Shown here piece after piece: positions 1 through 64,000 of a stretch of 64,000 nucleotides of DNA. A program made the translations under genes and the position numbers. Under the pieces are notes generated by a model. That model saw only the letters and a list, made by a program, of their open reading frames with translations, did not search any database and had not been told where the DNA came from. Where the stretch lies: assembly GCF_026109735.1 (NCBI RefSeq), contig NZ_CP069620.1, forward strand, positions 1,612,001 to 1,676,000. Reading direction: 5' to 3'. Numbering within the stretch: the stretch's first letter is position 1; each line of letters starts with the position of its first letter. This DNA is from Salinimicrobium tongyeongense. GTDB lineage: Bacteria > Bacteroidota > Bacteroidia > Flavobacteriales > Flavobacteriaceae.

Positions 1-378
1 CAGCGGGTCGCCGTAGACTTCCGAAGTAGAAGCGATAAGTATCCTCGCCTTTTTTACCATGGCGAGCCCCAAAAGGTTATGAGTTCCCAAAGAGCCCACT
101 TTTAAGGTTTGAATGGGAATCTTGAGGTAATCTATAGGGCTGGCAGGAGAAGCGAAATGCAGGATGTAGTCGAGCTCTCCCGGCACATGCACAAAAGTGG
201 TCACATCGTGATGGTAGAATTCAAAATTCTCGAGCCTGAAAAGGTGTTCTATATTCTTTTTGTCACCCGTGATAAGGTTGTCCATTCCAATCACGTGGTA
301 ACCTTCATGTATGAATTTGTCACAAAGGTGGGACCCCAGAAAACCTGCAGCTCCCGTGATAAGGATTCTTTTCTTCAT
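1..378 (-). CDS. NAD-dependent epimerase/dehydratase, UDP-glucuronate decarboxylase-like (partial)
   Basis: The N-terminal 126 residues of an extended short-chain dehydrogenase/reductase; the remainder lies left of the window. The nucleotide-binding glycine motif [10 protein letters not shown] is at residues 8-17 and an [10 protein letters not shown] segment, typical of UDP-xylose synthase and related sugar-nucleotide enzymes, is at the cut edge. The phrase [11 protein letters not shown] is characteristic of UDP-glucuronic acid decarboxylases, which make UDP-xylose, but the catalytic YxxxK is outside the window, so the exact substrate is inferred. The ATG is followed by MKKRILITG, a normal start. 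The location near the dTDP-rhamnose genes fits a surface-polysaccharide sugar-nucleotide locus. Confidence 0.82.
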
Positions 379-554
379 TGGTTGGTTTTACACCCGAAAG
401 TAAGGAATTTTAGGCGATACAGGCATCCAGTATTGAGAAGCAGCAGCAGTTAGTGCCGCATTTAAGAATAATTTAACCCAATTTAAGCAAAACTAAAACT
501 AAGCATTGGCCGCATTATGAGTAAATTAGGCTATACAACCGAAAACAACCAGCT

Positions 555-1214
555 ATGCGTAATCTTATACCACACCTAAATACCAATGTAAGTGATGCCG
601 AACGAGGGGCCTCTTTTTTGGCAGGGGCTTATTTTTTATATAATGCCCTCGGAAAGAAAAAGAAAAGCAGCCTGGAAGCCCTGCTTGCGGGTTACCTGTT
701 GTACAGGGGAATTTCGGGGAATTGTTTTCTATACAACGCCATAGGCAAAACAAAACCCGACAATCGCAGCCGTAATGTCAACATTCAGCTTAGCCTTATG
801 GTTGATAAGCCCCGTGAAGAAGTCTACACCTTTTGGCGAAATCTCGAAAACCTCCCGTTGTTCATGGAACACCTGGAGAGTGTAGAAAGTCTTAATGACA
901 ACATCTCGGTTTGGGAGGCACATTTACCCGGACATGTGGGCACGCTAAGATGGAAAAGTGAGATCGTTAAAGAACGGCCGTTCGAATTTTTAGGCTGGCG
1001 TTCTTTACCGGGCTCATCAATAGAAAATGCCGGTAAAGTGGAGTTTAAAGATGCCGGCAGCGGTACCGAGCTGCACGTGGTGATCTCTTACCATGCCCCC
1101 GGCGGAATTCCCGGAGAAAGTGCCGCCCGACTCCTAAACCCGGTCTTTGAAGACATGGTAGAGGAAGATGTAAGGCATTTCAAATGGTTTATAGAGCGGG
1201 ATTACAACCTGTAG
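555..1214 (+). CDS. SRPBCC-family protein with N-terminal YgaP-like membrane segment
   Basis: A 219-residue two-part protein. Residues 8-65 contain two hydrophobic stretches and a GNCFLYNAIG segment like the DUF2892/YgaP transmembrane domain; residues 75-219 have the order expected of the SRPBCC (START-like, polyketide cyclase/dehydrase) fold, including VDKPREEVYTFWRNLENLPLFMEHL in two pieces and the WRSLPGS segment. Such fusions are common in bacteria but have no established substrate. It is the only plus-strand gene in this stretch and its 3' end overlaps the convergent rfbD by 13 bp. Family placement is good, function unknown. Confidence 0.8.
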   Translation: MRNLIPHLNTNVSDAERGASFLAGAYFLYNALGKKKKSSLEALLAGYLLYRGISGNCFLYNAIGKTKPDNRSRNVNIQLSLMVDKPREEVYTFWRNLENLPLFMEHLESVESLNDNISVWEAHLPGHVGTLRWKSEIVKERPFEFLGWRSLPGSSIENAGKVEFKDAGSGTELHVVISYHAPGGIPGESAARLLNPVFEDMVEEDVRHFKWFIERDYNL

Positions 1215-2044
1215 ATGAGCTGCTTTAAGCTCTCTTTCCAGTGAGGCACGGGCAGGCCAAAAACCTCCTGCACCTTTTGCTTTGAGAGTACGCTGTATGA
1301 CGGCCTTAAAGCAAGGGTCTTAAAATCGTTATTTTCTACCACCACTGCATCAGGCTTTGTTAAGCTCACAATTTCTCTGGCAAAATCAAGCCAGGTGGCT
1401 TCTCCCAGGTTGCTGTAATGATATAATCCGAATTTTAGCTTTTCTTCTGCAATGATATTCAGGATAAAACGGGCAAGATCATGGGCATTGGTTGGCGTTC
1501 CTTTTTGAGAAGAAGTGATGTTGAGAGTCTCACCGGCGCCGGCTTTACTGCAAATGCTATTGAAAAAATTCTTTCCAACCTCTGAATACAACCAAGAAGT
1601 CCTTAAAATGACATATTTATCAGTCGCCTCCTGGATATACTGTTCCCCCAGCAGCTTTGAAGCCCCGTAGACATTAAGCGGATCTGTGCTGTCTTCTTCG
1701 GTATAGGGAGAATTTTTCCTTCCGTTAAAAACGTAATCTGTAGAGATGTGAATAAGCGTACAGCCGGTTTCATCGCAGTCGCGCGCCAGGTTGTTCACAC
1801 TTTCAGCATTTATAAGATAAGCCATTTCCTGCTGCTTCTCTGCCTGCTCTACATTGGTATAGGCCGCGCAATTAATACACAGGTCAAATTTTTCCCTGCG
1901 CATAAAGGCTCCCACCACTGCAAATTGTGTAAGATCGAGCTCATCTGAGGTTGTGAAAGTAAAATGAAGGCCGGGATATTTATGGGAAGCCTGCTCAATA
2001 CATCTTCCCAACTGCCCTCCTGCGCCGGTGACTAAAATCTTCAT
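1202..2044 (-). CDS. rfbD: dTDP-4-dehydrorhamnose reductase
   Basis: Last enzyme of dTDP-L-rhamnose synthesis: NAD(P)H-dependent reduction of dTDP-4-keto-L-rhamnose in the cytosol. At 280 residues the length is normal. The start MKILVTGAGGQLGRCI carries the GxxGxxG cofactor motif, and the active-site YGASK (YxxxK) follows the STDYVFNG segment, both diagnostic. It is the last gene of the rfbB-A-C-D run and overlaps the stop of rfbC by 4 bp (ATGA-type junction), so it is almost certainly translated from the same mRNA. Its 3' end overlaps the convergent SRPBCC gene by 13 bp. Confidence 0.95.
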   Translation of the reverse strand: MKILVTGAGGQLGRCIEQASHKYPGLHFTFTTSDELDLTQFAVVGAFMRREKFDLCINCAAYTNVEQAEKQQEMAYLINAESVNNLARDCDETGCTLIHISTDYVFNGRKNSPYTEEDSTDPLNVYGASKLLGEQYIQEATDKYVILRTSWLYSEVGKNFFNSICSKAGAGETLNITSSQKGTPTNAHDLARFILNIIAEEKLKFGLYHYSNLGEATWLDFAREIVSLTKPDAVVVENNDFKTLALRPSYSVLSKQKVQEVFGLPVPHWKESLKQLIYRL

Positions 2045-2589
2045 AGGCCTAATTCTTCAAAAGTGGGAAGATGCGCGTCTTTTTCTGAAAGGATGAGCTC
2101 ATCTTCAGGAAATTCCCAGTCTATTTTAAAAACAGGGTCGTTGTAATAAACACCGGCGTCGGCTTCCTGGTGATAGTACTGGTCACATTTATATGCGAAA
2201 ACCGAGATTTCAGACATGGTTAGAAAGCCATGGGCAAAACCGGCAGGCACAAAGAGCTGATGATGGTTTTGATCGCTTAAAACGGCTTTAAACGACTTTT
2301 TAAAGGTGGGGGATTCTGGCCGAAGGTCTACCACCACATCCAGAACCTTACCCACCACAGTTCTCACCAGTTTTGACTGCGCGTATTTTCCTTTCTGAAA
2401 GTGAAGGCCTCTCAAAACGCCTTTTTTGGAAGATGACTGGTTGTCCTGCACAAATTCCATCTCCAGGCCCGTTACCTGTTCAAACCTCCTTTGGCTGAAG
2501 CTTTCCAGAAATGTTCCGCGGTGATCGCGGAAGACTGAAGGTTTCAGCAAAAAACAATCTTTTAAAGGAGTTTGTTCAATTTCTAACAT
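2041..2589 (-). CDS. rfbC: dTDP-4-dehydrorhamnose 3,5-epimerase
   Basis: Epimerises C3 and C5 of dTDP-4-keto-6-deoxyglucose, third step of dTDP-L-rhamnose synthesis. The 182-residue cupin-type protein has the RGLHFQ segment with the catalytic His, and VLDVVVDLRPES with the partner Asp. The open frame extends 12 codons further upstream into rfbA, but MLEIEQTPLKDCFLLKP from the ATG at 2587-2589 is the conserved N-terminus and lies one base after the rfbA stop, so that start is chosen. Member of the rfbB-A-C-D operon. Confidence 0.95.
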   Translation of the reverse strand: MLEIEQTPLKDCFLLKPSVFRDHRGTFLESFSQRRFEQVTGLEMEFVQDNQSSSKKGVLRGLHFQKGKYAQSKLVRTVVGKVLDVVVDLRPESPTFKKSFKAVLSDQNHHQLFVPAGFAHGFLTMSEISVFAYKCDQYYHQEADAGVYYNDPVFKIDWEFPEDELILSEKDAHLPTFEELGL

Positions 2590-2590
2590 A

Positions 2591-3448
2591 TTAATCCAGT
2601 TGTAAAAGGTATTCGCCGTACCCACTTTTTAAAAGGGGCTGGGCCAGCCGGTGCAGCTGCTGTTTATTTATGTAGCCCATATTATAGGCCGTTTCTTCTA
2701 TTGCTCCAATCTTTAACCCCTGCCGTTCTTCTATCACCTGCACAAACTGCGAAGCTTTCATGAGGGAATCAAAAGTACCTGTGTCCAGCCAGGCTGTACC
2801 TTTGTCGAGAATGCTCACCTGTAGCCTCCCTTTTTGGAGGTAGGCATTGTTCACATCGGTGATCTCCAGTTCTGCCCTTCCCGAAGGTTTTATGCCCCTG
2901 GCGATCTCTACTACCTCGTTGTTGTAAAAATAAATGCCCGGAACTGCAAAATTTGACCTGGGGGAAACGGGTTTTTCTTCGATAGAAATGACTTTCCCGC
3001 TCTGGTCAAAATCCACCACGCCATAGCGTTTTGGATCATGTACGTGGTAGGCAAAGATCATTCCGCCCTCGGGGTCACTTTTCTCCTGAAGCAGCCTGTC
3101 TAATCCCGATCCATAGAAAATATTGTCTCCCAGAATAAGTGCTACTTTGTCATTTCCGATAAAATTTGCTCCAATAATGAAGGCTTCGGCAAGCCCCCGC
3201 GGCTCATCCTGTACGGCATACTGGAATTCACAACCATACCGGCTCCCGTCCCCCAACAGCTCCCTGAACAAAGGCAGGTCTTTTGGGGTGGAAATAATAA
3301 GGATCTCCCTAATGCCCGCCATCATTAAGGTGGATAGCGGATAATAGATCATGGGCTTATCGTATACCGGCATTAACTGCTTGCTCACCGCAAGTGTTAA
3401 GGGGTGCAGCCTGGTGCCCGATCCTCCTGCCAGTATTATGCCTTTCAT
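2591..3448 (-). CDS. rfbA: glucose-1-phosphate thymidylyltransferase
   Basis: First enzyme of dTDP-L-rhamnose synthesis, joining dTTP and glucose-1-phosphate. The 285-residue protein begins with the nucleotidyltransferase signature [16 protein letters not shown] (residues 3-18), followed by [14 protein letters not shown] and the metal/phosphate loop ILGDNIFYG, and has the expected EEKP and LDTGTFDSL segments. Length is standard. It overlaps the upstream rfbB by 4 bp and precedes rfbC by one base, so translational coupling is likely. Confidence 0.96.
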
Positions 3449-4464
3449 TTAGTATATTTTTCGAGGTACCAGCGTATGGTTTTCTCAATACCCGATTCAA
3501 AATTCTCATCGGCCTTCCAGCACAGTTGAGATTCCAGTTTGGTGGCATCTATCGCATAGCGCTGGTCGTGCCCCGGCCTGTCTTTTACAAAAGTGATTAA
3601 CCGGGTGTAACTCTCGCCGTTTTCACGTGGAACCAGTTTATCAAGAATTTCAGAAATCTTCTGGGCAATGTAGATGTTCTCGCGCTCATTGCGGCCGCCA
3701 ATATTATAAGTCTCCCCAAATTTGCCATTTTTGAGTACCAGGTTGATGCCTTTGCAATGATCTAAAACGTATAACCAGTCCCTTACATTCTTGCCGTCTC
3801 CATAAATGGGAATGGACTCTTCTTTAAGGGCGGTTCGTATAATAGTGGGAATAAGTTTTTCATCGTGTTGATGAGGTCCGTAATTATTAGAGCAGTTGGT
3901 GGTCAAAACCGGCATCCCATAGGTATGAAAATAACTGCGCACCAGAAAATCTGAAGCTGCTTTTGAAGCCGAATACGGACTATTTGGCGCATACGGGGTT
4001 TCTTCGGTGAACAAACCTTCAGCTCCCAGGGTTCCATAGACCTCATCGGTAGAAACATGAAGGAATTTTGCATCGCTGTACTCTTCCTTCAGTTCAAATG
4101 GGCCATTCATCCAGAGGTTGTAAGCGGTTTGCAGCAGGTTGAAAGTCCCGTTGATGTTTGTTTCAACAAAAGCCGCAGGATTCAGGATTGAATTATCTAC
4201 ATGAGATTCGGCTGCAAAATTTATCACCCTTGAAAAATGGTATTTTTCAAACAGGTTTTTCACCAGCTCCTTGTCTCTAATATCCCCTTTTACGAAGGTA
4301 TAGTTCTCGTGGCCGTCTACCTCCAGGTTGTCGAGACTTCCGGCGTAGGTGAGCAGGTCGAGGTTGACAATGTGTGTATCTTTATCCTGAATAAAAAGAT
4401 TGATGTAATTGGAACCTATAAAACCGGCCCCACCGGTGACAAGCGTGTATTGTTTATCGTTCAT
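3445..4464 (-). CDS. rfbB: dTDP-glucose 4,6-dehydratase
   Basis: Second enzyme of the pathway, NAD-dependent dehydration of dTDP-glucose. At 339 residues it carries [10 protein letters not shown] near the N-terminus, the catalytic segment [10 protein letters not shown] and the YSASKAASD (YxxxK) motif, then the NCSNNYGP signature of this family. The start ATG directly abuts the stop codon of the upstream 578-residue gene (no spacer), so the rhamnose genes appear to be the distal part of a longer operon that begins with the M23 peptidase. Confidence 0.96.
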
Positions 4465-6201
4465 TTAAGCTTTCTCTTTTTTAGGTTCTTTCTCTTTTTC
4501 GGATACCTTCGGAACTTCAAATATTTGTTCCAGGATTTTTTCAGTAATGAGATAGGTAGGTTTCACACCTGTAGTTCCAAGTCCGCCCGAAGCCAGCGTG
4601 CTTCCTGTTTCCAGCGGATTATCTGAAGCGTAATAGGCATATCTTACCTTCACGTCTTCACTGATGTTTTTTCTCAACCTAGCCGCAGCCTGCACCGCCT
4701 TTTGATAATGCGCACCTTCCATCTCAAGCCCCACAACGTTCCAGGTAGACTCGTGGAAGAATTTTAAAATGTCTTTATTCTGAAGGGAAGTTCCCAACAC
4801 CGTGATCATAGAACCATCGCAAACATGAATGCCATTACCTTCAAGGTCTTCTTTTGAAAGTTCGTTGTGAAAAGGATAGTTATCGGCTGTACCTTCAAAA
4901 AGGTGGGCGGTTGGGATCATGATATCGCCTTTGCCTCCTACCAGGATCCCGGCTTTCCCCATAATAGAGATTGAAGCAACATTGAGGTGGATATTCCCCT
5001 GGTCTGACTGGTACGGTTTCAGCATTTCATCCATGGTTTCGTAGGCCTGCTCTCCAAAAGCGTAATCCATCACCATGATGACAGGTTTGTCTTCGTCTTT
5101 TAGCTTTTTACCGGTTTTGAACTTCGGGTTTACCAGAGACATTTTTGCAGTGTCAAAGATCTGCACATCTATGTTTGCCCCGCTGGTGTCTTCAATGAAA
5201 ATCATACCTTCAGAAACAGCATTTTTCATCACCTTCATTCTTAGCTGCCCATTGGCATTGTTGCTAAGATCTTCATAGATTCCGAAGAGCGATTTCTTCT
5301 TGAGCTCGGGTTTTAGAGCTTCCGAAGCATAAAGCGTATTCATCACGCTGTGCATGTTGGCGCTTATGATGTGCAAAGGACGGTTCATCAGGTTCTTTTC
5401 CAACAAAACTTCCTTTACCTTATTTGCCCATATCTCCCCGTGTATGTGGTGGCCCAGTCTTTCGCGAAGCACGGGGCTAAAGGTCACGATGCGTTTGTTG
5501 TTGTTGAGCATTTCATCAAGAGCGAGTTTGCCCAAAAAATAGATGATGTGCAGGAACCTTTCGGGACTGGACGGGGTGCTAAAAAGGGGATAAATGGTGG
5601 TCACTTCCCTAAAGGTGCGGCCAAGTATATTTGCCGTGTGGGTAAGCGCGACTTCCCTTTGCGCCTGGGTTAGAGGTTCTTTTTGGGTCACCGCAACCTC
5701 CAGTTTTTGCCAGTCACGAGATACTTCCCCTTCTTCATCTATAAGCACCCGTCTCATAATTTTGTGGGATTCGATAAAAAGGAATGTAAGGTGGGTAAGG
5801 ATGTCATAAATTTCTGAACGTCCGCGGGTGATCTCAATATTCATTTGTTCCTCATCTATCCTGTAGCAGTTGCGGCGCCTTTTTGGCGGAACTATAGGTT
5901 TAAAATGAGAATTGCCGTAGCCTTCATCGCTGGTGAGGTTGATAAAGCGACATTCTTCAAGGCCAAGCGGAAGCCTGTCCATGACGTACAGAAGTCCGTT
6001 AAGCTCAACTTTTTCTTCGGCTACAGAACCGTATATTTCAGGACGAAGAATCAAAAGAGCTTCACGCAGGGTTTCCCCCGAGACTCCCATAGGCTTGTAG
6101 AACCCCCTGTTAAAAAGGTGGCGCATGGTAATGTACATGCGTTCTATGGCGTTGGAGCTTTCCTGAGCCCTTGTGCGTCCCTGTAATTTCAAATTACCCA
6201 T
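4465..6201 (-). CDS. uncharacterised protein (possibly DUF6909) with nucleoside-phosphorylase-like C-terminal half
   Basis: A 578-residue soluble protein without signal peptide or membrane segment. I recall similar proteins in Bacteroidetes as DUF6909, but cannot verify that name here. The C-terminal part has GKAGILVGGKGDIMIPT (residues 415-431), GLEMEGAHYQ (EMEG at 493-496) and, about 30 residues later, YYASDNPL. An EMEG glutamate followed by a Ser-Asp pair is the arrangement of the ribose- and base-binding residues in the PNP/UDP-phosphorylase and MTA/SAH nucleosidase superfamily; that relation is my inference. The N-terminal 200 residues match nothing I recognise. The tail is highly charged (KVSEKEKEPKKEKA). 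It sits 3 bp after the GH3-like gene and directly before rfbB. Confidence 0.7.
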   Translation of the reverse strand: MGNLKLQGRTRAQESSNAIERMYITMRHLFNRGFYKPMGVSGETLREALLILRPEIYGSVAEEKVELNGLLYVMDRLPLGLEECRFINLTSDEGYGNSHFKPIVPPKRRRNCYRIDEEQMNIEITRGRSEIYDILTHLTFLFIESHKIMRRVLIDEEGEVSRDWQKLEVAVTQKEPLTQAQREVALTHTANILGRTFREVTTIYPLFSTPSSPERFLHIIYFLGKLALDEMLNNNKRIVTFSPVLRERLGHHIHGEIWANKVKEVLLEKNLMNRPLHIISANMHSVMNTLYASEALKPELKKKSLFGIYEDLSNNANGQLRMKVMKNAVSEGMIFIEDTSGANIDVQIFDTAKMSLVNPKFKTGKKLKDEDKPVIMVMDYAFGEQAYETMDEMLKPYQSDQGNIHLNVASISIMGKAGILVGGKGDIMIPTAHLFEGTADNYPFHNELSKEDLEGNGIHVCDGSMITVLGTSLQNKDILKFFHESTWNVVGLEMEGAHYQKAVQAAARLRKNISEDVKVRYAYYASDNPLETGSTLASGGLGTTGVKPTYLITEKILEQIFEVPKVSEKEKEPKKEKA

Positions 6202-6204
6202 AAT

Positions 6205-7707
6205 TTATTTAGTGTTTTTTATTTTTTCCAGGAATCCTGCAATCTTGCGATCGTTTGAGAGCCTGGGTAGTTTATTTTGTCCGCCCAGTTTGCCTATGGA
6301 TTTCATGTATTGCTGAAAACCATTTTCGGGTACTGTGCTAATTTTTAATTGCTGAAGGATCTTGCCTTCAATCAAATCCAGATAATACGAATTTTGCTGC
6401 TGAAGCGATTTGTCTAATGCCGAAGCAAAAGTATCAAGACTGGCAGGTTCTTCTTCAAATTCTATGAACCATTCGTGGTACGGCAGCTGGTTCCCTTCGG
6501 GCGTGATTTGAGGTGCCACGGTGAATTCGCTGATCTTTACCGAAGTACCGGCCGTAGCTTCCTGCATGGCCTGCTCTACTTCTTTGGCAATCACGTGCTC
6601 TCCAAAAGCCGAAATAAAATGCTTTATCCGCCCTGAAACGATCAGCCTGTATGGTGCCAGAGAGGTAAACTGGATGGTATCTCCCAGGTTGTAAGCCCAT
6701 AGGCCTGCCGTGGTAGAAATGATCATAACATAATTCACGCCTATTTCTACTTCGCCAATGGTGTACCGCCTCGGATTTTCAGAATAAAATTCATCGGCCT
6801 TTATAAACTCATAGAAAATCCCCGAGTTGAGCAGGAGCAGCATGCCTTTTTCATCCTGCCTGTCCTGGTAGGCAAAAAATCCTTCGGAAGCGGGGAATAG
6901 TTCAATACTGTCTACTTTCCTGCCAATAAGGCTTTCAAATTTTGCGCGGTAAGGTTCAAAGTTAACCCCCCCATAGATGAAAAGGTTGAAATTAGGGAAG
7001 ATCTCCCCTACTTTTTTCCCGGTACGTGCCTGCAGCCTTTCAAAATACATTTGCACCCATGAAGGTATCCCGCTAATAACGCTCATATCTTCCTTCAGGG
7101 TTTCATCGACTATTGCTTCAACTTTGGTTTCCCAGTCTTCAATGGTATTGGTTTCCCAGGAAGGCATACGGTTGCGTTGCAGGTATCCGGGAACGTAATG
7201 TGCTGCAATTCCGGAGAGCCTGCCAAGTTTAATGCCGTTTTTCTCATCCAGTTCGGGGCTTCCCTGTAGAAAGATCATTTTTCCGTCTACAAAATCGGCT
7301 TTTCCCGTGTCATTGATGTAGCACAAAATGGCATTTCGCGCTGCATCTATGTGTGTGGGCATAGACTCTTTGGTAAGCGGGATATATTTTGCCCCACTGG
7401 TAGTACCTGATGTCTTGGCGAAGTAGATAGGTTTGCCCGGCCAAAGAATGTCTTTCTCGCCTGCAACTACCTTTTCTACATAGGGTTTTAGCTCTTCATA
7501 ATCTCTAACCGGCACACGAGCGGCATATTCCCTGTAGCTGGAGATGTTCTTAAAGCCGTGATCTTTTCCAAATTCGGTATTGGCAGCTTTCTTTAAGAGC
7601 TGCTCAAAAACCCTTTTTTGGGTCTCTACCGGGCGTGTGGCCCAGGAATCGATTTGGCGCCGAATGTAGGCTGCGAATATTTTAGCTGCAAATGATTTTA
7701 CTGACAT
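6205..7707 (-). CDS. GH3-family acyl-adenylating enzyme
   Basis: A 500-residue member of the GH3 (auxin-responsive promoter) family in the ANL adenylating superfamily. These enzymes activate a carboxylic acid with ATP and in plants conjugate it to an amino acid; the bacterial substrates are unknown. The nucleotide-binding loop is seen as AKTSGTTSGAKYIPLT near residue 110, followed further on by ELFPASEGFFAYQD and the C-terminal YRLIVSGRIKHFISAFGEH segment with hinge residues. It follows the M23 peptidase by 5 bp and precedes the 578-residue gene by 3 bp, so it is clearly co-transcribed. It is not a glycoside hydrolase despite the name. Family call is firm, reaction is open. Confidence 0.9.
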   Translation of the reverse strand: MSVKSFAAKIFAAYIRRQIDSWATRPVETQKRVFEQLLKKAANTEFGKDHGFKNISSYREYAARVPVRDYEELKPYVEKVVAGEKDILWPGKPIYFAKTSGTTSGAKYIPLTKESMPTHIDAARNAILCYINDTGKADFVDGKMIFLQGSPELDEKNGIKLGRLSGIAAHYVPGYLQRNRMPSWETNTIEDWETKVEAIVDETLKEDMSVISGIPSWVQMYFERLQARTGKKVGEIFPNFNLFIYGGVNFEPYRAKFESLIGRKVDSIELFPASEGFFAYQDRQDEKGMLLLLNSGIFYEFIKADEFYSENPRRYTIGEVEIGVNYVMIISTTAGLWAYNLGDTIQFTSLAPYRLIVSGRIKHFISAFGEHVIAKEVEQAMQEATAGTSVKISEFTVAPQITPEGNQLPYHEWFIEFEEEPASLDTFASALDKSLQQQNSYYLDLIEGKILQQLKISTVPENGFQQYMKSIGKLGGQNKLPRLSNDRKIAGFLEKIKNTK

Positions 7708-7712
7708 ACTTT

Positions 7713-8582
7713 TTATTCAAAATCTATAAAATCTGTGGGATTTACAGGGCGGCCTTCGCTCCAAAGTTCAAAATGCAGGTGCGGCCCGGTGGAATATTCA
7801 CCCGTAGAACCTGCCGTGGCCACAACCTCTCCCTTCAACACCCTGTCTCCCTGCTCTTTGGTGAGCGATGAGTTGTGTTTGTAAATGGAAATAAGGCCGT
7901 AGCTGTGTTCTATGATAATCACGTTTCCTGTCTCTGCCGTCCAGCCCGAAAAAATCACAGTACCATCGGCTACAGATTTTACCGGGGCGTTGTGAGAGGC
8001 TACAATATCTACCCCAAAATGTTTGTCTTTGATGTTATATCCTTCCGAAAACGGCCCTTTTAAAGGCGGGAATAAGGCGTAATTGGCCCTGGAAGTAGCA
8101 GTTTCCAGGAAGTTGTACTTATCTTCCTGCACTACGGTTTCCCTAAGCAGGCTATCTTCTTTTGAGGGCTTCAGGTCTACCTCATCTGCGCTTAGCCGCT
8201 GAGCTTCCATAAGCGAATCCCTGTTGAACTCAGCAGGTTTAACATCTCCCGACAGAACTCGTTTTATAGATCCCAGATATTGATTATTCAGCTCCACCAC
8301 AGTCTGGAGCGAATCAGTTTTGTAGGCAAGCTGCAAAGCCCTTTGCTGCAGCTCGGTTGAAGAATAGCCGGGAATATATTCCCTTAGTCCTGTAAATGCA
8401 ATGAGCAGGGTTGTGCCTGCAATCAACAAAATTGCTGAAAGTGTCACTACCACAAATACGTTGAGACGGGTAAGCTTAAAAGACAACTTTTCTTCAAAAG
8501 TGTCTTCATTGAGAATTACAAGCCTGTATTTATGCAGGAGCTTTTGCCTGAAATTTCTTTTATGTTCGGTGTTCTTGGTCAT
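7713..8582 (-). CDS. membrane-anchored M23 (LytM) metallopeptidase
   Basis: A 289-residue single-pass protein: charged cytoplasmic N-terminus, membrane segment around residues 40-65 (VFVVVTLSAILLIAGTTLLI), a short periplasmic stalk, and a C-terminal LytM domain. Zinc ligands appear intact: HFGVD and the HLHFE pair near residue 265, with YKHNSS between. Intact ligands suggest an active peptidoglycan endopeptidase rather than a regulatory EnvC-type protein. It is the promoter-proximal gene of the run ending in rfbD, with a TATCTTTG box about 15 bp upstream of its ATG, linking cell-wall cleavage and surface-sugar synthesis in one transcript. Confidence 0.92.
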   Translation of the reverse strand: MTKNTEHKRNFRQKLLHKYRLVILNEDTFEEKLSFKLTRLNVFVVVTLSAILLIAGTTLLIAFTGLREYIPGYSSTELQQRALQLAYKTDSLQTVVELNNQYLGSIKRVLSGDVKPAEFNRDSLMEAQRLSADEVDLKPSKEDSLLRETVVQEDKYNFLETATSRANYALFPPLKGPFSEGYNIKDKHFGVDIVASHNAPVKSVADGTVIFSGWTAETGNVIIIEHSYGLISIYKHNSSLTKEQGDRVLKGEVVATAGSTGEYSTGPHLHFELWSEGRPVNPTDFIDFE

Positions 8583-8597
8583 ATTTACAGCCTAAGG

Positions 8598-8605
8598 CAA
8601 AGATA
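8598..8605 (-). promoter_or_regulatory. -7 box upstream of M23 peptidase operon
   Basis: On the minus strand TATCTTTG followed by C matches the Bacteroidetes -7 consensus TAnnTTTG exactly, 15 bp before the M23 start codon. It likely drives the M23 - GH3 - rfb run. Motif recognised by eye; no transcription data. Confidence 0.6.
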
Positions 8606-8666
8606 TAATAAAGATATTTAGATAGGTTTTATCCCCTCATAAACAAATGAATTAAAGTTTTATTAC

Positions 8667-8674
8667 TAACTTTG
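8667..8674 (+). promoter_or_regulatory. -7 box upstream of tatA
   Basis: TAACTTTG, a full match to TAnnTTTG, ends 19 bp before the tatA ATG. An AT-rich TTAAAG stretch lies about 16 bp further upstream. Divergent from the M23 promoter across a spacer of about 60 bp. Confidence 0.6.
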
Positions 8675-8693
8675 CCACATTAAATTGATTATT

Positions 8694-8891
8694 ATGAGTG
8701 CAGTTTTTATACCATTGCAGATTGGGGCACCACAAATCATACTAATTGTGGTTGTTGTGCTGTTGTTGTTTGGAGGAAGAAAGATCCCTGAACTTATGAG
8801 AGGACTGGGTAGCGGAATTAAAGAATTTAAAGACGCTTCTAAAGATGATGCTCCCGCTAATAAACCAGAAGAAGACAAGAAGAGATTATAA
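8694..8891 (+). CDS. tatA: twin-arginine translocase subunit TatA/TatE
   Basis: A 65-residue TatA-type protein: short periplasmic N-terminus, one hydrophobic helix (IILIVVVVLLLFGGRK), the FGGRKIPELMRGLGSGIKEF hinge and amphipathic helix, then an acidic/basic tail. It forms the pore-like part of the Tat system exporting folded proteins. Three codons upstream there is an in-frame TTG, but the ATG at 8694 fits both the family and the promoter spacing. No tatC is in this window. A strong hairpin follows 15 bp after the stop. Confidence 0.92.
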   Translation: MSAVFIPLQIGAPQIILIVVVVLLLFGGRKIPELMRGLGSGIKEFKDASKDDAPANKPEEDKKRL

Positions 8892-8906
8892 CAATCTCTG
8901 GAATAA

Positions 8907-8946
8907 GACACAAAAAAACCCAACTCGCGTTGGGTTTTTTTGTGTC
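8907..8946. terminator. bidirectional terminator between tatA and DUF4837 gene
   Basis: An almost perfect inverted repeat: GACACAAAAAAACCCAAC, a 4-base loop (TCGC), then the complement ending in TTTTTTTGTGTC. The stem is flanked by an A-tract on one side and a T-tract on the other, so it can stop transcription from both convergent genes. Confidence 0.9.
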
Positions 8947-8957
8947 CTGACTTCTTG

Positions 8958-9932
8958 TTACTTAATCTCTGCCGATTTAAGGATAGCTTCCAGTTCCATC
9001 ATATTTTCCCTTTTTCGTGCTGAAGGTGAGAAAGCAAAGCCCTCTAAGACAACATACCTGTCATTCTCTTCATCCAGTACAGCGTAATTTATAAATGGGC
9101 CGCCCATAAAATCTCCTCTTACTTCCCAGATCCCTTTTGACTCCCAGGCGAATTTACCGTCAATTTGAGATTCAAAAAGATATGGCGCATAAGCCGATTC
9201 TGTGACCATATAGCTGCCGTCAACCCTTCCGGGAATGTGGGTTTGCCCAATAGAGTCGCGCATCTCAATAATGTTGCCCACTATATTGGTGTCTTTTTCA
9301 ATGACATGCCTTGGAACTTCATACACCAGGATCTCCATGCTCCCGGTAGGTATGTCTTTCCTGATCCAGAAAAAATCATCGGTTTCCTTGGCGTATCGGT
9401 ATGCTGTGGGGAACTTTAAAGAAACACCCAGCTGCTCTTCCAGCTTTTCATCGCTTTTCAGGGATTTTTTGATGCGCCGCTGCTGCTCGGTAAGTTCTGT
9501 TCTCTTAAAGGTAGAAATTATTTTTTCAGCATTTTCTTCAATTAAAGAGATGATCTGTTCATTGTTCTCCCCTGTGATAAAAATGCCTTTTTGTGGCCGT
9601 GCATAAGCATTATCGGCCATTTTTATTGCCGGCTCCTGCCCTTTTTGGATGTGTAAAAATATCCTGTTCTTTCTTGCAAAACCCTGATAAGCTTCAGGTG
9701 GCATCTGGCTTAAGGAAAATAACGGCTCTTCCTGAGGCAAACCGTCTACGGGGGCGGCGAGATGTCGTCTCACGGCTTCCCCTACTTCTCCTGTCCACAG
9801 GTCATTTTCCATAATAACGCTGAGGTTATTGATGTTTCCGGAGGAATTGGCGACCACTACAGGATCTTCTTTGCCATTACCACAGCTGGTTAAAACAAAA
9901 AGAACGGAAAAAAAAGCGAAGAAATTTTTCAT
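8958..9932 (-). CDS. DUF4837-family lipoprotein
   Basis: A 324-residue protein with a lipoprotein signal (FVLTSCGNG, Cys at about residue 17), so probably anchored in the outer or inner membrane. The rest matches the DUF4837 pattern known from Bacteroidetes: alternating charged segments, LAAPVDGLPQEEPLFSL early, and conserved RKDIPTG, MVTESAY and the GIWEVRGDFMGGPF stretch in the C-terminal half. No enzymatic motif is visible. It lies 22 bp after the lytic transglycosylase and ends at a bidirectional terminator, making it the last gene of the pgk - transglycosylase run. Role unknown; a cell-envelope role is suggested by the neighbour. Confidence 0.85.
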   Translation of the reverse strand: MKNFFAFFSVLFVLTSCGNGKEDPVVVANSSGNINNLSVIMENDLWTGEVGEAVRRHLAAPVDGLPQEEPLFSLSQMPPEAYQGFARKNRIFLHIQKGQEPAIKMADNAYARPQKGIFITGENNEQIISLIEENAEKIISTFKRTELTEQQRRIKKSLKSDEKLEEQLGVSLKFPTAYRYAKETDDFFWIRKDIPTGSMEILVYEVPRHVIEKDTNIVGNIIEMRDSIGQTHIPGRVDGSYMVTESAYAPYLFESQIDGKFAWESKGIWEVRGDFMGGPFINYAVLDEENDRYVVLEGFAFSPSARKRENMMELEAILKSAEIK

Positions 9933-9954
9933 AGATCGAATTTAAGCGGGCGCA

Positions 9955-11529
9955 TTACCCGTCTGAGAGTTTAAGTTTCATTCCGGGTTTTAGCCGGTTG
10001 CTGTTCATATTATTCAGGCTCTTTATTTGTTTTACAGTAACGCCCGGAAATTTCTTGGAAATGCTCCAAAGGGAATCCCCGTGCTTTACCGTATAAGTCT
10101 TTACAGAAGAAGAATTATCGGCTGTAGCCGAATTTTTCCGCGGATAAATCAGCAGTCTTTGCCCTATTCGCAAATTATTGCTCCTCAGGTTGTTCCATCG
10201 CTTTATCTGGCTGACTCCCACTCCATATCTTTCTGCTATTTTTCCGAGGTAATCTCCACGCCTCACCCTGTACCTTAAGGTAGATTCGGGTTGTGTGAGC
10301 CCGGGTAAAGCCTCTTCTTTCTTTTCTTCAAGTGCCTGGGCATACCCGTAAATCGCCTCTTCATTGTTCACAAAGAGCCCGGTTTTGTTTCGGGGTAACC
10401 TAAGGGAGTATTTTTCGTCTTCCACAAAAGGGATAACATCAAGCTTGTAGCTGGGATTAAGGAACTGCAGCATTTCTTTTTCTACGCCGGTGACCTGTGA
10501 AATTTGCTCAAAAGTGAGCATCTTCTTTGGGTGAATGGTATCAGTTTCAAAATAAGTGGTTCTTGGGTGAGGAGGCTGAAAACCGTGTTCTTCGGCATAT
10601 TCAAAGATGTACATGGTAGCCAGGAAGGCAGGCACATATCCTGCTGTTTCACGTGGAAGATAAGGCCTAAGGTTCCAGTAATTGGTAGAACCTCCGCTAC
10701 GCCTTATGGCTTTGGAAACATTTCCCGGGCCCGAGTTGTAAGAAGCCAACACAAGGTCCCAGTCTTCAAAAACCCGGTAAAGGGTAGAAAGATATTGAGC
10801 CGCCGCTTCGGTAGACATGATAGGGTCCATTCGTTCATCTACATAGGAGCTCACATCAAGGCCGTGCATTTTACCCGTCGCAAACATGAACTGCCACAGC
10901 CCTGTTGCGCCCACGCGAGATCTCGCACGCGGATTAAGCGCCGATTCCACAATGGCCAGGTATTTTATTTCAAGCGGGATATTGTATAGGTCAAGCTTCT
11001 GCTCAAAGAGGGGAAAATAATAAGTGCTTAAAGCCATTAACCGCTCCATCCCCTTTTTGTTTCTCTTGAGGTAAGACTTGATCACATTCTCAAGCAAAGG
11101 GTTGTATTCAACGTTAAAAGGGGTCTTGGCATTCAGCTTTTGCAGCCTTAACTTTAAAGTATCGGTAGGTAGATCATCAAAAACTACCTCGCTGTACTCC
11201 TGATTTAGCAGGGAGTCTTTCAAATCCATGTACAAACTGGATTCAAACAACTCCTGCTGCCACAAAGAATCTATGGCAGCAGCACCTGCGTCGTCTAAAA
11301 GGGCAAAAACAAGGGAGTCTTTGATGATCTTATGTACCGGGACCCTGTTTGCAAGGTCTACGTCATCGCTATCGAGTAGAAGGAAGAAGTCCTGTTCGGG
11401 AAGCCTTATGGTATCGCCGGTTTCTTTGTTCTCCTGTCCATCCACATTCTTTTCCCCTTCTTTTTTGTTTTGGGCAAAAGCAGCTACAGACATGAGTAGC
11501 ATTAAAAATGGCAAAATTTGTTTCATCAT
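9955..11529 (-). CDS. MltD-like lytic transglycosylase with two LysM domains
   Basis: A 524-residue exported enzyme: signal peptide ending AAFAQ, a long linker region, an SLT (family 1) domain, then two LysM repeats at the C-terminus. The catalytic Glu is in AIVESALNPRARS, followed by GATGLWQFM and ASYNSGPGNV, all diagnostic of Slt/MltD-type transglycosylases, which cut the MurNAc-GlcNAc bond to give anhydromuropeptides. The LysM copies begin YRVRRGDYLGKIAERYG and YTVKHGDSLWSISKKF. An in-frame TTG occurs five codons upstream of the double ATG (11524-11529); the ATG is preferred. It follows pgk by about 50 bp. Confidence 0.92.
   Translation of the reverse strand: MMKQILPFLMLLMSVAAFAQNKKEGEKNVDGQENKETGDTIRLPEQDFFLLLDSDDVDLANRVPVHKIIKDSLVFALLDDAGAAAIDSLWQQELFESSLYMDLKDSLLNQEYSEVVFDDLPTDTLKLRLQKLNAKTPFNVEYNPLLENVIKSYLKRNKKGMERLMALSTYYFPLFEQKLDLYNIPLEIKYLAIVESALNPRARSRVGATGLWQFMFATGKMHGLDVSSYVDERMDPIMSTEAAAQYLSTLYRVFEDWDLVLASYNSGPGNVSKAIRRSGGSTNYWNLRPYLPRETAGYVPAFLATMYIFEYAEEHGFQPPHPRTTYFETDTIHPKKMLTFEQISQVTGVEKEMLQFLNPSYKLDVIPFVEDEKYSLRLPRNKTGLFVNNEEAIYGYAQALEEKKEEALPGLTQPESTLRYRVRRGDYLGKIAERYGVGVSQIKRWNNLRSNNLRIGQRLLIYPRKNSATADNSSSVKTYTVKHGDSLWSISKKFPGVTVKQIKSLNNMNSNRLKPGMKLKLSDG
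10645..10660. promoter_or_regulatory. possible third parS-like 16-mer inside the transglycosylase gene
   Basis: TGTTTCACGTGGAAGA matches the relaxed ParB target TGTTYCACGTGRAACA at 15 of 16 positions. It lies in coding sequence 5.4 kb from the stronger pair beside mnmG. Its coding location means chance or codon usage could explain it; binding is unproven. Confidence 0.35.
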
Positions 11530-11580
11530 AAAGTCATTTCTCAAAAAACAGTACTTTTTTCCTTCAATTATCGTACCTCT

Positions 11581-12765
11581 TTATTTTTTTAACGCTTCAA
11601 TTCCCGGTAAACTTTTTCCTTCCAGCATTTCCAGCATGGCGCCACCGCCTGTAGAAACGTAGCTTACCTGGTCTTCAAGGCCAAATTGTTTAACCGCAGC
11701 AACAGAATCTCCTCCCCCTACAAGTGAGAAGGCGCCTTTTTTGGTAGCGGCAGCAATATGCTCTCCCACAGCAATGGTTCCCTTGGCAAAAGGCGGCATT
11801 TCAAAAACACCCATTGGGCCGTTCCACAAGATGGTTTTTGATTCTTCAAGAATTTGTCCGTACTTCTTCACGGTGTCGGGGCCTATGTCAAGTCCCATCC
11901 AGCCATCAGGAATATCGTTAACCGAAACAATTTTGGTGTCGGCTTCTTCCGAAAAAGAATCGGCTACTACCGCATCAACGGGCAGGTGAATCTTTACTCC
12001 TTTTTCTTCGGCTTTTCTAAGAATTTCAAGTGCCAGTTCCAGTTTATCGTCTTCAACCAGAGAATTTCCGATGCTTCCGCCCTGGGCTTTAGTGAAAGTA
12101 TATGTCATTCCGCCGCCAATGATCAGGTGGTCGATCTTGTCCAGGATATTCTCAATCACAGTGATCTTGGTAGATACTTTGGCACCACCCAAAACTGCAG
12201 TCACCGGTTTTTCAGAATTCCCCAATACTTTTTCAAGACTGTCAATTTCCTTGGCGAGCAACGCTCCCAAACATTTATCTTCAAAATAATTAGCCACGAT
12301 AGTGGTAGAGGCATGTGCACGATGTGCTGTTCCAAAGGCATCATTTACGTAAATGTCTCCCAGGGCAGACAGTTTTTTTGCAAATTCTTCATCGCCTTTT
12401 TCTTCTTCCGCGTGAAAGCGCAGGTTTTCAAGCAATAATACCTCCCCGGGTTTAAGCGCTTTTGCAGCCTGTTGTGCCTTTTCACCAACAGATTCATCTA
12501 CAAATTTCACTTGGGTCCCAAGAATTTCTGAAGCCTTACTAACTATATGCTGCAGGGAATTCTTCTTATCAACTCCTTTTGGACGCCCCAGGTGAGACAT
12601 AAGAATAGCGCTGCCGCCATCTTTCAAAATTTTATCTATGGTTGGTTTTGCGCCCTCAATTCGGCTGGTATCACCAACCTCCTGTTGTTCGTTTAGAGGA
12701 ACGTTGAAATCTACCCTTATCAGGGCTTTTTTATCCTTAAAATTATAGTCATTAATAGTTTTCAT
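11581..12765 (-). CDS. pgk: phosphoglycerate kinase
   Basis: Glycolytic enzyme interconverting 1,3-bisphosphoglycerate plus ADP and 3-phosphoglycerate plus ATP. Its 394 residues are typical. The PGK signature RVDFNVPLN is at the N-terminus (residues 17-25), followed by LMSHLGRPKG, the substrate-binding ENLRFHAEEEKGD segment, NDAFGTAHRAHAS, and the C-terminal nucleotide-binding GGGDSVAAV and STGGGAMLE loops. It heads a run with the lytic transglycosylase and DUF4837 gene and diverges from holB across about 70 bp. Confidence 0.98.
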   Translation of the reverse strand: MKTINDYNFKDKKALIRVDFNVPLNEQQEVGDTSRIEGAKPTIDKILKDGGSAILMSHLGRPKGVDKKNSLQHIVSKASEILGTQVKFVDESVGEKAQQAAKALKPGEVLLLENLRFHAEEEKGDEEFAKKLSALGDIYVNDAFGTAHRAHASTTIVANYFEDKCLGALLAKEIDSLEKVLGNSEKPVTAVLGGAKVSTKITVIENILDKIDHLIIGGGMTYTFTKAQGGSIGNSLVEDDKLELALEILRKAEEKGVKIHLPVDAVVADSFSEEADTKIVSVNDIPDGWMGLDIGPDTVKKYGQILEESKTILWNGPMGVFEMPPFAKGTIAVGEHIAAATKKGAFSLVGGGDSVAAVKQFGLEDQVSYVSTGGGAMLEMLEGKSLPGIEALKK

Positions 12766-12824
12766 ACAGCTGATTTTAGCTTAAATTAAATAATTCTCTA
12801 AGATATAAAAGTGTGAAGAAATTT

Positions 12825-12832
12825 TATCTTTG
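12825..12832 (+). promoter_or_regulatory. -7 box only 3 bp before the holB start codon
   Basis: TATCTTTG followed by C is a perfect TAnnTTTG match. It ends at 12832 and the holB ATG begins at 12836, so the transcript would start at or within a few bases of the initiation codon, implying a leaderless or nearly leaderless mRNA. Confidence 0.55.
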
Positions 12833-12835
12833 CTT

Positions 12836-13984
12836 ATGCTATTTTCTGAAGTTTTAGGCCTTCCGCACATAAAGAATCACCTTACCACAACGGTAGATAA
12901 CAACCGGATTCCTCATGCCCAGTTATTTGTAGGTTCTTCGGGCAGCGGAACGCTTCCCATGGCAATTGCCTACGCCCAATACGTGCTTTGTCAAAACACC
13001 AATGCCGAGAATAATACCGGAAATGACTCCTGTAACCTGAAAATGAACAGGCTGTCGCACCCCGATCTACATTTTGCTTACCCTGTAGCCAATAACGACA
13101 AGGTAAAAAAGAATGCCGTTTCTTCTCATTTCACAGAAGAATGGCGGCAATTTGTAGCACAGGAACCTTACGGAAACCTCTTTGACTGGTACCAAAAGCT
13201 GGGAATTGAGAACAAACAGGGAAAAATAGGTGTAGATGAAGCCCAGGATATCGTAAAATCCCTCTCCCTTAAGTCTTACGAGGGCGGCTACAAAGTGATG
13301 ATCATCTGGATGGCCGAAAAAATGAACGACAGCTGCGCCAACAAATTGCTGAAGCTTATAGAAGAACCGCCTCAAAAAACCCTTTTTCTGCTGATTACTG
13401 AAGAAGAAGAGAGCATCATTCAAACCATAAGGTCCAGATGTCAAATTCTGCATTTCCCGCCAATCAATGAAGCTGTAATAGCCGAAGGCCTTGTGCAAAG
13501 GGAAAACTGCGATCGTGCCAAAGCCCTCACCATTGCCCACCGCGCCAACGGCAACTTCAACAATGCGCTGCACATCCTCAAACAACATTCTGGCGACGAG
13601 CAGTTTGAAGAATGGTTTATTTCGTGGGTGAGAACCGCTTTTAAGGCCAAAGGCGACAAAACCGCCCTCTCAGACCTGCTCGCCTGGAGCGAAATGATCG
13701 CAGGGACGGGAAGGGAAGTACAAAAGAAATTCCTGCTCTTTTGTATGGATTTCTTCAGGCAGGCCCTCATGTACAACTACAAGGCAAAAAACCTGGTTTT
13801 TTTGGAACCCCAAACCAGCGGATTCAAATTAGAGAAATTTGCTCCTTTCATTACCGGGAACAACATTACCGGGATCACCAGAGAACTCGAAGATGCCATG
13901 TACCACATCGAAAGGAACGGAAATGCCAAGATCATTCTCACAGATCTTTCCATAAAACTCACCCGACTCATTCACAAAAATTAG
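12836..13984 (+). CDS. holB: DNA polymerase III delta-prime-like clamp-loader subunit
   Basis: A 382-residue AAA+ protein of the clamp loader, which opens and loads the sliding clamp. Seen: PHAQLFVGSSGSGTLPMA, where the normal Walker A lysine is absent (as in other delta-prime subunits, which do not hydrolyse ATP), a shortened Cys cluster (two close Cys near residues 50-65 instead of four), and the highly conserved KLLKLIEEPP and IRSRCQ segments (sensor and SRC-type motif). Start MLFSEVLGLPHIKNHL is the family N-terminus; two extra in-frame codons upstream begin with TTG inside the promoter box. It precedes a DoxX gene by 6 bp. Confidence 0.93.
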   Translation: MLFSEVLGLPHIKNHLTTTVDNNRIPHAQLFVGSSGSGTLPMAIAYAQYVLCQNTNAENNTGNDSCNLKMNRLSHPDLHFAYPVANNDKVKKNAVSSHFTEEWRQFVAQEPYGNLFDWYQKLGIENKQGKIGVDEAQDIVKSLSLKSYEGGYKVMIIWMAEKMNDSCANKLLKLIEEPPQKTLFLLITEEEESIIQTIRSRCQILHFPPINEAVIAEGLVQRENCDRAKALTIAHRANGNFNNALHILKQHSGDEQFEEWFISWVRTAFKAKGDKTALSDLLAWSEMIAGTGREVQKKFLLFCMDFFRQALMYNYKAKNLVFLEPQTSGFKLEKFAPFITGNNITGITRELEDAMYHIERNGNAKIILTDLSIKLTRLIHKN

Positions 13985-13990
13985 TGCATT

Positions 13991-14383
13991 ATGGACAATT
14001 TTATCCCAAACATCCCGGTCTATTTGATTCTCATATTCACCATCATCACCTTTCTACAATCGGGTCTTGATAAATTGTTCAACTGGAGCGGCAACTACGA
14101 GTGGCTTACCGGTCATTTTAAAGGCACTTTCATGGGAGGAATGGTCTCTCTGCTCCTGGGCATCATCCTGGTGCTCGAAATCATAACAGGGCTGGTGGCA
14201 TTGGTGGCCATATTTACCCTAAACAATGATCCGGCACTGGCACTTTGGGCACTGGTCCTGGCTGCCATTACCCTTCTCATGCTGCTATTTGGGCAAAGAG
14301 TGGCAAACGATTACGCCGGTGCGTTTACCATTGTTGGTTATTTCATGGTCATTATCTTCGGGATCTTTCTGGTTACCGCATAA
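13991..14383 (+). CDS. DoxX-family membrane protein
   Basis: A 130-residue protein with four predicted membrane helices (about residues 8-25, 48-72, 76-96, 104-128). The FLQSGLDKLFNWSGNYEWL segment after the first helix is typical of DoxX-like proteins in Bacteroidetes. DoxX relatives are linked to redox or quinone functions, but this subfamily is uncharacterised. It follows holB by 6 bp and probably shares its transcript, ending at the hairpin immediately downstream. Confidence 0.82.
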   Translation: MDNFIPNIPVYLILIFTIITFLQSGLDKLFNWSGNYEWLTGHFKGTFMGGMVSLLLGIILVLEIITGLVALVAIFTLNNDPALALWALVLAAITLLMLLFGQRVANDYAGAFTIVGYFMVIIFGIFLVTA

Positions 14384-14384
14384 A

Positions 14385-14425
14385 AAAACTGCCTTAAAAG
14401 CACATTTCTCTTAAGGCAGCCTCTT
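14385..14425. terminator. bidirectional terminator between DoxX and OmpH genes
   Basis: CTGCCTTAA (14389-14397) and TTAAGGCAG (14411-14419) form a 9-bp stem. An A6 run lies on the left, giving a U-tract for the minus-strand OmpH transcript, and CTCTTTT on the right gives a weaker one for the plus strand. Confidence 0.8.
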
Positions 14426-14442
14426 TTAATTCCTGAAATATT

Positions 14443-14979
14443 TTACTCGGTCACGGCAGCATCTTCCTGCGTAACCCCTCTGCTTTCGTTAAGCTCGGTT
14501 AAAATCTCCTGGGTAATATCAAGCCCTTCTTTGGCATACATGATATTAGCCGATTCATTTGACCCGAAGATGTAAGTGTAGTTGTTTTCTTCGCCATAAA
14601 CTTTTACAAAATCTTTCACTTTTGTGATAAGCGAATCAATCACCTGGTCTCCCTCCTGTCTCAACTGCCCGCTTCTCATTTGCTGTTGCTGCTGAAGCAT
14701 TTGTTGCTTCCTCATCAATTCCTCCTGTGCTGCCTGCCTTTCAGCTTCAGACATTGTTGCCGCGTTATCCCTAAAGGCCATTACTTCCTGCTGAAATCCC
14801 TGTGCAGCCGAATCAAGTTCTTTTTTCAGGCTTTCTGACCTCTGGTTGAAATCTGCTTCCACTTCTTTCATTTCTGAATACTCCTGAATAAGAACAGTAG
14901 TATCTACATAAGCGGTTTTGTCATTATTGCATCCGGTGAATATCGCTCCCAGTGAAAGGGCTAATAATAATTTTTTCAT
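14443..14979 (-). CDS. OmpH/Skp-family periplasmic chaperone-like protein
   Basis: A 178-residue protein with signal peptide; IFTGC near residue 17 looks like a lipobox, so it may be a lipoprotein. AYVDTTVLIQEYSEMKEVEADF begins the OmpH domain, followed by a long Gln-rich coiled coil (MRKQQMLQQQQQM, residues 88-105), then the closing KDFVKVYGEENNYTYIFGSNE segment of the Skp fold. Skp proteins chaperone outer-membrane proteins in the periplasm. The length and the coiled coil support the call. A TACTTTTG promoter box lies about 25 bp upstream and a terminator just downstream, so it is a single-gene unit. Confidence 0.9.
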   Translation of the reverse strand: MKKLLLALSLGAIFTGCNNDKTAYVDTTVLIQEYSEMKEVEADFNQRSESLKKELDSAAQGFQQEVMAFRDNAATMSEAERQAAQEELMRKQQMLQQQQQMRSGQLRQEGDQVIDSLITKVKDFVKVYGEENNYTYIFGSNESANIMYAKEGLDITQEILTELNESRGVTQEDAAVTE

Positions 14980-15003
14980 GTTGAAGTTTGTTTAGTTTCG
15001 CCG

Positions 15004-15011
15004 CAAAAGTA
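15004..15011 (-). promoter_or_regulatory. -7 box upstream of OmpH-like gene
   Basis: Minus-strand TACTTTTG followed by C matches TAnnTTTG and lies 24 bp before the start codon. Confidence 0.55.
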
Positions 15012-15102
15012 AGAAAGCATTTCCATTCCTTATCGAAAATGCCAGATTTCTGAAGCAATAAAATAAATAAATGGTTATGTGAAATAAAATTTAAAAAAGT
15101 TA

Positions 15103-15121
15103 TCAAAAATGGCTTTTTTAG
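15103..15121. repeat. degenerate copy of the dispersed 19-bp palindrome
   Basis: TCAAAAATGGCTTTTTTAG matches the left arm of the palindrome TCAAAAATGNCATTTTTGA exactly and the right arm partly; it is followed by AGGTATTT, which also follows the copy at 29030. The 230-bp spacer (14980-15209) otherwise holds only the OmpH promoter. Confidence 0.55.
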
Positions 15122-15209
15122 AAGGTATTTATTGGCTGCAGACTCAAAAAGACGACCTCCAACATCATCTTCCGAAGAAAACGCTCTTAAATCGCTTTAA
15201 AATGCGGTT

Positions 15210-16067
15210 TTAGTGTTTTTTTCTGAAGAAGTACGCCACCGAAGAATAGTTTCCTGAAGATTTAGCCTTAAAATTGGATACAGCACCATTCCAAACCGCT
15301 TTCAGTACATTTGAAGAACCTGAAGCATATTTTTCAGAAAGCAGGCTTACATAAAATGAATCGAAAAAAAGCCCTTTTTGAGTGTTAAGCAAAAACCCCG
15401 CTGCATTAAAAATCTTTTTCATCGCTGAAGGGGAAAAATGATATAGGTGACGCGGCACATCAAAAGCCGCCCAATCTTCTTTATATTTTTCTGCATCGTA
15501 ACTTTTAAAATTTGGTACGGCAATAATGAGGAGCCCGTCGGGTTTTAATAATCTGTGCAATTCCTCAATCTGTTCTTCAAGATGCGGCACATGTTCCAGA
15601 ACATGCCACATGGTGATTACATCAAATTTTTCTGAAGCAAACAAAGAGGTTTCTTCCTGCAACTCCACTCCTTTTTTTAAAGCCAGTTCGCGAGCCCCGG
15701 GATTGGGTTCAGATCCAAAAACCTTCCACCCCCTGTTTTTGCCCGCGAGTAAAAAATCTCCCGTTCCGGCACCAATATCCAGAACTTTTAACTCTCCCGA
15801 CTTTTCATTAGCTATCCAATTCAATTTCCTGGAAAGCATCATGTTTTTTACCTGCTGATAAACCTTATCGAAAATTCCCTTTTTTGAATCGGTATGGGAG
15901 ATATACTTTTCACTCTTATAATAATCGGGCAAACGATCAAGATCGGGTCTTGGAAAAGTTGCTAAAAGATCGAGGCCTTTTGCTTTTCTCAACTCAAAAG
16001 ACTCCCCGCTTACCGTATGGTCTTTGCATACAAATTCAGGTTGATCAGAAAAAATTAGTGGCAACAT
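15210..16067 (-). CDS. class I SAM-dependent methyltransferase
   Basis: A 285-residue methyltransferase of the Methyltransf_23 type. SAM motif I is VLDIGAGTGDFLLAGKNRG (around residues 96-114), followed by a conserved acidic residue in SEPNP, the motif DVITMWHVLEHVPHLEEQI, and LLKPDGLLIIAVPN. The N-terminal FPRPDLDRLPDYYKSEKYISH segment is recurrent in Bacteroidetes members of this type; substrate unknown. It is last in the run DUF4175 - ybeY - mnmG and is separated from mnmG by 41 bp that contain a parS-like site. Confidence 0.87.
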   Translation of the reverse strand: MLPLIFSDQPEFVCKDHTVSGESFELRKAKGLDLLATFPRPDLDRLPDYYKSEKYISHTDSKKGIFDKVYQQVKNMMLSRKLNWIANEKSGELKVLDIGAGTGDFLLAGKNRGWKVFGSEPNPGARELALKKGVELQEETSLFASEKFDVITMWHVLEHVPHLEEQIEELHRLLKPDGLLIIAVPNFKSYDAEKYKEDWAAFDVPRHLYHFSPSAMKKIFNAAGFLLNTQKGLFFDSFYVSLLSEKYASGSSNVLKAVWNGAVSNFKAKSSGNYSSVAYFFRKKH

Positions 16068-16084
16068 TGAAAGTTTTTAGAAGA

Positions 16085-16100
16085 TGTTCCACGTGGAACG
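16085..16100. promoter_or_regulatory. parS-like site downstream of mnmG
   Basis: TGTTCCACGTGGAACG, 15 of 16 positions of the palindromic ParB-binding site TGTTCCACGTGGAACA. It lies in the 41-bp spacer between the methyltransferase and mnmG, 1.9 kb from a perfect copy on the other side of mnmG. Confidence 0.75.
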
Positions 16101-16108
16101 ATTAAGAT

Positions 16109-17980
16109 TTACCGCCCCATATATACCAGTAAAACCGAAATGTCATTCGGGCTCACCCCGCTAATCCTGGAAGCCTGGGATACCGAGGTGGGTTTGACTT
16201 TTTTCAGTTTTTCACGGGCTTCATAAGACATAGATTTGATCCTGGAATAATCAAAATCATTCGGGATTTTGATTCCTTCCAACCTGTGAAGTTTGTCGGC
16301 ATTGTTCTTTTCCTTTTCAATATATCCTGAATACTTCACCTGAATTTCGGTTTGCTCCAGCACTTCTTCTCCCAATTCATTTTCCTGAATATATTCCTCT
16401 ACTCCGCTAAAATTCCGGATATCCTGCATGTCAATATTCGGCCTTGAAAAGACTTTAAAGATCTTATCACTTTGCTTCATGGGTGCCGAATTATTTTTCT
16501 CCAAAACAACATTTGCTTCTTCAGGCACAACGCTGGTGTCTTTCAAAAATTCAACAAAAGCATGTGATTTGGATTTCTTCTCCTCCATCTTCTGAAGCCT
16601 ATTTTCCGAAGCCAGTCCTATTTTATAAGATTTCTCGGTAAGCCTGAAATCTGCATTATCCTGTCTTAACAGGGTGCGATATTCAGCTCTTGAAGTAAAC
16701 ATACGGTATGGCTCTTCGGTACCTTTTGTAATAAGATCGTCTATAAGAACCCCAATATAAGCTTCGCTGCGCTGCAGGATAAATTCCTCTTTTTCCTGCA
16801 CTTTTAAAGCAGCATTGATACCGGCGATCAAACCTTGTGAACCTGCTTCTTCATAACCTGTGGTCCCGTTGATTTGTCCGGCAAAATAAAGTCCGCTCAC
16901 CAGTTTCGTTTCCAGGGTATGTTTTAGCTGCGTGGGTGGGAAATAATCGTATTCAATGGCATAACCCGGCCTAAAAAATTTGACATTTTCAAATCCGGCG
17001 ACTGAACGCAGAGCTTTAAACTGCACATCTTCGGGCAGCGAAGTTGAGAATCCGTTGATGTACATTTCCACCGTATTCCAGCCTTCTGGTTCTATAAAAA
17101 GCTGATGCCTGTCTTTATCGGCAAAACGATTGATCTTATCTTCGATTGAAGGGCAATACCGCGGACCAATACTTTTGATCCTTCCATTAAACATTGGGGA
17201 ACGATCAAAGCCTTCCTTTAAAAGATCATGCACCTCGGGGGAGGTATAAGACATATAACAGGATCGTTGTTTTGAGAGGGGTTTTGTTTCGTCAAGATAT
17301 GAGAATTTAGCCGGTACATCATCGCCCGGCTGCTCAATCATTTTTGAATAATCTAAAGATCTTCCATCAACACGCGGCGGAGTTCCGGTTTTCATTCTTC
17401 CGGCTTCAAATCCTAACTGAACCAATTCTTCGGTAATTCCCGTAGCTGCCCTTTCTCCTGCTCTACCACCTCCAAATTGTTTTTCACCAATATGAATAAG
17501 TCCGTTTAAAAAAGTACCATTGGTAAGGATGACAGACTTCGCTTTAATCTCAATTCCCAGGGAAGTTTTTACTCCTACAACTTTATCAGCTTCAATAAGG
17601 AGCCCCGACACCATCTCCTGGTAAAAATCGAGGTTAGCTGTGGCTTCCAGCCTAAGGCGCCAATGTTCGGCAAACATCATTCGGTCGCTCTGCACCCTGG
17701 GACTCCACATAGCAGGCCCTTTAGATTTATTGAGCATCTTGAACTGTATCGCGCTGGTGTCACTTACCAAACCGCTATAGCCTCCAAGTGCATCAATCTC
17801 CCGAACAATCTGACCTTTTGCGATCCCGCCCATTGCAGGATTACAGCTCATTTGCGCAATATTCTGCAGGTTCATGGTCACCAATAGCGTGCTGCAACCC
17901 ATGTTGGCTGCGGCCGCTGCGGCCTCACTCCCGGCATGGCCGGCCCCTACAACTATAACATCATATCTTTCCTGAAACAT
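16109..17980 (-). CDS. mnmG: tRNA uridine-5-carboxymethylaminomethyl(34) synthesis enzyme MnmG
   Basis: FAD-dependent partner of MnmE that installs the cmnm5 group on U34 of certain tRNAs. The 623 residues fit. FAD motif VVGAGHAGSEAAAAAANMG is at residues 10-28, then SCNPAMGGIAKGQIVREIDALGG in two conserved blocks, GTPPRVDGRSLDY, and the MFTSRAEYR and DNADFRL signatures of the C-terminal half. It is preceded by ybeY with a 10-bp gap and flanked on both sides by parS-like sites. In many bacteria mnmG (gidA) lies near the replication origin. Confidence 0.97.
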   Translation of the reverse strand: MFQERYDVIVVGAGHAGSEAAAAAANMGCSTLLVTMNLQNIAQMSCNPAMGGIAKGQIVREIDALGGYSGLVSDTSAIQFKMLNKSKGPAMWSPRVQSDRMMFAEHWRLRLEATANLDFYQEMVSGLLIEADKVVGVKTSLGIEIKAKSVILTNGTFLNGLIHIGEKQFGGGRAGERAATGITEELVQLGFEAGRMKTGTPPRVDGRSLDYSKMIEQPGDDVPAKFSYLDETKPLSKQRSCYMSYTSPEVHDLLKEGFDRSPMFNGRIKSIGPRYCPSIEDKINRFADKDRHQLFIEPEGWNTVEMYINGFSTSLPEDVQFKALRSVAGFENVKFFRPGYAIEYDYFPPTQLKHTLETKLVSGLYFAGQINGTTGYEEAGSQGLIAGINAALKVQEKEEFILQRSEAYIGVLIDDLITKGTEEPYRMFTSRAEYRTLLRQDNADFRLTEKSYKIGLASENRLQKMEEKKSKSHAFVEFLKDTSVVPEEANVVLEKNNSAPMKQSDKIFKVFSRPNIDMQDIRNFSGVEEYIQENELGEEVLEQTEIQVKYSGYIEKEKNNADKLHRLEGIKIPNDFDYSRIKSMSYEAREKLKKVKPTSVSQASRISGVSPNDISVLLVYMGR

Positions 17981-17990
17981 ATATTCTCTT

Positions 17991-18422
17991 CTATTGTTCC
18001 ACGTGGAACATTTCCATTTTTTCCTCTTCTTTTCGTCGCATTAACTGCTCTTCATCTTTAGATTTATCTTTGTACCCGCAGAGGTGCAGCACCCCGTGTA
18101 TCACAACTCTTTGAAGTTCCTCCTCAAAAGCAACATTATATTCCCCTGCATTCTCCCTTACCCTTTGAGTACTTATAAAAATATCACCGTTTAAAATATT
18201 TCCAACTGAGGTATCAAAACTTATAATATCGGTAAAAGTATCGTGATCGAGATACTTCCGGTTTATCTCCAAGAGGTAATCGTCATCACAGAAAATAAAA
18301 CTGATCTCGCCGGTCTTTTTTCCTTCGGAAGCAATCACCCTTTTAATCCAGTTTTCAAAACCTGAAACATCCTTCAGCTCGAAGTCATTTTCAGAATAAA
18401 AATTAATTATCTCTTCGTTCAA
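17991..18422 (-). CDS. ybeY: endoribonuclease YbeY
   Basis: A 143-residue member of the UPF0054/YbeY family, a rRNA maturation factor. DTFTDIISFD and the metal-site VIHGVLHLCGYKDKSKDEE segment identify it. Two zinc-binding histidines of the usual HGxLHLxGYDH are present, but the third position is occupied by a KDK sequence, as I recall in other Bacteroidetes. The last six residues, MFHVEQ, are encoded by the parS-like palindrome at 17995-18010. Its first codons overlap the DUF4175 gene by 20 bp. Confidence 0.93.
   Translation of the reverse strand: MNEEIINFYSENDFELKDVSGFENWIKRVIASEGKKTGEISFIFCDDDYLLEINRKYLDHDTFTDIISFDTSVGNILNGDIFISTQRVRENAGEYNVAFEEELQRVVIHGVLHLCGYKDKSKDEEQLMRRKEEEKMEMFHVEQ
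17995..18010. promoter_or_regulatory. parS site (perfect palindrome) at the 3' end of ybeY
   Basis: TGTTCCACGTGGAACA is a perfect 16-bp palindrome identical to the parS sequence known from Pseudomonas and close to the B. subtilis TGTTTCACGTGAAACA. It is read through as the C-terminal MFHVEQ of ybeY, an effect seen where parS lies within coding sequence. Confidence 0.85.
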
Positions 18423-21400
18423 AATATTCTTTTACTTTCAGTTTATAAACGGGGCGCAAAGGTAAGCTTTGTCGGTTTAAAATTTCAGTCGCATTAAAAT
18501 ATTCTTTAGCCCGTTCCCTTAAGGCCTTAGTCTCATTAATAAGCTCTTCCTTACCGGTCGTGGATTCCCTTTCGGGTTTCCTGTCCTGCTCAATTTTTGC
18601 CCGCTCCAATTCCAGCAATTTGTGTTCCAATTCCTGCATGCGCCGCAACACATCTTCATCGAAACCTTTTTCCAGAAGTTGCTTCTCAATTTGTTCCATT
18701 TCCTTCTTTGCCCCATTCCCTCCAGCATTCTTCCCCTCCTTCCGAAGTTGCTCTTCCAGCGCCCTCCTCAGCTTTTGTTGTTCCTGGAATATCCTGAACA
18801 ACTCCCCACTCTCTGCTTCCCCGGCTTCTCCTTCTTTGCCGTCCTTGTTCTGCCTGCCTTTTTGCATCTGCTCTCCCATCTCTTCGTTTAGCTCCTTCTG
18901 TTTCTGGATTATGTTCTGCAACTGCCCATCCTGGCCGTCACCACCTGAAGGTGAAGCCTGTAACATATCCTGAATGTTCTCCAGAATGTCACTTAGTAAG
19001 TAGGCCAAATCGTTAGCCCCGGTGATGACGTACTGCTGACTGCTAAGGCCTCTTCTAAGGTCATTTTGTGCAAGCCGCTCCAGGCTTTGATCAAGGCTGT
19101 AATCAACATCAATGAGCTTTTTTGTGATAGGTTCACTTATCATTTCATTGCGCAGGGCAAGGGCGTACAAGCTGTCATCTACATGCTTAAAATTCTCCCT
19201 GAGTAGATCCTGCCGCCTAATTTTTTTTGCAAAAGACGCATTGTCCATACCCGAATCTTTGAAATCTTTCATGAGCTCTTCCTGCCCAAAAGAAAAGGTG
19301 ACCAGGTTATCCAGGATCTGCCGCAACATGCTCACATCTTCCTGCATTTGTTGCATCTGCCCCTGCTGCATTTGTTGCTGCATTTTCTGGCTCATTTTTC
19401 GCAGCTCTTCTGCAGCCTTTTTCTGCTCTTTTTTGGCCCCTTCCCTATCCTGTTTTTCCAGGGCTTGCTTTGCCTTCTCCTGGCTCTCCTTTACACCTTG
19501 CTGTTCATTTCTATTTTCAGGAATTTCCAGTGGTTTCTTTAAAGCCCGGTTTTCCTTTAACAGCTCTTCAACTTCTTTAAAAAGCTCATTTGTCTCCTGC
19601 GAAATCGAATCTTGTGAGGCTCCTGGATTCTCTTCAGAAATTTCCGACAATTGTTCCTGTTCCCTGGCAAGCTCCTCAAGTTCTTCAGCGATTCGAGCCG
19701 ATTTCTCCTGAACATAATATTTCCTGGTGAGTTCCAGCAGTTGCTCAAGGCTGCGCTCCTGGTTCCGGGATTTTTTTGATAGCTCCTGAAGTTTTTCCTG
19801 CAAGCCTTCTTTCTGAATCTTTTCCGAATACTTCTCAAGTTCTTCCAGCAAGGCTTCATTTTCCTCCAGTTCCTTTTTCCTGTTTGAAAGCCGTTGTTCC
19901 AGTTCTTTTTTGAGATCCTCATTTTGAGGACTCGCTTCTTCCTGAAGGTTGCGTTTCAGTTTTTCAGTAAAATTCTCCATCAGGCGGTTTTGCTGTTTTT
20001 GCCTTTCCAAAAAATTCTGAAGCTTCTGCCGGTCATTGTAATTAAGCTCCTGCTTCTCCTTTTCCAGCCTTGACAGCTCCTCCAGTTCCTCTTCCGAAAA
20101 TTGCATTTTTTCAAGGGAACCGTCAATTCCTTCTATTGCCTGCCGCTGTTCCTGCAGCCTTTCCTGCTTTTCTTCCCTGCCTGTCTTCTTTCGATAGTTA
20201 AAAAGTCGGCTTTTTGTGCTTTTATAACCATTAAATACATCATTATCAACAACTTCAAAGTAAAACTGATATGATTTTCCTTCTTCAAGAGCCAGCGTAT
20301 CAGGAAAAATACTCACAAATTCGCCAACATTCCCCTTTCCGTGCGGAAGGCGTACTTTTTTTCCCCTTTTTGACACTTCTGTTTCCTGAATGACCATATT
20401 TACTTCGGAAATACCGTAATCATCAGAGAACTTTCCGAAGAAATACTGAAGATCGGGTTCCAGCGAATCTGTTTGATGTTCCAGCTGAAGTTCGGGAAAT
20501 TCATCTTTTACACTTTCAATCTTATAACTCAGGTTCTCAAAATCCTTAACCTGCTCATTCGAGCTGCTTATTTGATAATCTACGGAAGTACTTATATTCT
20601 TCTTTAGCTGAAACAAATTTCCCTTTTTCTGAAAGTTATAAAGGCTGTCTTTTATTCCCATTTTTACCCTGGAGGTCGCAGAGGTTTCCACCTCCCACTT
20701 CACCAGAGTTCCTTCGGGAACAGTGGCGTTTCCGGTTCCTTCAATAACCTCCTCTCCTAAGCCCGTATGGGCAGGATATTCAAGAATCATCTTTAAATTC
20801 CGCATTTTTGGGACCTCTACAACAACTACCTTATAATTTACCGACCTAACTTTATTGGCCGACAAGTTGAAGGTAAAGGATTGCTGCGCCGGCTCAAAGC
20901 TGTACTCAAACAGCCCGGGGGAAACGCGCTTCATAAAATAATTCTGCCCATCATAATTCACAGAAACATCTTGCGGAACCATTCTCCCACTGGTACTTAC
21001 TTTTATGGTGAGGGCTTCATTTTCCCTAATTTGTAACTGCTCATTATAAAGCTGAAATGAAAATGGCGCCGGCGGCTCGTAGGCAGTTTTATAATTCACC
21101 ACCCTTTCATAACTGCCCGAGAAAACTTCGGCCCTGCCCGAAATCATCAGCAAAAGAATTATGATAAGCGGAATGGCGGCATACTTCAAATACGGAAGGT
21201 TCTTCTTAAAATCGATTGCCATGCTGAAAGGCACCGGCTTCAGTTGGTTCGCCTTTTGATCTATGGAAGCAATTAAAAGATCGCTCTTTTTGTCACTTTT
21301 GCTAAGCTGTAGCAGGTTGAGCAGCCTGTCACCCACTTCAGGAAAATACTTCCCTATAATTTGAGAAGCTTCGGTGTAACCAATTCCGCGGGAGATTTTG

Positions 21401-21645
21401 AACAACTTCAGCAACGGATAGGTAATAAACCTTCCGAAGAGAAAAATTTCTACCCCAATAAAGCTCCAGAACAAAATACTGCGACCGGTAGGATTGAGCC
21501 AAAACAGGTGCTCAATAAAAAGGGTTGCCAGAAAGTACAGCAGGCCAATGGCAACAAAAAAGATGAAACCCTTTACAAGTTCATTGAGATAGAACTTCCT
21601 TATAAAGGCCTCCAGCTTTTGTCTTAAGATCTCAAAATTGTCCAT
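18403..21645 (-). CDS. DUF4175-family membrane protein with very long coiled coil
   Basis: A 1080-residue protein. Two membrane helices lie near residues 25-45 and 55-75 and another near 155-175; a periplasmic-like beta-rich region follows (residues about 180-480), then some 500 residues of Glu/Gln/Lys-rich coiled coil (for example KMQQQMQQGQMQQMQ) broken by a few folded segments such as DYSLDQSLERLAQNDLRRGLSSQQ. This architecture matches DUF4175 of Bacteroidetes, whose role is unknown. The charged bias makes alternate frames look open. It overlaps the downstream ybeY by 20 bp and heads the operon with mnmG; divergent from gltX. Confidence 0.88.
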   Translation of the reverse strand: MDNFEILRQKLEAFIRKFYLNELVKGFIFFVAIGLLYFLATLFIEHLFWLNPTGRSILFWSFIGVEIFLFGRFITYPLLKLFKISRGIGYTEASQIIGKYFPEVGDRLLNLLQLSKSDKKSDLLIASIDQKANQLKPVPFSMAIDFKKNLPYLKYAAIPLIIILLLMISGRAEVFSGSYERVVNYKTAYEPPAPFSFQLYNEQLQIRENEALTIKVSTSGRMVPQDVSVNYDGQNYFMKRVSPGLFEYSFEPAQQSFTFNLSANKVRSVNYKVVVVEVPKMRNLKMILEYPAHTGLGEEVIEGTGNATVPEGTLVKWEVETSATSRVKMGIKDSLYNFQKKGNLFQLKKNISTSVDYQISSSNEQVKDFENLSYKIESVKDEFPELQLEHQTDSLEPDLQYFFGKFSDDYGISEVNMVIQETEVSKRGKKVRLPHGKGNVGEFVSIFPDTLALEEGKSYQFYFEVVDNDVFNGYKSTKSRLFNYRKKTGREEKQERLQEQRQAIEGIDGSLEKMQFSEEELEELSRLEKEKQELNYNDRQKLQNFLERQKQQNRLMENFTEKLKRNLQEEASPQNEDLKKELEQRLSNRKKELEENEALLEELEKYSEKIQKEGLQEKLQELSKKSRNQERSLEQLLELTRKYYVQEKSARIAEELEELAREQEQLSEISEENPGASQDSISQETNELFKEVEELLKENRALKKPLEIPENRNEQQGVKESQEKAKQALEKQDREGAKKEQKKAAEELRKMSQKMQQQMQQGQMQQMQEDVSMLRQILDNLVTFSFGQEELMKDFKDSGMDNASFAKKIRRQDLLRENFKHVDDSLYALALRNEMISEPITKKLIDVDYSLDQSLERLAQNDLRRGLSSQQYVITGANDLAYLLSDILENIQDMLQASPSGGDGQDGQLQNIIQKQKELNEEMGEQMQKGRQNKDGKEGEAGEAESGELFRIFQEQQKLRRALEEQLRKEGKNAGGNGAKKEMEQIEKQLLEKGFDEDVLRRMQELEHKLLELERAKIEQDRKPERESTTGKEELINETKALRERAKEYFNATEILNRQSLPLRPVYKLKVKEYFERRDN

Positions 21646-21745
21646 GCTCCTCCCCTTTTTTGAATCTTCTAAAATTACAATTAATTCGAGAATTTAAACA
21701 AACTTCCACATTTACAGTGCCATTTCGTGAACCTAAAGAATCCTT

Positions 21746-21753
21746 TATCTTTG
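21746..21753 (+). promoter_or_regulatory. -7 box upstream of gltX
   Basis: TATCTTTG followed by C is a full TAnnTTTG match, ending 18 bp before the gltX ATG at 21772. It lies inside the longer GTG-started frame, supporting the internal ATG as the true start. Confidence 0.65.
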
Positions 21754-21771
21754 CGCAATAAAACCAGCGTT

Positions 21772-23295
21772 ATGTCTACAGAAAAAGTAAGAGTGCGTTT
21801 TGCACCAAGTCCCACGGGGCCGCTACACATAGGAGGAGTAAGAACTGCACTTTTCAACTACCTGTTTGCCAAAAAACACGGCGGAGATTTTATTCTGCGC
21901 ATTGAAGATACAGACCAGGCCCGGTATGTTGAAGGTGCCGAAGACTATATTATAGAAGCCCTAAACTGGTGCAACATCCCCTTTGATGAAGGCCCCGGAA
22001 AAGAAAAAGATGCCGCGCCTTACCGCCAAAGCGAGCGCAAAGGCCTCTACCGGGAATATGCCGAAAAGCTCATAGCTTCGGGCAATGCCTACTACGCTTT
22101 TGATACTGCGGAAGAACTCGATAAACACAGGGAACAGCACGAGGCCGAAGGAAAAACCTTCATCTACAACTGGCACAACCGCCAAAAACTGAAGAATTCG
22201 CTTTCCCTTCCTGAAGCTGAAGTACAACAGAAAATTGAGGCCGGAGAAGCTTACGTGATCCGATTTAAAGCTCCCGAAAATGAAACCCTTCATCTCAAAG
22301 ATGAAATTCGTGGGGAAATGACCATTGAAACAAAGATCCTTGACGATAAAGTCCTTTTTAAGAGCGACGGGATGCCTACCTATCACCTGGCCAATATTGT
22401 TGATGATCATTTGATGAAGATCACGCACGTAATTCGGGGGGAAGAATGGCTGCCATCTCTTGCCCTGCACGAGCTACTCTACCGCGCATTTGAATGGACC
22501 GCTCCAAAATTTGCCCACCTGCCCCTAATCTTAAAGCCCCAGGGCAAAGGAAAATTGAGCAAACGCGACGGCGATAAAATGGGCTTTCCGGTATTTCCGC
22601 TGGAATGGAAAGATCCAAAATCGGGTGATATTTCAAGCGGTTACCGCGAAGAAGGATATTATCCCGAAGCCGTTGTGAACATGCTGGCCCTTTTAGGCTG
22701 GAATGCCGGTGGCGGTACCGAAAAGGAGATCTACAGCCTCGAAGAACTCACACAAGCCTTTAGCCTGGAGCACGTTTCTAAGGGCGGCTCTAAGTTTGAT
22801 CCCGAAAAAACAAAGTGGTTCCAGCATCACTACATGCAGGAAACAGCTAACGAAAAATTAGCCGCCGATCTTGTGGATCTTCTCAAAACAAAAGATATTT
22901 CCACGACTCCCGAATATGCCCGCCAAATTGTGGCACTTTTAAAGGAAAGAACCACCTTTTTAAGCGATTTTTGGAACCAGGGCAGCTACTTCTTCACTGC
23001 GCCCGAGAACTACGATGAGAAGGCGGTAAAAAAAGCCTGGAAAGAAGATACGCCGCAAATCCTTCAGCAGGTCATAGAAATATTAGAGAATACTGAAGAT
23101 TTTTCTGCCGGAAATGTGCAGGACAGGGTAAAATCCTGGATCACTTCCGAAGGAATTGGCTTTGGAAAGGTGATGCAGCCCTTCAGGATCTCTCTGGTAG
23201 GCGCCATGCAGGGACCCGATGTTTTTGACATTGCAGCAGCTATTGGAAAAGAAGAAACCATAGCCCGCCTGCAAAAAGCAAAGCAGGAATTGTAA
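21772..23295 (+). CDS. gltX: glutamyl-tRNA synthetase
   Basis: Class I aminoacyl-tRNA synthetase charging tRNA-Glu. The 507-residue product starts MSTEKVRVRFAPSPTGPLHI; the HIGH-type motif is HIGG near residue 19 and the KMSKS-type loop is KLSKRDG. The Rossmann core, DTDQARY segment and C-terminal anticodon-binding domain are present at normal length. An in-frame GTG 15 codons upstream would give an unusual extension and starts before the promoter box, so the ATG at 21772 is chosen. A hairpin made of two palindrome-like arms follows the stop. Confidence 0.97.
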   Translation: MSTEKVRVRFAPSPTGPLHIGGVRTALFNYLFAKKHGGDFILRIEDTDQARYVEGAEDYIIEALNWCNIPFDEGPGKEKDAAPYRQSERKGLYREYAEKLIASGNAYYAFDTAEELDKHREQHEAEGKTFIYNWHNRQKLKNSLSLPEAEVQQKIEAGEAYVIRFKAPENETLHLKDEIRGEMTIETKILDDKVLFKSDGMPTYHLANIVDDHLMKITHVIRGEEWLPSLALHELLYRAFEWTAPKFAHLPLILKPQGKGKLSKRDGDKMGFPVFPLEWKDPKSGDISSGYREEGYYPEAVVNMLALLGWNAGGGTEKEIYSLEELTQAFSLEHVSKGGSKFDPEKTKWFQHHYMQETANEKLAADLVDLLKTKDISTTPEYARQIVALLKERTTFLSDFWNQGSYFFTAPENYDEKAVKKAWKEDTPQILQQVIEILENTEDFSAGNVQDRVKSWITSEGIGFGKVMQPFRISLVGAMQGPDVFDIAAAIGKEETIARLQKAKQEL

Positions 23296-23314
23296 GCTTC
23301 AGAAATAACTTACT

Positions 23315-23354
23315 AAAAAGCCATTTTTGAGAGGTTTCAAAAATGGCTTTTTTT
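23315..23354. terminator. terminator hairpin between gltX and the convergent beta-barrel gene
   Basis: AAAAAGCCATTTTTGA (23315-23330) and TCAAAAATGGCTTTTT (23337-23352) form a perfect 16-bp stem with a 6-base loop, followed by Ts. Both ends carry A/T tracts, so it can serve both convergent genes. Each arm resembles one half of the dispersed TCAAAAATGNCATTTTTGA palindrome. Confidence 0.85.
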
Positions 23355-23375
23355 ATGCTCGTTATTTTGGTTTAG

Positions 23376-24056
23376 CTAGAGGTAAAAAGTGACCCCTCCG
23401 GCAATAATGCTCATATTCCCTTTAAAAGAAGGAACCGAAGAATCTGTCTCCTGCAAATTCTCATCTTCGAGGCCTTTCAGGAAGTTGTTGAGGCCGTATT
23501 GATATTGGGCCCACAACTTTATAGACTCCCATCCACCACTTAATCCTATGGCCAGGTTAAAATTAAAGGTGGATACATTTTCAAGGTCTGTGGCAGTGAT
23601 GTTATAATTTCCCACGTAGTAAAGCTCCTTGTCCTGCCTGGCCTCAAGCTTGCCATTCACCTGTACTACAGGCCCCGCCTCAATACTAAGGTAATGATCA
23701 ATAAGTTTGTAGCTCGCAAAGAAGTTTCCCTGCACCCCAATCATGTTGTATTCTATAGGCTTGGTGGCAGCGGTTTCTTCGATCTTTTGACGCCCGTCAA
23801 TATCTACCCTGAAATCATAAAAATTAATGCCATACACAAACTGCCAGTTGTTGTAAAAAGAAGCACGGGTGGTAAAACCTGCCGTCCAGCTGGTTTTGGA
23901 GGTCACCTGCAGCTCATCGGTTATGATATTGAAGTGATTCACCCCGCCCTGCAAGCCTAACCTGTTATACTCCCCGTCCCAGAGCCGTCGTTGTGCCTGG
24001 CTGCTAAAACTAAAAAATAGAATTCCTGCAAAGAGAATGACTTTTTTAAGATCCAT
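23376..24056 (-). CDS. outer-membrane beta-barrel protein, uncharacterised
   Basis: A 226-residue exported protein with signal peptide ending FSSQAQ. The mature part is made of alternating amphipathic strands rich in Tyr/Phe/Gly (LGLQGGVNHFNI, WTAGFTTRASFYNNWQFVYGINFYDF in parts, LAIGLSGGWESIKLWAQYQYGL) and ends with an aromatic residue-leucine pair, as small outer-membrane barrels do. I cannot assign a specific family; it resembles generic PorT-like or OmpW-like Bacteroidetes barrels. It stands alone, divergent from the SPFH gene, and ends at a shared terminator. Confidence 0.8.
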   Translation of the reverse strand: MDLKKVILFAGILFFSFSSQAQRRLWDGEYNRLGLQGGVNHFNIITDELQVTSKTSWTAGFTTRASFYNNWQFVYGINFYDFRVDIDGRQKIEETAATKPIEYNMIGVQGNFFASYKLIDHYLSIEAGPVVQVNGKLEARQDKELYYVGNYNITATDLENVSTFNFNLAIGLSGGWESIKLWAQYQYGLNNFLKGLEDENLQETDSSVPSFKGNMSIIAGGVTFYL

Positions 24057-24130
24057 AGGTATGATTTGAGAAATGAAAGGCTAATGTAGGAGAATATTTT
24101 TATATCTTTCGTTAAAATTAACTTACAAGC

Positions 24131-25150
24131 ATGATCTCCACCATCTTAACCGCAGTCTTTATCACTTTCGCTTTCATTGTGCTTTTCTCCGGAATATTTA
24201 CCGTGAAACAACAAACCGCTGCCCTTATTGAACGCTTCGGAAAATTTCAAAGAATTAGTAACAGTGGCTTGCACTTTAAAGTTCCGGTGATAGACCAGAT
24301 TTCGGGCAGAATAAACCTGAAGGTACAGCAGCTCGATGTACTGGTAGAGACCAAGACCAAAGATGATGTTTTCGTAAAACTGAAGATCTCTGTGCAGTTC
24401 CAGGTGATCTCCACGAGGATCTATGACGCTTTCTATAAACTCGAAAACTCCCACGATCAAATCACCTCTTATGTTTTTGATGTGGTGCGTGCCGAGGTTC
24501 CAAAAATGAAACTCGACGACGTCTTTGAGCGCAAAGATGATATCGCTATTGCAGTAAAACGCGAGCTTAACGAAGCTATGGAAGAATACGGTTACGACAT
24601 CATAAAAACTTTAGTGACCGATATTGACCCCGATGTACAGGTAAAAGCTGCCATGAACCGTATAAATGCTTCGGAAAGGGAAAAAGTCGCAGCCGAATAC
24701 GAAGCTGAAGCCGAAAGGATCAAGATAGTGGCCAAGGCCAGGGCCGAAGCCGAAAGTAAGCGCCTGCAGGGACAGGGAATTGCCGACCAGCGCAGGGAAA
24801 TTGCCCGAGGACTCGAAGAAAGTGTGGATGTACTGAACAATGTGGGGATCAACTCGCAGGAAGCATCGGCGCTTATTGTGGTTACCCAACATTACGACAC
24901 GCTACAGTCTTTGGGTGAGGAAACCCAGAGTAACCTCATTCTCCTGCCCAATTCGCCCCAGGCAGGTAGCGATATGCTCAATAACATGATCGCCTCTTTC
25001 ACTGCTTCAAACCAGATTGGGGAAGCCATGAAAAAGGAAAACGCACTAAAAGAGAAGAAACGCAAAGAAAAAGAAGAGCGTAAGAAAAGAGAACTTCCGC
25101 CACAACCACCGGTTGAAGAAGAAGGCGGAGAAGACACTCCGCAGGAATAA
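24131..25150 (+). CDS. SPFH/band 7 domain protein
   Basis: A 339-residue protein with one N-terminal membrane helix (residues 4-24) and an SPFH domain: VKQQTAALIERFGKFQRI, GLHFKVPVIDQI, and the KTKDDVFVKLKISVQFQV block, followed by a long Ala/Glu helix (EAEAERIKIVAKARAEAESK) and a charged Pro/Glu tail. Such flotillin/stomatin-type proteins oligomerise in membranes and scaffold proteases or lipid domains. A TATCTTTC box, one base off the -7 consensus, is 20 bp upstream. It converges, with a one-base gap, on a small-protein gene of the envelope cluster. Confidence 0.93.
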   Translation: MISTILTAVFITFAFIVLFSGIFTVKQQTAALIERFGKFQRISNSGLHFKVPVIDQISGRINLKVQQLDVLVETKTKDDVFVKLKISVQFQVISTRIYDAFYKLENSHDQITSYVFDVVRAEVPKMKLDDVFERKDDIAIAVKRELNEAMEEYGYDIIKTLVTDIDPDVQVKAAMNRINASEREKVAAEYEAEAERIKIVAKARAEAESKRLQGQGIADQRREIARGLEESVDVLNNVGINSQEASALIVVTQHYDTLQSLGEETQSNLILLPNSPQAGSDMLNNMIASFTASNQIGEAMKKENALKEKKRKEKEERKKRELPPQPPVEEEGGEDTPQE

Positions 25151-25151
25151 A

Positions 25152-25376
25152 TTACTTGAATTTATCTCCTATAAAACCGAGTACCGAGGTAGCGCCTTTG
25201 AGCACATAACGGTTCTTGAGAACGCTGTTGGCAGCGTCTTTTAAAATCCGGCCGGGAGAGAGGCTTTCCTTTGTATGGTTAAAGCTCAAAAGGACTTTCT
25301 CCTTATCAATCTCTTTCTGGAGCTTGAGCAGTTTAAGGTCCCGGTCTATTTCTTTAAAGTTTTTATACTCTCTCAT
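25152..25376 (-). CDS. small uncharacterised protein (DUF6327-like)
   Basis: A 74-residue soluble protein, mainly helical and charged (FKEIDRDLKLLKLQKEIDKEK), with a short apolar tail. It resembles small flavobacterial proteins that I recall as DUF6327, though the number is not verified. Its start overlaps the end of the holin-like gene by 14 bp, indicating coupled translation with the YtxH and holin-like genes. No function is known; the location points to envelope stress. Confidence 0.75.
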   Translation of the reverse strand: MREYKNFKEIDRDLKLLKLQKEIDKEKVLLSFNHTKESLSPGRILKDAANSVLKNRYVLKGATSVLGFIGDKFK

Positions 25377-25809
25377 TGTCTTTGATTATGATTTCATCGG
25401 TTTCAAAGTCCTTCTGAGGAGTAAACTCGTGATGTTCTTTATTTTCAGGCTTCTTTTGAGGCTCCTGGAAGAACTTTTTTGAAGCTCCCGGTAAGATTGC
25501 CTTCATAAGTACTTTACTTCCGAAGAAAACGAAGAAAAGGACCAGTAGAAGGTAAAGACCGGCCACTATGAAAAATCCACTGCTGGGGGAATCTATCCAG
25601 TTGCTAAGAGCAACAGCAACGGCAATAGAAAGAAACAACACAAAAAACAGTGCAAAAAGAGCTATTGCCACCCCTTTAATTGCGGCAATAGCTCCCTGCA
25701 TGCTTTTATTAAAGAGGTCAAGTTTGTAATACTCTGCACTGCTGTGTGCAAAAGCCCTGATGTTCTCTTTTAATTCCTGAATGTTATTAGATATTCTTCC
25801 AAATGCCAT
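25363..25809 (-). CDS. phage-holin-like (DUF1469/Phage_holin_3_6) membrane protein
   Basis: A 148-residue protein with an amphipathic N-terminus, two membrane helices (about residues 42-68 and 78-102), and a charged C-terminal tail rich in Lys/Glu. The order of segments, with YYKLDLFNKSMQGAIAAIKGVA before the first helix, is that of the actinobacterial/Bacteroidetes putative holin superfamily 3-6, whose members are not phage lysis genes but envelope proteins. It lies 6 bp after the YtxH gene and overlaps the next gene. Confidence 0.85.
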   Translation of the reverse strand: MAFGRISNNIQELKENIRAFAHSSAEYYKLDLFNKSMQGAIAAIKGVAIALFALFFVLFLSIAVAVALSNWIDSPSSGFFIVAGLYLLLVLFFVFFGSKVLMKAILPGASKKFFQEPQKKPENKEHHEFTPQKDFETDEIIIKDNERV

Positions 25810-25815
25810 AAACGA

Positions 25816-26229
25816 TTAAACTGCAGCGTTACCTGTTTTCTTATCTCCTTTGGATGCAACGCTTTCATCAAGCTGAGCGTTATCGTCGTTCCCGCCTTTG
25901 CGGTCTTTCTGGAACTTGGCATTTTGCTTCTTTAGTTCCTCGAGCTTTGTTTCAAGGCTGCTCAGGATTTCATCGGCTTTATAACTGGCAGAAGACAGTG
26001 TTTCTTCCAGCCTCTGCTCAAAATCGGATTTGGCTTTTTTGGCTTTTTGACTGAGATTTGAAGAGGTTTCCTTATATCGCTTGTTCAAATCATCCTGAGT
26101 TCTCCTTGCATTTTCTCCAAGTTTTCTCCTGGTTTCCTCTCCACTGTCAGGTGCATATAACATCCCAAGGCCGGCTCCAATTGCTGCCCCGGTTAGCAAT
26201 GCTAAAAATGTACTTCCTGATTTTGCCAT
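25816..26229 (-). CDS. YtxH domain-containing protein
   Basis: A 137-residue protein with an N-terminal glycine-rich hydrophobic segment (FLALLTGAAIGAGLGMLYAPDSGEE) that defines YtxH, followed by a long coiled coil (RRTQDDLNKRYKETSSN onwards) and a polar tail. YtxH proteins are general-stress envelope proteins in Firmicutes and Bacteroidetes. Twelve additional in-frame codons exist upstream, but they lie between the start and a TATATTTG promoter box, so the ATG at 26227-26229 is preferred. First gene of the YtxH - holin-like - DUF6327-like run. Confidence 0.88.
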   Translation of the reverse strand: MAKSGSTFLALLTGAAIGAGLGMLYAPDSGEETRRKLGENARRTQDDLNKRYKETSSNLSQKAKKAKSDFEQRLEETLSSASYKADEILSSLETKLEELKKQNAKFQKDRKGGNDDNAQLDESVASKGDKKTGNAAV

Positions 26230-26262
26230 GATATTGTTGATTATTAAGATTAATACTACAAC

Positions 26263-26270
26263 CAAATATA
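26263..26270 (-). promoter_or_regulatory. -7 box upstream of the YtxH run
   Basis: Minus-strand TATATTTG matches TAnnTTTG and sits 33 bp before the chosen YtxH start, overlapping the longer open frame. Confidence 0.6.
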
Positions 26271-26356
26271 GTTCAATGTAAGCTGTAGCGCTGTTAATAA
26301 CCGGTTAATATCCAAAATCCAATGCTAAAATATTCTTAATTGGAAATCAGCGTCTT

Positions 26357-28039
26357 CTAGTTAGAATTCTTACTGCCCCATGAATCCCTTAGTGTTACCG
26401 TGCGGTTAAAAACAGGAGCTTCTTTGGTACTTTCCTTATCTACGTTAAAATATCCCAATCTTTGGAACTGGAACCTGTCTCCCGGCTCTGCATCCTTTAA
26501 ACCTGGCTCAAGGTAGGCCGTAATGGTTTTGAGCGATTCAGGATTGAGAAAATCAAGAAAATCTTTGTCTTTATCGGCATCGGGAGATTCTACAGTGAAC
26601 AACCTGTCGTAGAGCCTCACTTCAGCTTTAACGGCGTGTTTGGCCGATACCCAGTGCAGGGTTCCCTTTACCTTGCGCATAGACTCTTCGGTACCACTTC
26701 CGCTTCGGCTTTTAGGGTCATAGGTACAGTGAATCTCGGTGATCTCACCGGCATCATTCTTCACAACGTTTTCTCCCTTGATAATGTACGCATTTTTCAG
26801 CCTTACTTCTTTTCCAAGGCTAAGCCTGAAGAACTTGCGGTTGGCTTCTTCCTTAAAATCTTCCTGTTCAATGAACAATTCCCGTGAGAAAGGCACCTGC
26901 CGTCTTCCTGCAGACTCATCTTCAGGGTTGTTTTCGGCTTCCAACCACTCTTCTTCCCCTTCAGGATAGTTGGTGATAACCAGTTTTACGGGGTCAAGTA
27001 CGGCCATCACTCGGGGCGCAGTCTTGTTGAGATCTTCTCTGATACAGAATTCGAGCAGGGAAACATCAATGATATTTTCCCTTTTTGCGATCCCTATGGT
27101 CTCAGCAAATTTCCTTATAGAAGCCGGGGTATAGCCTCTCCTTCTCAAGCCCGAAATGGTGGGCATTCTTGGGTCGTCCCATGATTTCACGATCCCTTTC
27201 TCTACCAGGTGAAGCAGTTTTCGCTTGCTCACAATGGTATGGCTAAGATTTCGTCGGGCAAATTCGCGCTGCTTGGGCCTAAAATCTTCGCTAGAACTCA
27301 CCTTTTCAAGGAACCAGTTATAAAGTTCGCGATGCGGCAAAAATTCGAGCGTACAAAAGGAATGGGATACAGCCTCAATAAAATCACTCTGCCCGTGAGC
27401 CCAGTCGTACATTGGATAGATCATCCAGTTGTTACCGGTGCGGTGGTGCTTGCGGTGCAGGGTACGGTACATCACAGGGTCGCGCATCAGCATATTTTTA
27501 GCTGCCATATCGATCTTTGCCCTAAGCACGTGCTCGCCCTCTCTGGTCTCCCCGTCTTTCATTTTCTGAAAAAGCTCCAGGTTCTCCTCTACCGAACGAT
27601 CACGATAGGGGCTGTTTTTTCCGGCCTGGGTAGGTGTTCCTTTTTGCTCTGCAATGGCTTCAGAAGTCTGACTGTCAACATAGGCGTCACCAGATTTGAT
27701 CATGGCCACGGCCCAGTCGTACAGCTGTTGAAAATAATCGGAAGCATAACACTCCTTTGCCCATTCAAAACCCAGCCACTCTACATCGCGTTTAATCGCA
27801 TCTACATATTCCTGCTCTTCTTTGATAGGGTTGGTATCGTCAAATCTCAGGTTTACCGGCGCATTGTACTTCTCCCCCAGCCCAAAATTGAGGCAAATAG
27901 ACGAAGCGTGGCCAATATGAAGATACCCATTGGGTTCGGGCGGAAACCTGAATTGCAGGTCTTCCCTTTTATAATCGTTCTTTAGATCTTCTTCTATGAT
28001 TTGCTCAATAAAATTGAGGGATCTTTTTTCTTCAGCCAT
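26357..28039 (-). CDS. glnS: glutaminyl-tRNA synthetase
   Basis: Class I synthetase charging tRNA-Gln; 560 residues, normal. Catalytic HIGH motif is in PNGYLHIGHASSICLNFG (about residues 33-50), the KMSKS equivalent is VSKRKLLHL, and the C-terminal beta-barrel anticodon-binding domain follows with EVRLKNAYIIKGE. Presence of both GltX and GlnS argues that Gln-tRNA is made directly here. Preceded by a TAATTTTG promoter box; ends before the YtxH promoter. Confidence 0.97.
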   Translation of the reverse strand: MAEEKRSLNFIEQIIEEDLKNDYKREDLQFRFPPEPNGYLHIGHASSICLNFGLGEKYNAPVNLRFDDTNPIKEEQEYVDAIKRDVEWLGFEWAKECYASDYFQQLYDWAVAMIKSGDAYVDSQTSEAIAEQKGTPTQAGKNSPYRDRSVEENLELFQKMKDGETREGEHVLRAKIDMAAKNMLMRDPVMYRTLHRKHHRTGNNWMIYPMYDWAHGQSDFIEAVSHSFCTLEFLPHRELYNWFLEKVSSSEDFRPKQREFARRNLSHTIVSKRKLLHLVEKGIVKSWDDPRMPTISGLRRRGYTPASIRKFAETIGIAKRENIIDVSLLEFCIREDLNKTAPRVMAVLDPVKLVITNYPEGEEEWLEAENNPEDESAGRRQVPFSRELFIEQEDFKEEANRKFFRLSLGKEVRLKNAYIIKGENVVKNDAGEITEIHCTYDPKSRSGSGTEESMRKVKGTLHWVSAKHAVKAEVRLYDRLFTVESPDADKDKDFLDFLNPESLKTITAYLEPGLKDAEPGDRFQFQRLGYFNVDKESTKEAPVFNRTVTLRDSWGSKNSN

Positions 28040-28064
28040 AGTATACAGTTCACTTTAAGGGGAA

Positions 28065-28072
28065 CAAAATTA
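28065..28072 (-). promoter_or_regulatory. -7 box upstream of glnS
   Basis: Minus-strand TAATTTTG followed by T matches TAnnTTTG and lies 25 bp before the glnS start. Confidence 0.6.
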
Positions 28073-28146
28073 CAGAAAATAAACATCATTTCCGCTCCTG
28101 TACCGCCGTGTTCTTAATTGTTGTTATCTTCGCAAAAAATACAATT

Positions 28147-28503
28147 TTGGGAAGTATAAAACTCAGAAATATCAAAGTTTTCGCCTATCACGGCTGCCTT
28201 GAAGAAGAGGGCCAGATTGGCAGTGATTACAGGGTAGACCTTAAGGTTCACGGAGACCTGTCTCTTTCGGCCAAAACCGATGCCCTTAAAGACACCATAG
28301 ATTACGTTCACCTCAACAAGATCGTGAAAGAAGAAATGGCCATTAGGTCAAAACTGCTGGAAACCGTAGCCGAAAGAATCATCAACCGCGTTCTGGAAGA
28401 GCTGCTTATCGTGCAAAAAGTACGGGTAGAGGTTTCAAAGATCAACCCGCCCATAGGTGGTAACGTGGCCATGGTTACGGTGAGAAGGAGTAAAAGCAGG
28501 TAA
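28147..28503 (+). CDS. folB: dihydroneopterin aldolase
   Basis: Folate pathway enzyme cleaving dihydroneopterin to 6-hydroxymethyl-dihydropterin and glycolaldehyde. With start TTG at 28147 the product is 118 residues: MGSIKLRNIKVFAYHGCLEE contains the conserved YHGC, and VDLKVHGDLSL, DYVHL, LLETVAERI and VRVEVSKINPPIGG are family hallmarks. A longer GTG frame begins at 28108, but a weak -7 box (TATCTTCG, 28125-28132) lies inside it and the extension is hydrophobic and unrelated, so the TTG start is preferred. Divergent from glnS. Confidence 0.9.
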   Translation: MGSIKLRNIKVFAYHGCLEEEGQIGSDYRVDLKVHGDLSLSAKTDALKDTIDYVHLNKIVKEEMAIRSKLLETVAERIINRVLEELLIVQKVRVEVSKINPPIGGNVAMVTVRRSKSR

Positions 28504-28560
28504 TTTTGCAATAATTTTTAAAGCCGGGCAAAAGCATAGGCCTGAAAAAAGAATTTTTAT

Positions 28561-28568
28561 TACATTTG
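28561..28568 (+). promoter_or_regulatory. -7 box upstream of tRNA-Cys
   Basis: TACATTTG followed by C, an exact TAnnTTTG match, ends 17 bp before the first base of the tRNA. Confidence 0.65.
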
Positions 28569-28585
28569 CCTTCCGTAAGAAAAAC

Positions 28586-28659
28586 GGCATCGTGGCCGAG
28601 TGGCTAGGCAGAGCTCTGCAAAAGCTTGTACAGCGGTTCGAATCCGCTCGATGCCTCCA
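28586..28659 (+). tRNA. tRNA-Cys (anticodon GCA)
   Basis: A full cloverleaf can be folded: acceptor GGCATCG pairs with CGATGCC, the anticodon stem GAGCT/AGCTT encloses CTGCAAA with anticodon GCA, and the T arm is AGCGG-TTCGAAT-CCGCT. Discriminator T and an encoded CCA end the gene. A promoter box precedes it and a hairpin terminator begins immediately after. Confidence 0.97.
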
Positions 28660-28692
28660 AAAAAAGCTCCTTTTTAAGGGGCTTTTTTTTAT
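28660..28692 (+). terminator. terminator after tRNA-Cys
   Basis: AAAAAAGCTCC and GGGGCTTTTTT can pair (one G-T) across a TTTTTAA loop, followed by a run of Ts, immediately after the CCA end. Confidence 0.8.
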
Positions 28693-29105
28693 TCAAAATT
28701 TAAAATTCTGGATTCAAAATTCATTTTTAAAACACTAAAGATCCTGCCCGACTCCTTCGGAAGGTCTTGGCTTCTGAAAATGCTATTTTTGGCACCCCAC
28801 AAAATAAAGCAGCCAGGAGCAGATCTTCCTCTGGTTTTTATCCTGAAAAATTTCTTCGGAAGCTTATAAATCAGCCTTTTGAATAAATATTAAGGATTAT
28901 TCCTGAAGCTAAAAAGTACTTTTACTTCGGAAGGTATTCAAATTCACACAGGTTCTACTTCCGAAGAAATTTTTACAATCCGTAATATTTTTTAGATCCC
29001 AAACCCGGAGGTTTCTGAAATAAAAGGCTTCAAAAATGGCATTTTTGACAGGTATTTTTGCTAATTCGTGTAAAACCTGTACGCAGATATTTCTGAAATT
29101 AATTT
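28693..29105. repeat. gene-free repeat-rich spacer between tRNA-Cys and LysE gene
   Basis: About 410 bp with no plausible gene on either strand. It holds four copies of a CTTCSGAAG near-palindrome (about 28754, 28854, 28924, 28961), one perfect copy of the 19-bp palindrome at 29030-29048, a degenerate copy near 28775-28792, and an ATTCAAAATTTAAAATT tract shared with the spacer before lepA. It looks like a collection site for short intergenic repeats. Confidence 0.6.
29030..29048. repeat. 19-bp palindrome, perfect copy
   Basis: TCAAAAATGGCATTTTTGA: two 9-base arms around one central base. The bases to the right (CAGGTATTTTT) also match the copy at 36911-36929 read on the other strand, so these two share 30 identical bases. 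Confidence 0.75.
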
Positions 29106-29813
29106 TTACTCGAAATACTGGATATAAGCACCCGGGGCAGGTGCAATATGGTCAATTTGATCCTGTATTTGCGTCAATTCTTCGGGAACAAGGCCCTGGG
29201 CGATCAAAATGATCCCGAAGATCACCAGGATAATGCTTATCACCTTTTTGACGTTGTAGATTCGGTTTGGCGTGAGCTTCCTGTTGAGCTTTTTTGCTGC
29301 CAGGATCTTGAAAATGTCAATAAGGAGATAGGTCCCCAGAATTGAGCTGAAGAAAACCGTCATGCGATTGGTTTCCATTTCCATTTTTGGGCCAAAAATG
29401 ATGATAAGCCCTAACCAGAACCCCAGGACGCCAATGTTGATAAAGTTGAGCAGAAAGCCTTTTGCAGCAAGGCCCAGATAGTCACGTTTATTGAGTTTCT
29501 GGATTTCGGGAACTTCTTCGTGCTCAAGCACCCTGCGGTTTTGAACAAATTGTATGATGCCGTAAGTGACCAGAATGCCACCTCCAAAAATAAAAAGAGC
29601 CGGATCATCTTTGATCCGGTTCAATAGTTTTGTGGTGCTCAAATAAGCGATTAGCAGAAAGATCATATCGGCACAAATCACTCCCAGATCGAAGGAAATT
29701 GCCGCTCTAAAGCCTTTAATAGCCGCAGTTTCCAGGAGCACGAAAAATACCGGCCCCAATAGAAAAGCAAGAAAAAAGCCTAAAGGTACTGCAGCTAATA
29801 TATCCTGAAACAT
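29106..29813 (-). CDS. LysE-family translocator
   Basis: A 235-residue integral membrane protein with about six helices. The opening AAVPLGFFLAFLLGPVFFVLLETAAIKGFRAA in two parts carries the G-P-x-F motif of LysE/RhtB exporters, which extrude amino acids or related solutes. The substrate cannot be told. An own promoter box (TATCTTTG, 29832-29839) and a 40-bp gap to the DUF2807 gene suggest partly independent expression. Confidence 0.88.
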   Translation of the reverse strand: MFQDILAAVPLGFFLAFLLGPVFFVLLETAAIKGFRAAISFDLGVICADMIFLLIAYLSTTKLLNRIKDDPALFIFGGGILVTYGIIQFVQNRRVLEHEEVPEIQKLNKRDYLGLAAKGFLLNFINIGVLGFWLGLIIIFGPKMEMETNRMTVFFSSILGTYLLIDIFKILAAKKLNRKLTPNRIYNVKKVISIILVIFGIILIAQGLVPEELTQIQDQIDHIAPAPGAYIQYFE

Positions 29814-29831
29814 TCATATCTTTTAGTTTCA

Positions 29832-29839
29832 CAAAGATA
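29832..29839 (-). promoter_or_regulatory. -7 box upstream of the LysE-family gene
   Basis: Minus-strand TATCTTTG followed by T, a full TAnnTTTG match, 18 bp before the start codon. Confidence 0.6.
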
Positions 29840-29853
29840 GAACTTTAGTTTAC

Positions 29854-30543
29854 TTATAAAATTCTACCGCCCAGGCTGGTTTTTTTGTCGACTTCGGCCG
29901 GCCTTCCAAAAATTTCTACGGTGCCGCCAAGTTTTGCGGTGGCCTTCACATAATCTGAAGCATAGACCTCGGCTCTTCCGGCCGTGCCCGACTTAACATC
30001 GGTGCTTTGCGTGCGCAGGTTCTTTCCGTAGTAATGACCTCCAGTATTCACTTCCACATCCTGTTCTTCAGCCTTGCCATTAAGCTGAACCTTTCCGCCA
30101 GAAATGGCTTTTACATTTACTTTTCCGGCATTTACACGCTCTGCTTTAATATCGGCTGCCTCCTGGCTTCTAAAAGTGAGCTCCCGTCCCTCAATCTCGC
30201 CAGAAACTGTGACCAGCGAACCTTCATTTGCATCTACAATGCTTAAGCCTTTAGTGTAAAGAGTGATCTTGGTATTGTTATTTGACCAGATGTTGTCTAA
30301 AGACAGCCTAATTTCAAGCCGGTCTTCAACGATCTCGAATTTCACCTCATTTTTGCTGTGGCCGGTAATAACAATCTCATTTTCGGAAGAAGGAATAATC
30401 TCAACTTCTACGGCGTTAAAGGTTTTCACTTCAGCAAAATTCCCCAGCTTCTCTTTTACATCTTGTGCAAAAAGCGATAAACTGAAGAAAAGCATGAAAA
30501 ATGGCAGTACAATTCCTGTTTTAATGTGGGTTCTCAACTTCAT
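29854..30543 (-). CDS. DUF2807 (GIN domain) exported protein
   Basis: A 229-residue exported protein with signal peptide (LFFSLSLFAQ). The mature part is a regular beta-helix-like pattern of short polar strands (LSIVDANEGSLVTVSGEI, VNVKAISGGKVQLNGKAEEQDVEVNTGG in parts), as in DUF2807/GIN-domain putative adhesin-head proteins. The frame opens four codons earlier at a TTG, but the ATG is at 30541-30543. It overlaps the 3' end of rnr by 23 bp and is presumably co-transcribed. Role unknown, location periplasmic or surface. Confidence 0.87.
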   Translation of the reverse strand: MKLRTHIKTGIVLPFFMLFFSLSLFAQDVKEKLGNFAEVKTFNAVEVEIIPSSENEIVITGHSKNEVKFEIVEDRLEIRLSLDNIWSNNNTKITLYTKGLSIVDANEGSLVTVSGEIEGRELTFRSQEAADIKAERVNAGKVNVKAISGGKVQLNGKAEEQDVEVNTGGHYYGKNLRTQSTDVKSGTAGRAEVYASDYVKATAKLGGTVEIFGRPAEVDKKTSLGGRIL

Positions 30544-32728
30544 CTTTGTTTCCAATTAAATTAAAGTCTAAATGCCTTTTTACAAGATCGGCATTTTTAA
30601 CAGAGACATAAACTTCGTCACCCAACTGGTAAACCTTTTGGGTATTTCGGCCAACTACAGCGTACTGGTCTGGGTCAAAATCAAAATGATCTTCCCTCAT
30701 ATCGCGTAATCTCACCATGCCTTCACATTTGTTAGACATAATTTCCACATAGATCCCCCACTCGGTGACACCCGAAATAACGCCCAGGAACTCCTCATCA
30801 TTGTGGTCTTGCATGTATTTTATTTGCATGTACTTGATAGAATCCCGTTCTGCATTGGTTGCCAGGCCTTCCATGTTACTGCTGTGCTGGCATTTAGCTT
30901 CGTATTCTTCCTCTGGCACCGATTTTCCATTGTCTAAATAATGCTGAAGCAACCTGTGGGCCATCACATCGGGATACCTCCTTATGGGAGAAGTAAAATG
31001 TGAATAATGGCTGAAGGCGAGCCCGTAATGCCCTATATTTTCGGTACTGTAATAGGCTTTGCTCATCGTCCTGATAGTAAGGGTATCTACCAGGTTTTGC
31101 TCTTTCTTTCCCTGCACATCCTGCAGCAGGTTATTTAAAGATTGTGAGATTTGTTTCTGGTCGCGCAGGTTGAGTTTATGCCCAAACCTGCTCACCAGCG
31201 ATTGCAGGGCGGCAAGTTTCTCGTCATCGGGTTCGTCGTGGCAACGGTAAACAAAGGTTTTTTTCGGCTTTTGTTTTCCAATGAATTCGGCTACTTTTTT
31301 ATTTGCCAATAACATGAATTCCTCAATAAGTTTATTGGCTTCTTTTGAAGTTTTGAAGAACACGCCTACAGGTTCATTTTTGTCGTCAAGCTCAAATTTC
31401 ACCTCTACCTTGTCAAAAGAGATGGCACCTTGCCTCATTCTCTTTTTCCGCATCACTTCAGCGATCTGGTTCATTTTGAGAACGGCAGTAACTATGGCAT
31501 CATCGGTCCTATAACTTTCACCGGTAATGGAAATATCGGCAGGAATGTCACCGCCCGTGGTTTCTATGATATACTGGGCTTCTTCGTAGGCAAAACGCGC
31601 ATCTGAATAAGTCACCGTTCTACCAAACCACTGGTCTTTGACCTCGCCTTTTTCAGTCATCTCAAAGACTGCAGAAAAGGTGTATTTTTCTTCATTTGGC
31701 CTCAATGAACAGGCGTTGTTGGAAAGAATTTCAGGTAACATGGGCACTACCCTGTCTACCAGATACACCGATGTTGCCCGGTTAAAGGCTTCTTCATCGA
31801 GTATGGTTCCCGGCTGCACGTAATGCGAGACATCAGCAATGTGGATACCAATTTCGTAGTTGCCGTTCTCCAATTGCTGAAAACTAAGGGCATCATCAAA
31901 ATCTTTGGCATCTTTTGGGTCAATGGTAAAGGTTAAAACTTCACGCATATCCCTTCTTTTCTTGATCTCTTCTTCCTGAATACTGGTATCTATCCCCTGT
32001 GCAAAATCTTCAACTTCCTGCGGAAATTCATGCGGAAGCCCGTATTGTGCCAGTATGGAATGTATTTCGGTATGGTGTTCTCCCGGTTTTCCCAGCACCT
32101 GTACGATATGGCCAAAAGGAGAATCGGCTTTTTCGGGCCATTCTTCCATTTCAACCACTACCTTATCCCCGTCTTTGGCATCTCCTATTTTGTTCTTCTG
32201 AACAAAAATGTCGGTGTACATTTTTGCATCCTGAACAGCCACAAACCCAAAGTTCTCCTGCAGCTGTAAAACCCCTACAAACCTGGTCTTTTTCCGGTTT
32301 ATGATCGAAGTGATCTCACCTTCAGATTTTTTGTTCCGGCGGCGTTTATAGACGTAGATCTCCACTTCGTCTCCGTCAAAAGCCTTGTTGATATTATTGG
32401 AAGGAATAAAAACATCATCATTAAGCTCTTCCACTACCACATACCCACTGCCTTTTGCAGTCATATCGAGTATCCCACGGTAACGGTCTACATTGCTGTT
32501 CAATCTGTACCGGCCCCTGTCAACTTCTTCGATCTTCTTCTTGGCAGCAAGCTGGGATAAGGTTCTGATGATCTTATTCCTGTTGGTGGGATCATCAACT
32601 CCCATTTTTGCTGCTATTTGTTTGTAGTTAAAATCCTTTCCCGATTCTTTTCGCATGATCCCAAGGATCTTTTGCGTTATACTTTCGAGACTGGCACTTT
32701 TATTATTCTTGTATTTCTTTTTACTCAT
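30521..32728 (-). CDS. rnr: ribonuclease R
   Basis: 3'-5' exoribonuclease of the RNB family, able to degrade structured RNA. At 735 residues it has a helix-turn-helix-like N-terminus, two cold-shock domains, the RNB catalytic core with the Asp cluster in TIDPKDAKDFDDALSF, the GIHIADVSHYV block, FTSPIRRYPDVMAHRLL, and a C-terminal S1 domain (GVISGVTEWGIYVEI). Length and order fit RNase R rather than RNase II. First gene of rnr - DUF2807 - LysE. Confidence 0.96.
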   Translation of the reverse strand: MSKKKYKNNKSASLESITQKILGIMRKESGKDFNYKQIAAKMGVDDPTNRNKIIRTLSQLAAKKKIEEVDRGRYRLNSNVDRYRGILDMTAKGSGYVVVEELNDDVFIPSNNINKAFDGDEVEIYVYKRRRNKKSEGEITSIINRKKTRFVGVLQLQENFGFVAVQDAKMYTDIFVQKNKIGDAKDGDKVVVEMEEWPEKADSPFGHIVQVLGKPGEHHTEIHSILAQYGLPHEFPQEVEDFAQGIDTSIQEEEIKKRRDMREVLTFTIDPKDAKDFDDALSFQQLENGNYEIGIHIADVSHYVQPGTILDEEAFNRATSVYLVDRVVPMLPEILSNNACSLRPNEEKYTFSAVFEMTEKGEVKDQWFGRTVTYSDARFAYEEAQYIIETTGGDIPADISITGESYRTDDAIVTAVLKMNQIAEVMRKKRMRQGAISFDKVEVKFELDDKNEPVGVFFKTSKEANKLIEEFMLLANKKVAEFIGKQKPKKTFVYRCHDEPDDEKLAALQSLVSRFGHKLNLRDQKQISQSLNNLLQDVQGKKEQNLVDTLTIRTMSKAYYSTENIGHYGLAFSHYSHFTSPIRRYPDVMAHRLLQHYLDNGKSVPEEEYEAKCQHSSNMEGLATNAERDSIKYMQIKYMQDHNDEEFLGVISGVTEWGIYVEIMSNKCEGMVRLRDMREDHFDFDPDQYAVVGRNTQKVYQLGDEVYVSVKNADLVKRHLDFNLIGNKDEVENPH

Positions 32729-32879
32729 TTCTAAATTTAAGCTATAAAATTAAGCCTTATAATTCACATCTACCTGAATTTATAGCAATTTCAATTCACA
32801 AGAGCAGATCATTCACGATAATATAAACTAACGATAAGAAAAAATTAACATTTAAAACTCCATAATCTTAAAAAAATAT

Positions 32880-32887
32880 TAATTTTG
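32880..32887 (+). promoter_or_regulatory. -7 box upstream of a small membrane-protein gene
   Basis: TAATTTTG followed by T matches TAnnTTTG, 36 bp before the ATG at 32924, in the AT-rich spacer divergent from rnr. Sigma recognition is assumed from the consensus only. Confidence 0.45.
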
Positions 32888-32923
32888 TTCGGTATATTAT
32901 TTACAGGCACACATTAAAAATAT

Positions 32924-33067
32924 ATGAGTAAAGCCACCAAAATAACAGTAATTTTTATCCTCATTTTCGTGATTGGTGTACTCACTTTTGTAGCTTCCAT
33001 AAACCGCACGTTAAATGCGCCTGTTACTGCCTCACTTCCGGTAAGTATTTCTTCTTCCATACATTAG
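32924..33067 (+). CDS. 47-residue single-pass membrane protein, uncharacterised
   Basis: ATG to TAG encodes 47 residues: MSKATK, a hydrophobic helix ITVIFILIFVIGVLTFVAS (residues 7-25), then a Ser/Pro-rich polar tail. Support is the -7 box upstream, the clean positive-inside helix, and position 32 bp before a DUF2007 gene on the same strand. I recognise no family. It could be a spurious frame in AT-rich DNA, although the codon pattern and helix look gene-like. Confidence 0.55.
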   Translation: MSKATKITVIFILIFVIGVLTFVASINRTLNAPVTASLPVSISSSIH

Positions 33068-33099
33068 AAAGTAATATCTTTAGTAGCAAGCCACTTGCT

Positions 33100-33342
33100 A
33101 TGAATAATTTTGTCACTCTTGCGATCTTTACCTATCGCCACGAATACGCTGTACTCCAGCTTCTCCTTGAGCAGGAGAATATCCAGCACTTCTTTCAGAA
33201 TGAAACCATGATTGGGGTATTTCCTTTTTATTCCAATGCCCTGGGCGGAATTCAGCTCAAAGTTCACCCCCTGGATGTAGACCGCGCCCGGGAGATCATC
33301 AACAGTTTCAATCAGGATCCTGCTCCATTAAAGATCGTTTAG
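33100..33342 (+). CDS. DUF2007 domain-containing protein
   Basis: An 80-residue soluble protein. LAIFTYRHEYAVLQLLLEQENI followed by the acidic/aromatic FFQNETMIGVFPFYSNALGGIQLKV and a C-terminal DVDRAREIINSF match the small DUF2007 domain, called putative signal-transducing protein in some annotation, an alpha-beta fold resembling PII-type units. Function is unknown. It lies just left of the large gene-free region and 32 bp after the small membrane protein. Confidence 0.82.
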   Translation: MNNFVTLAIFTYRHEYAVLQLLLEQENIQHFFQNETMIGVFPFYSNALGGIQLKVHPLDVDRAREIINSFNQDPAPLKIV

Positions 33343-33863
33343 TTGTCAACACTTATAATACTATTTATATTTTCTTTCTTTTTTAAAAAATTAAAATGAT
33401 GGAGTATTATAGTCTGTTGATATGTAGAATAACTTTTTTTAAAGTTTTTTGGATTTGTAGTTAGGAATACTGAGGTAACAAGTTATGAACAGCAGCAGGT
33501 CTGGCTAAGCTCCTGATTATTACATAAACTTTACTTTTTTTTAACAACTGTTCATAATGAAATGTGAATTTAATCATTTAATAACTTTCCCTTAATCTGA
33601 TGTTCAGAACTGATTTTTGGGTGCTGAAAACTTCGCGGAAAAAAGTGAATTTAAAATTTTCATCTCTCGGGAATTCTTTCATATTCGGTTTTTCCACTAA
33701 TTATCCAAATTTCGTTTTAATTTTTTCGTCTTCATTTATAAACAAATTATGAACTTTTATAAAGCCTTAGTTTTAAATAGCTTGTAACATTTAATTAACA
33801 AAGCCAAAAATAGAAGTTGATAAGTCAAATTTTTACCTTTGTGGCTCATCAAACCTGCCTCTT
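33343..33863. other. AT-rich gene-free region with DnaA-box-like 9-mers
   Basis: About 520 bp without a plausible gene. Seen: TTTTCCACT (33690-33698) and TTATCCAAA (33701-33709), each 8 of 9 to TTTTCCACA or TTATCCACA and 11 bp apart; TTATGAACAG (33483-33492) and its exact complement CTGTTCATAA (33548-33557), and a third TTATGAAC (33747-33754); T-rich runs near 33430-33445 and 33530-33542. The rpiB promoter is at the right end. A replication-origin or regulatory role is inference; a non-coding RNA is an alternative. Confidence 0.4.
33834..33841 (+). promoter_or_regulatory. -7 box upstream of rpiB
   Basis: TACCTTTG matches TAnnTTTG; a TTGATAAG stretch lies about 15 bp further upstream as a possible -33 element. 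The ATG follows after 22 bp. Confidence 0.6.
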
Positions 33864-34295
33864 ATGAAAATATCTATTGGAAATGATCACGCCGGTACCA
33901 CTTATAAAACTGCTGTTGTTGATTATCTCAAATCAAGAAATATTGAAGTGATCAACCACGGAACAGATTCCGAAGAAAGTGTAGATTACCCCGATTTTGT
34001 TCATCCCGTAGCCCGCGATGTAGAGGATAAAAAAGCCGATTTTGGGATCATTATATGTGGAAGCGGGAACGGGGCAAATATGACGGCAAACAAGCACCAG
34101 TCGGTTCGCTCGGCACTTTGCTGGATCAAGGAGATCGCGGCTTTGGCCAGGGAACACAACAACGCGAATATTTTGAGCATCCCGGCGCGTTACACCTCAA
34201 AAGAACAGGCTGTTGAGATGGTGCAGGTTTTTCTTGATACCGAATTTGCCGGAGGCCGTCACAGCCGTCGTGTTGAAAAGATCGCCTGTAAATAA
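33864..34295 (+). CDS. rpiB: ribose-5-phosphate isomerase B
   Basis: Interconverts ribulose-5-phosphate and ribose-5-phosphate in the pentose phosphate pathway. The 143-residue RpiB/LacAB protein shows GNDHAGTTYK at the N-terminus, DYPDFVHPVARDV, and ICGSGNGANMTANK with the catalytic Cys at about residue 68; HSRRVEKI ends the fold. The usual GTGIG is GSGNG here, which I recall in other Bacteroidetes members. Its last base overlaps the start codon of the acetyltransferase (TAATG). Confidence 0.92.
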   Translation: MKISIGNDHAGTTYKTAVVDYLKSRNIEVINHGTDSEESVDYPDFVHPVARDVEDKKADFGIIICGSGNGANMTANKHQSVRSALCWIKEIAALAREHNNANILSIPARYTSKEQAVEMVQVFLDTEFAGGRHSRRVEKIACK

Positions 34296-34735
34296 TGGAA
34301 GTAAAAATTGCCACTTTTGAAGACCTGGATATACATATACTATATCAAATTCTGCAGCTCAGGTCTGAAGTTTTTGTGGTGGAACAAAATTGTGCCTACC
34401 AGGACATAGACGGAAAAGATCAAAAGGCCCTGCACGTGCTGGGTTTTGATGGAAACGTCCTGGTAGCCTATACCCGGCTCTTTGCCCCCGGAATTTACTT
34501 TGAAGAGGCCGCCATTGGCCGTGTGCTGGTCAAAGAAACCCACCGAGGAAAAAACTTTGCCCATCAAATTCTAGAAGCTTCCATAAAAGCTATTGAAGAA
34601 CGGTACAGCACCCGAAAGATCAAATTATCGGCGCAGACTTACCTTACAAAATTCTACGAAAATCACGGTTTTCAACAAATTGGGGAAGGATATCTCGAAG
34701 ACGGCATCCCCCATATTGGCATGCTCAAGAATTAA
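34295..34735 (+). CDS. GNAT-family N-acetyltransferase (ElaA-like)
   Basis: A 146-residue acyltransferase resembling ElaA. LYQILQLRSEVFVVEQNCAYQDIDGKD is the ElaA-type N-terminal block, and the acetyl-CoA loop region is seen in IGRVLVKETHRGKNFAHQIL, then YLTKFYENHGF. The acceptor is unknown. It is translationally coupled to rpiB by a one-base overlap and its stop overlaps the convergent protease gene by 4 bp. Confidence 0.9.
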   Translation: MEVKIATFEDLDIHILYQILQLRSEVFVVEQNCAYQDIDGKDQKALHVLGFDGNVLVAYTRLFAPGIYFEEAAIGRVLVKETHRGKNFAHQILEASIKAIEERYSTRKIKLSAQTYLTKFYENHGFQQIGEGYLEDGIPHIGMLKN

Positions 34736-36366
34736 CCTTTCAGAATGTTTTGATATTGAGCCTTATCCTGAAGAATTTCCTTCGCTTTTAAGATCTCGGG
34801 GTTTTTCTTCACGTAATATTCGTAAAGACCTTCCTTGTAGAAATACCTTTTTATGATCTCTTCGGAAAGCAGGCTCATAATTTCGGCTTTTTTGAGGTTT
34901 AAAGCCTGTTCTTTGGAATTTGAAATTGCCTCTTTTATACTTTTCAACTCTCCCGAAAGATTTTGTTGATAACCTTCTTTTTCTGCCGCGGCCACTACGT
35001 CTTCCAGTTCTTTTTCTGTGGCTGTCTGGTACTCAAATCCGGTGGATTTTAAATAATCCTTGAAATCGGAATAGTCTTTTTCTGTAAAGCTGAATTCTTC
35101 AGGCGTGTCCAGCTTATGGGTATAGTAATAATTTGTAGCGTAGTCAAAAATGGCATTTTTGAGCAGGAGTGCGTTGGTGATATCACTAAATTCCGAAGTT
35201 TCCAGTTTTATATCGGGTAAAATACCGCCGCCGTCATAGACCTTTCTGCCATTTCGGGTTTTAAATTCGTTATAATCTTTAGCCGAATAGCGCAAGGCAT
35301 TTCCCTCTTCGTCTCGGTGACGGTAATCGAGTGCCTGAATACAGCGGCCGCTTGGCGTGTAATACCTCGAGATAGTTACTTTTAACTGGGTGCCATAAGT
35401 GAGGTCTTTTGGGCGCTGTACCAGGCCTTTCCCAAAGCTCCTGGCCCCCAGGATCACCGCGCGGTCTAAATCCTGAAGAGAACCTGCCACGATCTCGCTG
35501 GCAGAGGCACTTCGGCCGTTTATCAACACGGCCAGCGGAATTCTGGTATCTATAGCTTTCCGGGTTGTTGAAAAGGTTTGGTTATACTTTTCAACTGCCG
35601 ATTTTGTACTGGTGATCAACTCGCCCTGTGGCACAAAAATATTGGTTACGTTGATAGCTTCAGAAAGCAATCCGCCGGGATTGCCCCGCAGGTCAAGAAT
35701 GATCTTTTCTGCCCCCTGCTCTTTAAGCTCCCGCAAAGCCTCGGCAGTTTCGGCCGAAGCATTCCGGTTAAATTGGGAAAGCACGATATAGCCGGTATTA
35801 CCTTCCAGCAGTTTGTAAAAGGGTACAGCTTTGATCTCAACGGCACCACGGGTAAGGCTGGTGGTCTTTATTTCTCCTCGGCGTTTAAAAGTGAGTGCAA
35901 CTTTAGAATTTGGAGCGCCTTTAAGCAGTTCTCCCGCATCTTCGCTAAAATTTTCAACAGCGATATTACCAATCTTAATAATCTCATCTCCGGCTTTTAA
36001 ACCGGCTTTATCGGCAGGATAATTTTTATAGGGCTCTAAAATGACAATTTTATCGGCTTTTATACCCACCGTGGCACCAATGCCGGTGTATTCTCCCGCA
36101 TTGTCTATCCTTGCCGCCTGTACTTCCTGTTCATTCCAGTAATGGGTGTAGGGGTCAAGGTCTTCGAGCATCGCGTTAATGGCGGTATCCATGAGGGCTG
36201 CAGGATTGGTCTCATCAACATAGTTCATGTTGAGTTCTTTGAACAGCGTGGTAAAGATCTCGAGCTGTTTGGCGATCTCAAAGAAATCTGATTTATAACT
36301 TACAGTAGTAAATAACAGCACCGGAAGGGCTGCAAAAAATGCAATTTTAGAGAGGGTCTTTTTCAT
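34732..36366 (-). CDS. S41-family C-terminal processing protease
   Basis: A 544-residue exported protease: signal segment MKKTLSKIAFFAALPVLLFTT, a helical region, a PDZ domain (PADKAGLKAGDEIIKIGN), and an S41 core with the nucleophile in GRSASASEIVAGSLQD and the general-base Lys in GARSFGKGLVQ. A 200-residue C-terminal helical extension follows. CtpA/Prc-type enzymes cleave protein C-termini in the periplasm. The frame continues upstream to a TTG, but the ATG at 36364-36366 has an AAGGA just before it. It overlaps the end of rnpA by 20 bp. One perfect 19-bp palindrome occurs inside the coding region. Confidence 0.93.
   Translation of the reverse strand: MKKTLSKIAFFAALPVLLFTTVSYKSDFFEIAKQLEIFTTLFKELNMNYVDETNPAALMDTAINAMLEDLDPYTHYWNEQEVQAARIDNAGEYTGIGATVGIKADKIVILEPYKNYPADKAGLKAGDEIIKIGNIAVENFSEDAGELLKGAPNSKVALTFKRRGEIKTTSLTRGAVEIKAVPFYKLLEGNTGYIVLSQFNRNASAETAEALRELKEQGAEKIILDLRGNPGGLLSEAINVTNIFVPQGELITSTKSAVEKYNQTFSTTRKAIDTRIPLAVLINGRSASASEIVAGSLQDLDRAVILGARSFGKGLVQRPKDLTYGTQLKVTISRYYTPSGRCIQALDYRHRDEEGNALRYSAKDYNEFKTRNGRKVYDGGGILPDIKLETSEFSDITNALLLKNAIFDYATNYYYTHKLDTPEEFSFTEKDYSDFKDYLKSTGFEYQTATEKELEDVVAAAEKEGYQQNLSGELKSIKEAISNSKEQALNLKKAEIMSLLSEEIIKRYFYKEGLYEYYVKKNPEILKAKEILQDKAQYQNILKG
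35144..35162. repeat. 19-bp palindrome, perfect copy inside the S41 protease gene
   Basis: TCAAAAATGGCATTTTTGA within coding sequence, read on the minus strand as codons for NAIFD. It is identical to the intergenic copy at 29030-29048. Confidence 0.7.
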
Positions 36367-36745
36367 GTTCCTTGGCTTTTTCCTGCGCCACAAATCTTTT
36401 CAACACTTCTTCGCCGTTGCGCAGTAAATCTTTATAACTCCATATTTCACGGCCGGTGTAAATTAGCATTATGGCATAATTTTCGGCTAAATTACTGGAA
36501 ACAAGATACTTATTTTTTCTAAAAACCTCCCGCATCAGCCGTTTTATTTTAACCCTGTCTACCGCCCGCTTAAAGTTCCTCTTTGAAACCGAAACCCCCA
36601 CTTTATTCACTTTTTCTGAAGGGTTTTCAAGCGGAGTGTAAATTAATAGCAGGGGATATTTTTTGACCGACCGGCCTTCAGCAAAAAGTTTATCAATAAT
36701 AACTTTGCTCTTTAATTTCTCCTTCTTTCCGAAGCTTTCATCCAT
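36347..36745 (-). CDS. rnpA: ribonuclease P protein component
   Basis: Protein subunit of RNase P, which matures tRNA 5' ends. The 132-residue product has FAEGRSVKKYPLLLIY, GVSVSKRNFKRAVDRVKIKRLMREVFR in two blocks (the RNR-type conserved region) and YAIMLIYTGRE. It is not next to rpmH or dnaA as in many bacteria. Its 3' end overlaps the S41 protease start by 20 bp, a linkage typical of Bacteroidetes. Confidence 0.93.
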   Translation of the reverse strand: MDESFGKKEKLKSKVIIDKLFAEGRSVKKYPLLLIYTPLENPSEKVNKVGVSVSKRNFKRAVDRVKIKRLMREVFRKNKYLVSSNLAENYAIMLIYTGREIWSYKDLLRNGEEVLKRFVAQEKAKEHEKDPL

Positions 36746-36811
36746 GAGGTAAAATTATTCATTTATAAATAAGTATTGATAAAGAATCTTGCCGGCCAAA
36801 CTCATAAAATA

Positions 36812-36839
36812 AAAAAGAGGCTTTTAAAAGCCTCTTTTT
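36812..36839. terminator. terminator downstream of the M1 peptidase
   Basis: AAAAAGAGGCTTTT and its exact complement AAAAGCCTCTTTTT form a perfect hairpin (28 bp) with U-tracts on both strands. It lies between the end of the minus-strand M1 - S8 - MBL - antiporter run and rnpA. Confidence 0.85.
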
Positions 36840-36910
36840 CTTTAACCTGTATATATTTCAGGTGTATTTTAATTCTGAATGTCATTCTCTTCAGTTGTAA
36901 AAAATACCTG

Positions 36911-36929
36911 TCAAAAATGCCATTTTTGA
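36911..36929. repeat. 19-bp palindrome, perfect copy
   Basis: TCAAAAATGCCATTTTTGA, complement of the copies at 29030 and 35144. It lies 7 bp beyond the stop of the M1 peptidase gene and shares 30 identical bases with the 29030 copy on the opposite strand. Confidence 0.75.
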
Positions 36930-36935
36930 AACCTT

Positions 36936-38768
36936 TTACTGCTGAGGTTTGGGGTAAAGGTTGTTATTCCTGTTCACATCGGCCATCATCTGGCTGCTGT
37001 CGATCTCGATAGAAGAAACTTCAGATTTTGGCTTGTTCAGCGTAAAAGAATAGGTAGGATAAGCCCACGCCCAGTCTTTTTTGGTCTGGTTTTCATCAAA
37101 ACCCGGTTTTTCCCAGCGCATCATTTGCAACGGAATATAAATTTCTTCGGAAGTACCGTCGTTATAGGTCACTTGCAGCTCAACAGGCATGGGCATTTCA
37201 CCATTTCTAATGAGCACAACCCTGGTTTGATCGCCCTCTTCTTCTACCGCCTGAATGGCGTAGTCAATAACGTTTGTAGTGCGCGTCCAGTCGGTTAAAT
37301 ACCAGTCGAGCTCTGCACCCGAAACTTTTTCGGCTACCCTAATAAAGTCATTGGGCGTTGGATGCTTAAATTTCCACTCATCGTAGTACCTTTTTAAGGT
37401 CTTTTGAAGGTTTTCTTCACCAATTACATAACCCAGCTGCGAGAGGAATACAGAGCCTTTTGAATAGGCTGTGGCACCGTAAGCCGCGTTATAGGTATAA
37501 CGGTCGGCATGGGTGGTTTGCGGCTGTTCTGCACCCGAAGTTGCAAGGCGGGTATAGCTTCTGTAAGAGCCTGTAAAAGGGTTTTCCTGGTTCTGGTCCA
37601 TTACTTCGTTCATGGCAAGGTCTGAAATGTAGCTGGTAAAACCTTCATCCATCCACTCGTGCTTGCTCTCGTTGGTGGCCAGCAGGTGCTGGAACCAGGC
37701 GTGGGCAAGTTCGTGAGCGGTCACGCCCACGAGGCTTCCAAAATTCCTTTCCCCGGTGATAAGGGTAAGCATGGCATATTCCATTCCGCCATCTCCTCCC
37801 TGGATCACAGAGTACTGTGGCCAGGGGTAAGGCCCTATGTGCTCGTTAAAGTACAAAAGGAGTTCTTCGGTCTTTGGCTGCAGGTTCTTCCAGTTTTCCT
37901 TTATTTCAGGCTTGTTCTTGTAGAGAAAGTGCAGCACGGTACCATCGGCGGCGGTTCTTTTATCGTGAATGTATTCAGGATCGGCAGCCCAGGCGAAATC
38001 GAGCACATCTTCTGCAATAAAGTGCCAGGTGAGCTTATCGCCCCTTTTCCTTTTCACTTTTACACCCTCATCTTCGTAGCCATAGCCAATTTCATTGGCA
38101 TTTTGAAGGATTCCCGAAGCACCAAGAATGTAATCTTTATCAATATTGATCTTTACATCGTAATCTCCCCATACACCGTGCCATTCACGACCAATGTAAG
38201 GATCGGCATGCCAGCCTTCAAAGTCGTATTCGGCCATTTTAGGGAACCATTGCACCATAGAAAGAGCCACACCTTCACTGCTGTTCCTACCGGCCCTACG
38301 GATTTGTTCGGGAACCTGGCCCGCAAACTTCAGCGAGAAATTCACGCTTTCTCCCGGCAAAATAGGCTCGGCAAGTTCTACTTCTAAAACCGTTCCCACC
38401 TCTTCAAACTGAAGAGACTTCCCGTTCATGCTAAGGGTGTTGACCCGCAGGTAACCCTGTTGTTGGGGGGTGAGACTGGCAATCCTGCTTCCCACACGCG
38501 GATCTGGATCTGCTATGGTTCGCGAACGTATATCCATTTCACTGCCCGGCTGAAATGCGTTGTAAAAAAGGTGGTAAAAAACCCTTTTTAGCGTATCGGG
38601 AGAGTTGTTGGTATATTCGAGTTCCTGCTCCCCGGTGTACTGGAAGTTGTCAACATTCATGTCGACATTCATTTTATAGTTGGCTTCCTGTTGCCAGTAA
38701 GAGGTGTTGTTCTGGGCAGTTACTGCCAGGCATGATAAAAATGCCAGTGTTAATATTCCTTTCTTCAT
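36936..38768 (-). CDS. M1-family metallo-aminopeptidase, exported
   Basis: A 610-residue peptidase with signal peptide ending AVTAQ. The zinc motif HELAH is at residues 352-356 with the third ligand Glu375 in WMDEGF, and the exopeptidase motif appears as GGMEYAM (327-333) rather than GAMEN. It probably trims peptides in the periplasm or outside the cell. It follows the S8 peptidase by 6 bp and is the last gene of the antiporter - MBL - S8 - M1 run. Confidence 0.92.
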   Translation of the reverse strand: MKKGILTLAFLSCLAVTAQNNTSYWQQEANYKMNVDMNVDNFQYTGEQELEYTNNSPDTLKRVFYHLFYNAFQPGSEMDIRSRTIADPDPRVGSRIASLTPQQQGYLRVNTLSMNGKSLQFEEVGTVLEVELAEPILPGESVNFSLKFAGQVPEQIRRAGRNSSEGVALSMVQWFPKMAEYDFEGWHADPYIGREWHGVWGDYDVKINIDKDYILGASGILQNANEIGYGYEDEGVKVKRKRGDKLTWHFIAEDVLDFAWAADPEYIHDKRTAADGTVLHFLYKNKPEIKENWKNLQPKTEELLLYFNEHIGPYPWPQYSVIQGGDGGMEYAMLTLITGERNFGSLVGVTAHELAHAWFQHLLATNESKHEWMDEGFTSYISDLAMNEVMDQNQENPFTGSYRSYTRLATSGAEQPQTTHADRYTYNAAYGATAYSKGSVFLSQLGYVIGEENLQKTLKRYYDEWKFKHPTPNDFIRVAEKVSGAELDWYLTDWTRTTNVIDYAIQAVEEEGDQTRVVLIRNGEMPMPVELQVTYNDGTSEEIYIPLQMMRWEKPGFDENQTKKDWAWAYPTYSFTLNKPKSEVSSIEIDSSQMMADVNRNNNLYPKPQQ

Positions 38769-38774
38769 ACTTAC

Positions 38775-40454
38775 TTATTTAGACATTTTATCGGCCAGGA
38801 TAAGCGCGTTATAAAGGTTCGCCATTTTTCCTGAAGTTGATAATTGATTGAATTTCATGGTATTTGACGGGTCTCCCCCAATAATTACAGTAGCATTACT
38901 GGTTAGGCCGCTGTCCATGATCACTTTTTTAACCTGATCATCGGTCAATTTTGGATAGAAAGAACGTATCACGGCTGCAACACCGGCTACTGCAGGTGCT
39001 GCCATAGAAGTTCCCTGCAGGTACTCATACTCGTTATTTGGCGTGGTAGACCAGATCTTTGTTCCTGGTGCAAATACATCAACATTGGTCTTACCATAGT
39101 TAGAGAACCCTGCAATAAGGCCAGATCCATATTCATAATTGAGAGCTCCTACAGTAAGGAAGTTATCTGCAATCTCACTAGGATTCTCAGGATCCTGATC
39201 GTTTGGATATACCGCATTTTCGTCAAGGTTTATTCCTTCATTTCCGGCGGCGTTCACAATAAGCACATCATTATCATCGGCGTACTTTATAGCATCTCTT
39301 ACCCACTGCGGGTGGGTAGAGAAATATTTTCCGAAGCTGGTGTTAATAATACTGGCACCGTTATCTACAGCATAGCGAATGGCAAGGGCAATATCTTTAT
39401 CGTACTCATCTCCATCGGGCACTGCTCTAAGCACCATGATCTCCACGTTATTGGCCACCCCGTTAAGACCAAGGTTGTTATCTCTTTCGGCAGCAATAAT
39501 ACCTGCCACGTGAGTACCGTGTTTAAGGTCTTCTTTATCGGGAGTTGGTCCCATCACGTTAGCATTTCCGTAGTTGGTATCGGTGATATCATCAACATCA
39601 TCGCCTACTATGGCGCGGGCGTTAAGGTCAAGGTTGAAGTGGGAAGAAAGCCTGCCGTCAAAGTAATCTATAGCCTCCTTAAGCTGTGAAATTGCATCGG
39701 GGATAGAACCTTCAACATTGCTCATTACCTGACTTAAAAAACCTTTGTACTGCTGCATTTCTTCGGAAGTTGCTTCCATATTTCTCAACTCTTCCAAAGT
39801 ATAATCTTCTTTGCCTATTTTGGCAGAAACCGCCTCATGAGAAACCTGTAGCTGTTGCACAATACCTTCGTACTGGTTCTTCATGCCAAGGGTTTCGTTG
39901 TACTCTTTATCATATTCGGCTTTTGCACGCTGATAAAGCTCAAATTCTTCCTGATTTTCGGGTTTTACAGCACCTGCAGGTATACTGCTGTACTTGGGTT
40001 TCAGTTTTTTGTAGATGCGGGTGTATTCAAGGTTCTCTTCTACTGCATCTCCAAGAAAATTCCAGCCGTGCATGTCATCAACATACCCGTTGTTATCGTC
40101 ATCGCGATTGTTGTTGGGCTTTTCATCTTCATTGGTCCAAATTACGCCGTCAAGATCTTCGTGTTCAATATCAACACCACTGTCAATAACAGCTACAATG
40201 ACTTTTTTTCCTTTGTTGTTCTTGATGATCTCGTTATACGCTCTTTGCACGCTCATCCCGGGAATGGTATCTGAAACAAGATCGGCACCACCCCAACCTT
40301 TTAGCTCCACATCGGTAAGTTCAGAAACTTTGAGAGGGTTTTCATCAATATTCTCAATGGGGGTAGAGACAATTGTGGGAGCCGAGCTGCCACATGATGC
40401 CAGTACAGCGGCCATTCCGGCTGCCATCAAAGGCCTGTAAATAGGGATCTTCAT
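38775..40454 (-). CDS. S8 subtilisin-like serine protease lipoprotein
   Basis: A 559-residue lipoprotein (lipobox VLASC, Cys21). The catalytic triad is complete: Asp91 in AVIDSGVD, His312 in KHGTHVAG, Ser483 in GTSMAAP, with the oxyanion Asn401 in NAAGNEG. Between Asp and His lie about 220 residues instead of the usual 30-60; the insert (about 135-300) is mostly charged helix or coiled coil. It lies 6 bp from the genes on each side in the run. Confidence 0.92.
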   Translation of the reverse strand: MKIPIYRPLMAAGMAAVLASCGSSAPTIVSTPIENIDENPLKVSELTDVELKGWGGADLVSDTIPGMSVQRAYNEIIKNNKGKKVIVAVIDSGVDIEHEDLDGVIWTNEDEKPNNNRDDDNNGYVDDMHGWNFLGDAVEENLEYTRIYKKLKPKYSSIPAGAVKPENQEEFELYQRAKAEYDKEYNETLGMKNQYEGIVQQLQVSHEAVSAKIGKEDYTLEELRNMEATSEEMQQYKGFLSQVMSNVEGSIPDAISQLKEAIDYFDGRLSSHFNLDLNARAIVGDDVDDITDTNYGNANVMGPTPDKEDLKHGTHVAGIIAAERDNNLGLNGVANNVEIMVLRAVPDGDEYDKDIALAIRYAVDNGASIINTSFGKYFSTHPQWVRDAIKYADDNDVLIVNAAGNEGINLDENAVYPNDQDPENPSEIADNFLTVGALNYEYGSGLIAGFSNYGKTNVDVFAPGTKIWSTTPNNEYEYLQGTSMAAPAVAGVAAVIRSFYPKLTDDQVKKVIMDSGLTSNATVIIGGDPSNTMKFNQLSTSGKMANLYNALILADKMSK

Positions 40455-40460
40455 AATGTT

Positions 40461-41321
40461 CTAATTAAATATTTCGTTAAATGTATATACTTCGTCTAAT
40501 CGTACTCCTTTTTCGGTTTCTTTCACCTTTATCACCTTGTTGTGGGCATCGTGTTCCAGGAAAAGATAAAAATCTTCTTTGGCAGCCCTTTCCAGAAATG
40601 TCTTTTTTTCGGGAAGTGTAAGCAAGGGCCGGGTATCATATCCCATCACAAAAGGCAGGGGAATGTGACCCGCAGTGGGTAAAAGATCGGCCATAAAGAC
40701 CAAGGTCTTATCCTGATATTTAATATGAGGGATCATCTGCTTATCGGTATGACCATCTACAAAAAGAATTCCAAAATCAAGTTCAGAATTATCCTGATAT
40801 GCTCCGCCCTGCCTTTCAACGAATTTTAACTGGCCGCTCTCTTCCATGGGAAGTATGTTCTCCTTCAGAAAAGAAGCCTTTTCACGGGCATTGGGTTGGG
40901 TTGCCCATTGCCAGTGTTCTTTATTGGTCCAGAAAGTGGCATTTTTAAAGGCCGGTTCATAACCGCTGCGGTCTTTGTTCCACTGAATGCTTCCGCCGCA
41001 ATGGTCAAAATGCAGGTGCGTCATAAAGACATCGGTGACATCATCTCTTGAAAAGCCGTGTTTTTTAAGGGATTTGTCAATGTTGTCATCTCCCCAGAGA
41101 TAGTAATAACCAAAGAATTTCTCGCTTTGCTTATCGCCCATTCCGGTATCAATAAGAATGAGGCGCTCACCATCCTCAATGAGCATGCAGGTGGCGGCGA
41201 TATCAATCATGTTATTTGCGTCGGCCGGGTTGGTCTTATTCCAGATAGATTTTGGTACCACACCAAACATGGCACCTCCATCCAGCTTAAAATTACCGGC
41301 TTCAATAGGATATATTTTCAT
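40461..41321 (-). CDS. metallo-beta-lactamase-fold hydrolase
   Basis: A 286-residue MBL-fold protein. The metal motif is MTHLHFDHCGGS (HxHxDH), with further ligands in FVDGHTDKQMIPH and FLEHDAHNK. LIDTGMGDKQSEKFFGYY is typical of the lactonase-like (AttM/AHL-lactonase related) branch, but residues for that activity cannot be confirmed, so the substrate is unknown. The gene lies 35 bp after the CPA2 antiporter and 6 bp before the S8 protease in one run. Confidence 0.88.
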   Translation of the reverse strand: MKIYPIEAGNFKLDGGAMFGVVPKSIWNKTNPADANNMIDIAATCMLIEDGERLILIDTGMGDKQSEKFFGYYYLWGDDNIDKSLKKHGFSRDDVTDVFMTHLHFDHCGGSIQWNKDRSGYEPAFKNATFWTNKEHWQWATQPNAREKASFLKENILPMEESGQLKFVERQGGAYQDNSELDFGILFVDGHTDKQMIPHIKYQDKTLVFMADLLPTAGHIPLPFVMGYDTRPLLTLPEKKTFLERAAKEDFYLFLEHDAHNKVIKVKETEKGVRLDEVYTFNEIFN

Positions 41322-41356
41322 GAATTTTTAGGTGATTTTATAGTTCCTCAATAAAT

Positions 41357-43141
41357 TCACCGTAAATATATTATTTTTTCACCGGGACTTATGGTGTCGT
41401 GGAAGTGGAAAGGTCTTTTGTGCCCTTCAGCATTTACGATAAGTATAGGCAGAAAATCCTTTTGTTGCTTCTTTTGTTCCTTTATCCATTGCCGGGTAGA
41501 CATTTCTTCTTCCACCAGAATTTCCTGCTCGCTGGCATTGTTGGAACTTAACTTATAGGTCCACGGATCTAGTTTTGTCTTTGCAGCAAACATGGAGGAA
41601 GCATCTATCCTGTCCAGCAGGTCAACGCCCGCACCAGATTCTTTTGGATCCATGAGCACGATCTTCTTCGGAATATAGAAGGAATCGTTGGCCAGTTGTG
41701 CTGCCAGCAGGTTGATCTCGCTGTTGGCAGTGAGGGCAATAAAAGTGCCCTTGTCAATGGCATGTGCCTGTTCCATGGTCTCTTCTTTCAGTATATTCCC
41801 AAAAATGGCATTTAGGCCTTCTTTTTTTGCGAGCTCTACCATATCGCGGTTGGAGTCTACAAGGGTCACGTCATTATCTTCAGCCAGGTGTTTGGCCAGA
41901 TGTATTCCCAGCGGATTTGCCCCAAGGATGAGAAAGCCTTTCCGGGATTCCTGGTGAATGAGTTCGCCGCGGTTCTTGAGCCACTTTGTGGTCCATGTAA
42001 GGAAAACCGGAACCGTGAGGGTGGTGAAAATGGCCATAAAGACGAGGATAGAGAAGATTTCAGCAGAAATAATCCCCATCTCGAGGCCAATTCCGGCAAT
42101 GATGATTTCTACCGCGCCCCTGCCGTTCATCCCGGTTCCCACAGCCAGGCCTTCACGCCAGCCGTAGCCACTGGGCAGGTAGAACAAAGCAGTTCCTCCA
42201 ATTTTTCCAATCATGGCGACCAGGGTTACCGCTATGAGCATCCAGAGGTCGGTTTGAAAAATGTCGAGCGTCACGTTAAATCCTGCGGAAACAAAGAAAA
42301 TGGGTGCTAAAAATCCGATTGAAACATCGTGAAAAATATCGTTGATCTCTTTTGAAATCTGCCTGTTAAAAACACCGTCGCGTATGAAAAGTCCGGCCAT
42401 AAAAGCCCCTAAAATGCTGTGTAAGCCGGCCAGCTCTGCAAGTTCGGCAAATCCGAAAACGATAATCAAGATTAGGGTAAAATGCAGGGTTCGGTCTTTG
42501 ATCTTTGCACGGCTAAGGGTTTTTCCCAGCAGTGGCAGGAGATAAATACCCCCCACAGCAGTAAGAATAAAGAATAAGATGGCTTTTCCTGCCACCCAGG
42601 TAAGGCCAAGGGCATCAACATTCCCCACATCTACAAAACTCATCAACCCGGCAAAAATGATAAGGGCGAGGGTGTCTGAAATAAGCGCACCGGCCATGAG
42701 CACATAGGCTATTCGGGTGTTGAGCAGCTTCAGGTCTACCAGGATCCGGCTTTTTGTGGCCAGAGAGGTCACCCCTACTGCAATAGCCACAAAGAGGGCG
42801 GCCATTTGAGTTCCGTCAAAGAGGATAATGGTGTAGTAACCCAGCCCAAACGGAACAACAAAGCCGCCAATAGCGGCCAAAAGCCCCGGCCATGAAGCTT
42901 TTCCGAGGTCCCTGAAATTAATTTCCATGCCTATGTACACCATGAGCAGGATGATACCTACTTCGGCCAGGATGCTTATCATTTCAGAAGTTTCAAGCAT
43001 TCCTAGAACCGCCGGCCCTAAAATAATCCCTATCACCAGTTCTCCTAAAATGGCGGGATAACCCAGTCTTTTTGCAGCGGCGCCACCCACCCATGCTCCG
43101 GCGAGGATAATTAGGAGATTTAAAATGTTGAATTCTTCCAT
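41357..43141 (-). CDS. cation:proton antiporter (CPA2, KefB-like) with NAD-binding regulatory domain
   Basis: A 594-residue membrane protein: about 12 helices of the Na_H_Exchanger fold (residues 5-385), then a TrkA-N/RCK domain starting GFLILGANPLGIHLAKHLAE. Acidic residues needed for ion exchange occur in SDTLALIIFAG and HSILGAFMAGLFIRDG. CPA2 members exchange K+ or Na+ for H+. Divergent from the next antiporter across about 160 bp. Confidence 0.92.
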   Translation of the reverse strand: MEEFNILNLLIILAGAWVGGAAAKRLGYPAILGELVIGIILGPAVLGMLETSEMISILAEVGIILLMVYIGMEINFRDLGKASWPGLLAAIGGFVVPFGLGYYTIILFDGTQMAALFVAIAVGVTSLATKSRILVDLKLLNTRIAYVLMAGALISDTLALIIFAGLMSFVDVGNVDALGLTWVAGKAILFFILTAVGGIYLLPLLGKTLSRAKIKDRTLHFTLILIIVFGFAELAELAGLHSILGAFMAGLFIRDGVFNRQISKEINDIFHDVSIGFLAPIFFVSAGFNVTLDIFQTDLWMLIAVTLVAMIGKIGGTALFYLPSGYGWREGLAVGTGMNGRGAVEIIIAGIGLEMGIISAEIFSILVFMAIFTTLTVPVFLTWTTKWLKNRGELIHQESRKGFLILGANPLGIHLAKHLAEDNDVTLVDSNRDMVELAKKEGLNAIFGNILKEETMEQAHAIDKGTFIALTANSEINLLAAQLANDSFYIPKKIVLMDPKESGAGVDLLDRIDASSMFAAKTKLDPWTYKLSSNNASEQEILVEEEMSTRQWIKEQKKQQKDFLPILIVNAEGHKRPFHFHDTISPGEKIIYLR

Positions 43142-43201
43142 AAGCCAGTATTTTAGTGTGGGTTCAAATCAATAAAAAGGGGCTTCCAGTTTTGAAGCTG
43201 T

Positions 43202-43238
43202 GTGATTTTCTAAAAAATCACTTAAAAATAGCATTTTT
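43202..43238. promoter_or_regulatory. two small hairpins in the divergent antiporter spacer
   Basis: GTGATTTT and AAAATCAC pair across a 4-base loop (43202-43221). Directly beside it AAAAATAGCATTTTT (43224-43238) is a short hairpin resembling the dispersed palindrome. A regulatory role for the two divergent antiporter genes is conjecture. Confidence 0.35.
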
Positions 43239-43300
43239 TGCAGGAATTATATTTTAAGAGTGACAATATCTACTACATTTAAATCCTTTACTGGTAATAT

Positions 43301-45328
43301 ATGAACAAATTTCTCGAGTTAGTAAAGCACGAATTTGAATTGCCCTTATCCAACCCGGTGCTGGTCTTTTCGCTTATCCTGCTTATCATCCTCATTTCTC
43401 CTATCGTGCTGCGGCGCCTCAATATCCCCGGCATTATTATCCTTATTATTTCGGGGATCGTGATTGGGCCTTACGGTGCCGGGATCCTAGAGCAAAACGC
43501 GGCTATAGACCTTTTTTCGACCATAGGATTGCTTTACATCATGTTCATTGCGGGTCTTGAACTCGACATGAACCAGTTCAAGGCTAACAGGAACAAGAGC
43601 TTTCTTTTCGGATTTTTCACTTTTATCATTCCCCTCGGAATTGGTTTTCCTGTCTGTTATTTTTTGCTGAATTACGATTTCAATGCCAGTTTTTTAACGG
43701 CGAGTATGTTTGCGACCCACACCCTGCTCACCTACCCCATTGTGAGTAAACTGAAGGTGTCAAAAAATGAAGCTGTGGCCATTACCGTTGGGGGCACCAT
43801 ACTTACAGATACCGCTGTACTCATTGTACTGGCGGTAATCATGGGAAACCATGAAGGCACACTTAATGCGGCCTTCTGGCAGCGCCTGGGAATTTCGCTG
43901 GCTATATTTTCGGCTATTATGTTCCTTCTTGTGCCCCGAATTGCAAAATGGTTCTTCACAAGCATGGAAAATGAAAAGCATTCGCACTACATTTTTGTAC
44001 TTACCGTGGTGTTTATTTCGGCATTTTTAGCAGAGCTGGCGGGGGTTGAACCCATAATTGGGGCATTCCTGGCAGGTTTGGCGTTAAACCGGCTAATCCC
44101 TCATTCTTCTGCGCTTATGAACAGGGTGGAATTCATCGGGAATTCCTTGTTCATCCCTTTTTTCCTGATTAGTGTGGGGATGCTCGTAGACATTAGTGTG
44201 ATCTTTACCGGGCCAACGGCTTTGATCGTGGCAGGAACCTTAACTGTAGTGGCCGTTTTTGGGAAATGGCTTGCTTCCCTTTTTACGCAGCTCATTTTTA
44301 AATATTCCGAAGCCCAGCGAAAAGTGATCTTTGGGTTGAGCAGCGGACATGCAGCGGCGACCCTGGCCGTGATCATTGTTGGTTTTAACGCCGGAATTAT
44401 AGATGAAAATATCTTAAACGGAACCGTGATCCTTATCCTGGCCACCTCTATAGTTGCCACCCTGGCTACCCAAAGGGCTGCTTTTAAATTGAAAAATGAA
44501 TCTGAAAAAGACCTGTCAAAAGAGGTAAAAAATGCCGAAGCTTTTAAAAATGAAACTATTTTACTCCCTATTGCCAATATCCTGAATTTTGACAAGCTGC
44601 TTGAATTTGCCATTCTCATCAAGGATAAGGCTTCTCCCAATCCCATTTCTATACTTTCGGTAGTTCCGAATAATGCTGAAGCCGAGATCAACATCGCCCG
44701 GGCTACCGGTAAACTTGAAGATTTCGTTTCTCAGGCCTCTGCCGCCGAAGCTGAAGTGACCATACATGCCACCATAGATCAAAATGTGGCACAGGGAATT
44801 GCCAGAAAGGCGCGGGAAATCATCGCCGATCTTGTCATTTTTGGATGGCCTTCAGAAAAAGGGCTTATGGATAAGCTTATAGGCAAAAAGATGGAGCGCA
44901 TTATCGCTGCCAACAATAAAACTTCTTTCATCACCCACTTCAGCAGGCCTTTGGCAACCCATAAACGGCTGTTTTTAATCGTTCCGGCCCTTGCCGAAGA
45001 GGAAGAGGGTTTCCCTTTATGGGTGAGTAAGATTGAAGTGCTCTCCAAAGAACTTAGTGTACCGGTGGTGATCAACTGCAACGGAGTGTCAAAAAAGGCA
45101 TTTTTAGAGCAGTTTAAAAAGCTGAAGAGCGATTCGCCGGTGACCTATAAGATCTTTCAGGAATGGAACGATTTTCTCATTTTGGGCAGGGATATGCAGG
45201 AAGAGGATATAGTGGTGCTTATTTCGGCCAGAAAAGGTTCAAAATCGTTTCAGAATGTACTAAGGGGTATTCCTGTCAAGCTCGAAAAATACTTCTTTGA
45301 CAAGAGCCGGATCATTATCTATCCTTAA
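43301..45328 (+). CDS. cation:proton antiporter with C-terminal universal-stress-protein-like domain
   Basis: A 675-residue protein with a 12-13 helix Na_H_Exchanger domain (residues 15-390) opening VLVFSLILLIILISPIVLRR and containing the TDTAVLIVLA and GVEPIIGAFLAGLAL ion-path segments. The C-terminal 270 residues are soluble and contain a USP-like segment (ILLPIANILNFDKLLEFAILIKDK, HATIDQNVAQGIARKAREI). This differs from the RCK domain on its neighbours. Confidence 0.88.
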   Translation: MNKFLELVKHEFELPLSNPVLVFSLILLIILISPIVLRRLNIPGIIILIISGIVIGPYGAGILEQNAAIDLFSTIGLLYIMFIAGLELDMNQFKANRNKSFLFGFFTFIIPLGIGFPVCYFLLNYDFNASFLTASMFATHTLLTYPIVSKLKVSKNEAVAITVGGTILTDTAVLIVLAVIMGNHEGTLNAAFWQRLGISLAIFSAIMFLLVPRIAKWFFTSMENEKHSHYIFVLTVVFISAFLAELAGVEPIIGAFLAGLALNRLIPHSSALMNRVEFIGNSLFIPFFLISVGMLVDISVIFTGPTALIVAGTLTVVAVFGKWLASLFTQLIFKYSEAQRKVIFGLSSGHAAATLAVIIVGFNAGIIDENILNGTVILILATSIVATLATQRAAFKLKNESEKDLSKEVKNAEAFKNETILLPIANILNFDKLLEFAILIKDKASPNPISILSVVPNNAEAEINIARATGKLEDFVSQASAAEAEVTIHATIDQNVAQGIARKAREIIADLVIFGWPSEKGLMDKLIGKKMERIIAANNKTSFITHFSRPLATHKRLFLIVPALAEEEEGFPLWVSKIEVLSKELSVPVVINCNGVSKKAFLEQFKKLKSDSPVTYKIFQEWNDFLILGRDMQEEDIVVLISARKGSKSFQNVLRGIPVKLEKYFFDKSRIIIYP

Positions 45329-45424
45329 TTTCTTCCGAAGTAATAAGATGTAGTATTAGAGAGAGATTCTGCTGTTAACCCATAAAAAGTTAACTTTAGG
45401 CCTAAATTTGATTAAAAATTACAC

Positions 45425-47305
45425 ATGTTAGAACTTGCAGGCTTAGTTATCCTGGGAATACTGGCGCAGTGGGTTGCCTGGAAAACCAAGACCCCGGCAA
45501 TACTTCCGCTTATACTTATTGGCCTTTTTGTAGGCCCTGTTTCCACTTTACTTTCTGATGACGGTACCAAATGGCTGGAACCTATCTGGAACGGGGAAGA
45601 AGGTGTTTTTCCCGGCGAAAGCTTATTTTATTTCGTTTCGCTGGCCATTGCCGTAATTCTTTTTGAAGGAGGCCTTACCCTAAGGCGGGGCGAGGTGGGA
45701 AATATTGGCCCGGTTATCGTGAAACTCATAAGTGTGGGGGTTGTGGTTACCTTTTTTGGTGCCGGCCTTGCAGCTCATTTTATTTACGGGTTCTCGTGGC
45801 AAATCTCTTTCCTGTTTTCGTCGCTTATTATTGTTACAGGCCCTACGGTTATAGCACCTATTCTTCGGAATATTCCTCTTAAGACCCATGTTTCTTCCAT
45901 CCTGAAATGGGAAGGGATTTTGATTGATCCCATTGGAGCACTCATTGCTGTATTGATGTACGAATTTATACGCGTTGAAGGCGGGCAGGATTTTACGATC
46001 ACCGCACTTACCGAGTTTGGGAAGATCATCCTGTTCGGGTTTACTTTCGGGTTTACTTTTGCCCATATCCTGGCCCTGCTCATAAAACGGAATGTGATTC
46101 CTCATTACCTGCTCAATGTTTTCACACTGGCCACGGTGCTCGGGGTTTTTGTACTGGCCGATACTTTTGCCCATGAGAGCGGACTTTTAGCCGTGGTGGT
46201 CATGGGAATGGTGATGGGAAACAAAAACCTGCCAAACATCAAGGAGCTCTTGTATTTCAAAGAGTCCCTGAGTGTCCTGCTTATTTCGATCCTGTTCATC
46301 CTTTTGGCGGCAAACATTGAAATATCTGATCTGTTGCTTATCTACAACTGGAAAGCTGCCATGTTATTTGGTGCCATAGTCTTTATTGTGAGGCCCGTTG
46401 GGGTGATTTTAAGCTCCCTTGGATCTAACCTCAAAGCCAATGAGATCGCTTTTATCAGCTGGGTTGGTCCCCGCGGGATCGTTGCTGCGGGTATTGCTTC
46501 CCTCTTTGGCCTTAAACTTGCCAGGGAAGGCGTACCTGGAGCCGAGTACATCACGCCGCTGGTCTTTATGGTGGTACTACTTTCTGTACTGCTCAACGCT
46601 ACAACCGCCCGCATTTTTGCCAAACTGGTTGGGGTTTTTGTAAAAGATGCCGAAGGAATTCTCATTATTGGAGCTTCATCTGTCTCCAGGCTCATTGGCA
46701 AGTACCTGCAGGATAATAAACGCCACGTGGTGCTCATGGATAACAATGCCGACAATGTTATGAAGGCTAAAGACCTGGGCCTCGATGCCATTGCCGGAAG
46801 TGTTTATGAAGATGACCTTTTTAACAACATTGAGCTCAACGACGTGGGTTACCTTATGGCGATGACGGGGAACAGTGATATTAATAAAACGGCGATCAAT
46901 AAATTTACCAGTCAGTACGGTGAAAAAGGTTCTTTCAGGCTTATTTCTTCTGATGAAATGAATGACCCGGAGACAAATCCTTCCGAAGGTCTATTCTCGC
47001 ATACCGATGATTATATCAAGTTGACCGAAGTTGCCAGGAGCCATCCTACCATACACGAGGTGGTGCTTAATAGCAGGGCGCATTACGAAGGATTGCTGGA
47101 AATCTCAAAGACCGATCCCGATATAATTCCGCTGTTCGTAAAGACCGATACCGGCGAGTTGAAAATAATCCCATCTCACAGTTCAGAAGTAGAGATTAGC
47201 AGCGGGTACCAGCTTGTATACCTGGGTAAGAAGATCAAGAAGGAGGAAGAAGAACAGGAAGAGAATTATGAAGAGACCGTAGAAAAGCTGGAGGGTGAAG
47301 ATTAA
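45425..47305 (+). CDS. cation:proton antiporter (NhaP/CPA1-type) with TrkA-N and TrkA-C domains
   Basis: A 626-residue antiporter. The membrane part (residues 1-395) has ILFEGGLTLRRGEVG, ILIDPIGALIAVLMYEFI (with the conserved DP-G) and WVGPRGIVAAGIASL, typical of NhaP/CPA1. A TrkA-N-like domain starts ILIIGASSVSRLIGKYL and a TrkA-C-like beta region follows before a very acidic tail (KKEEEEQEENYEETVEK). It follows the second antiporter by about 95 bp and its stop overlaps the convergent yebC by 4 bp. Confidence 0.9.
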   Translation: MLELAGLVILGILAQWVAWKTKTPAILPLILIGLFVGPVSTLLSDDGTKWLEPIWNGEEGVFPGESLFYFVSLAIAVILFEGGLTLRRGEVGNIGPVIVKLISVGVVVTFFGAGLAAHFIYGFSWQISFLFSSLIIVTGPTVIAPILRNIPLKTHVSSILKWEGILIDPIGALIAVLMYEFIRVEGGQDFTITALTEFGKIILFGFTFGFTFAHILALLIKRNVIPHYLLNVFTLATVLGVFVLADTFAHESGLLAVVVMGMVMGNKNLPNIKELLYFKESLSVLLISILFILLAANIEISDLLLIYNWKAAMLFGAIVFIVRPVGVILSSLGSNLKANEIAFISWVGPRGIVAAGIASLFGLKLAREGVPGAEYITPLVFMVVLLSVLLNATTARIFAKLVGVFVKDAEGILIIGASSVSRLIGKYLQDNKRHVVLMDNNADNVMKAKDLGLDAIAGSVYEDDLFNNIELNDVGYLMAMTGNSDINKTAINKFTSQYGEKGSFRLISSDEMNDPETNPSEGLFSHTDDYIKLTEVARSHPTIHEVVLNSRAHYEGLLEISKTDPDIIPLFVKTDTGELKIIPSHSSEVEISSGYQLVYLGKKIKKEEEEQEENYEETVEKLEGED

Positions 47306-48060
47306 TCTTTACTGATCTCTTCCAGAAGTTCATCTGTAAGTTCCAGGTTGTGGTAGACATCCTGAACATCTTCATCTTCTTCAAATTTTTCGGCTAACTC
47401 TAAAATTTTGGCGGCTTCTTTTACCGGTAACTCCACGGTGTTTAAGGGAATCCTCTGGAGGCCGGCGTTTTTGGGCTCCACCTCCAGTTCTTCCAGTTTG
47501 GAATTCATGCTGCCAAAATCTGTAAAATCGGTATAAGCGTAGATAAGGTTCTCTTCTTTTTCGATACTGGTGGCACCTCCTTCTATGAGTTCGAGTTCAA
47601 ATTTTTCCATGTCCATGGGAATATCTTCTTTTGCTATGCTGAAGACCCCTTTGCGATCAAACAAAAACTCGAGTGATCCGTTGGTGCCAAGGCTGCCGCC
47701 GTTCTTTGAGAAAATTGACCTCACCGAAGAAACCGTGCGATTGGTATTATCTGTAGTGCATTCAATGAAAAAGGCAATTCCGTTGGGGCCATAACCTTCA
47801 AAGGTGACCAGTTCGTAATTATCGGCCTCTGCCCCACTGGCTTTTTTAATAGCGCGTTCAATGGTGTCTTTGGGCATGTTCACCCCTTTGGCGTTTGAAA
47901 TGGCATTACGCAGCGCAGGATTCGCTTCAGGATCTGCTCCTCCCCCGGTTTTCACTGCTACACTTATATCTTTTATAGCCCTGGTAAATTGTTTTGCACG
48001 CTTTTTATCCTGAGCTCCTTTCCGGTGTTTGATATTCGCCCATTTGCTATGTCCGGCCAT
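47302..48060 (-). CDS. yebC: YebC/PmpR-family transcriptional regulator
   Basis: A 252-residue member of the YebC family: MAGHSKWANIKHRKGAQDKKR is the invariant N-terminus, followed by NPALRNAISNAKGVNMPKDTI and YEGYGPNGI-type sequence (FEGYGPNGIAFFIE). Family members are DNA-binding regulators or translation factors easing ribosome stalling at prolines. Length is standard. A 470-bp repeat-containing spacer separates it from lepA upstream. Confidence 0.94.
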   Translation of the reverse strand: MAGHSKWANIKHRKGAQDKKRAKQFTRAIKDISVAVKTGGGADPEANPALRNAISNAKGVNMPKDTIERAIKKASGAEADNYELVTFEGYGPNGIAFFIECTTDNTNRTVSSVRSIFSKNGGSLGTNGSLEFLFDRKGVFSIAKEDIPMDMEKFELELIEGGATSIEKEENLIYAYTDFTDFGSMNSKLEELEVEPKNAGLQRIPLNTVELPVKEAAKILELAEKFEEDEDVQDVYHNLELTDELLEEISKD

Positions 48061-48165
48061 ATTAGTTCCTAGTTAATTGTTAATAGTGGTGGCTAACAAA
48101 TTTAAAAAAAATGATACCGGGGTCAAATGGGATAAAGGAGAGGAAAGAGCAAAGAAAAAAACCTT

Positions 48166-48184
48166 TCAAAAATGTCATTTTTGA
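48166..48184. repeat. 19-bp palindrome, perfect arms
   Basis: TCAAAAATGTCATTTTTGA, perfect 9-base arms around a central T, followed by ACACC instead of CAGGT. The flanks diverge from the 29030 and 36911 copies, so only the palindrome itself is shared. Confidence 0.7.
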
Positions 48185-48460
48185 CACCTCACAATCTTGA
48201 ATCTTGGTTTTTCCCGCCGAATTCGCAGTTTTCTGCAGAATACTTTTGTCATTCTGAACGCAGCGCAGTATAGAATCTCTTTTAAATCAGAATATAGAAT
48301 ATAGAACAGAGAAAAAAGACTTTTCAAAATGCCTTTTTTGAGGCTTATTTTAATTTGGGAAGAAAAGTTTCAGTTCCATAACAAAAACATGCCTCGATTT
48401 GGCTCGGGGTGACTTTAAATAAGCATTAATGAATTTTAAGGTGAAGGCATTCAAGACATA

Positions 48461-48484
48461 AAAAAACGCCCGAAGATTCGGGCG
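48461..48484 (-). terminator. terminator of lepA
   Basis: CGCCCGAA (48467-48474) and TTCGGGCG (48477-48484) form an 8-bp GC-rich stem with a 2-base loop, preceded on the plus strand by AAAAAA, which reads as a U-tract for the minus-strand transcript. Confidence 0.85.
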
Positions 48485-48531
48485 CATACAATATGAAATT
48501 TTAAATTTTGAATGTTGAACTTTGAATTGAT

Positions 48532-50328
48532 CTAATCGTTCAACTTCAGCACCGCCATAAAAGCTTCCTGCGGAATTTCGACGTTTCCAACCTGGCGCAT
48601 TCTTTTCTTACCTTTTTTCTGCTTTTCGAGAAGTTTTCTTTTTCGGGAAATATCTCCTCCGTAACATTTTGCGGTAACATCTTTTCTAAGGGCTTTCACT
48701 GTTTCACGGGCAATGATCTTGGCGCCAATAGCGGCCTGTATAGGGATGTCGAACTGTTGCCTCGGGATCAACTCCTTGAGCTTTTCACACATTTTCTTCC
48801 CAATATCATAGGCATTGTCTACGTGCAACAGGGCCGAAAGTGCATCCACAACATTACCGTTAAGCAGTACGTCTACCTTCACGAGCTTTGAAGCGCGCAT
48901 TCCAATAGGAGAATAGTCAAAAGAAGCATAACCTTTAGAAACCGTTTTTAGCCTGTCATAGAAGTCAAATACAATTTCGGCGAGCGGCATGTCAAAAGAC
49001 AGCTCCACACGATCTGTGGTAAGATAGGTCTGGTTGGTAATTTGTCCGCGTTTTTCGATACATAAAGACATTACAGGGCCAACAAAATCGGCTTTGGTGA
49101 TGATGGTGGCTTTAATGTATGGTTCTTCTACCCTGTCAAGGCTTGAAGGCTCGGGCAGGTCTGAAGGGTTGTTTACCAGGATCACCTGGTCTTTGTTCTT
49201 ATGGGTATAGGCGTGGTAGGAAACGTTTGGAACCGTAGTAATGACGGTCATATCAAATTCCCGCTCCAGGCGTTCCTGAATGATCTCCAGGTGAAGCATT
49301 CCGAGGAAACCACAACGGAAACCAAAGCCCAGTGCCGCTGAACTTTCGGGCGTGAAGACCAGGGAAGCATCGTTGAGCTGAAGTTTTTCCATAGAAGCAC
49401 GCAGGTCTTCGTAATCTTCGGTATCTACAGGATAGATTCCGGCGAAAACCATGGGTTTTACGTCCTCAAATCCCGGAACTGCTTCAGTCGTGGGGTTTTT
49501 AGCATCGGTGATGGTATCACCCACTTTCACCTCTTTGGCTTCTTTGATTCCGGTGATGAGGTAGCCCACATCTCCCGTTTTAATCTCCTGTCTCGGGAAT
49601 TGTTTCAGCCTTAAAGTGCCTACTTCATCGGCAAAGTAATCTTTATTTGTAGCGACAAATTTAATGTTTTGCCCCTTTTTTATAGATCCGTTAATTACTC
49701 TGAAATAAGTCTCCACACCGCGGAAAGGGTTATAGACCGAGTCAAAAATAAGTGCTCTTAAAGGAGCATCTACCTTGCCCGATGGCGGCGGAATGCGTTC
49801 AATAATGGCAGCGAGGATTTCAGCAATTCCCAGTCCGGTCTTTGCACTGGCGGGAATAACATCGGAAGGGTCACACCCCAGGAGGTCAACAATATCATCG
49901 GTAACTTCTTCGGGGTTTGCACTTGGCAGGTCTACCTTGTTCAAAACAGGAATAATCTCCAGGTCATTTTCCAGCGCCAGGTAAAGGTTTGAAATTGTTT
50001 GCGCCTGGATGCTCTGTGCTGCATCAACTACGAGTAACGCACCTTCACAGGCAGCGATAGACCGGGAAACCTCGTAAGAGAAATCTACGTGGCCGGGAGT
50101 GTCAATAAGGTTGAGAATATACTGCTCGCCCTTATAGGTATAATCCATTTGAATTGCGTGGCTCTTAATGGTAATTCCCCTTTCTCGCTCCAAATCCATA
50201 CTGTCCAGCAGCTGTTCCTGCTTTTCCCTGTCGGTCACAGATCCTGTGGAATCTAACAAGCGATCGGCCAGAGTACTTTTTCCGTGGTCAATGTGGGCAA
50301 TAATGCAAAAATTCCGAATGTTCTTCAT
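48532..50328 (-). CDS. lepA: translation elongation factor 4 (back-translocase)
   Basis: A 598-residue translational GTPase that binds stalled ribosomes. G1 is [15 protein letters not shown] (residues 10-24), G3 [13 protein letters not shown]4 LNKVDLP; then the LepA-specific C-terminal domain with [21 protein letters not shown] in two blocks. Length and order match LepA rather than EF-G. A TATATTTG promoter box is 54 bp upstream and a strong terminator follows. Confidence 0.97.
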
Positions 50329-50382
50329 ATATCAATTTCAACAAAGTTTTCCTTCGCAGAGAACCTTTCTGTTTAAAAGATA

Positions 50383-50390
50383 CAAATATA
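50383..50390 (-). promoter_or_regulatory. -7 box upstream of lepA
   Basis: Minus-strand TATATTTG followed by T is an exact TAnnTTTG match, about 55 bp before the start codon. Confidence 0.55.
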
Positions 50391-50437
50391 GTTTTTTTAA
50401 AAGGCTGTAAAGAAAAATTATCTGTCTCCCCGGGTTG

Positions 50438-50456
50438 TCAAAAATGGCATTTTTCA
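50438..50456. repeat. 19-bp palindrome with one mismatch
   Basis: TCAAAAATGGCATTTTTCA, one base off the perfect palindrome, in the spacer between lepA and the ROK gene. The remaining spacer up to 50621 is AT-rich and must hold the promoter of the amino-sugar operon, but I see no clear -7 box. Confidence 0.6.
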
Positions 50457-50621
50457 AGACTGTTTTCTGTGTATAACTTTTATAAATTTTTTATAAAAGT
50501 ATTTGCATATATTAAAAATAAAAGGCTTCTTTGTAGAGCTTCCCTTCATAATTAAAGGAAATTTCTTTGTTGAGGCATGATGGGAAGTTCTCATCGCGGC
50601 CATGGCCGGTAATAATTCAAT

Positions 50622-51482
50622 ATGAATTACAGAACAATAGGTATTGATATAGGGGCGACCAAGACCAGGATTGGGGTCGTTCAAGATGCACAGGTAATTA
50701 AGGAAGCCGATTTTCCAACTTCTTCTACGGCTTCAAAACAGCAAATTTTAGATGAACTTTCCGCAGGCATCATTGAGGTTGCCGGAGGAGATTTCTACGG
50801 AATTGGAATTGGGGTTCCGGGGCTGGTAGATGAGGAGAACGGCATCCTGTTCGATCTCCTGAACATCCCTTCTTTTAAGGAAGTGCATCTAAAAGACCAT
50901 TTAGAGCGACAGTTTAATAAACCTGTTCGCGTGACCAATGATGCAAACGTTTTCGCCATGGGTGAAAAGATGTTTGGTGAGGGACAGCCTTATAAAAACC
51001 TGGTGGGAATCACCCTGGGTTCGGGTTTTGGATGCGGAATCATCATACATGACCAGCTGTATTCAGGTGCGTATTCGAGTGCGGGGGAAATAGGCAGTAT
51101 CCCTTATTTAGACGGAATTATTGAAGATTACTGCAGCGGAAAATTCTTTAAGAGAAATGGCATTTCCGGGAATGAAGTCTTTAAAGGTGCACAGGCTGGA
51201 GATGAAGCAGCATTGTTGCTTTTTGAAAAATTTGGGGAGCACCTTGGCAGCGCCATAAAACTGATATTAAACGTGCTTTCGCCCCAGGCCATATTACTGG
51301 GAGGATCCATAAGCAAAGCATTTCCGTTTTTTGAAGCCAGTCTTCAGAACACCATAAACAGTTTTCCTTTTAAGAAGGTAAGGGAACAACTGATTGTTAA
51401 ACCTTCAAACACCTCAAATATTGCCCTTTTAGGAGCTGCAGCATTAATTCTTGCTGAAACGCCTAAACCTGTAGACTATTAA
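50622..51482 (+). CDS. ROK-family sugar kinase (amino-sugar or glucose kinase)
   Basis: A 286-residue kinase of the ROK family, first in the amino-sugar operon. The phosphate motif is GIDIGATKTRIGVV (residues 5-18), the substrate segment is VPGLVDEENG, and the catalytic Asp is in VTNDANVFAMGE. The usual zinc motif CxCGxxGCxE is absent; IPYLDGIIEDYCSGKFF stands in its place, a short-ROK form. Context with MurQ and GH20 suggests GlcNAc or MurNAc as the substrate, but glucose is possible. Confidence 0.88.
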   Translation: MNYRTIGIDIGATKTRIGVVQDAQVIKEADFPTSSTASKQQILDELSAGIIEVAGGDFYGIGIGVPGLVDEENGILFDLLNIPSFKEVHLKDHLERQFNKPVRVTNDANVFAMGEKMFGEGQPYKNLVGITLGSGFGCGIIIHDQLYSGAYSSAGEIGSIPYLDGIIEDYCSGKFFKRNGISGNEVFKGAQAGDEAALLLFEKFGEHLGSAIKLILNVLSPQAILLGGSISKAFPFFEASLQNTINSFPFKKVREQLIVKPSNTSNIALLGAAALILAETPKPVDY

Positions 51483-51493
51483 TTTAATTCCCT

Positions 51494-52762
51494 ATGGCTA
51501 AAACTACTGCAAACAATACATCGGCTGCCGTTAACGATTCTGGTAACGCCACCCGTTCCATCATTATTATTGGTGCGCTCTTCTTCATCTTCGGGTTTGT
51601 GACCTGGCTCAACGCACTTTTAATTCCATACCTCAAAATTGCCTGTGAGCTCACCACTTTTCAGGCTTATTTTGTGACCTTTTCATTTTATATTGCCTAT
51701 GTGGTCATGGCGCCCATATCTACCAGGACCTTAAACCATTTCGGTTTTAAAAAAGGGATGTCGGTAGCTTTAGGTGTCATGGCATTGGGAGCCTTACTTT
51801 TCATTCCGGCGGCAATGAGCCGCACGTACCTGGTATTTTTACTTGGCCTGTTTGTAATGGGTGGAGGTCTGGCCATTCTTCAAACTGCAGTGAACCCTTA
51901 TGTGACCATTGTTGGGCCGGCAGAGAGTGCCGCAAAACGAATTAGCATCATGGGGATCTGTAACAAGCTTGCAGGTGCCATAGCGCCAATATTAATAGGA
52001 GTTTTCCTTCAGCTGGATAAAGCTGAAGTTCTTGCAGGAACTACAGATGAAGCTGCTTTAGATGAAATGGCGCTTCGGGTAATTCCTCCTTATATCGGTA
52101 TCATAATCGTGTTGCTGGCTTTGGCCCTGTGGGTTTATAAATCTAGTCTTCCTGAAGTTGAGGCCGAAGATGAAGACGATGCAAATGCGCTTCAGAAAAA
52201 TACTAAAAAAATCACCGATTATCCGCACGCCATCCTCGGGGTGGTTACACTTTTTATATATGTGGGTGTTGAAGTTATAGCCGTTGATACCATTATTGAC
52301 TACGGAATTTTTCAGGGGTTTGATTTTGAAACTGCCAAAGGCTTTACCACAGGTACCATGGCTGCAATGATCATTGGTTATCTTCTGGGAATCGTTGCTA
52401 TTCCGAAGTTTATAAAACAGGAAAACGCCCTGAAGGTTTGTGCTATTCTTGGCGTAGTGTGCACTGTGGGGGCAATTTTCACTTCAGGCTTTTTGTCGGT
52501 AGCATTTATTGCCCTTTTAGGGCTGGCAAATTCATTGATGTGGCCTGCCATCTGGCCGCTTGCTTTGGCAGATGTAGGAAAACTTACCAAAGCAGTTTCA
52601 TCCCTGCTTGTAATGGGAATTGCGGGGGGTGCAATTATACCGTTGGCCTATGGCGGTTTGGCAGAAGCACTTGACAAGCAAATGGCTTATTGGGTAGCAG
52701 TACCGCTTTATTTGTTCATTCTTTATTACGCGGTTGCAGGACACAAAATAAGAAAGGCATGA
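51494..52762 (+). CDS. MFS sugar transporter, FucP/NagP-type
   Basis: A 422-residue major facilitator with 12 predicted helices. FFIFGFVTWLNALLIPYLK near residue 30 is the FucP/GlcP N-terminal signature, and GGGLAILQTAVNPYVTIVG matches the fucose/GlcNAc permease branch. The gene lies 11 bp after the ROK kinase, and its stop overlaps the next start codon (ATGA). In this operon it probably imports GlcNAc or MurNAc, yet glucose, galactose or fucose remain possible. Confidence 0.9.
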   Translation: MAKTTANNTSAAVNDSGNATRSIIIIGALFFIFGFVTWLNALLIPYLKIACELTTFQAYFVTFSFYIAYVVMAPISTRTLNHFGFKKGMSVALGVMALGALLFIPAAMSRTYLVFLLGLFVMGGGLAILQTAVNPYVTIVGPAESAAKRISIMGICNKLAGAIAPILIGVFLQLDKAEVLAGTTDEAALDEMALRVIPPYIGIIIVLLALALWVYKSSLPEVEAEDEDDANALQKNTKKITDYPHAILGVVTLFIYVGVEVIAVDTIIDYGIFQGFDFETAKGFTTGTMAAMIIGYLLGIVAIPKFIKQENALKVCAILGVVCTVGAIFTSGFLSVAFIALLGLANSLMWPAIWPLALADVGKLTKAVSSLLVMGIAGGAIIPLAYGGLAEALDKQMAYWVAVPLYLFILYYAVAGHKIRKA

Positions 52763-53523
52763 GACCTTACATACTGGCAGAAACAAACTGGAAAGCTGTA
52801 AAAGAGCAAAAAACCGAGGTGGCTGTGCTTACCTGGGGCGCTACTGAAGCTCATAATTTTCACCTGCCTTATGCCACAGATAATTATCAGATAGAGGCAA
52901 TTGCTGCCGAAGCTGCCAAAAATGCCTGGGAAGCAGGAGCAAAGGTGCTGGTCTTGCCCAATATACCTTATGGTGTGAATACAGGGCAGACAGAAGTTGA
53001 ACTTTGTATGAACCTGTACCCCTCCACGCAGCTGGCAATTCTCAATGATCTTGTGGAAGTTCTTCACAGAAGTGGGATTAAAAAACTCCTTTTGCTGAAC
53101 GGTCATGGCGGAAATAATTTTAAAGCTCTTTTGAGGGAAGTAGGAGCGAGGTATCCAAAAATGCTCCTTGTGACCACAAGTTTTTTTCAGACGGTAGACC
53201 GGAAGGAGTTCTTTGAAGAAGCCGGAGACCACGCCGATGAAATGGAAAGCAGTTTAATGCTGCATTTAAAGCCCGAACTTGTGCTGCCGCTTCAGGAAGC
53301 AGGAACGGGAGAGGAAAAAAGGTCAAAATTGACCGCAATTAAGCAGGGCTGGGCATGGAGTGAAAGGAAATGGCACCTGGTTTCGGCAGATACCGGGATA
53401 GGAAACCCCAAAAAAGCTTCCGCAGAAAAAGGAAAGCGGTTTTTTGAGGCCGTAACCCGTCAGGTGGCAGATCTATTACTCGAAATGGATAAAATTAATA
53501 ATGAGGATCGGTACGAGGAATAA
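52759..53523 (+). CDS. creatininase-family amidohydrolase
   Basis: A 254-residue creatininase-fold metalloenzyme. Metal ligands are seen in GATEAHNFHLPYATD (Glu30, His32, His35 and Asp41 by position), NGHGGN near residue 115 and GDHADEMESSL. The family hydrolyses small cyclic or linear amides and includes a formamide hydrolase and MftE; no amino-sugar substrate is established. The longer open frame starts inside the transporter gene, but MRPYILAET with the ATGA overlap is the natural start. Its place in a GlcNAc/MurNAc operon suggests an amide or deacylation step. Confidence 0.88.
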   Translation: MRPYILAETNWKAVKEQKTEVAVLTWGATEAHNFHLPYATDNYQIEAIAAEAAKNAWEAGAKVLVLPNIPYGVNTGQTEVELCMNLYPSTQLAILNDLVEVLHRSGIKKLLLLNGHGGNNFKALLREVGARYPKMLLVTTSFFQTVDRKEFFEEAGDHADEMESSLMLHLKPELVLPLQEAGTGEEKRSKLTAIKQGWAWSERKWHLVSADTGIGNPKKASAEKGKRFFEAVTRQVADLLLEMDKINNEDRYEE

Positions 53524-53562
53524 AAAGCCGGTCGAAATTTATAACCCTACAAAAATGTCATT

Positions 53563-55149
53563 ATGAAATACCTTTTTAGAGGCCTTGGTTTCTTACTTTT
53601 TGCCGCCACCCTTACTTCTTGTGGAGGATCAGAAACTTTAAAAGCCCCGCAAACAACTGCTATTCCCGAAATTCCTGCCATTATCCCGCTGCCTGCACAG
53701 GTGAGCTGGGAGGAGAGAGCTTATGCGATTCCGGTTGAAAATAATATTTGTTATTCGGGTGAAGCACAAGAAGCGGCTCAGTGGATTGAGACCCTGCTTA
53801 GCAAAGCAGGTTTTTCGGTTTCTGCCAATGCATCGGCTAACTGCGGAAACTGGAGAATTGAACAGGACAGTTCTTTAAATGCTACTTTAGGAGAAGAAGG
53901 GTATCAGCTAAAAATTTCCGAAGAGGGCGTTATGCTGAAGGCTGCTTCAAAAGCCGGACTTTTCTACGGAATTCAGACGCTGCGCCAAATGTTTCCCGCC
54001 CAAATTGAGAGTGAGGGCTTAAAAGGAGGGGTGGTGCTTAGGCACACTTCTATTGAAGATAAACCTGAATTTGGTTGGAGAGGAACCATGGTAGATGTGG
54101 CCAGAAGTTTCTTTGATCTGGAATATTTAAAGCGGCACGTAGACAGGATGGCGCTTTACAAGATGAACCGTTTGCACCTGCATTTGTCCGATGATCAGGG
54201 ATGGAGGATAGAGATTAAAGGCTGGCCTAAATTAACAGAGATAGGCGGGAAAAGTTCGGTGCGTAGGGGACGCTCAGGTTATTTGACCCAGGAGGAATAC
54301 AAAGAGCTTCAGGATTACGCTTTGGAGAGAAACATCACCATAATTCCTGAAATTGATATGCCGGGCCATATTTATGCCGCCCTGTTATCTTACCCCGAAT
54401 TGAACTGTGACGAATATTCCAATTTAACTCCAAAAAGGGCAATCCCGCCAGCTATTTTTGAAGATTACAATGTTGGATGGAGCAAGTTCTGCCTTGAGAA
54501 CCCCGAGATATACAAATTTGTTGCCGATGTTGTTGAAGAAATGGCCGAAATCACCAAAGGGCCATGGCTGCATATTGGGGGAGATGAAATTGAAGACCCG
54601 AGATATGAAGAATTTGTTATTAAAGCAGATTCTATCGTGCAGTCTTATGGTAAAACCACTATTGGCTGGGAAGAAGTTACTAAAGCTGAAGTGAGTTCTA
54701 ATCTTATTAGTCAACAATGGCATGGAAAAGTTGAAAGCGTAGTGAAAGATATAAAGGTAATTCACTCTTTGTGTTCTGGACTTTATCTGGATCATGCTAA
54801 TGAACCGGGGCAGGAGAATACCAATAACTGGTGTAAGAAAGACGGGGTTAGCCTGGAGAACACCTATAATTTTGACAATTATAATCCCAATGTATTAGGG
54901 GTTGAGGCAGCTGTGTGGAGTGAATATGTTCTTACAGACGAAATGATGGACAATAGGTTCTGGCCCCGCGCTATTGCAGCGGCAGAAGTAGGTTGGACTA
55001 AAGGGAGCCACAGAAATTATGATGACTTTGCAGAGAGACTCGGAAAACAGGGAGACAGATTACGAGCCCTCGATATCAATTTTTATAGAAGTCCTGGAGT
55101 AAACTGGGGTGTCGAAAAGACCGTTCCGGGAGTATTTTCTAATTTGTAA
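53563..55149 (+). CDS. beta-N-acetylhexosaminidase, GH20, lipoprotein
   Basis: A 528-residue lipoprotein (LTSC, Cys20) with an N-terminal GH20b-type domain (residues 35-165) and the GH20 TIM barrel from about 170. The catalytic pair is Asp341-Glu342 in LHIGGDEIED, with RGTMVDVARSFF, LHLHLSDDQGWRIE and PEIDMPGH before it. It removes terminal GlcNAc/GalNAc from chitin- or peptidoglycan-derived oligosaccharides at the cell surface or periplasm. It is 39 bp after the creatininase gene. Confidence 0.95.
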   Translation: MKYLFRGLGFLLFAATLTSCGGSETLKAPQTTAIPEIPAIIPLPAQVSWEERAYAIPVENNICYSGEAQEAAQWIETLLSKAGFSVSANASANCGNWRIEQDSSLNATLGEEGYQLKISEEGVMLKAASKAGLFYGIQTLRQMFPAQIESEGLKGGVVLRHTSIEDKPEFGWRGTMVDVARSFFDLEYLKRHVDRMALYKMNRLHLHLSDDQGWRIEIKGWPKLTEIGGKSSVRRGRSGYLTQEEYKELQDYALERNITIIPEIDMPGHIYAALLSYPELNCDEYSNLTPKRAIPPAIFEDYNVGWSKFCLENPEIYKFVADVVEEMAEITKGPWLHIGGDEIEDPRYEEFVIKADSIVQSYGKTTIGWEEVTKAEVSSNLISQQWHGKVESVVKDIKVIHSLCSGLYLDHANEPGQENTNNWCKKDGVSLENTYNFDNYNPNVLGVEAAVWSEYVLTDEMMDNRFWPRAIAAAEVGWTKGSHRNYDDFAERLGKQGDRLRALDINFYRSPGVNWGVEKTVPGVFSNL

Positions 55150-55161
55150 ATCCATTTAAGG

Positions 55162-55992
55162 ATGATGAAAAACAACTATGGAAATAAGCCAACAACCGAG
55201 AGGTCATCAAATTATGATCATCTTGAGAAGATGAGTACACAAGAATTACTCACAAATATTAATAATGAAGACAAATCTGTACCTCTGGCAATTGAAAAAC
55301 AATTACCTGCCATTGAAAAATTGATAGATGTCATTGTGGCCCGTATGCAGGAAGGTGGCAGGCTGTTCTATATTGGAGCCGGAACCAGTGGCAGGCTGGG
55401 AGTGCTGGATGCCTCTGAATGTCCCCCCACATTTGGAGTTTCTGAAGACTGGGTGATAGGATTAATTGCAGGGGGCGATCATGCTCTAAGACATGCTGTT
55501 GAAAATGCAGAAGATGATTTTGACCAGGCCTGGAAAGATTTGGAGAAATTTCATATAAGTAAAAAAGATGTGCTGGTAGGCATAGCAGCTTCGGGCACTA
55601 CGCCTTATGTGATTGGCGGAGTAAAAAGAGCCAGGGAAGAAGGGATAGCGACGGGTTGTATTACCTGTAATGATAGTAGCCCTTTAGCCGCTGAAGTAGA
55701 GTTTCCTGTTGAAGTAGTGGTAGGGCCCGAGTTTGTTACCGGCAGTACCAGAATGAAAGCGGGCACTGCTCAAAAATTAGTACTCAACATGATTTCCACA
55801 AGCAGCCTCATAAAAATGGGGAGAGTAAAAGGAAATAAGATGGTTGATATGCAATTGTCCAACAAAAAACTTGTTGAAAGGGGTGTTCTAATGGTTATGG
55901 AGGAACTTAAGATAGAGCGAAAAAAAGCAACAGATCTTTTGGCTCTTCACGGAAGTGTAAGAGAAGTTTTAAGAAAATTTCGAAAGGAGTAA
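55162..55992 (+). CDS. murQ: N-acetylmuramic acid 6-phosphate etherase
   Basis: Cleaves the lactyl ether of MurNAc-6-phosphate to GlcNAc-6-phosphate and D-lactate; defining enzyme of muramic acid recycling. The 276-residue SIS-domain protein shows FYIGAGTSGRLGVLDASECPPT (in two blocks) with the catalytic Glu, then ALRHAVENAEDD and VTGSTRMKAGTAQK. It begins 12 bp after the GH20 gene. Its presence fixes the operon's function as peptidoglycan amino-sugar catabolism. Confidence 0.96.
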   Translation: MMKNNYGNKPTTERSSNYDHLEKMSTQELLTNINNEDKSVPLAIEKQLPAIEKLIDVIVARMQEGGRLFYIGAGTSGRLGVLDASECPPTFGVSEDWVIGLIAGGDHALRHAVENAEDDFDQAWKDLEKFHISKKDVLVGIAASGTTPYVIGGVKRAREEGIATGCITCNDSSPLAAEVEFPVEVVVGPEFVTGSTRMKAGTAQKLVLNMISTSSLIKMGRVKGNKMVDMQLSNKKLVERGVLMVMEELKIERKKATDLLALHGSVREVLRKFRKE

Positions 55993-56019
55993 TCTCTTAG
56001 TTCAGGAATACTAAAATTC

Positions 56020-56898
56020 TTACTCAGTTGTTTCATTATATAAGGCACTATGATTCATTTCCTGATACTCACTGGGAGAAATTTTGTGAATTTTTCGGAA
56101 AGTACGATTAAAATAAGAGAGACTATTAAAACCCGATTGATAAGAAACTTCAGAAATAGCCTTTACAGGAGAAGTTTCCTGTAAAAGTTTACAAGAGTAA
56201 CTTATTCTAATTTCATTCAGAAATCTTATAAAAGGCTTACCTGTACTTTTTTTAAAGTATCTGCAGAATGCAGACTTATTCATACCACATTTTTCTGCTG
56301 CTTTGCCAAGGGTAATGTCCTCTTTGAAGTTTAGCATTATAAATTCAACAGCATCATTTACTCTTTTTTCTGAAATTCTATAGTGGTTAAGCCAGTTCAA
56401 ACTTCCCAGGCTTGTATAGGTTTTATATCTTGATAATTTCAGTAAAATGTTAAGAACATTAAGAGCATTTTCGGAATGGGATTCACTATCAATATTGTCT
56501 AATATTTGCAATATTTGAAAATTCTCAACTTGTCGAAATAAAACTCCTCTTTTGCTTATGCTTTCAATTTGTTTTAAAAATGAAAATTCGGAAAAATATT
56601 TACTACTGCTGTTGAGAAAATATTCGTGAATATGGAAAACATAAGCTTTTGAAATACTATTTTCTTCATTCGAGTTTTTACTGTGAAACATGTGAGGTAC
56701 ATTCTGACCAATAAGGAAAATATCGTCTTTTTTATAATCACCTATAAAATCTCCAGCGTACAATGTGCCTTCTCCTTCAACTATATATACCAATTCAAGT
56801 TCAGGGTGATAATGCCAAAGTTTAAGAAATTGCCTGGCTTCATGAACTGAAAATTTAATGTTCCTAGTTAAATATTTATGTAAAAATTGCAGTTTCAT
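56020..56898 (-). CDS. AraC-family transcriptional regulator
   Basis: A 292-residue regulator with an N-terminal cupin-like domain (FSVHEARQFLKLWHYHPELELVYIVEGEGTLYAG in pieces, residues 17-50) and a C-terminal double helix-turn-helix (ITLGKAAEKCGMNKSAFCRYFKK, then ISEVSYQSGFNSLSYFNRTFRK). The cupin domain probably senses a sugar or sugar acid. Divergent from the UxaA-type gene across 147 bp that contain two direct repeats; it is therefore the likely regulator of the fucose locus. Confidence 0.92.
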   Translation of the reverse strand: MKLQFLHKYLTRNIKFSVHEARQFLKLWHYHPELELVYIVEGEGTLYAGDFIGDYKKDDIFLIGQNVPHMFHSKNSNEENSISKAYVFHIHEYFLNSSSKYFSEFSFLKQIESISKRGVLFRQVENFQILQILDNIDSESHSENALNVLNILLKLSRYKTYTSLGSLNWLNHYRISEKRVNDAVEFIMLNFKEDITLGKAAEKCGMNKSAFCRYFKKSTGKPFIRFLNEIRISYSCKLLQETSPVKAISEVSYQSGFNSLSYFNRTFRKIHKISPSEYQEMNHSALYNETTE

Positions 56899-56960
56899 TA
56901 TCCTTTGTAAAGTATTTCAATAGCTATAACATAAAGGAAATGAAAATAAATAGGTTGTGC

Positions 56961-56994
56961 AAATATTGTTCAATACAATGTAAATATTGTTCAA
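56961..56994 (+). promoter_or_regulatory. AraC-type operator: 13-bp direct repeats 21 bp apart
   Basis: AAATATTGTTCAA occurs at 56961-56973 and again at 56982-56994, exactly 21 bp (two helical turns) start to start. The second copy reaches the expected -33 region of the promoter whose -7 box is at 57016-57023. This is the classic arrangement of an AraC-family activator dimer. Binding is inferred. Confidence 0.6.
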
Positions 56995-57015
56995 ATATTT
57001 CATTTTTGGGAAACT

Positions 57016-57023
57016 TATCTTTG
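57016..57023 (+). promoter_or_regulatory. -7 box of the fucose operon promoter
   Basis: TATCTTTG, full TAnnTTTG match, 23 bp before the TTG start at 57046. The second direct repeat ends 21 bp upstream. Confidence 0.65.
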
Positions 57024-57045
57024 AGGGAGTAACTTTAATTTATTA

Positions 57046-58659
57046 TTGTCATTTTTGGACAAAGCTGTAATTATATCACCTAATGACAATGTAGCTGTTG
57101 CTCTTCAAAATATACAGAAGGGAGAGTTGTTGAAAATGAATAACTCTTCAATTAAAATGGTAGAAGATGTGCCAGTAAAGCATAAAATTTCACTTCATTT
57201 TTTTTGTAAAGGTGATATTATCTACATGTATGGGGTTCCGGTAGGAGAAGTTATTGTCCCTATACCGCCCGGAGGTAGATTGACTACTGTAAATGTGAAA
57301 CATCTGGCTGCAGAATATAAGATAGGTAACCCCGAATACGATGTTATACCGCCCGATGTAGGTCATTTGGAAAATAAATATTTTCATGGGTATTACCGGG
57401 GGGACGGACAGGTAGGAACAAGAAATTTTTGGCTCTTTATTCCTATGGTTTTTTGTCAAAACCGCAACTTGCAGGTTTTGAAAGAAGCTTTTGATACTGA
57501 GCTTGGTTATAAAAAAGAAAACCCTATTAAACAGCAAATTAAAGAGCTTATAGGTGATAGCAATGGTTCTTCCTCAATTCCGAAGTATAGAAAGATCTTT
57601 GAAAATATTGATGGAATTAAGTTTCTAAGTCATGAAGGGGGCTGTGGGGGCACCAGGGAGGATGCTCAAATGCTGGTAAATCTGCTAGCAGGATACATAA
57701 ATAACCCCAATGTCGCGGGAGCTACAGTTTTAAGTCTGGGCTGCCAACATGCGCAAGTGAGTATGTTACAGGAGGTTTTGAAAGATAAGTATATCTGTAA
57801 AAAACCCGTACTTTATTTTGAACAACAACAATATGCTTCAGAAAAAGAAATGCTCAGAGATATTGTTAACGATACATTTAAGAAACTTAAAGAAGCAAAT
57901 AAAATTAAAAGGAACCCTGCACCTTTAAGTAAGCTTAGTATAGGCCTGGAATGTGGTGGGTCTGACGGATTTTCAGGAATTACGGCAAATCCTTTAATAG
58001 GTAATGTTTCAGATAAAATAGGAGCTCTTGGAGGTAAGGGAATATTATCTGAATTTCCTGAATTGTGCGGTGTAGAGCAGGATATTATAAATCGCTGCGA
58101 AACCAGGGAAACCGCCGAAAAGTTTATAAATCTAATGGAAGCTTACAATACAAGGGCAAAAGAGGTAGGTTCTGGCTTTGATATGAACCCTTCACCAGGT
58201 AATATTAAAGATGGCCTTATAACAGATGCCATAAAATCGGCAGGGGCAGCAACTAAAGGTGGCAGAGCAGCAGTTACAGATGTTCTTGATTATACGGAAT
58301 ACGCTGTAAAACCAGGCTTGAATCTTCTATGTACCCCAGGAAATGATGTAGAGTCAACCACTGGTCTTTGCGGTTCGGGAGCAAACCTGATTCTGTTCTC
58401 TACAGGTCTTGGAACTCCCACGGGTAATCCTATATGCCCGGTTTTGAAAATTTCTTCTAATTCTGCACTCCCAAAAAAAATTACTGATATAATAGATTTT
58501 GACGCTGGAAGGATAATTTCAGAGGGTGCTTCGTTAGAAGATCTATCAGAAGAACTGCTGGAATTAATAGTAGAAGTTGCAAGTGGAACAAAGAAGACCT
58601 GTGCAGATATATTAGGTCAGGACGACTTCATTCCATGGAAACGTGGAGTTTCACTATAA
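57046..58659 (+). CDS. UxaA-family dehydratase, probable L-fuconate dehydratase
   Basis: A 537-residue sugar-acid dehydratase of the UxaA (altronate/galactarate) family. It has an N-terminal SAF domain (ISPNDNVAVALQNIQKGELL), GYYRGDGQVGTRNFWLFIPM (in two parts), Cys-containing segments EGGCGGTRED and GLECGGSDGFSG, and the closing STGLGTPTGNPICPVLK. UxaA enzymes use an iron site. No ATG fits; TTG at 57046 (or 57055) starts the SAF domain just after the promoter. The fucose genes on either side suggest L-fuconate as the substrate, as a replacement for an enolase-type FucD; altronate is the alternative. Confidence 0.85.
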   Translation: MSFLDKAVIISPNDNVAVALQNIQKGELLKMNNSSIKMVEDVPVKHKISLHFFCKGDIIYMYGVPVGEVIVPIPPGGRLTTVNVKHLAAEYKIGNPEYDVIPPDVGHLENKYFHGYYRGDGQVGTRNFWLFIPMVFCQNRNLQVLKEAFDTELGYKKENPIKQQIKELIGDSNGSSSIPKYRKIFENIDGIKFLSHEGGCGGTREDAQMLVNLLAGYINNPNVAGATVLSLGCQHAQVSMLQEVLKDKYICKKPVLYFEQQQYASEKEMLRDIVNDTFKKLKEANKIKRNPAPLSKLSIGLECGGSDGFSGITANPLIGNVSDKIGALGGKGILSEFPELCGVEQDIINRCETRETAEKFINLMEAYNTRAKEVGSGFDMNPSPGNIKDGLITDAIKSAGAATKGGRAAVTDVLDYTEYAVKPGLNLLCTPGNDVESTTGLCGSGANLILFSTGLGTPTGNPICPVLKISSNSALPKKITDIIDFDAGRIISEGASLEDLSEELLELIVEVASGTKKTCADILGQDDFIPWKRGVSL

Positions 58660-58721
58660 GACAAAACAAGATTAGGAAAAGGTATTTTTAATGACAGTAG
58701 AACATCTAGAATTTTAATGTT

Positions 58722-59501
58722 ATGAAGTTATTTAACCTTAAGGGGAAAACAGCAATAATTACCGGAGGTGGTAGCGGGATAGGAAAGGCAATCTCAGAAA
58801 CCTTTGCGGCCCAGGGTGTCAGGATACACGTTCTTGAATATAGAGAAGAGGAAGGGGGTAAAACCGTAAATGGAATTAAAAATAATGGAGGTAAAGCCGA
58901 GTTTCATCAATGTGACGTTTCAAAACAGGGAGAGGTAATAAAAGTTGTTGAAAAGATAGGGAAAACTCAACCTATCCATATTCTTATCAACAATGCAGGT
59001 GTGGCTCACGTTGGGAATGTTGAAACCACAACCGAAGAAGATCTAGATAGGCTTTACCAGGTGAATATTAAAGGAGTCTATAACTGCCTGTATGCAGTTG
59101 TACCTTATATGAAAAGAAATGGTGGCGGGTGCATTATCAACATGGCAAGTATAGCATCGGTGGTAGGTATATCAGACAGGTTTGCATATTCAATGTCAAA
59201 AGGAGCTGCTTTAACAATGACTTATTCTATCGCCAAAGATTACATTGACTTTGGAATTCGATGTAACTGTATTTCGCCGGCGCGTATTCATACCCCGTTT
59301 GTGGATGGATTCATAGCTCAAAATTATCAAGGAAAAGAAGCTGAAATTTTTGATAAACTTTCTAAAAGTCAACCCCTGGGAAGAATGGGAACTCCCGATG
59401 AGGTAGCCGGCTTAGCAGTTTATTTATGTTCTGATGAAGCTTCTTTTATCACCGGAACGAATTTCCCTATTGATGGAGGGTATATTAAACTTAATGGATA
59501 A
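58722..59501 (+). CDS. SDR-family oxidoreductase, probable 2-keto-3-deoxy-L-fuconate dehydrogenase
   Basis: A 259-residue classical short-chain dehydrogenase. Seen: ITGGGSGIGKAISE (nucleotide loop), NNAGVAHVG, catalytic Ser in MASIASV with YSMSK (YxxxK), and the C-terminal DGGYIKLNG. In the Xanthomonas-type fucose pathway an SDR oxidises 2-keto-3-deoxy-L-fuconate to 2,4-diketo-3-deoxy-L-fuconate, and another oxidises L-fucose; the neighbouring dehydratase and FAH gene favour the first role. Its stop is immediately followed by the GH29 start. Confidence 0.87.
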   Translation: MKLFNLKGKTAIITGGGSGIGKAISETFAAQGVRIHVLEYREEEGGKTVNGIKNNGGKAEFHQCDVSKQGEVIKVVEKIGKTQPIHILINNAGVAHVGNVETTTEEDLDRLYQVNIKGVYNCLYAVVPYMKRNGGGCIINMASIASVVGISDRFAYSMSKGAALTMTYSIAKDYIDFGIRCNCISPARIHTPFVDGFIAQNYQGKEAEIFDKLSKSQPLGRMGTPDEVAGLAVYLCSDEASFITGTNFPIDGGYIKLNG

Positions 59502-61292
59502 ATGAAAAGAATACTTACTTTTTTAAGCTTATTATTTTTTAGCTCAGTTATAGCTCAAACCACACATGAAGAGGCAAAAAGGGCAATTGAAGCCAGAGAT
59601 TTCCCAAACTGGTTTCAGGATGCCAAACTAGGAATTTTTATTCACTGGGGATTGTATTCGGTTCCGGCTTATGGTGGAAAGGAAAGTTATTCTGAATGGT
59701 ACCTGCGTGGTTTACAAATGAACGACAGCTTACGTACTAATTTTTTAAAGAACACCTATGGAAGCGATTTTAGCTATAATGATCTTACCAATGAATTTAA
59801 GGCCGAGCTATTTGATCCTGAAGAATGGGCAGATTTATTTAACAGAGCGGGAGCTAAATATGTTGTGTTAGTCTCTAAACATCATGATGGGTACGCCCTT
59901 TGGCCAAGTAAGTATAACCGTAACTGGAATAGTGTAGATACAGGTCCCAAAAGGGACATTGTTGGAGAAGTTACAGAAGCAGTTAGAGATTCGGGGCTTA
60001 AAATGGGATTGTATTATTCTTTACCAGAGTGGAATCATCCGTTGCATAGGTGGTACAGTGATCCTCACGACAGTATAAATACTTATGTTGAAAATTATAT
60101 GATACCTCAATTTAAAGAGCTTGTAAGCACATATAAACCTTCTTTAATATTTGCTGACGGAGAATGGTATAATTCTGCCAAACAATGGCACTCTGCAGAG
60201 CTTATTAACTGGTATTATAATCTTGTTGGAGAGGAAGCAATTGTAAACAACCGGTGGGGAAGCGGACTCGATGTGGGTTTTCTTACCCCTGAGTATAGTG
60301 CAGGAATCAAAGAAACCTCCAGGCCATGGGCTGAAGTTAGGGGTATAGGACGTTCTTTTGGACTCAACCGAAATGAAGACCTGGAGGCATATGGTACCTC
60401 AAAGGAACTTGTTGAGAAATTTGTTCAGGCTGTAGCAAATGGAGGAGGAATGATCTTAAATGTTGGTCCTGGAGCCGATGGTCAAATTCCATTAATACAG
60501 CAGGAGCGACTTGTACAACTAGGAAACTGGCTCGAGATAAACGGCGAGGCAATTTATGGAGCAGAATCATTTGATATTATTGAAGAAGAGAAAGAGGTGC
60601 AAATTTCCCGAATAGATGAGGTGATCAATTTTAATTGGGTGCGTAATTCGCCATTAAAAGGAATTAGAGAAGATGATTTTTCCGTGAGGTGGGAAGGCTA
60701 TCTTGTTGCTCCCAAAAATGGCAAATATAATATTGAGTTAGATGCAGATGATGAAGCAATTCTTGAGCTTGATGAAAAAACAATTATAAATAACAATTAT
60801 ACAGCTCCAGACAAAGAAGCTGAAGTTATGAACGCAAATACCAGCTATTCGGAAAATGCTGTAGTTAATTTAAAGGCCGGCAAACCTTATAAACTGGTAT
60901 TGAATTACAGAGAAAAGAAGCAGAATGCAAAGGTTACACTGTCCTGGAGCAGTAAAGGAGATGAGAAAGAGATTATTCCTGGTGGCGCTTTGTACTTAGA
61001 TCAGGAAAAGACTCAGCGAGGGTTACAGGGAAAATACACTTCATTAAAAACACACATTGCTTACACTAAAAAGAACAATTCCCTGTATGCAATTAGTTTT
61101 GAATGGCCTGATGATTCTTTACAATTAAATATTCCAAAGCCAAAATCTGGAGCTACAGTGAAAATGCTTGGTCTTGAAAGAGAACTTGACTGGAGCTACG
61201 AAAACAATAAAATGTTTATTAACACCAGCGGAATTAAATATAATGAATTACCCTCCCATGATGCATGGACATTCAAAATAGATAATTATTAA
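59502..61292 (+). CDS. alpha-L-fucosidase, GH29, with C-terminal PA14-like domain
   Basis: A 596-residue exported glycosidase with signal peptide (LFFSSVIAQ). The GH29 barrel has IFIHWGLYSVPAYGG, YVVLVSKHHDGYALWPS and the nucleophile Asp219 in LIFADGEW. After residue 380 a PA14-like domain (FSVRWEGYLVAPKNGKY) follows, then a beta-domain. It releases fucose from oligosaccharides such as fucoidan or glycan fragments. It follows the SDR gene with no spacer. Confidence 0.94.
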   Translation: MKRILTFLSLLFFSSVIAQTTHEEAKRAIEARDFPNWFQDAKLGIFIHWGLYSVPAYGGKESYSEWYLRGLQMNDSLRTNFLKNTYGSDFSYNDLTNEFKAELFDPEEWADLFNRAGAKYVVLVSKHHDGYALWPSKYNRNWNSVDTGPKRDIVGEVTEAVRDSGLKMGLYYSLPEWNHPLHRWYSDPHDSINTYVENYMIPQFKELVSTYKPSLIFADGEWYNSAKQWHSAELINWYYNLVGEEAIVNNRWGSGLDVGFLTPEYSAGIKETSRPWAEVRGIGRSFGLNRNEDLEAYGTSKELVEKFVQAVANGGGMILNVGPGADGQIPLIQQERLVQLGNWLEINGEAIYGAESFDIIEEEKEVQISRIDEVINFNWVRNSPLKGIREDDFSVRWEGYLVAPKNGKYNIELDADDEAILELDEKTIINNNYTAPDKEAEVMNANTSYSENAVVNLKAGKPYKLVLNYREKKQNAKVTLSWSSKGDEKEIIPGGALYLDQEKTQRGLQGKYTSLKTHIAYTKKNNSLYAISFEWPDDSLQLNIPKPKSGATVKMLGLERELDWSYENNKMFINTSGIKYNELPSHDAWTFKIDNY

Positions 61293-61302
61293 AATATTTT
61301 AA

Positions 61303-62160
61303 ATGAAACTAATAAGATTTGGTGAAGCCGGAAAAGAAAAACCTGGAGTACAACTTCATAGTGGGAAACGAATAGACGTTTCAAATTTCTGTGCAGACTA
61401 TACTGAAGATTTTTTTAAAAATGACGGCCTCGCAAACCTTCAAGCCTGGATCACAGAAAATGCTGAAAACTGTAAAGAAGTAGCAGGTGATGTGAGGCTT
61501 GGACCTCCTGTTTTAAAACCTTCTAAAATTGTATGTATAGGTTTAAACTATGCAAAACATGCTGCCGAAAGTGGAATGGAGGTTCCCAAAGAACCAGTAA
61601 TATTCTTTAAAGCTACAAGTGCCATTGTGGGGCCTAATGATGACTTAATTATCCCTAAAGGAAGCACTAAAACAGATTGGGAAGTGGAACTGGGGGTAGT
61701 GATTGGAAAAAAAGCTTCTTATGTAGATGAAGCAGATGCCATGAATTATGTTGCAGGATATGTACTTCACAATGATTATAGTGAAAGGGAATATCAGCTT
61801 GAGCGCGGTGGCCAATGGGTAAAAGGGAAGAGCTGTGATACCTTTGCACCCATCGGGCCATATTTAGTAACTAAAGATGAAATTGAAGATCCACACCGCC
61901 TTGATTTGTGGTTAAAGTTGAATGGCGAAATAGTGCAAAAAAGTAATACGTCAGATTTTGTATTTGACATTCCTCAGGTTGTGAGCTACGTTAGTCAGTA
62001 TATGACGCTTTTGCCCGGAGACATTATTTCAACAGGTACTCCATTTGGTGTAGGAATGGGTTTTAAACCTCAAAGATACCTAAGACCCGGAGATGTTGTA
62101 GAATTGGGAATTGAAGGCTTGGGAACATCAAAGCAAACTGCCAGAGCCTACAAAGAATAA
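61303..62160 (+). CDS. fumarylacetoacetate hydrolase-family protein, probable 2,4-diketo-3-deoxy-L-fuconate hydrolase
   Basis: A 285-residue FAH-fold hydrolase: IVCIGLNYAKHAAESG, PVIFFKATSAIVGP, metal ligands in TDWEVELGVVIGK (Glu-x-Glu) and the later DYSERE, KGKSCDTFAPIGP, and ISTGTPFGVGMG. In the non-phosphorylating fucose pathway this family cleaves the diketo acid to pyruvate and L-lactate. The gene follows GH29 by 10 bp. The family call is firm; the pathway role rests on context. Confidence 0.9.
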   Translation: MKLIRFGEAGKEKPGVQLHSGKRIDVSNFCADYTEDFFKNDGLANLQAWITENAENCKEVAGDVRLGPPVLKPSKIVCIGLNYAKHAAESGMEVPKEPVIFFKATSAIVGPNDDLIIPKGSTKTDWEVELGVVIGKKASYVDEADAMNYVAGYVLHNDYSEREYQLERGGQWVKGKSCDTFAPIGPYLVTKDEIEDPHRLDLWLKLNGEIVQKSNTSDFVFDIPQVVSYVSQYMTLLPGDIISTGTPFGVGMGFKPQRYLRPGDVVELGIEGLGTSKQTARAYKE

Positions 62161-62163
62161 ATA

Positions 62164-62988
62164 ATGAAAATTGACAGTCATCAACACTTTTGGTCCTATA
62201 ATCCACATCGGGAGAGTTGGATTACCGATGATATGTCCGGTATAAGGAGGGATTTCTTTCCTAAAGACTTGGAGCCTTTACTTCGGCAGAACAAATTTGA
62301 TGGTTGTATTGCTGTACAGGCAAATGACACTGAAGCAGAATCTCAGTTTTTACTGGATCTTGCAGCTCATAATGATTTCATTAAAGGCGTGGTGGGATGG
62401 GTAGATCTTACGGCCGAAAGCTGTGAAGAACGATTGTCTTTTTTTTCTCAAAACTCCTTATTTAAAGGAATAAGATATACACTTCAAAAAGAAAAGCCCG
62501 ATTTTATCCTAAACCCTCTTTTTAAAAGGGGAATTTCTCTTTTGTCTAAATTCAATCTTACTTTCGATCTACTTGTACTTGAACATCAACTGCCGGAAGT
62601 TATCCAACTTGTAAAAGAATTTCCTGCCCAACCCTTTGTGCTGGATCATATGGCTAAACCTCAAGTTAGTAAGGGTCTCTCCTATGATTGGATAGAGAAT
62701 ATAAAATTATTAAGTAGTTATAAGAATGTCTATTGTAAAGTATCAGGATTTTTAACTGAGACAGAGGACTTTAAGTGGCTAAAGAACAATTTTAATCCTT
62801 TTTTTGATGTAGTAAGCGAAGCTTTTGGTGAGAACAGATTGATGTATGGGTCCGATTGGCCGGTATGTCTCGCTGCCGGAAGTTATGCAGATACGCTGGA
62901 AATAGTGGAGGATTATTTCTATACTCAGGAAAATGGTTTATTTAAAAAGCTAATGGGTATAAATGCAGAAAAATTTTATCATTTATGA
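62164..62988 (+). CDS. COG3618 amidohydrolase, probable L-fuconolactonase
   Basis: A 274-residue TIM-barrel hydrolase: DSHQHFW at the N-terminus (metal His pair), GIRYTLQKE, FVLDHMAKP, YCKVSGF and the final metal Asp in MYGSDWPVC. This set matches sugar-lactone lactonases of COG3618 (L-fuconolactonase and L-rhamnono-lactonase). With the dehydratase, SDR and FAH genes it gives steps two to five of fucose oxidation. It starts 3 bp after the FAH stop and its stop overlaps the GH95 start (ATGA). Confidence 0.9.
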   Translation: MKIDSHQHFWSYNPHRESWITDDMSGIRRDFFPKDLEPLLRQNKFDGCIAVQANDTEAESQFLLDLAAHNDFIKGVVGWVDLTAESCEERLSFFSQNSLFKGIRYTLQKEKPDFILNPLFKRGISLLSKFNLTFDLLVLEHQLPEVIQLVKEFPAQPFVLDHMAKPQVSKGLSYDWIENIKLLSSYKNVYCKVSGFLTETEDFKWLKNNFNPFFDVVSEAFGENRLMYGSDWPVCLAAGSYADTLEIVEDYFYTQENGLFKKLMGINAEKFYHL

Positions 62989-64000
62989 GGAGAAAGATTA
63001 TTTTTTCTGTTTTGGTAGTTCTAAGCTTCTGGTTATCTATGAAAGAAGCGAACGCTCAAAACTTGACAGATTCAATTCCCAAGCATATACTGTGGTATGA
63101 TACCCCTGCAAGCGAGTGGTTGGAGGCATTACCTATAGGAAATGGTAGAATAGGAGCCATGGTCTTTGGAGATCCAAAAAATGAAAGGATTCAGTTAAAT
63201 GAAGACTCCATGTGGCCGGGAGGGCCTGACTGGGGAAATGCTAAAGGTAATCCAGAAGATTTGCAATATATTCGAGATCTTATTGAAGAGGGCCATATTG
63301 AAAAGGCAGATAAAGAGATTGTAGAGCGGTTTTCATATAAGGGTATAGTTCGATCTTACCAAACTTTAGGAGATCTGTACATCGATTTTCACGAACGTGG
63401 GACTGTAGAAAATTATAAGCGTCTTTTAAATCTAAATACGGCTGAGGTGGTGATCAGCTATACTTCAGAGGGTTCAGCATATTATCAAAAGGTATTTACC
63501 AGCGCACCAGATGATGTACTTATTGTTGAATTAGGAACGAATGCAGAAAGTGGGATGAATTTAACTTTGAGGTTAGATCGCCCGGAAGATGAGGGGCGTC
63601 CCACAGTGAGTATAAGCAACCCCAATTCTTCTGAAATTGCAATGAAAGGTGTGGTGACACAATACGGTGGGAGGGTACATTCTCAACCAGCACCCTTAGA
63701 TTATGGAGTCCAATTTGAAACTGTATTGAAAACAGATCATGAAGGGGGAACAGTGACACCAAAAGATGGAACCCTTATTTTACAAGGGGTGAAAAAAGCC
63801 ACAATTAAACTTGTTGCAAATACTTCATTTTACACCAAAGATTTTCAAAATAGAAACAGGGAAGTTTTAGATCGTTTATTGGGAGTAGGGTATGAAAAAC
63901 TTTACCAAAGACATGTACAGGAACATCAAAAATATTTTAACAGGGTTCAACTCCAACTGGGTAAAGAGAAAAGCAGCAACTTACCAACAGACCTTCGGCT
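62985..64000 (+). CDS. alpha-L-fucosidase, GH95 (partial, runs off the window)
   Basis: The N-terminal 338 residues of a GH95 enzyme; the C-terminal part is outside. A signal peptide (SVLVVLSFWLSMKEANAQ) is followed by the GH95 opening WLEALPIGNGRIGAMVFGD and ERIQLNEDSMWPGGP, then the beta-sandwich segment with YQTLGDLYIDF and YKRLLNLNTAEVVISY. GH95 enzymes release alpha-1,2- (sometimes alpha-1,3-) linked fucose or related galactose. It starts in the stop of the lactonase gene (ATGA), so the operon continues beyond the window. Confidence 0.93.
   Translation, partial: MRRKIIFSVLVVLSFWLSMKEANAQNLTDSIPKHILWYDTPASEWLEALPIGNGRIGAMVFGDPKNERIQLNEDSMWPGGPDWGNAKGNPEDLQYIRDLIEEGHIEKADKEIVERFSYKGIVRSYQTLGDLYIDFHERGTVENYKRLLNLNTAEVVISYTSEGSAYYQKVFTSAPDDVLIVELGTNAESGMNLTLRLDRPEDEGRPTVSISNPNSSEIAMKGVVTQYGGRVHSQPAPLDYGVQFETVLKTDHEGGTVTPKDGTLILQGVKKATIKLVANTSFYTKDFQNRNREVLDRLLGVGYEKLYQRHVQEHQKYFNRVQLQLGKEKSSNLPTDLR

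Follow-up and report, generated by a model that had tools for sequence, protein, structure and literature searches.

A gene for a creatininase-family hydrolase lies within a five-gene sugar operon at positions 50622 to 55992 of the window, the 64,000 nt stretch of DNA analysed here (positions 1612001-1676000 of a 3.51 Mb single-contig Salinimicrobium genome), and the question raised by this locus is what such an enzyme would do there. The operon reads, all on the + strand, from a ROK kinase through a NagP-like MFS transporter and the creatininase-family gene to GH20 and MurQ (Table 1). The first-pass annotation had proposed that the product cleaves an amide of an imported muramyl derivative, such as a muramyl lactam, or removes an N-acyl group, and had named the absence of recurring murQ linkage in other genomes as the result that would speak against this.

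Table 1. Genes of the operon and the matches on which their names are based.
Product	Position	Strand	Evidence
ROK-family sugar kinase	50622..51482	+	PF00480 3.1e-48; no NCBIfam cut-off passed; GlcNAc/MurNAc kinase type, predicted
NagP/GluP/FucP-type MFS sugar transporter	51494..52762	+	NagP_SO3503 396.5 bits (cut-off 625); gluP 270.1 bits (cut-off 202.55)
Creatininase-family hydrolase	52759..53523	+	PF02633 4.4e-58; AlphaFold mean pLDDT 95.9; PDB 3lub Z 34.6
GH20 beta-N-acetylhexosaminidase	53563..55149	+	PF00728 4.8e-82; PF02838 2.3e-23
MurQ, N-acetylmuramic acid 6-phosphate etherase	55162..55992	+	TIGR00274 329.5 bits (cut-off 302)

The ATG of the creatininase-family gene (52759) and the TGA of the upstream MFS gene (52760-52762) overlap by 4 nt, as expected for the translational coupling to a NagP/FucP-type transporter stated in the first-pass annotation, though the transporter passed the cut-off of gluP and failed that of fucP (173.6 vs 280.4 bits) as well as that of NagP_SO3503. 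The same -4 nt overlap is present in all five Salinimicrobium relatives of 81-91% identity (L112-L116); it is -1 in L118 and, as called, -64 in L117. The GH20 and MurQ genes reported downstream are likewise confirmed by their profile matches, and the N-terminus of the GH20 protein, judged by eye, is lipoprotein-signal-like. The G+C content of the creatininase-family gene is 0.458 and that of the other four operon genes 0.418-0.446, a similarity that offers no compositional hint of recent import. Further along the window, at 56020-62988, an AraC-type regulator gene (- strand) stands beside a run of genes resembling a non-phosphorylated L-fucose route, with a galactarate/altronate-dehydratase-like enzyme, an SDR, a GH29 with PA14, an FAH-family hydrolase and a fuconolactonase-like amidohydrolase; the best NCBIfam hits of the scanned genes, all but the SDR, were under their cut-offs.

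The open reading frame encodes 254 amino acids with no internal stops, and its match to PF02633 covers the whole profile (1-238 of 238; 197 bits vs a cut-off of 31.3), which upholds the assignment to the family; it is the sole PF02633 match in the genome. No signal peptide was seen by eye. In the AlphaFold model (pTM 0.92), the protein is predicted to adopt the creatininase alpha/beta fold, with a clear gap to the next structural match: the best hit was PDB 3lub of Bacteroides fragilis (rmsd 1.4, 42% identity over 249 residues), followed by 3no4 and creatininase entries at Z 26.0-27.1 and then by a fall to 8.3. A resemblance to muramoyl-L-alanine amidases was dropped, since AmiC2, CwlV and AmiA scored Z 6.7-7.2 amid unrelated rows of like Z. 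Residues E30, H32, D41, H116 and E163, which we take, carrying them over from creatininase, to be the metal-binding site, are invariant in 51/51 aligned relatives, as are R126, R203, W205 and D211 among further positions. The statement that the metal ligands are intact therefore holds for these five residues but not for the position of creatininase Glu122, which is Gly118 here; Trp154 of creatininase is likewise replaced by Phe143 (profile alignment, positions counted by hand). Given these two replacements, substrate choice should differ from that of creatininase.

None of the named members of the family accounts for the protein. With creatininase (PDB 1j2t, 1q3k) it shares the fold (Z 26.4-26.5) and the E/H/D/H/E positions, at 24% identity, and differs at the two residues named above. 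A true creatininase acting on creatinine would have the Pfam family and the fold in its favour, but the score against the creatininase equivalog TIGR04448 was 73.1 bits vs a cut-off of 235, and together with the Gly118 and Phe143 positions this makes such a function hardly credible; as judged by its sequence, the protein is predicted not to be a creatininase proper. No other equivalog cut-off was reached. The mycofactocin peptidase MftE (TIGR03964) belongs to the same family, but the score of 76.1 bits was under the cut-off of 172, and the 3-dehydro-scyllo-inosose hydrolase IolN (NF041098), which its NCBIfam name marks as a family member with a carbohydrate-like substrate, scored 36.7 bits vs 245. 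According to excerpts of PMC10885120, MftE is a creatininase homologue that cleaves a leader peptide. With peptide cleavage and an inosose hydrolase both represented in the family, a non-amide reaction is possible for the window protein too. The closest structure, 3lub, a putative creatinine amidohydrolase, is alike in fold and length, in the ligand positions and in a GNPKKA segment, and differs in having P in place of T25, I45 and N68 and W in place of F142 (aligned by hand); no paper on its function was found among the titles listed from the open-licence literature. The titles and abstract openings listed from that literature likewise pointed to no amino-sugar role for the creatininase family.

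Relatives at an E value of at most 1e-20 were found in 80/395 phylum genomes, 95/397 family genomes and 7/12 genus genomes, the own genome being counted in each; the 95 family carriers include a partial match (G513) and one of 31% identity (G304). The surroundings of 200 loci were surveyed, comprising 80 from the phylum (of 83 non-own matches), 40 from the family and genus (six of them genus members), which are a minority of the 95 family carriers, and 80 from named genomes. Three (L109, L110, L111) had no hit at 1e-10 and were dropped, leaving 197, in which duplicates were kept (L112 = L160, L115 = L161, L116 = L162, and others among the unlinked loci) and some flanks end at contig ends. The searches for MurQ, NagP, GH20, ROK and NagB used tblastn, and lists of neighbouring frames are approximate (longest frames, greedy removal of overlaps).

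A murQ gene was found near the creatininase-family gene at 17/197 loci, equivalent to 14 distinct contigs, and three further loci (L164, whose contig ends about 300 bp past the gene, L168 and L177) hold parts of the operon without MurQ. All 20 operon-type loci belong to Salinimicrobium, Christiangramia/Gramella, or genomes and MAGs close to them, and most loci of the Salinimicrobium/Christiangramia type retain the order ROK-NagP-gene-GH20. The remaining 177 loci are without the operon, with MurQ absent from the stretch examined, a stretch that contig ends shorten in places. The murQ linkage thus does recur in other genomes, but it is confined to this one group, and among the 197 loci none beyond it shows the linkage (0/177). 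Relatives outside the operon group, mostly of 42-64% identity, have heterogeneous neighbours, genes for bacterial PH-domain proteins among them, and a Pfam scan of cluster representatives found no shared neighbourhood theme.

Two local patterns were seen elsewhere. Close upstream, the gene met most often is a fatty-acid-hydroxylase-like one, a label taken from a Pfam scan of the L044 copy alone; it lies within 100 nt in 12 loci of same-family genomes (L044, L052, L066, L068 and others). In one genus (g68; L056, L061, L062, L064, L069), the relative follows a run of glutamine-synthetase-like, HAD and methyltransferase genes, as annotated from L056.

The murQ neighbours at 14 distinct contigs are what speaks for an enzyme that acts on an imported muramyl compound, by opening a muramyl lactam, removing an N-acyl group or cutting a peptide amide; so does the operon of Tannerella forsythia, in which, in excerpts of PMC5790795 and PMC5388701, a transporter, a MurNAc kinase and MurQ are encoded together (murTKQ) for MurNAc. 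The likeness is limited to these functions: MurT belongs to the sodium symporter superfamily (excerpts of PMC5790795), unlike the MFS transporter of the window, and no creatininase-family gene is named for murTKQ in the excerpts of either paper. Co-occurrence of MurQ with the gene across genomes was tried as a test and was uninformative, because MurQ is near-universal in the family, with matches in 374/397 genomes against 95 for the creatininase-family gene, and this disproportion itself argues against a muramyl substrate. One nearly complete carrier genome (G641) has no MurQ match. Furthermore, the gene persists without murQ at two operon-type loci. At L168, of Gramella AN32, ROK-NagP-gene-GH20 is followed 3 bp on by a convergent gene for a NagB-PIG-L fusion and then by a NagC-like regulator gene, with murQ absent; at L177, of C. 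sabulilitoris, the gene and GH20 are followed by a convergent NagB-PIG-L gene, with murQ absent from the cluster. At both loci a SusC-like gene, labelled by eye from the start of its sequence, lies beyond NagB-PIG-L. Elsewhere NagB-PIG-L is further away, the downstream distance being about 7.5 kb in S. xinjiangense (L115/L161) and 10 kb at L167; in the own genome it is about 60 kb.

Within the genus, with one NagB-positive genome that is 75% complete and in which the gene was not found (G401) left out of the count, the creatininase-family gene is present in 7/7 NagB-positive and 0/4 NagB-negative genomes, and MurQ is present in 12/12. The four gene-free Salinimicrobium genomes are about 100% complete, and in all of them MurQ directly follows the transporter, which argues further against a muramyl role. 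Their transporter and MurQ matches (G395, G397, G399, G402) lie 18-21 nt apart, leaving no room for a creatininase-family gene or GH20, and the pair may be an operon form devoted to salvage alone. The transporters of these four species are 58-61% identical to that of the window, compared with 69-73% for the named Christiangramia/Gramella loci and 58% for the MAG locus L164. As the gene-free species are thus less like the window in their transporter than Christiangramia/Gramella are, transfer of the operon is possible. Overall, a MurNAc-directed function is improbable, and for muramyl-lactam cleavage nothing speaks but the presence of murQ nearby in a single group of genomes. MurQ would be a fellow resident of the operon, supplying the same pool, and probably not the partner that defines the role of the creatininase-family gene.

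The wider family was assessed in 80 hand-chosen genomes, with genome sizes of 3.0-6.1 Mb for the 40 carriers and 3.3 Mb or more for the 40 non-carriers, at one per genus except that the own genome (G000) and G395 share a genus. NagB was present in 40/40 carriers and 25/40 non-carriers (p 1.2e-5, tests ignoring the tree). A control gene, xylose isomerase, also differed in the same 80 genomes (34/40 against 24/40, p 0.023), so part of the NagB association reflects lifestyle. The NagB difference was nevertheless kept in both xylA strata, with 6/6 vs 5/16 in one and 34/34 vs 20/24 in the other (p 0.012 and 0.025, respectively).

Taken together, these results support a tie between the creatininase-family gene and a GlcNAc module. 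A GlcNAc role is favoured over a MurNAc role, given the two loci that lack murQ and have NagB-PIG-L, the NagB pattern within the genus and the presence of NagB in every carrier of the 80-genome set. The amino-sugar part of the earlier interpretation is therefore retained, with its proposed removal of an N-acyl group as a possible reaction, and its muramyl-specific part is not, the murQ linkage being confined to one group of genomes and absent from L168 and L177. The favoured reading, to which we give a probability of roughly 0.45, is that the product is a cytosolic, probably metal-dependent hydrolase of a Bacteroidota-centred creatininase subfamily that was recruited into the Salinimicrobium/Christiangramia GlcNAc operon, where it would most likely remove the N-acyl group of GlcNAc-6-P or of a closely related amino sugar, in parallel to PIG-L. 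In this pathway, the release of GlcNAc by GH20 would take place outside the cytoplasm, import would follow through the NagP-like carrier, GlcNAc being the presumed transported sugar, and the ROK kinase would convert the sugar to GlcNAc-6-P. The creatininase-family hydrolase would then act alongside the PIG-L domain of a NagB-PIG-L fusion encoded elsewhere, which would finish the path to fructose-6-P. We infer the location, the metal dependence and the reaction of the hydrolase: a cytosolic location from the fact that no signal peptide was seen, and N-deacylation from the N-acetyl group being the sole amide on the GlcNAc path.

A deacetylation step is the one for which the operon encodes no known enzyme, and the canonical enzyme, NagA, was not found at 1e-15 in any of the 12 genus genomes, two of which are about 75% complete. 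This absence prompted the idea that the creatininase-family protein replaces NagA as the sole GlcNAc-6-P deacetylase. Across the family, where NagA matches below 1e-50 occur in 38/397 genomes, NagA is however commoner among carriers (23/95 vs 15/302 non-carriers, p 3.8e-7, tree ignored), the opposite of what a simple replacement predicts, and this also weighs against the favoured reading, as does the nature of the NagB partner itself. In the own genome the partner is a PRK02122-type fusion (1067.8 bits vs a cut-off of 384) with a PIG-L domain of its own (PF02585, 2.3e-15), and such a fusion could take GlcNAc-6-P to fructose-6-P as a single protein. HPDDD and DPHGTH, presumably the PIG-L motifs, are intact in 24/24 distinct copies from four carriers and 20 non-carriers. 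The 26 rows checked represent these 24 genes (L115, L158 and L161 being one), and the copy at L167, cut by the end of the locus, was not scored. In the motif check of fusion copies the NagB pattern was unmatched in L252 and L259, and in other carriers the fusion is assigned from open-frame length alone (more than 630 aa for the best match).

The NagB-PIG-L match of the own genome is at G000:C1:1725767-1726474 (L159:367-2286), outside the window and next to a gene for a NagC-like regulator; this genome has no NagA match.

Among the 25 NagB-positive non-carriers, 20 have neither NagA nor the creatininase-family gene, so another deacetylase must exist there if GlcNAc is used. Given this and the enrichment of NagA among carriers, PIG-L is the better candidate for the general deacetylase than the creatininase-family protein. 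Sole replacement of NagA, weakened by that enrichment and by the intact PIG-L motifs, was rejected and is very improbable, and the same 20 genomes count against the favoured reading of an enzyme acting in parallel to PIG-L.

A different explanation is that the protein is a general hydrolase of Bacteroidota that acts on something unrelated and was captured once by the sugar operon and then kept by descent. The many unrelated contexts of its relatives are as this would predict, and the 177 loci without such an operon weigh against the GlcNAc reading, as the protein's general function could be a different one. A tree built from 51 sequences grouped nine of ten operon sequences in a clade (support 98/94) deep within the family, hence inside the general tree. 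The tenth, L117, from a 74%-complete genome assigned to the same genus, fell outside this clade; its neighbours were a Balneolaceae sequence and one other, and support there was weak (91/72). A single origin of the operon label is conceivable.

The operon sequences differ from the others at particular residues. A filter for group residues gave positions 25, 45, 68, 142 and 251, the last being set aside as C-terminal tail. T25, I45 and N68 are common to nine of the ten operon sequences and F142 to all ten, while the 41 other sequences have P at position 25 in 41/41, W at 142 in 37/41, A at 45 in 24/41 and T at 68 in 27/41; F142 is found in 2/41 of these and N68 in 3/41. By the secondary structure of the model, positions 25, 68 and 142 map to the ends of strands or just beyond them, and the helix beginning at ligand D41 contains position 45; this placement would be consistent with a changed active site. 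L117, an operon member that has just one of the four residues and branches apart from the clade, speaks against the favoured reading, as does L177, which keeps the gene and GH20 although tblastn detected no ROK and no NagP in the 10 kb upstream. Capture and passive retention are quite possible, but they leave unexplained the joint presence of the gene and NagB within the genus, the -4 nt overlap in each of the five Salinimicrobium relatives, the retention of the gene where murQ is missing and the residues special to the operon group.

GlcNAc use has a known counterpart in the chitin utilisation locus of Flavobacterium johnsoniae, which, in excerpts of PMC5127042, also combines GH20 and NagB in one cluster, together with SusC/D-like pairs. 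The predicted route there is NagK-NagA-NagB. It differs in that NagA is predicted elsewhere in the genome, and a creatininase-family gene is not named in those excerpts.

A bolder form of the GlcNAc reading would make the protein the first enzyme with a creatininase fold to take part in amino-sugar catabolism. It would act in the cytosol as an N-deacylase on GlcNAc-6-P or a similar amino-sugar phosphate, would be unrelated to NagA and retuned at positions 25, 45, 68 and 142 on joining the GlcNAc operon, and would work beside NagB-PIG-L; this is speculative and rather doubtful. If true, it would mean new chemistry for the creatininase family and an added part in the use of GlcNAc by marine Bacteroidota. 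It would also sharpen a wider question, namely which enzyme takes off the acetyl group in these bacteria, where NagA, the textbook enzyme, is mostly missing; the PIG-L half of the NagB fusion is the foremost candidate for that step.
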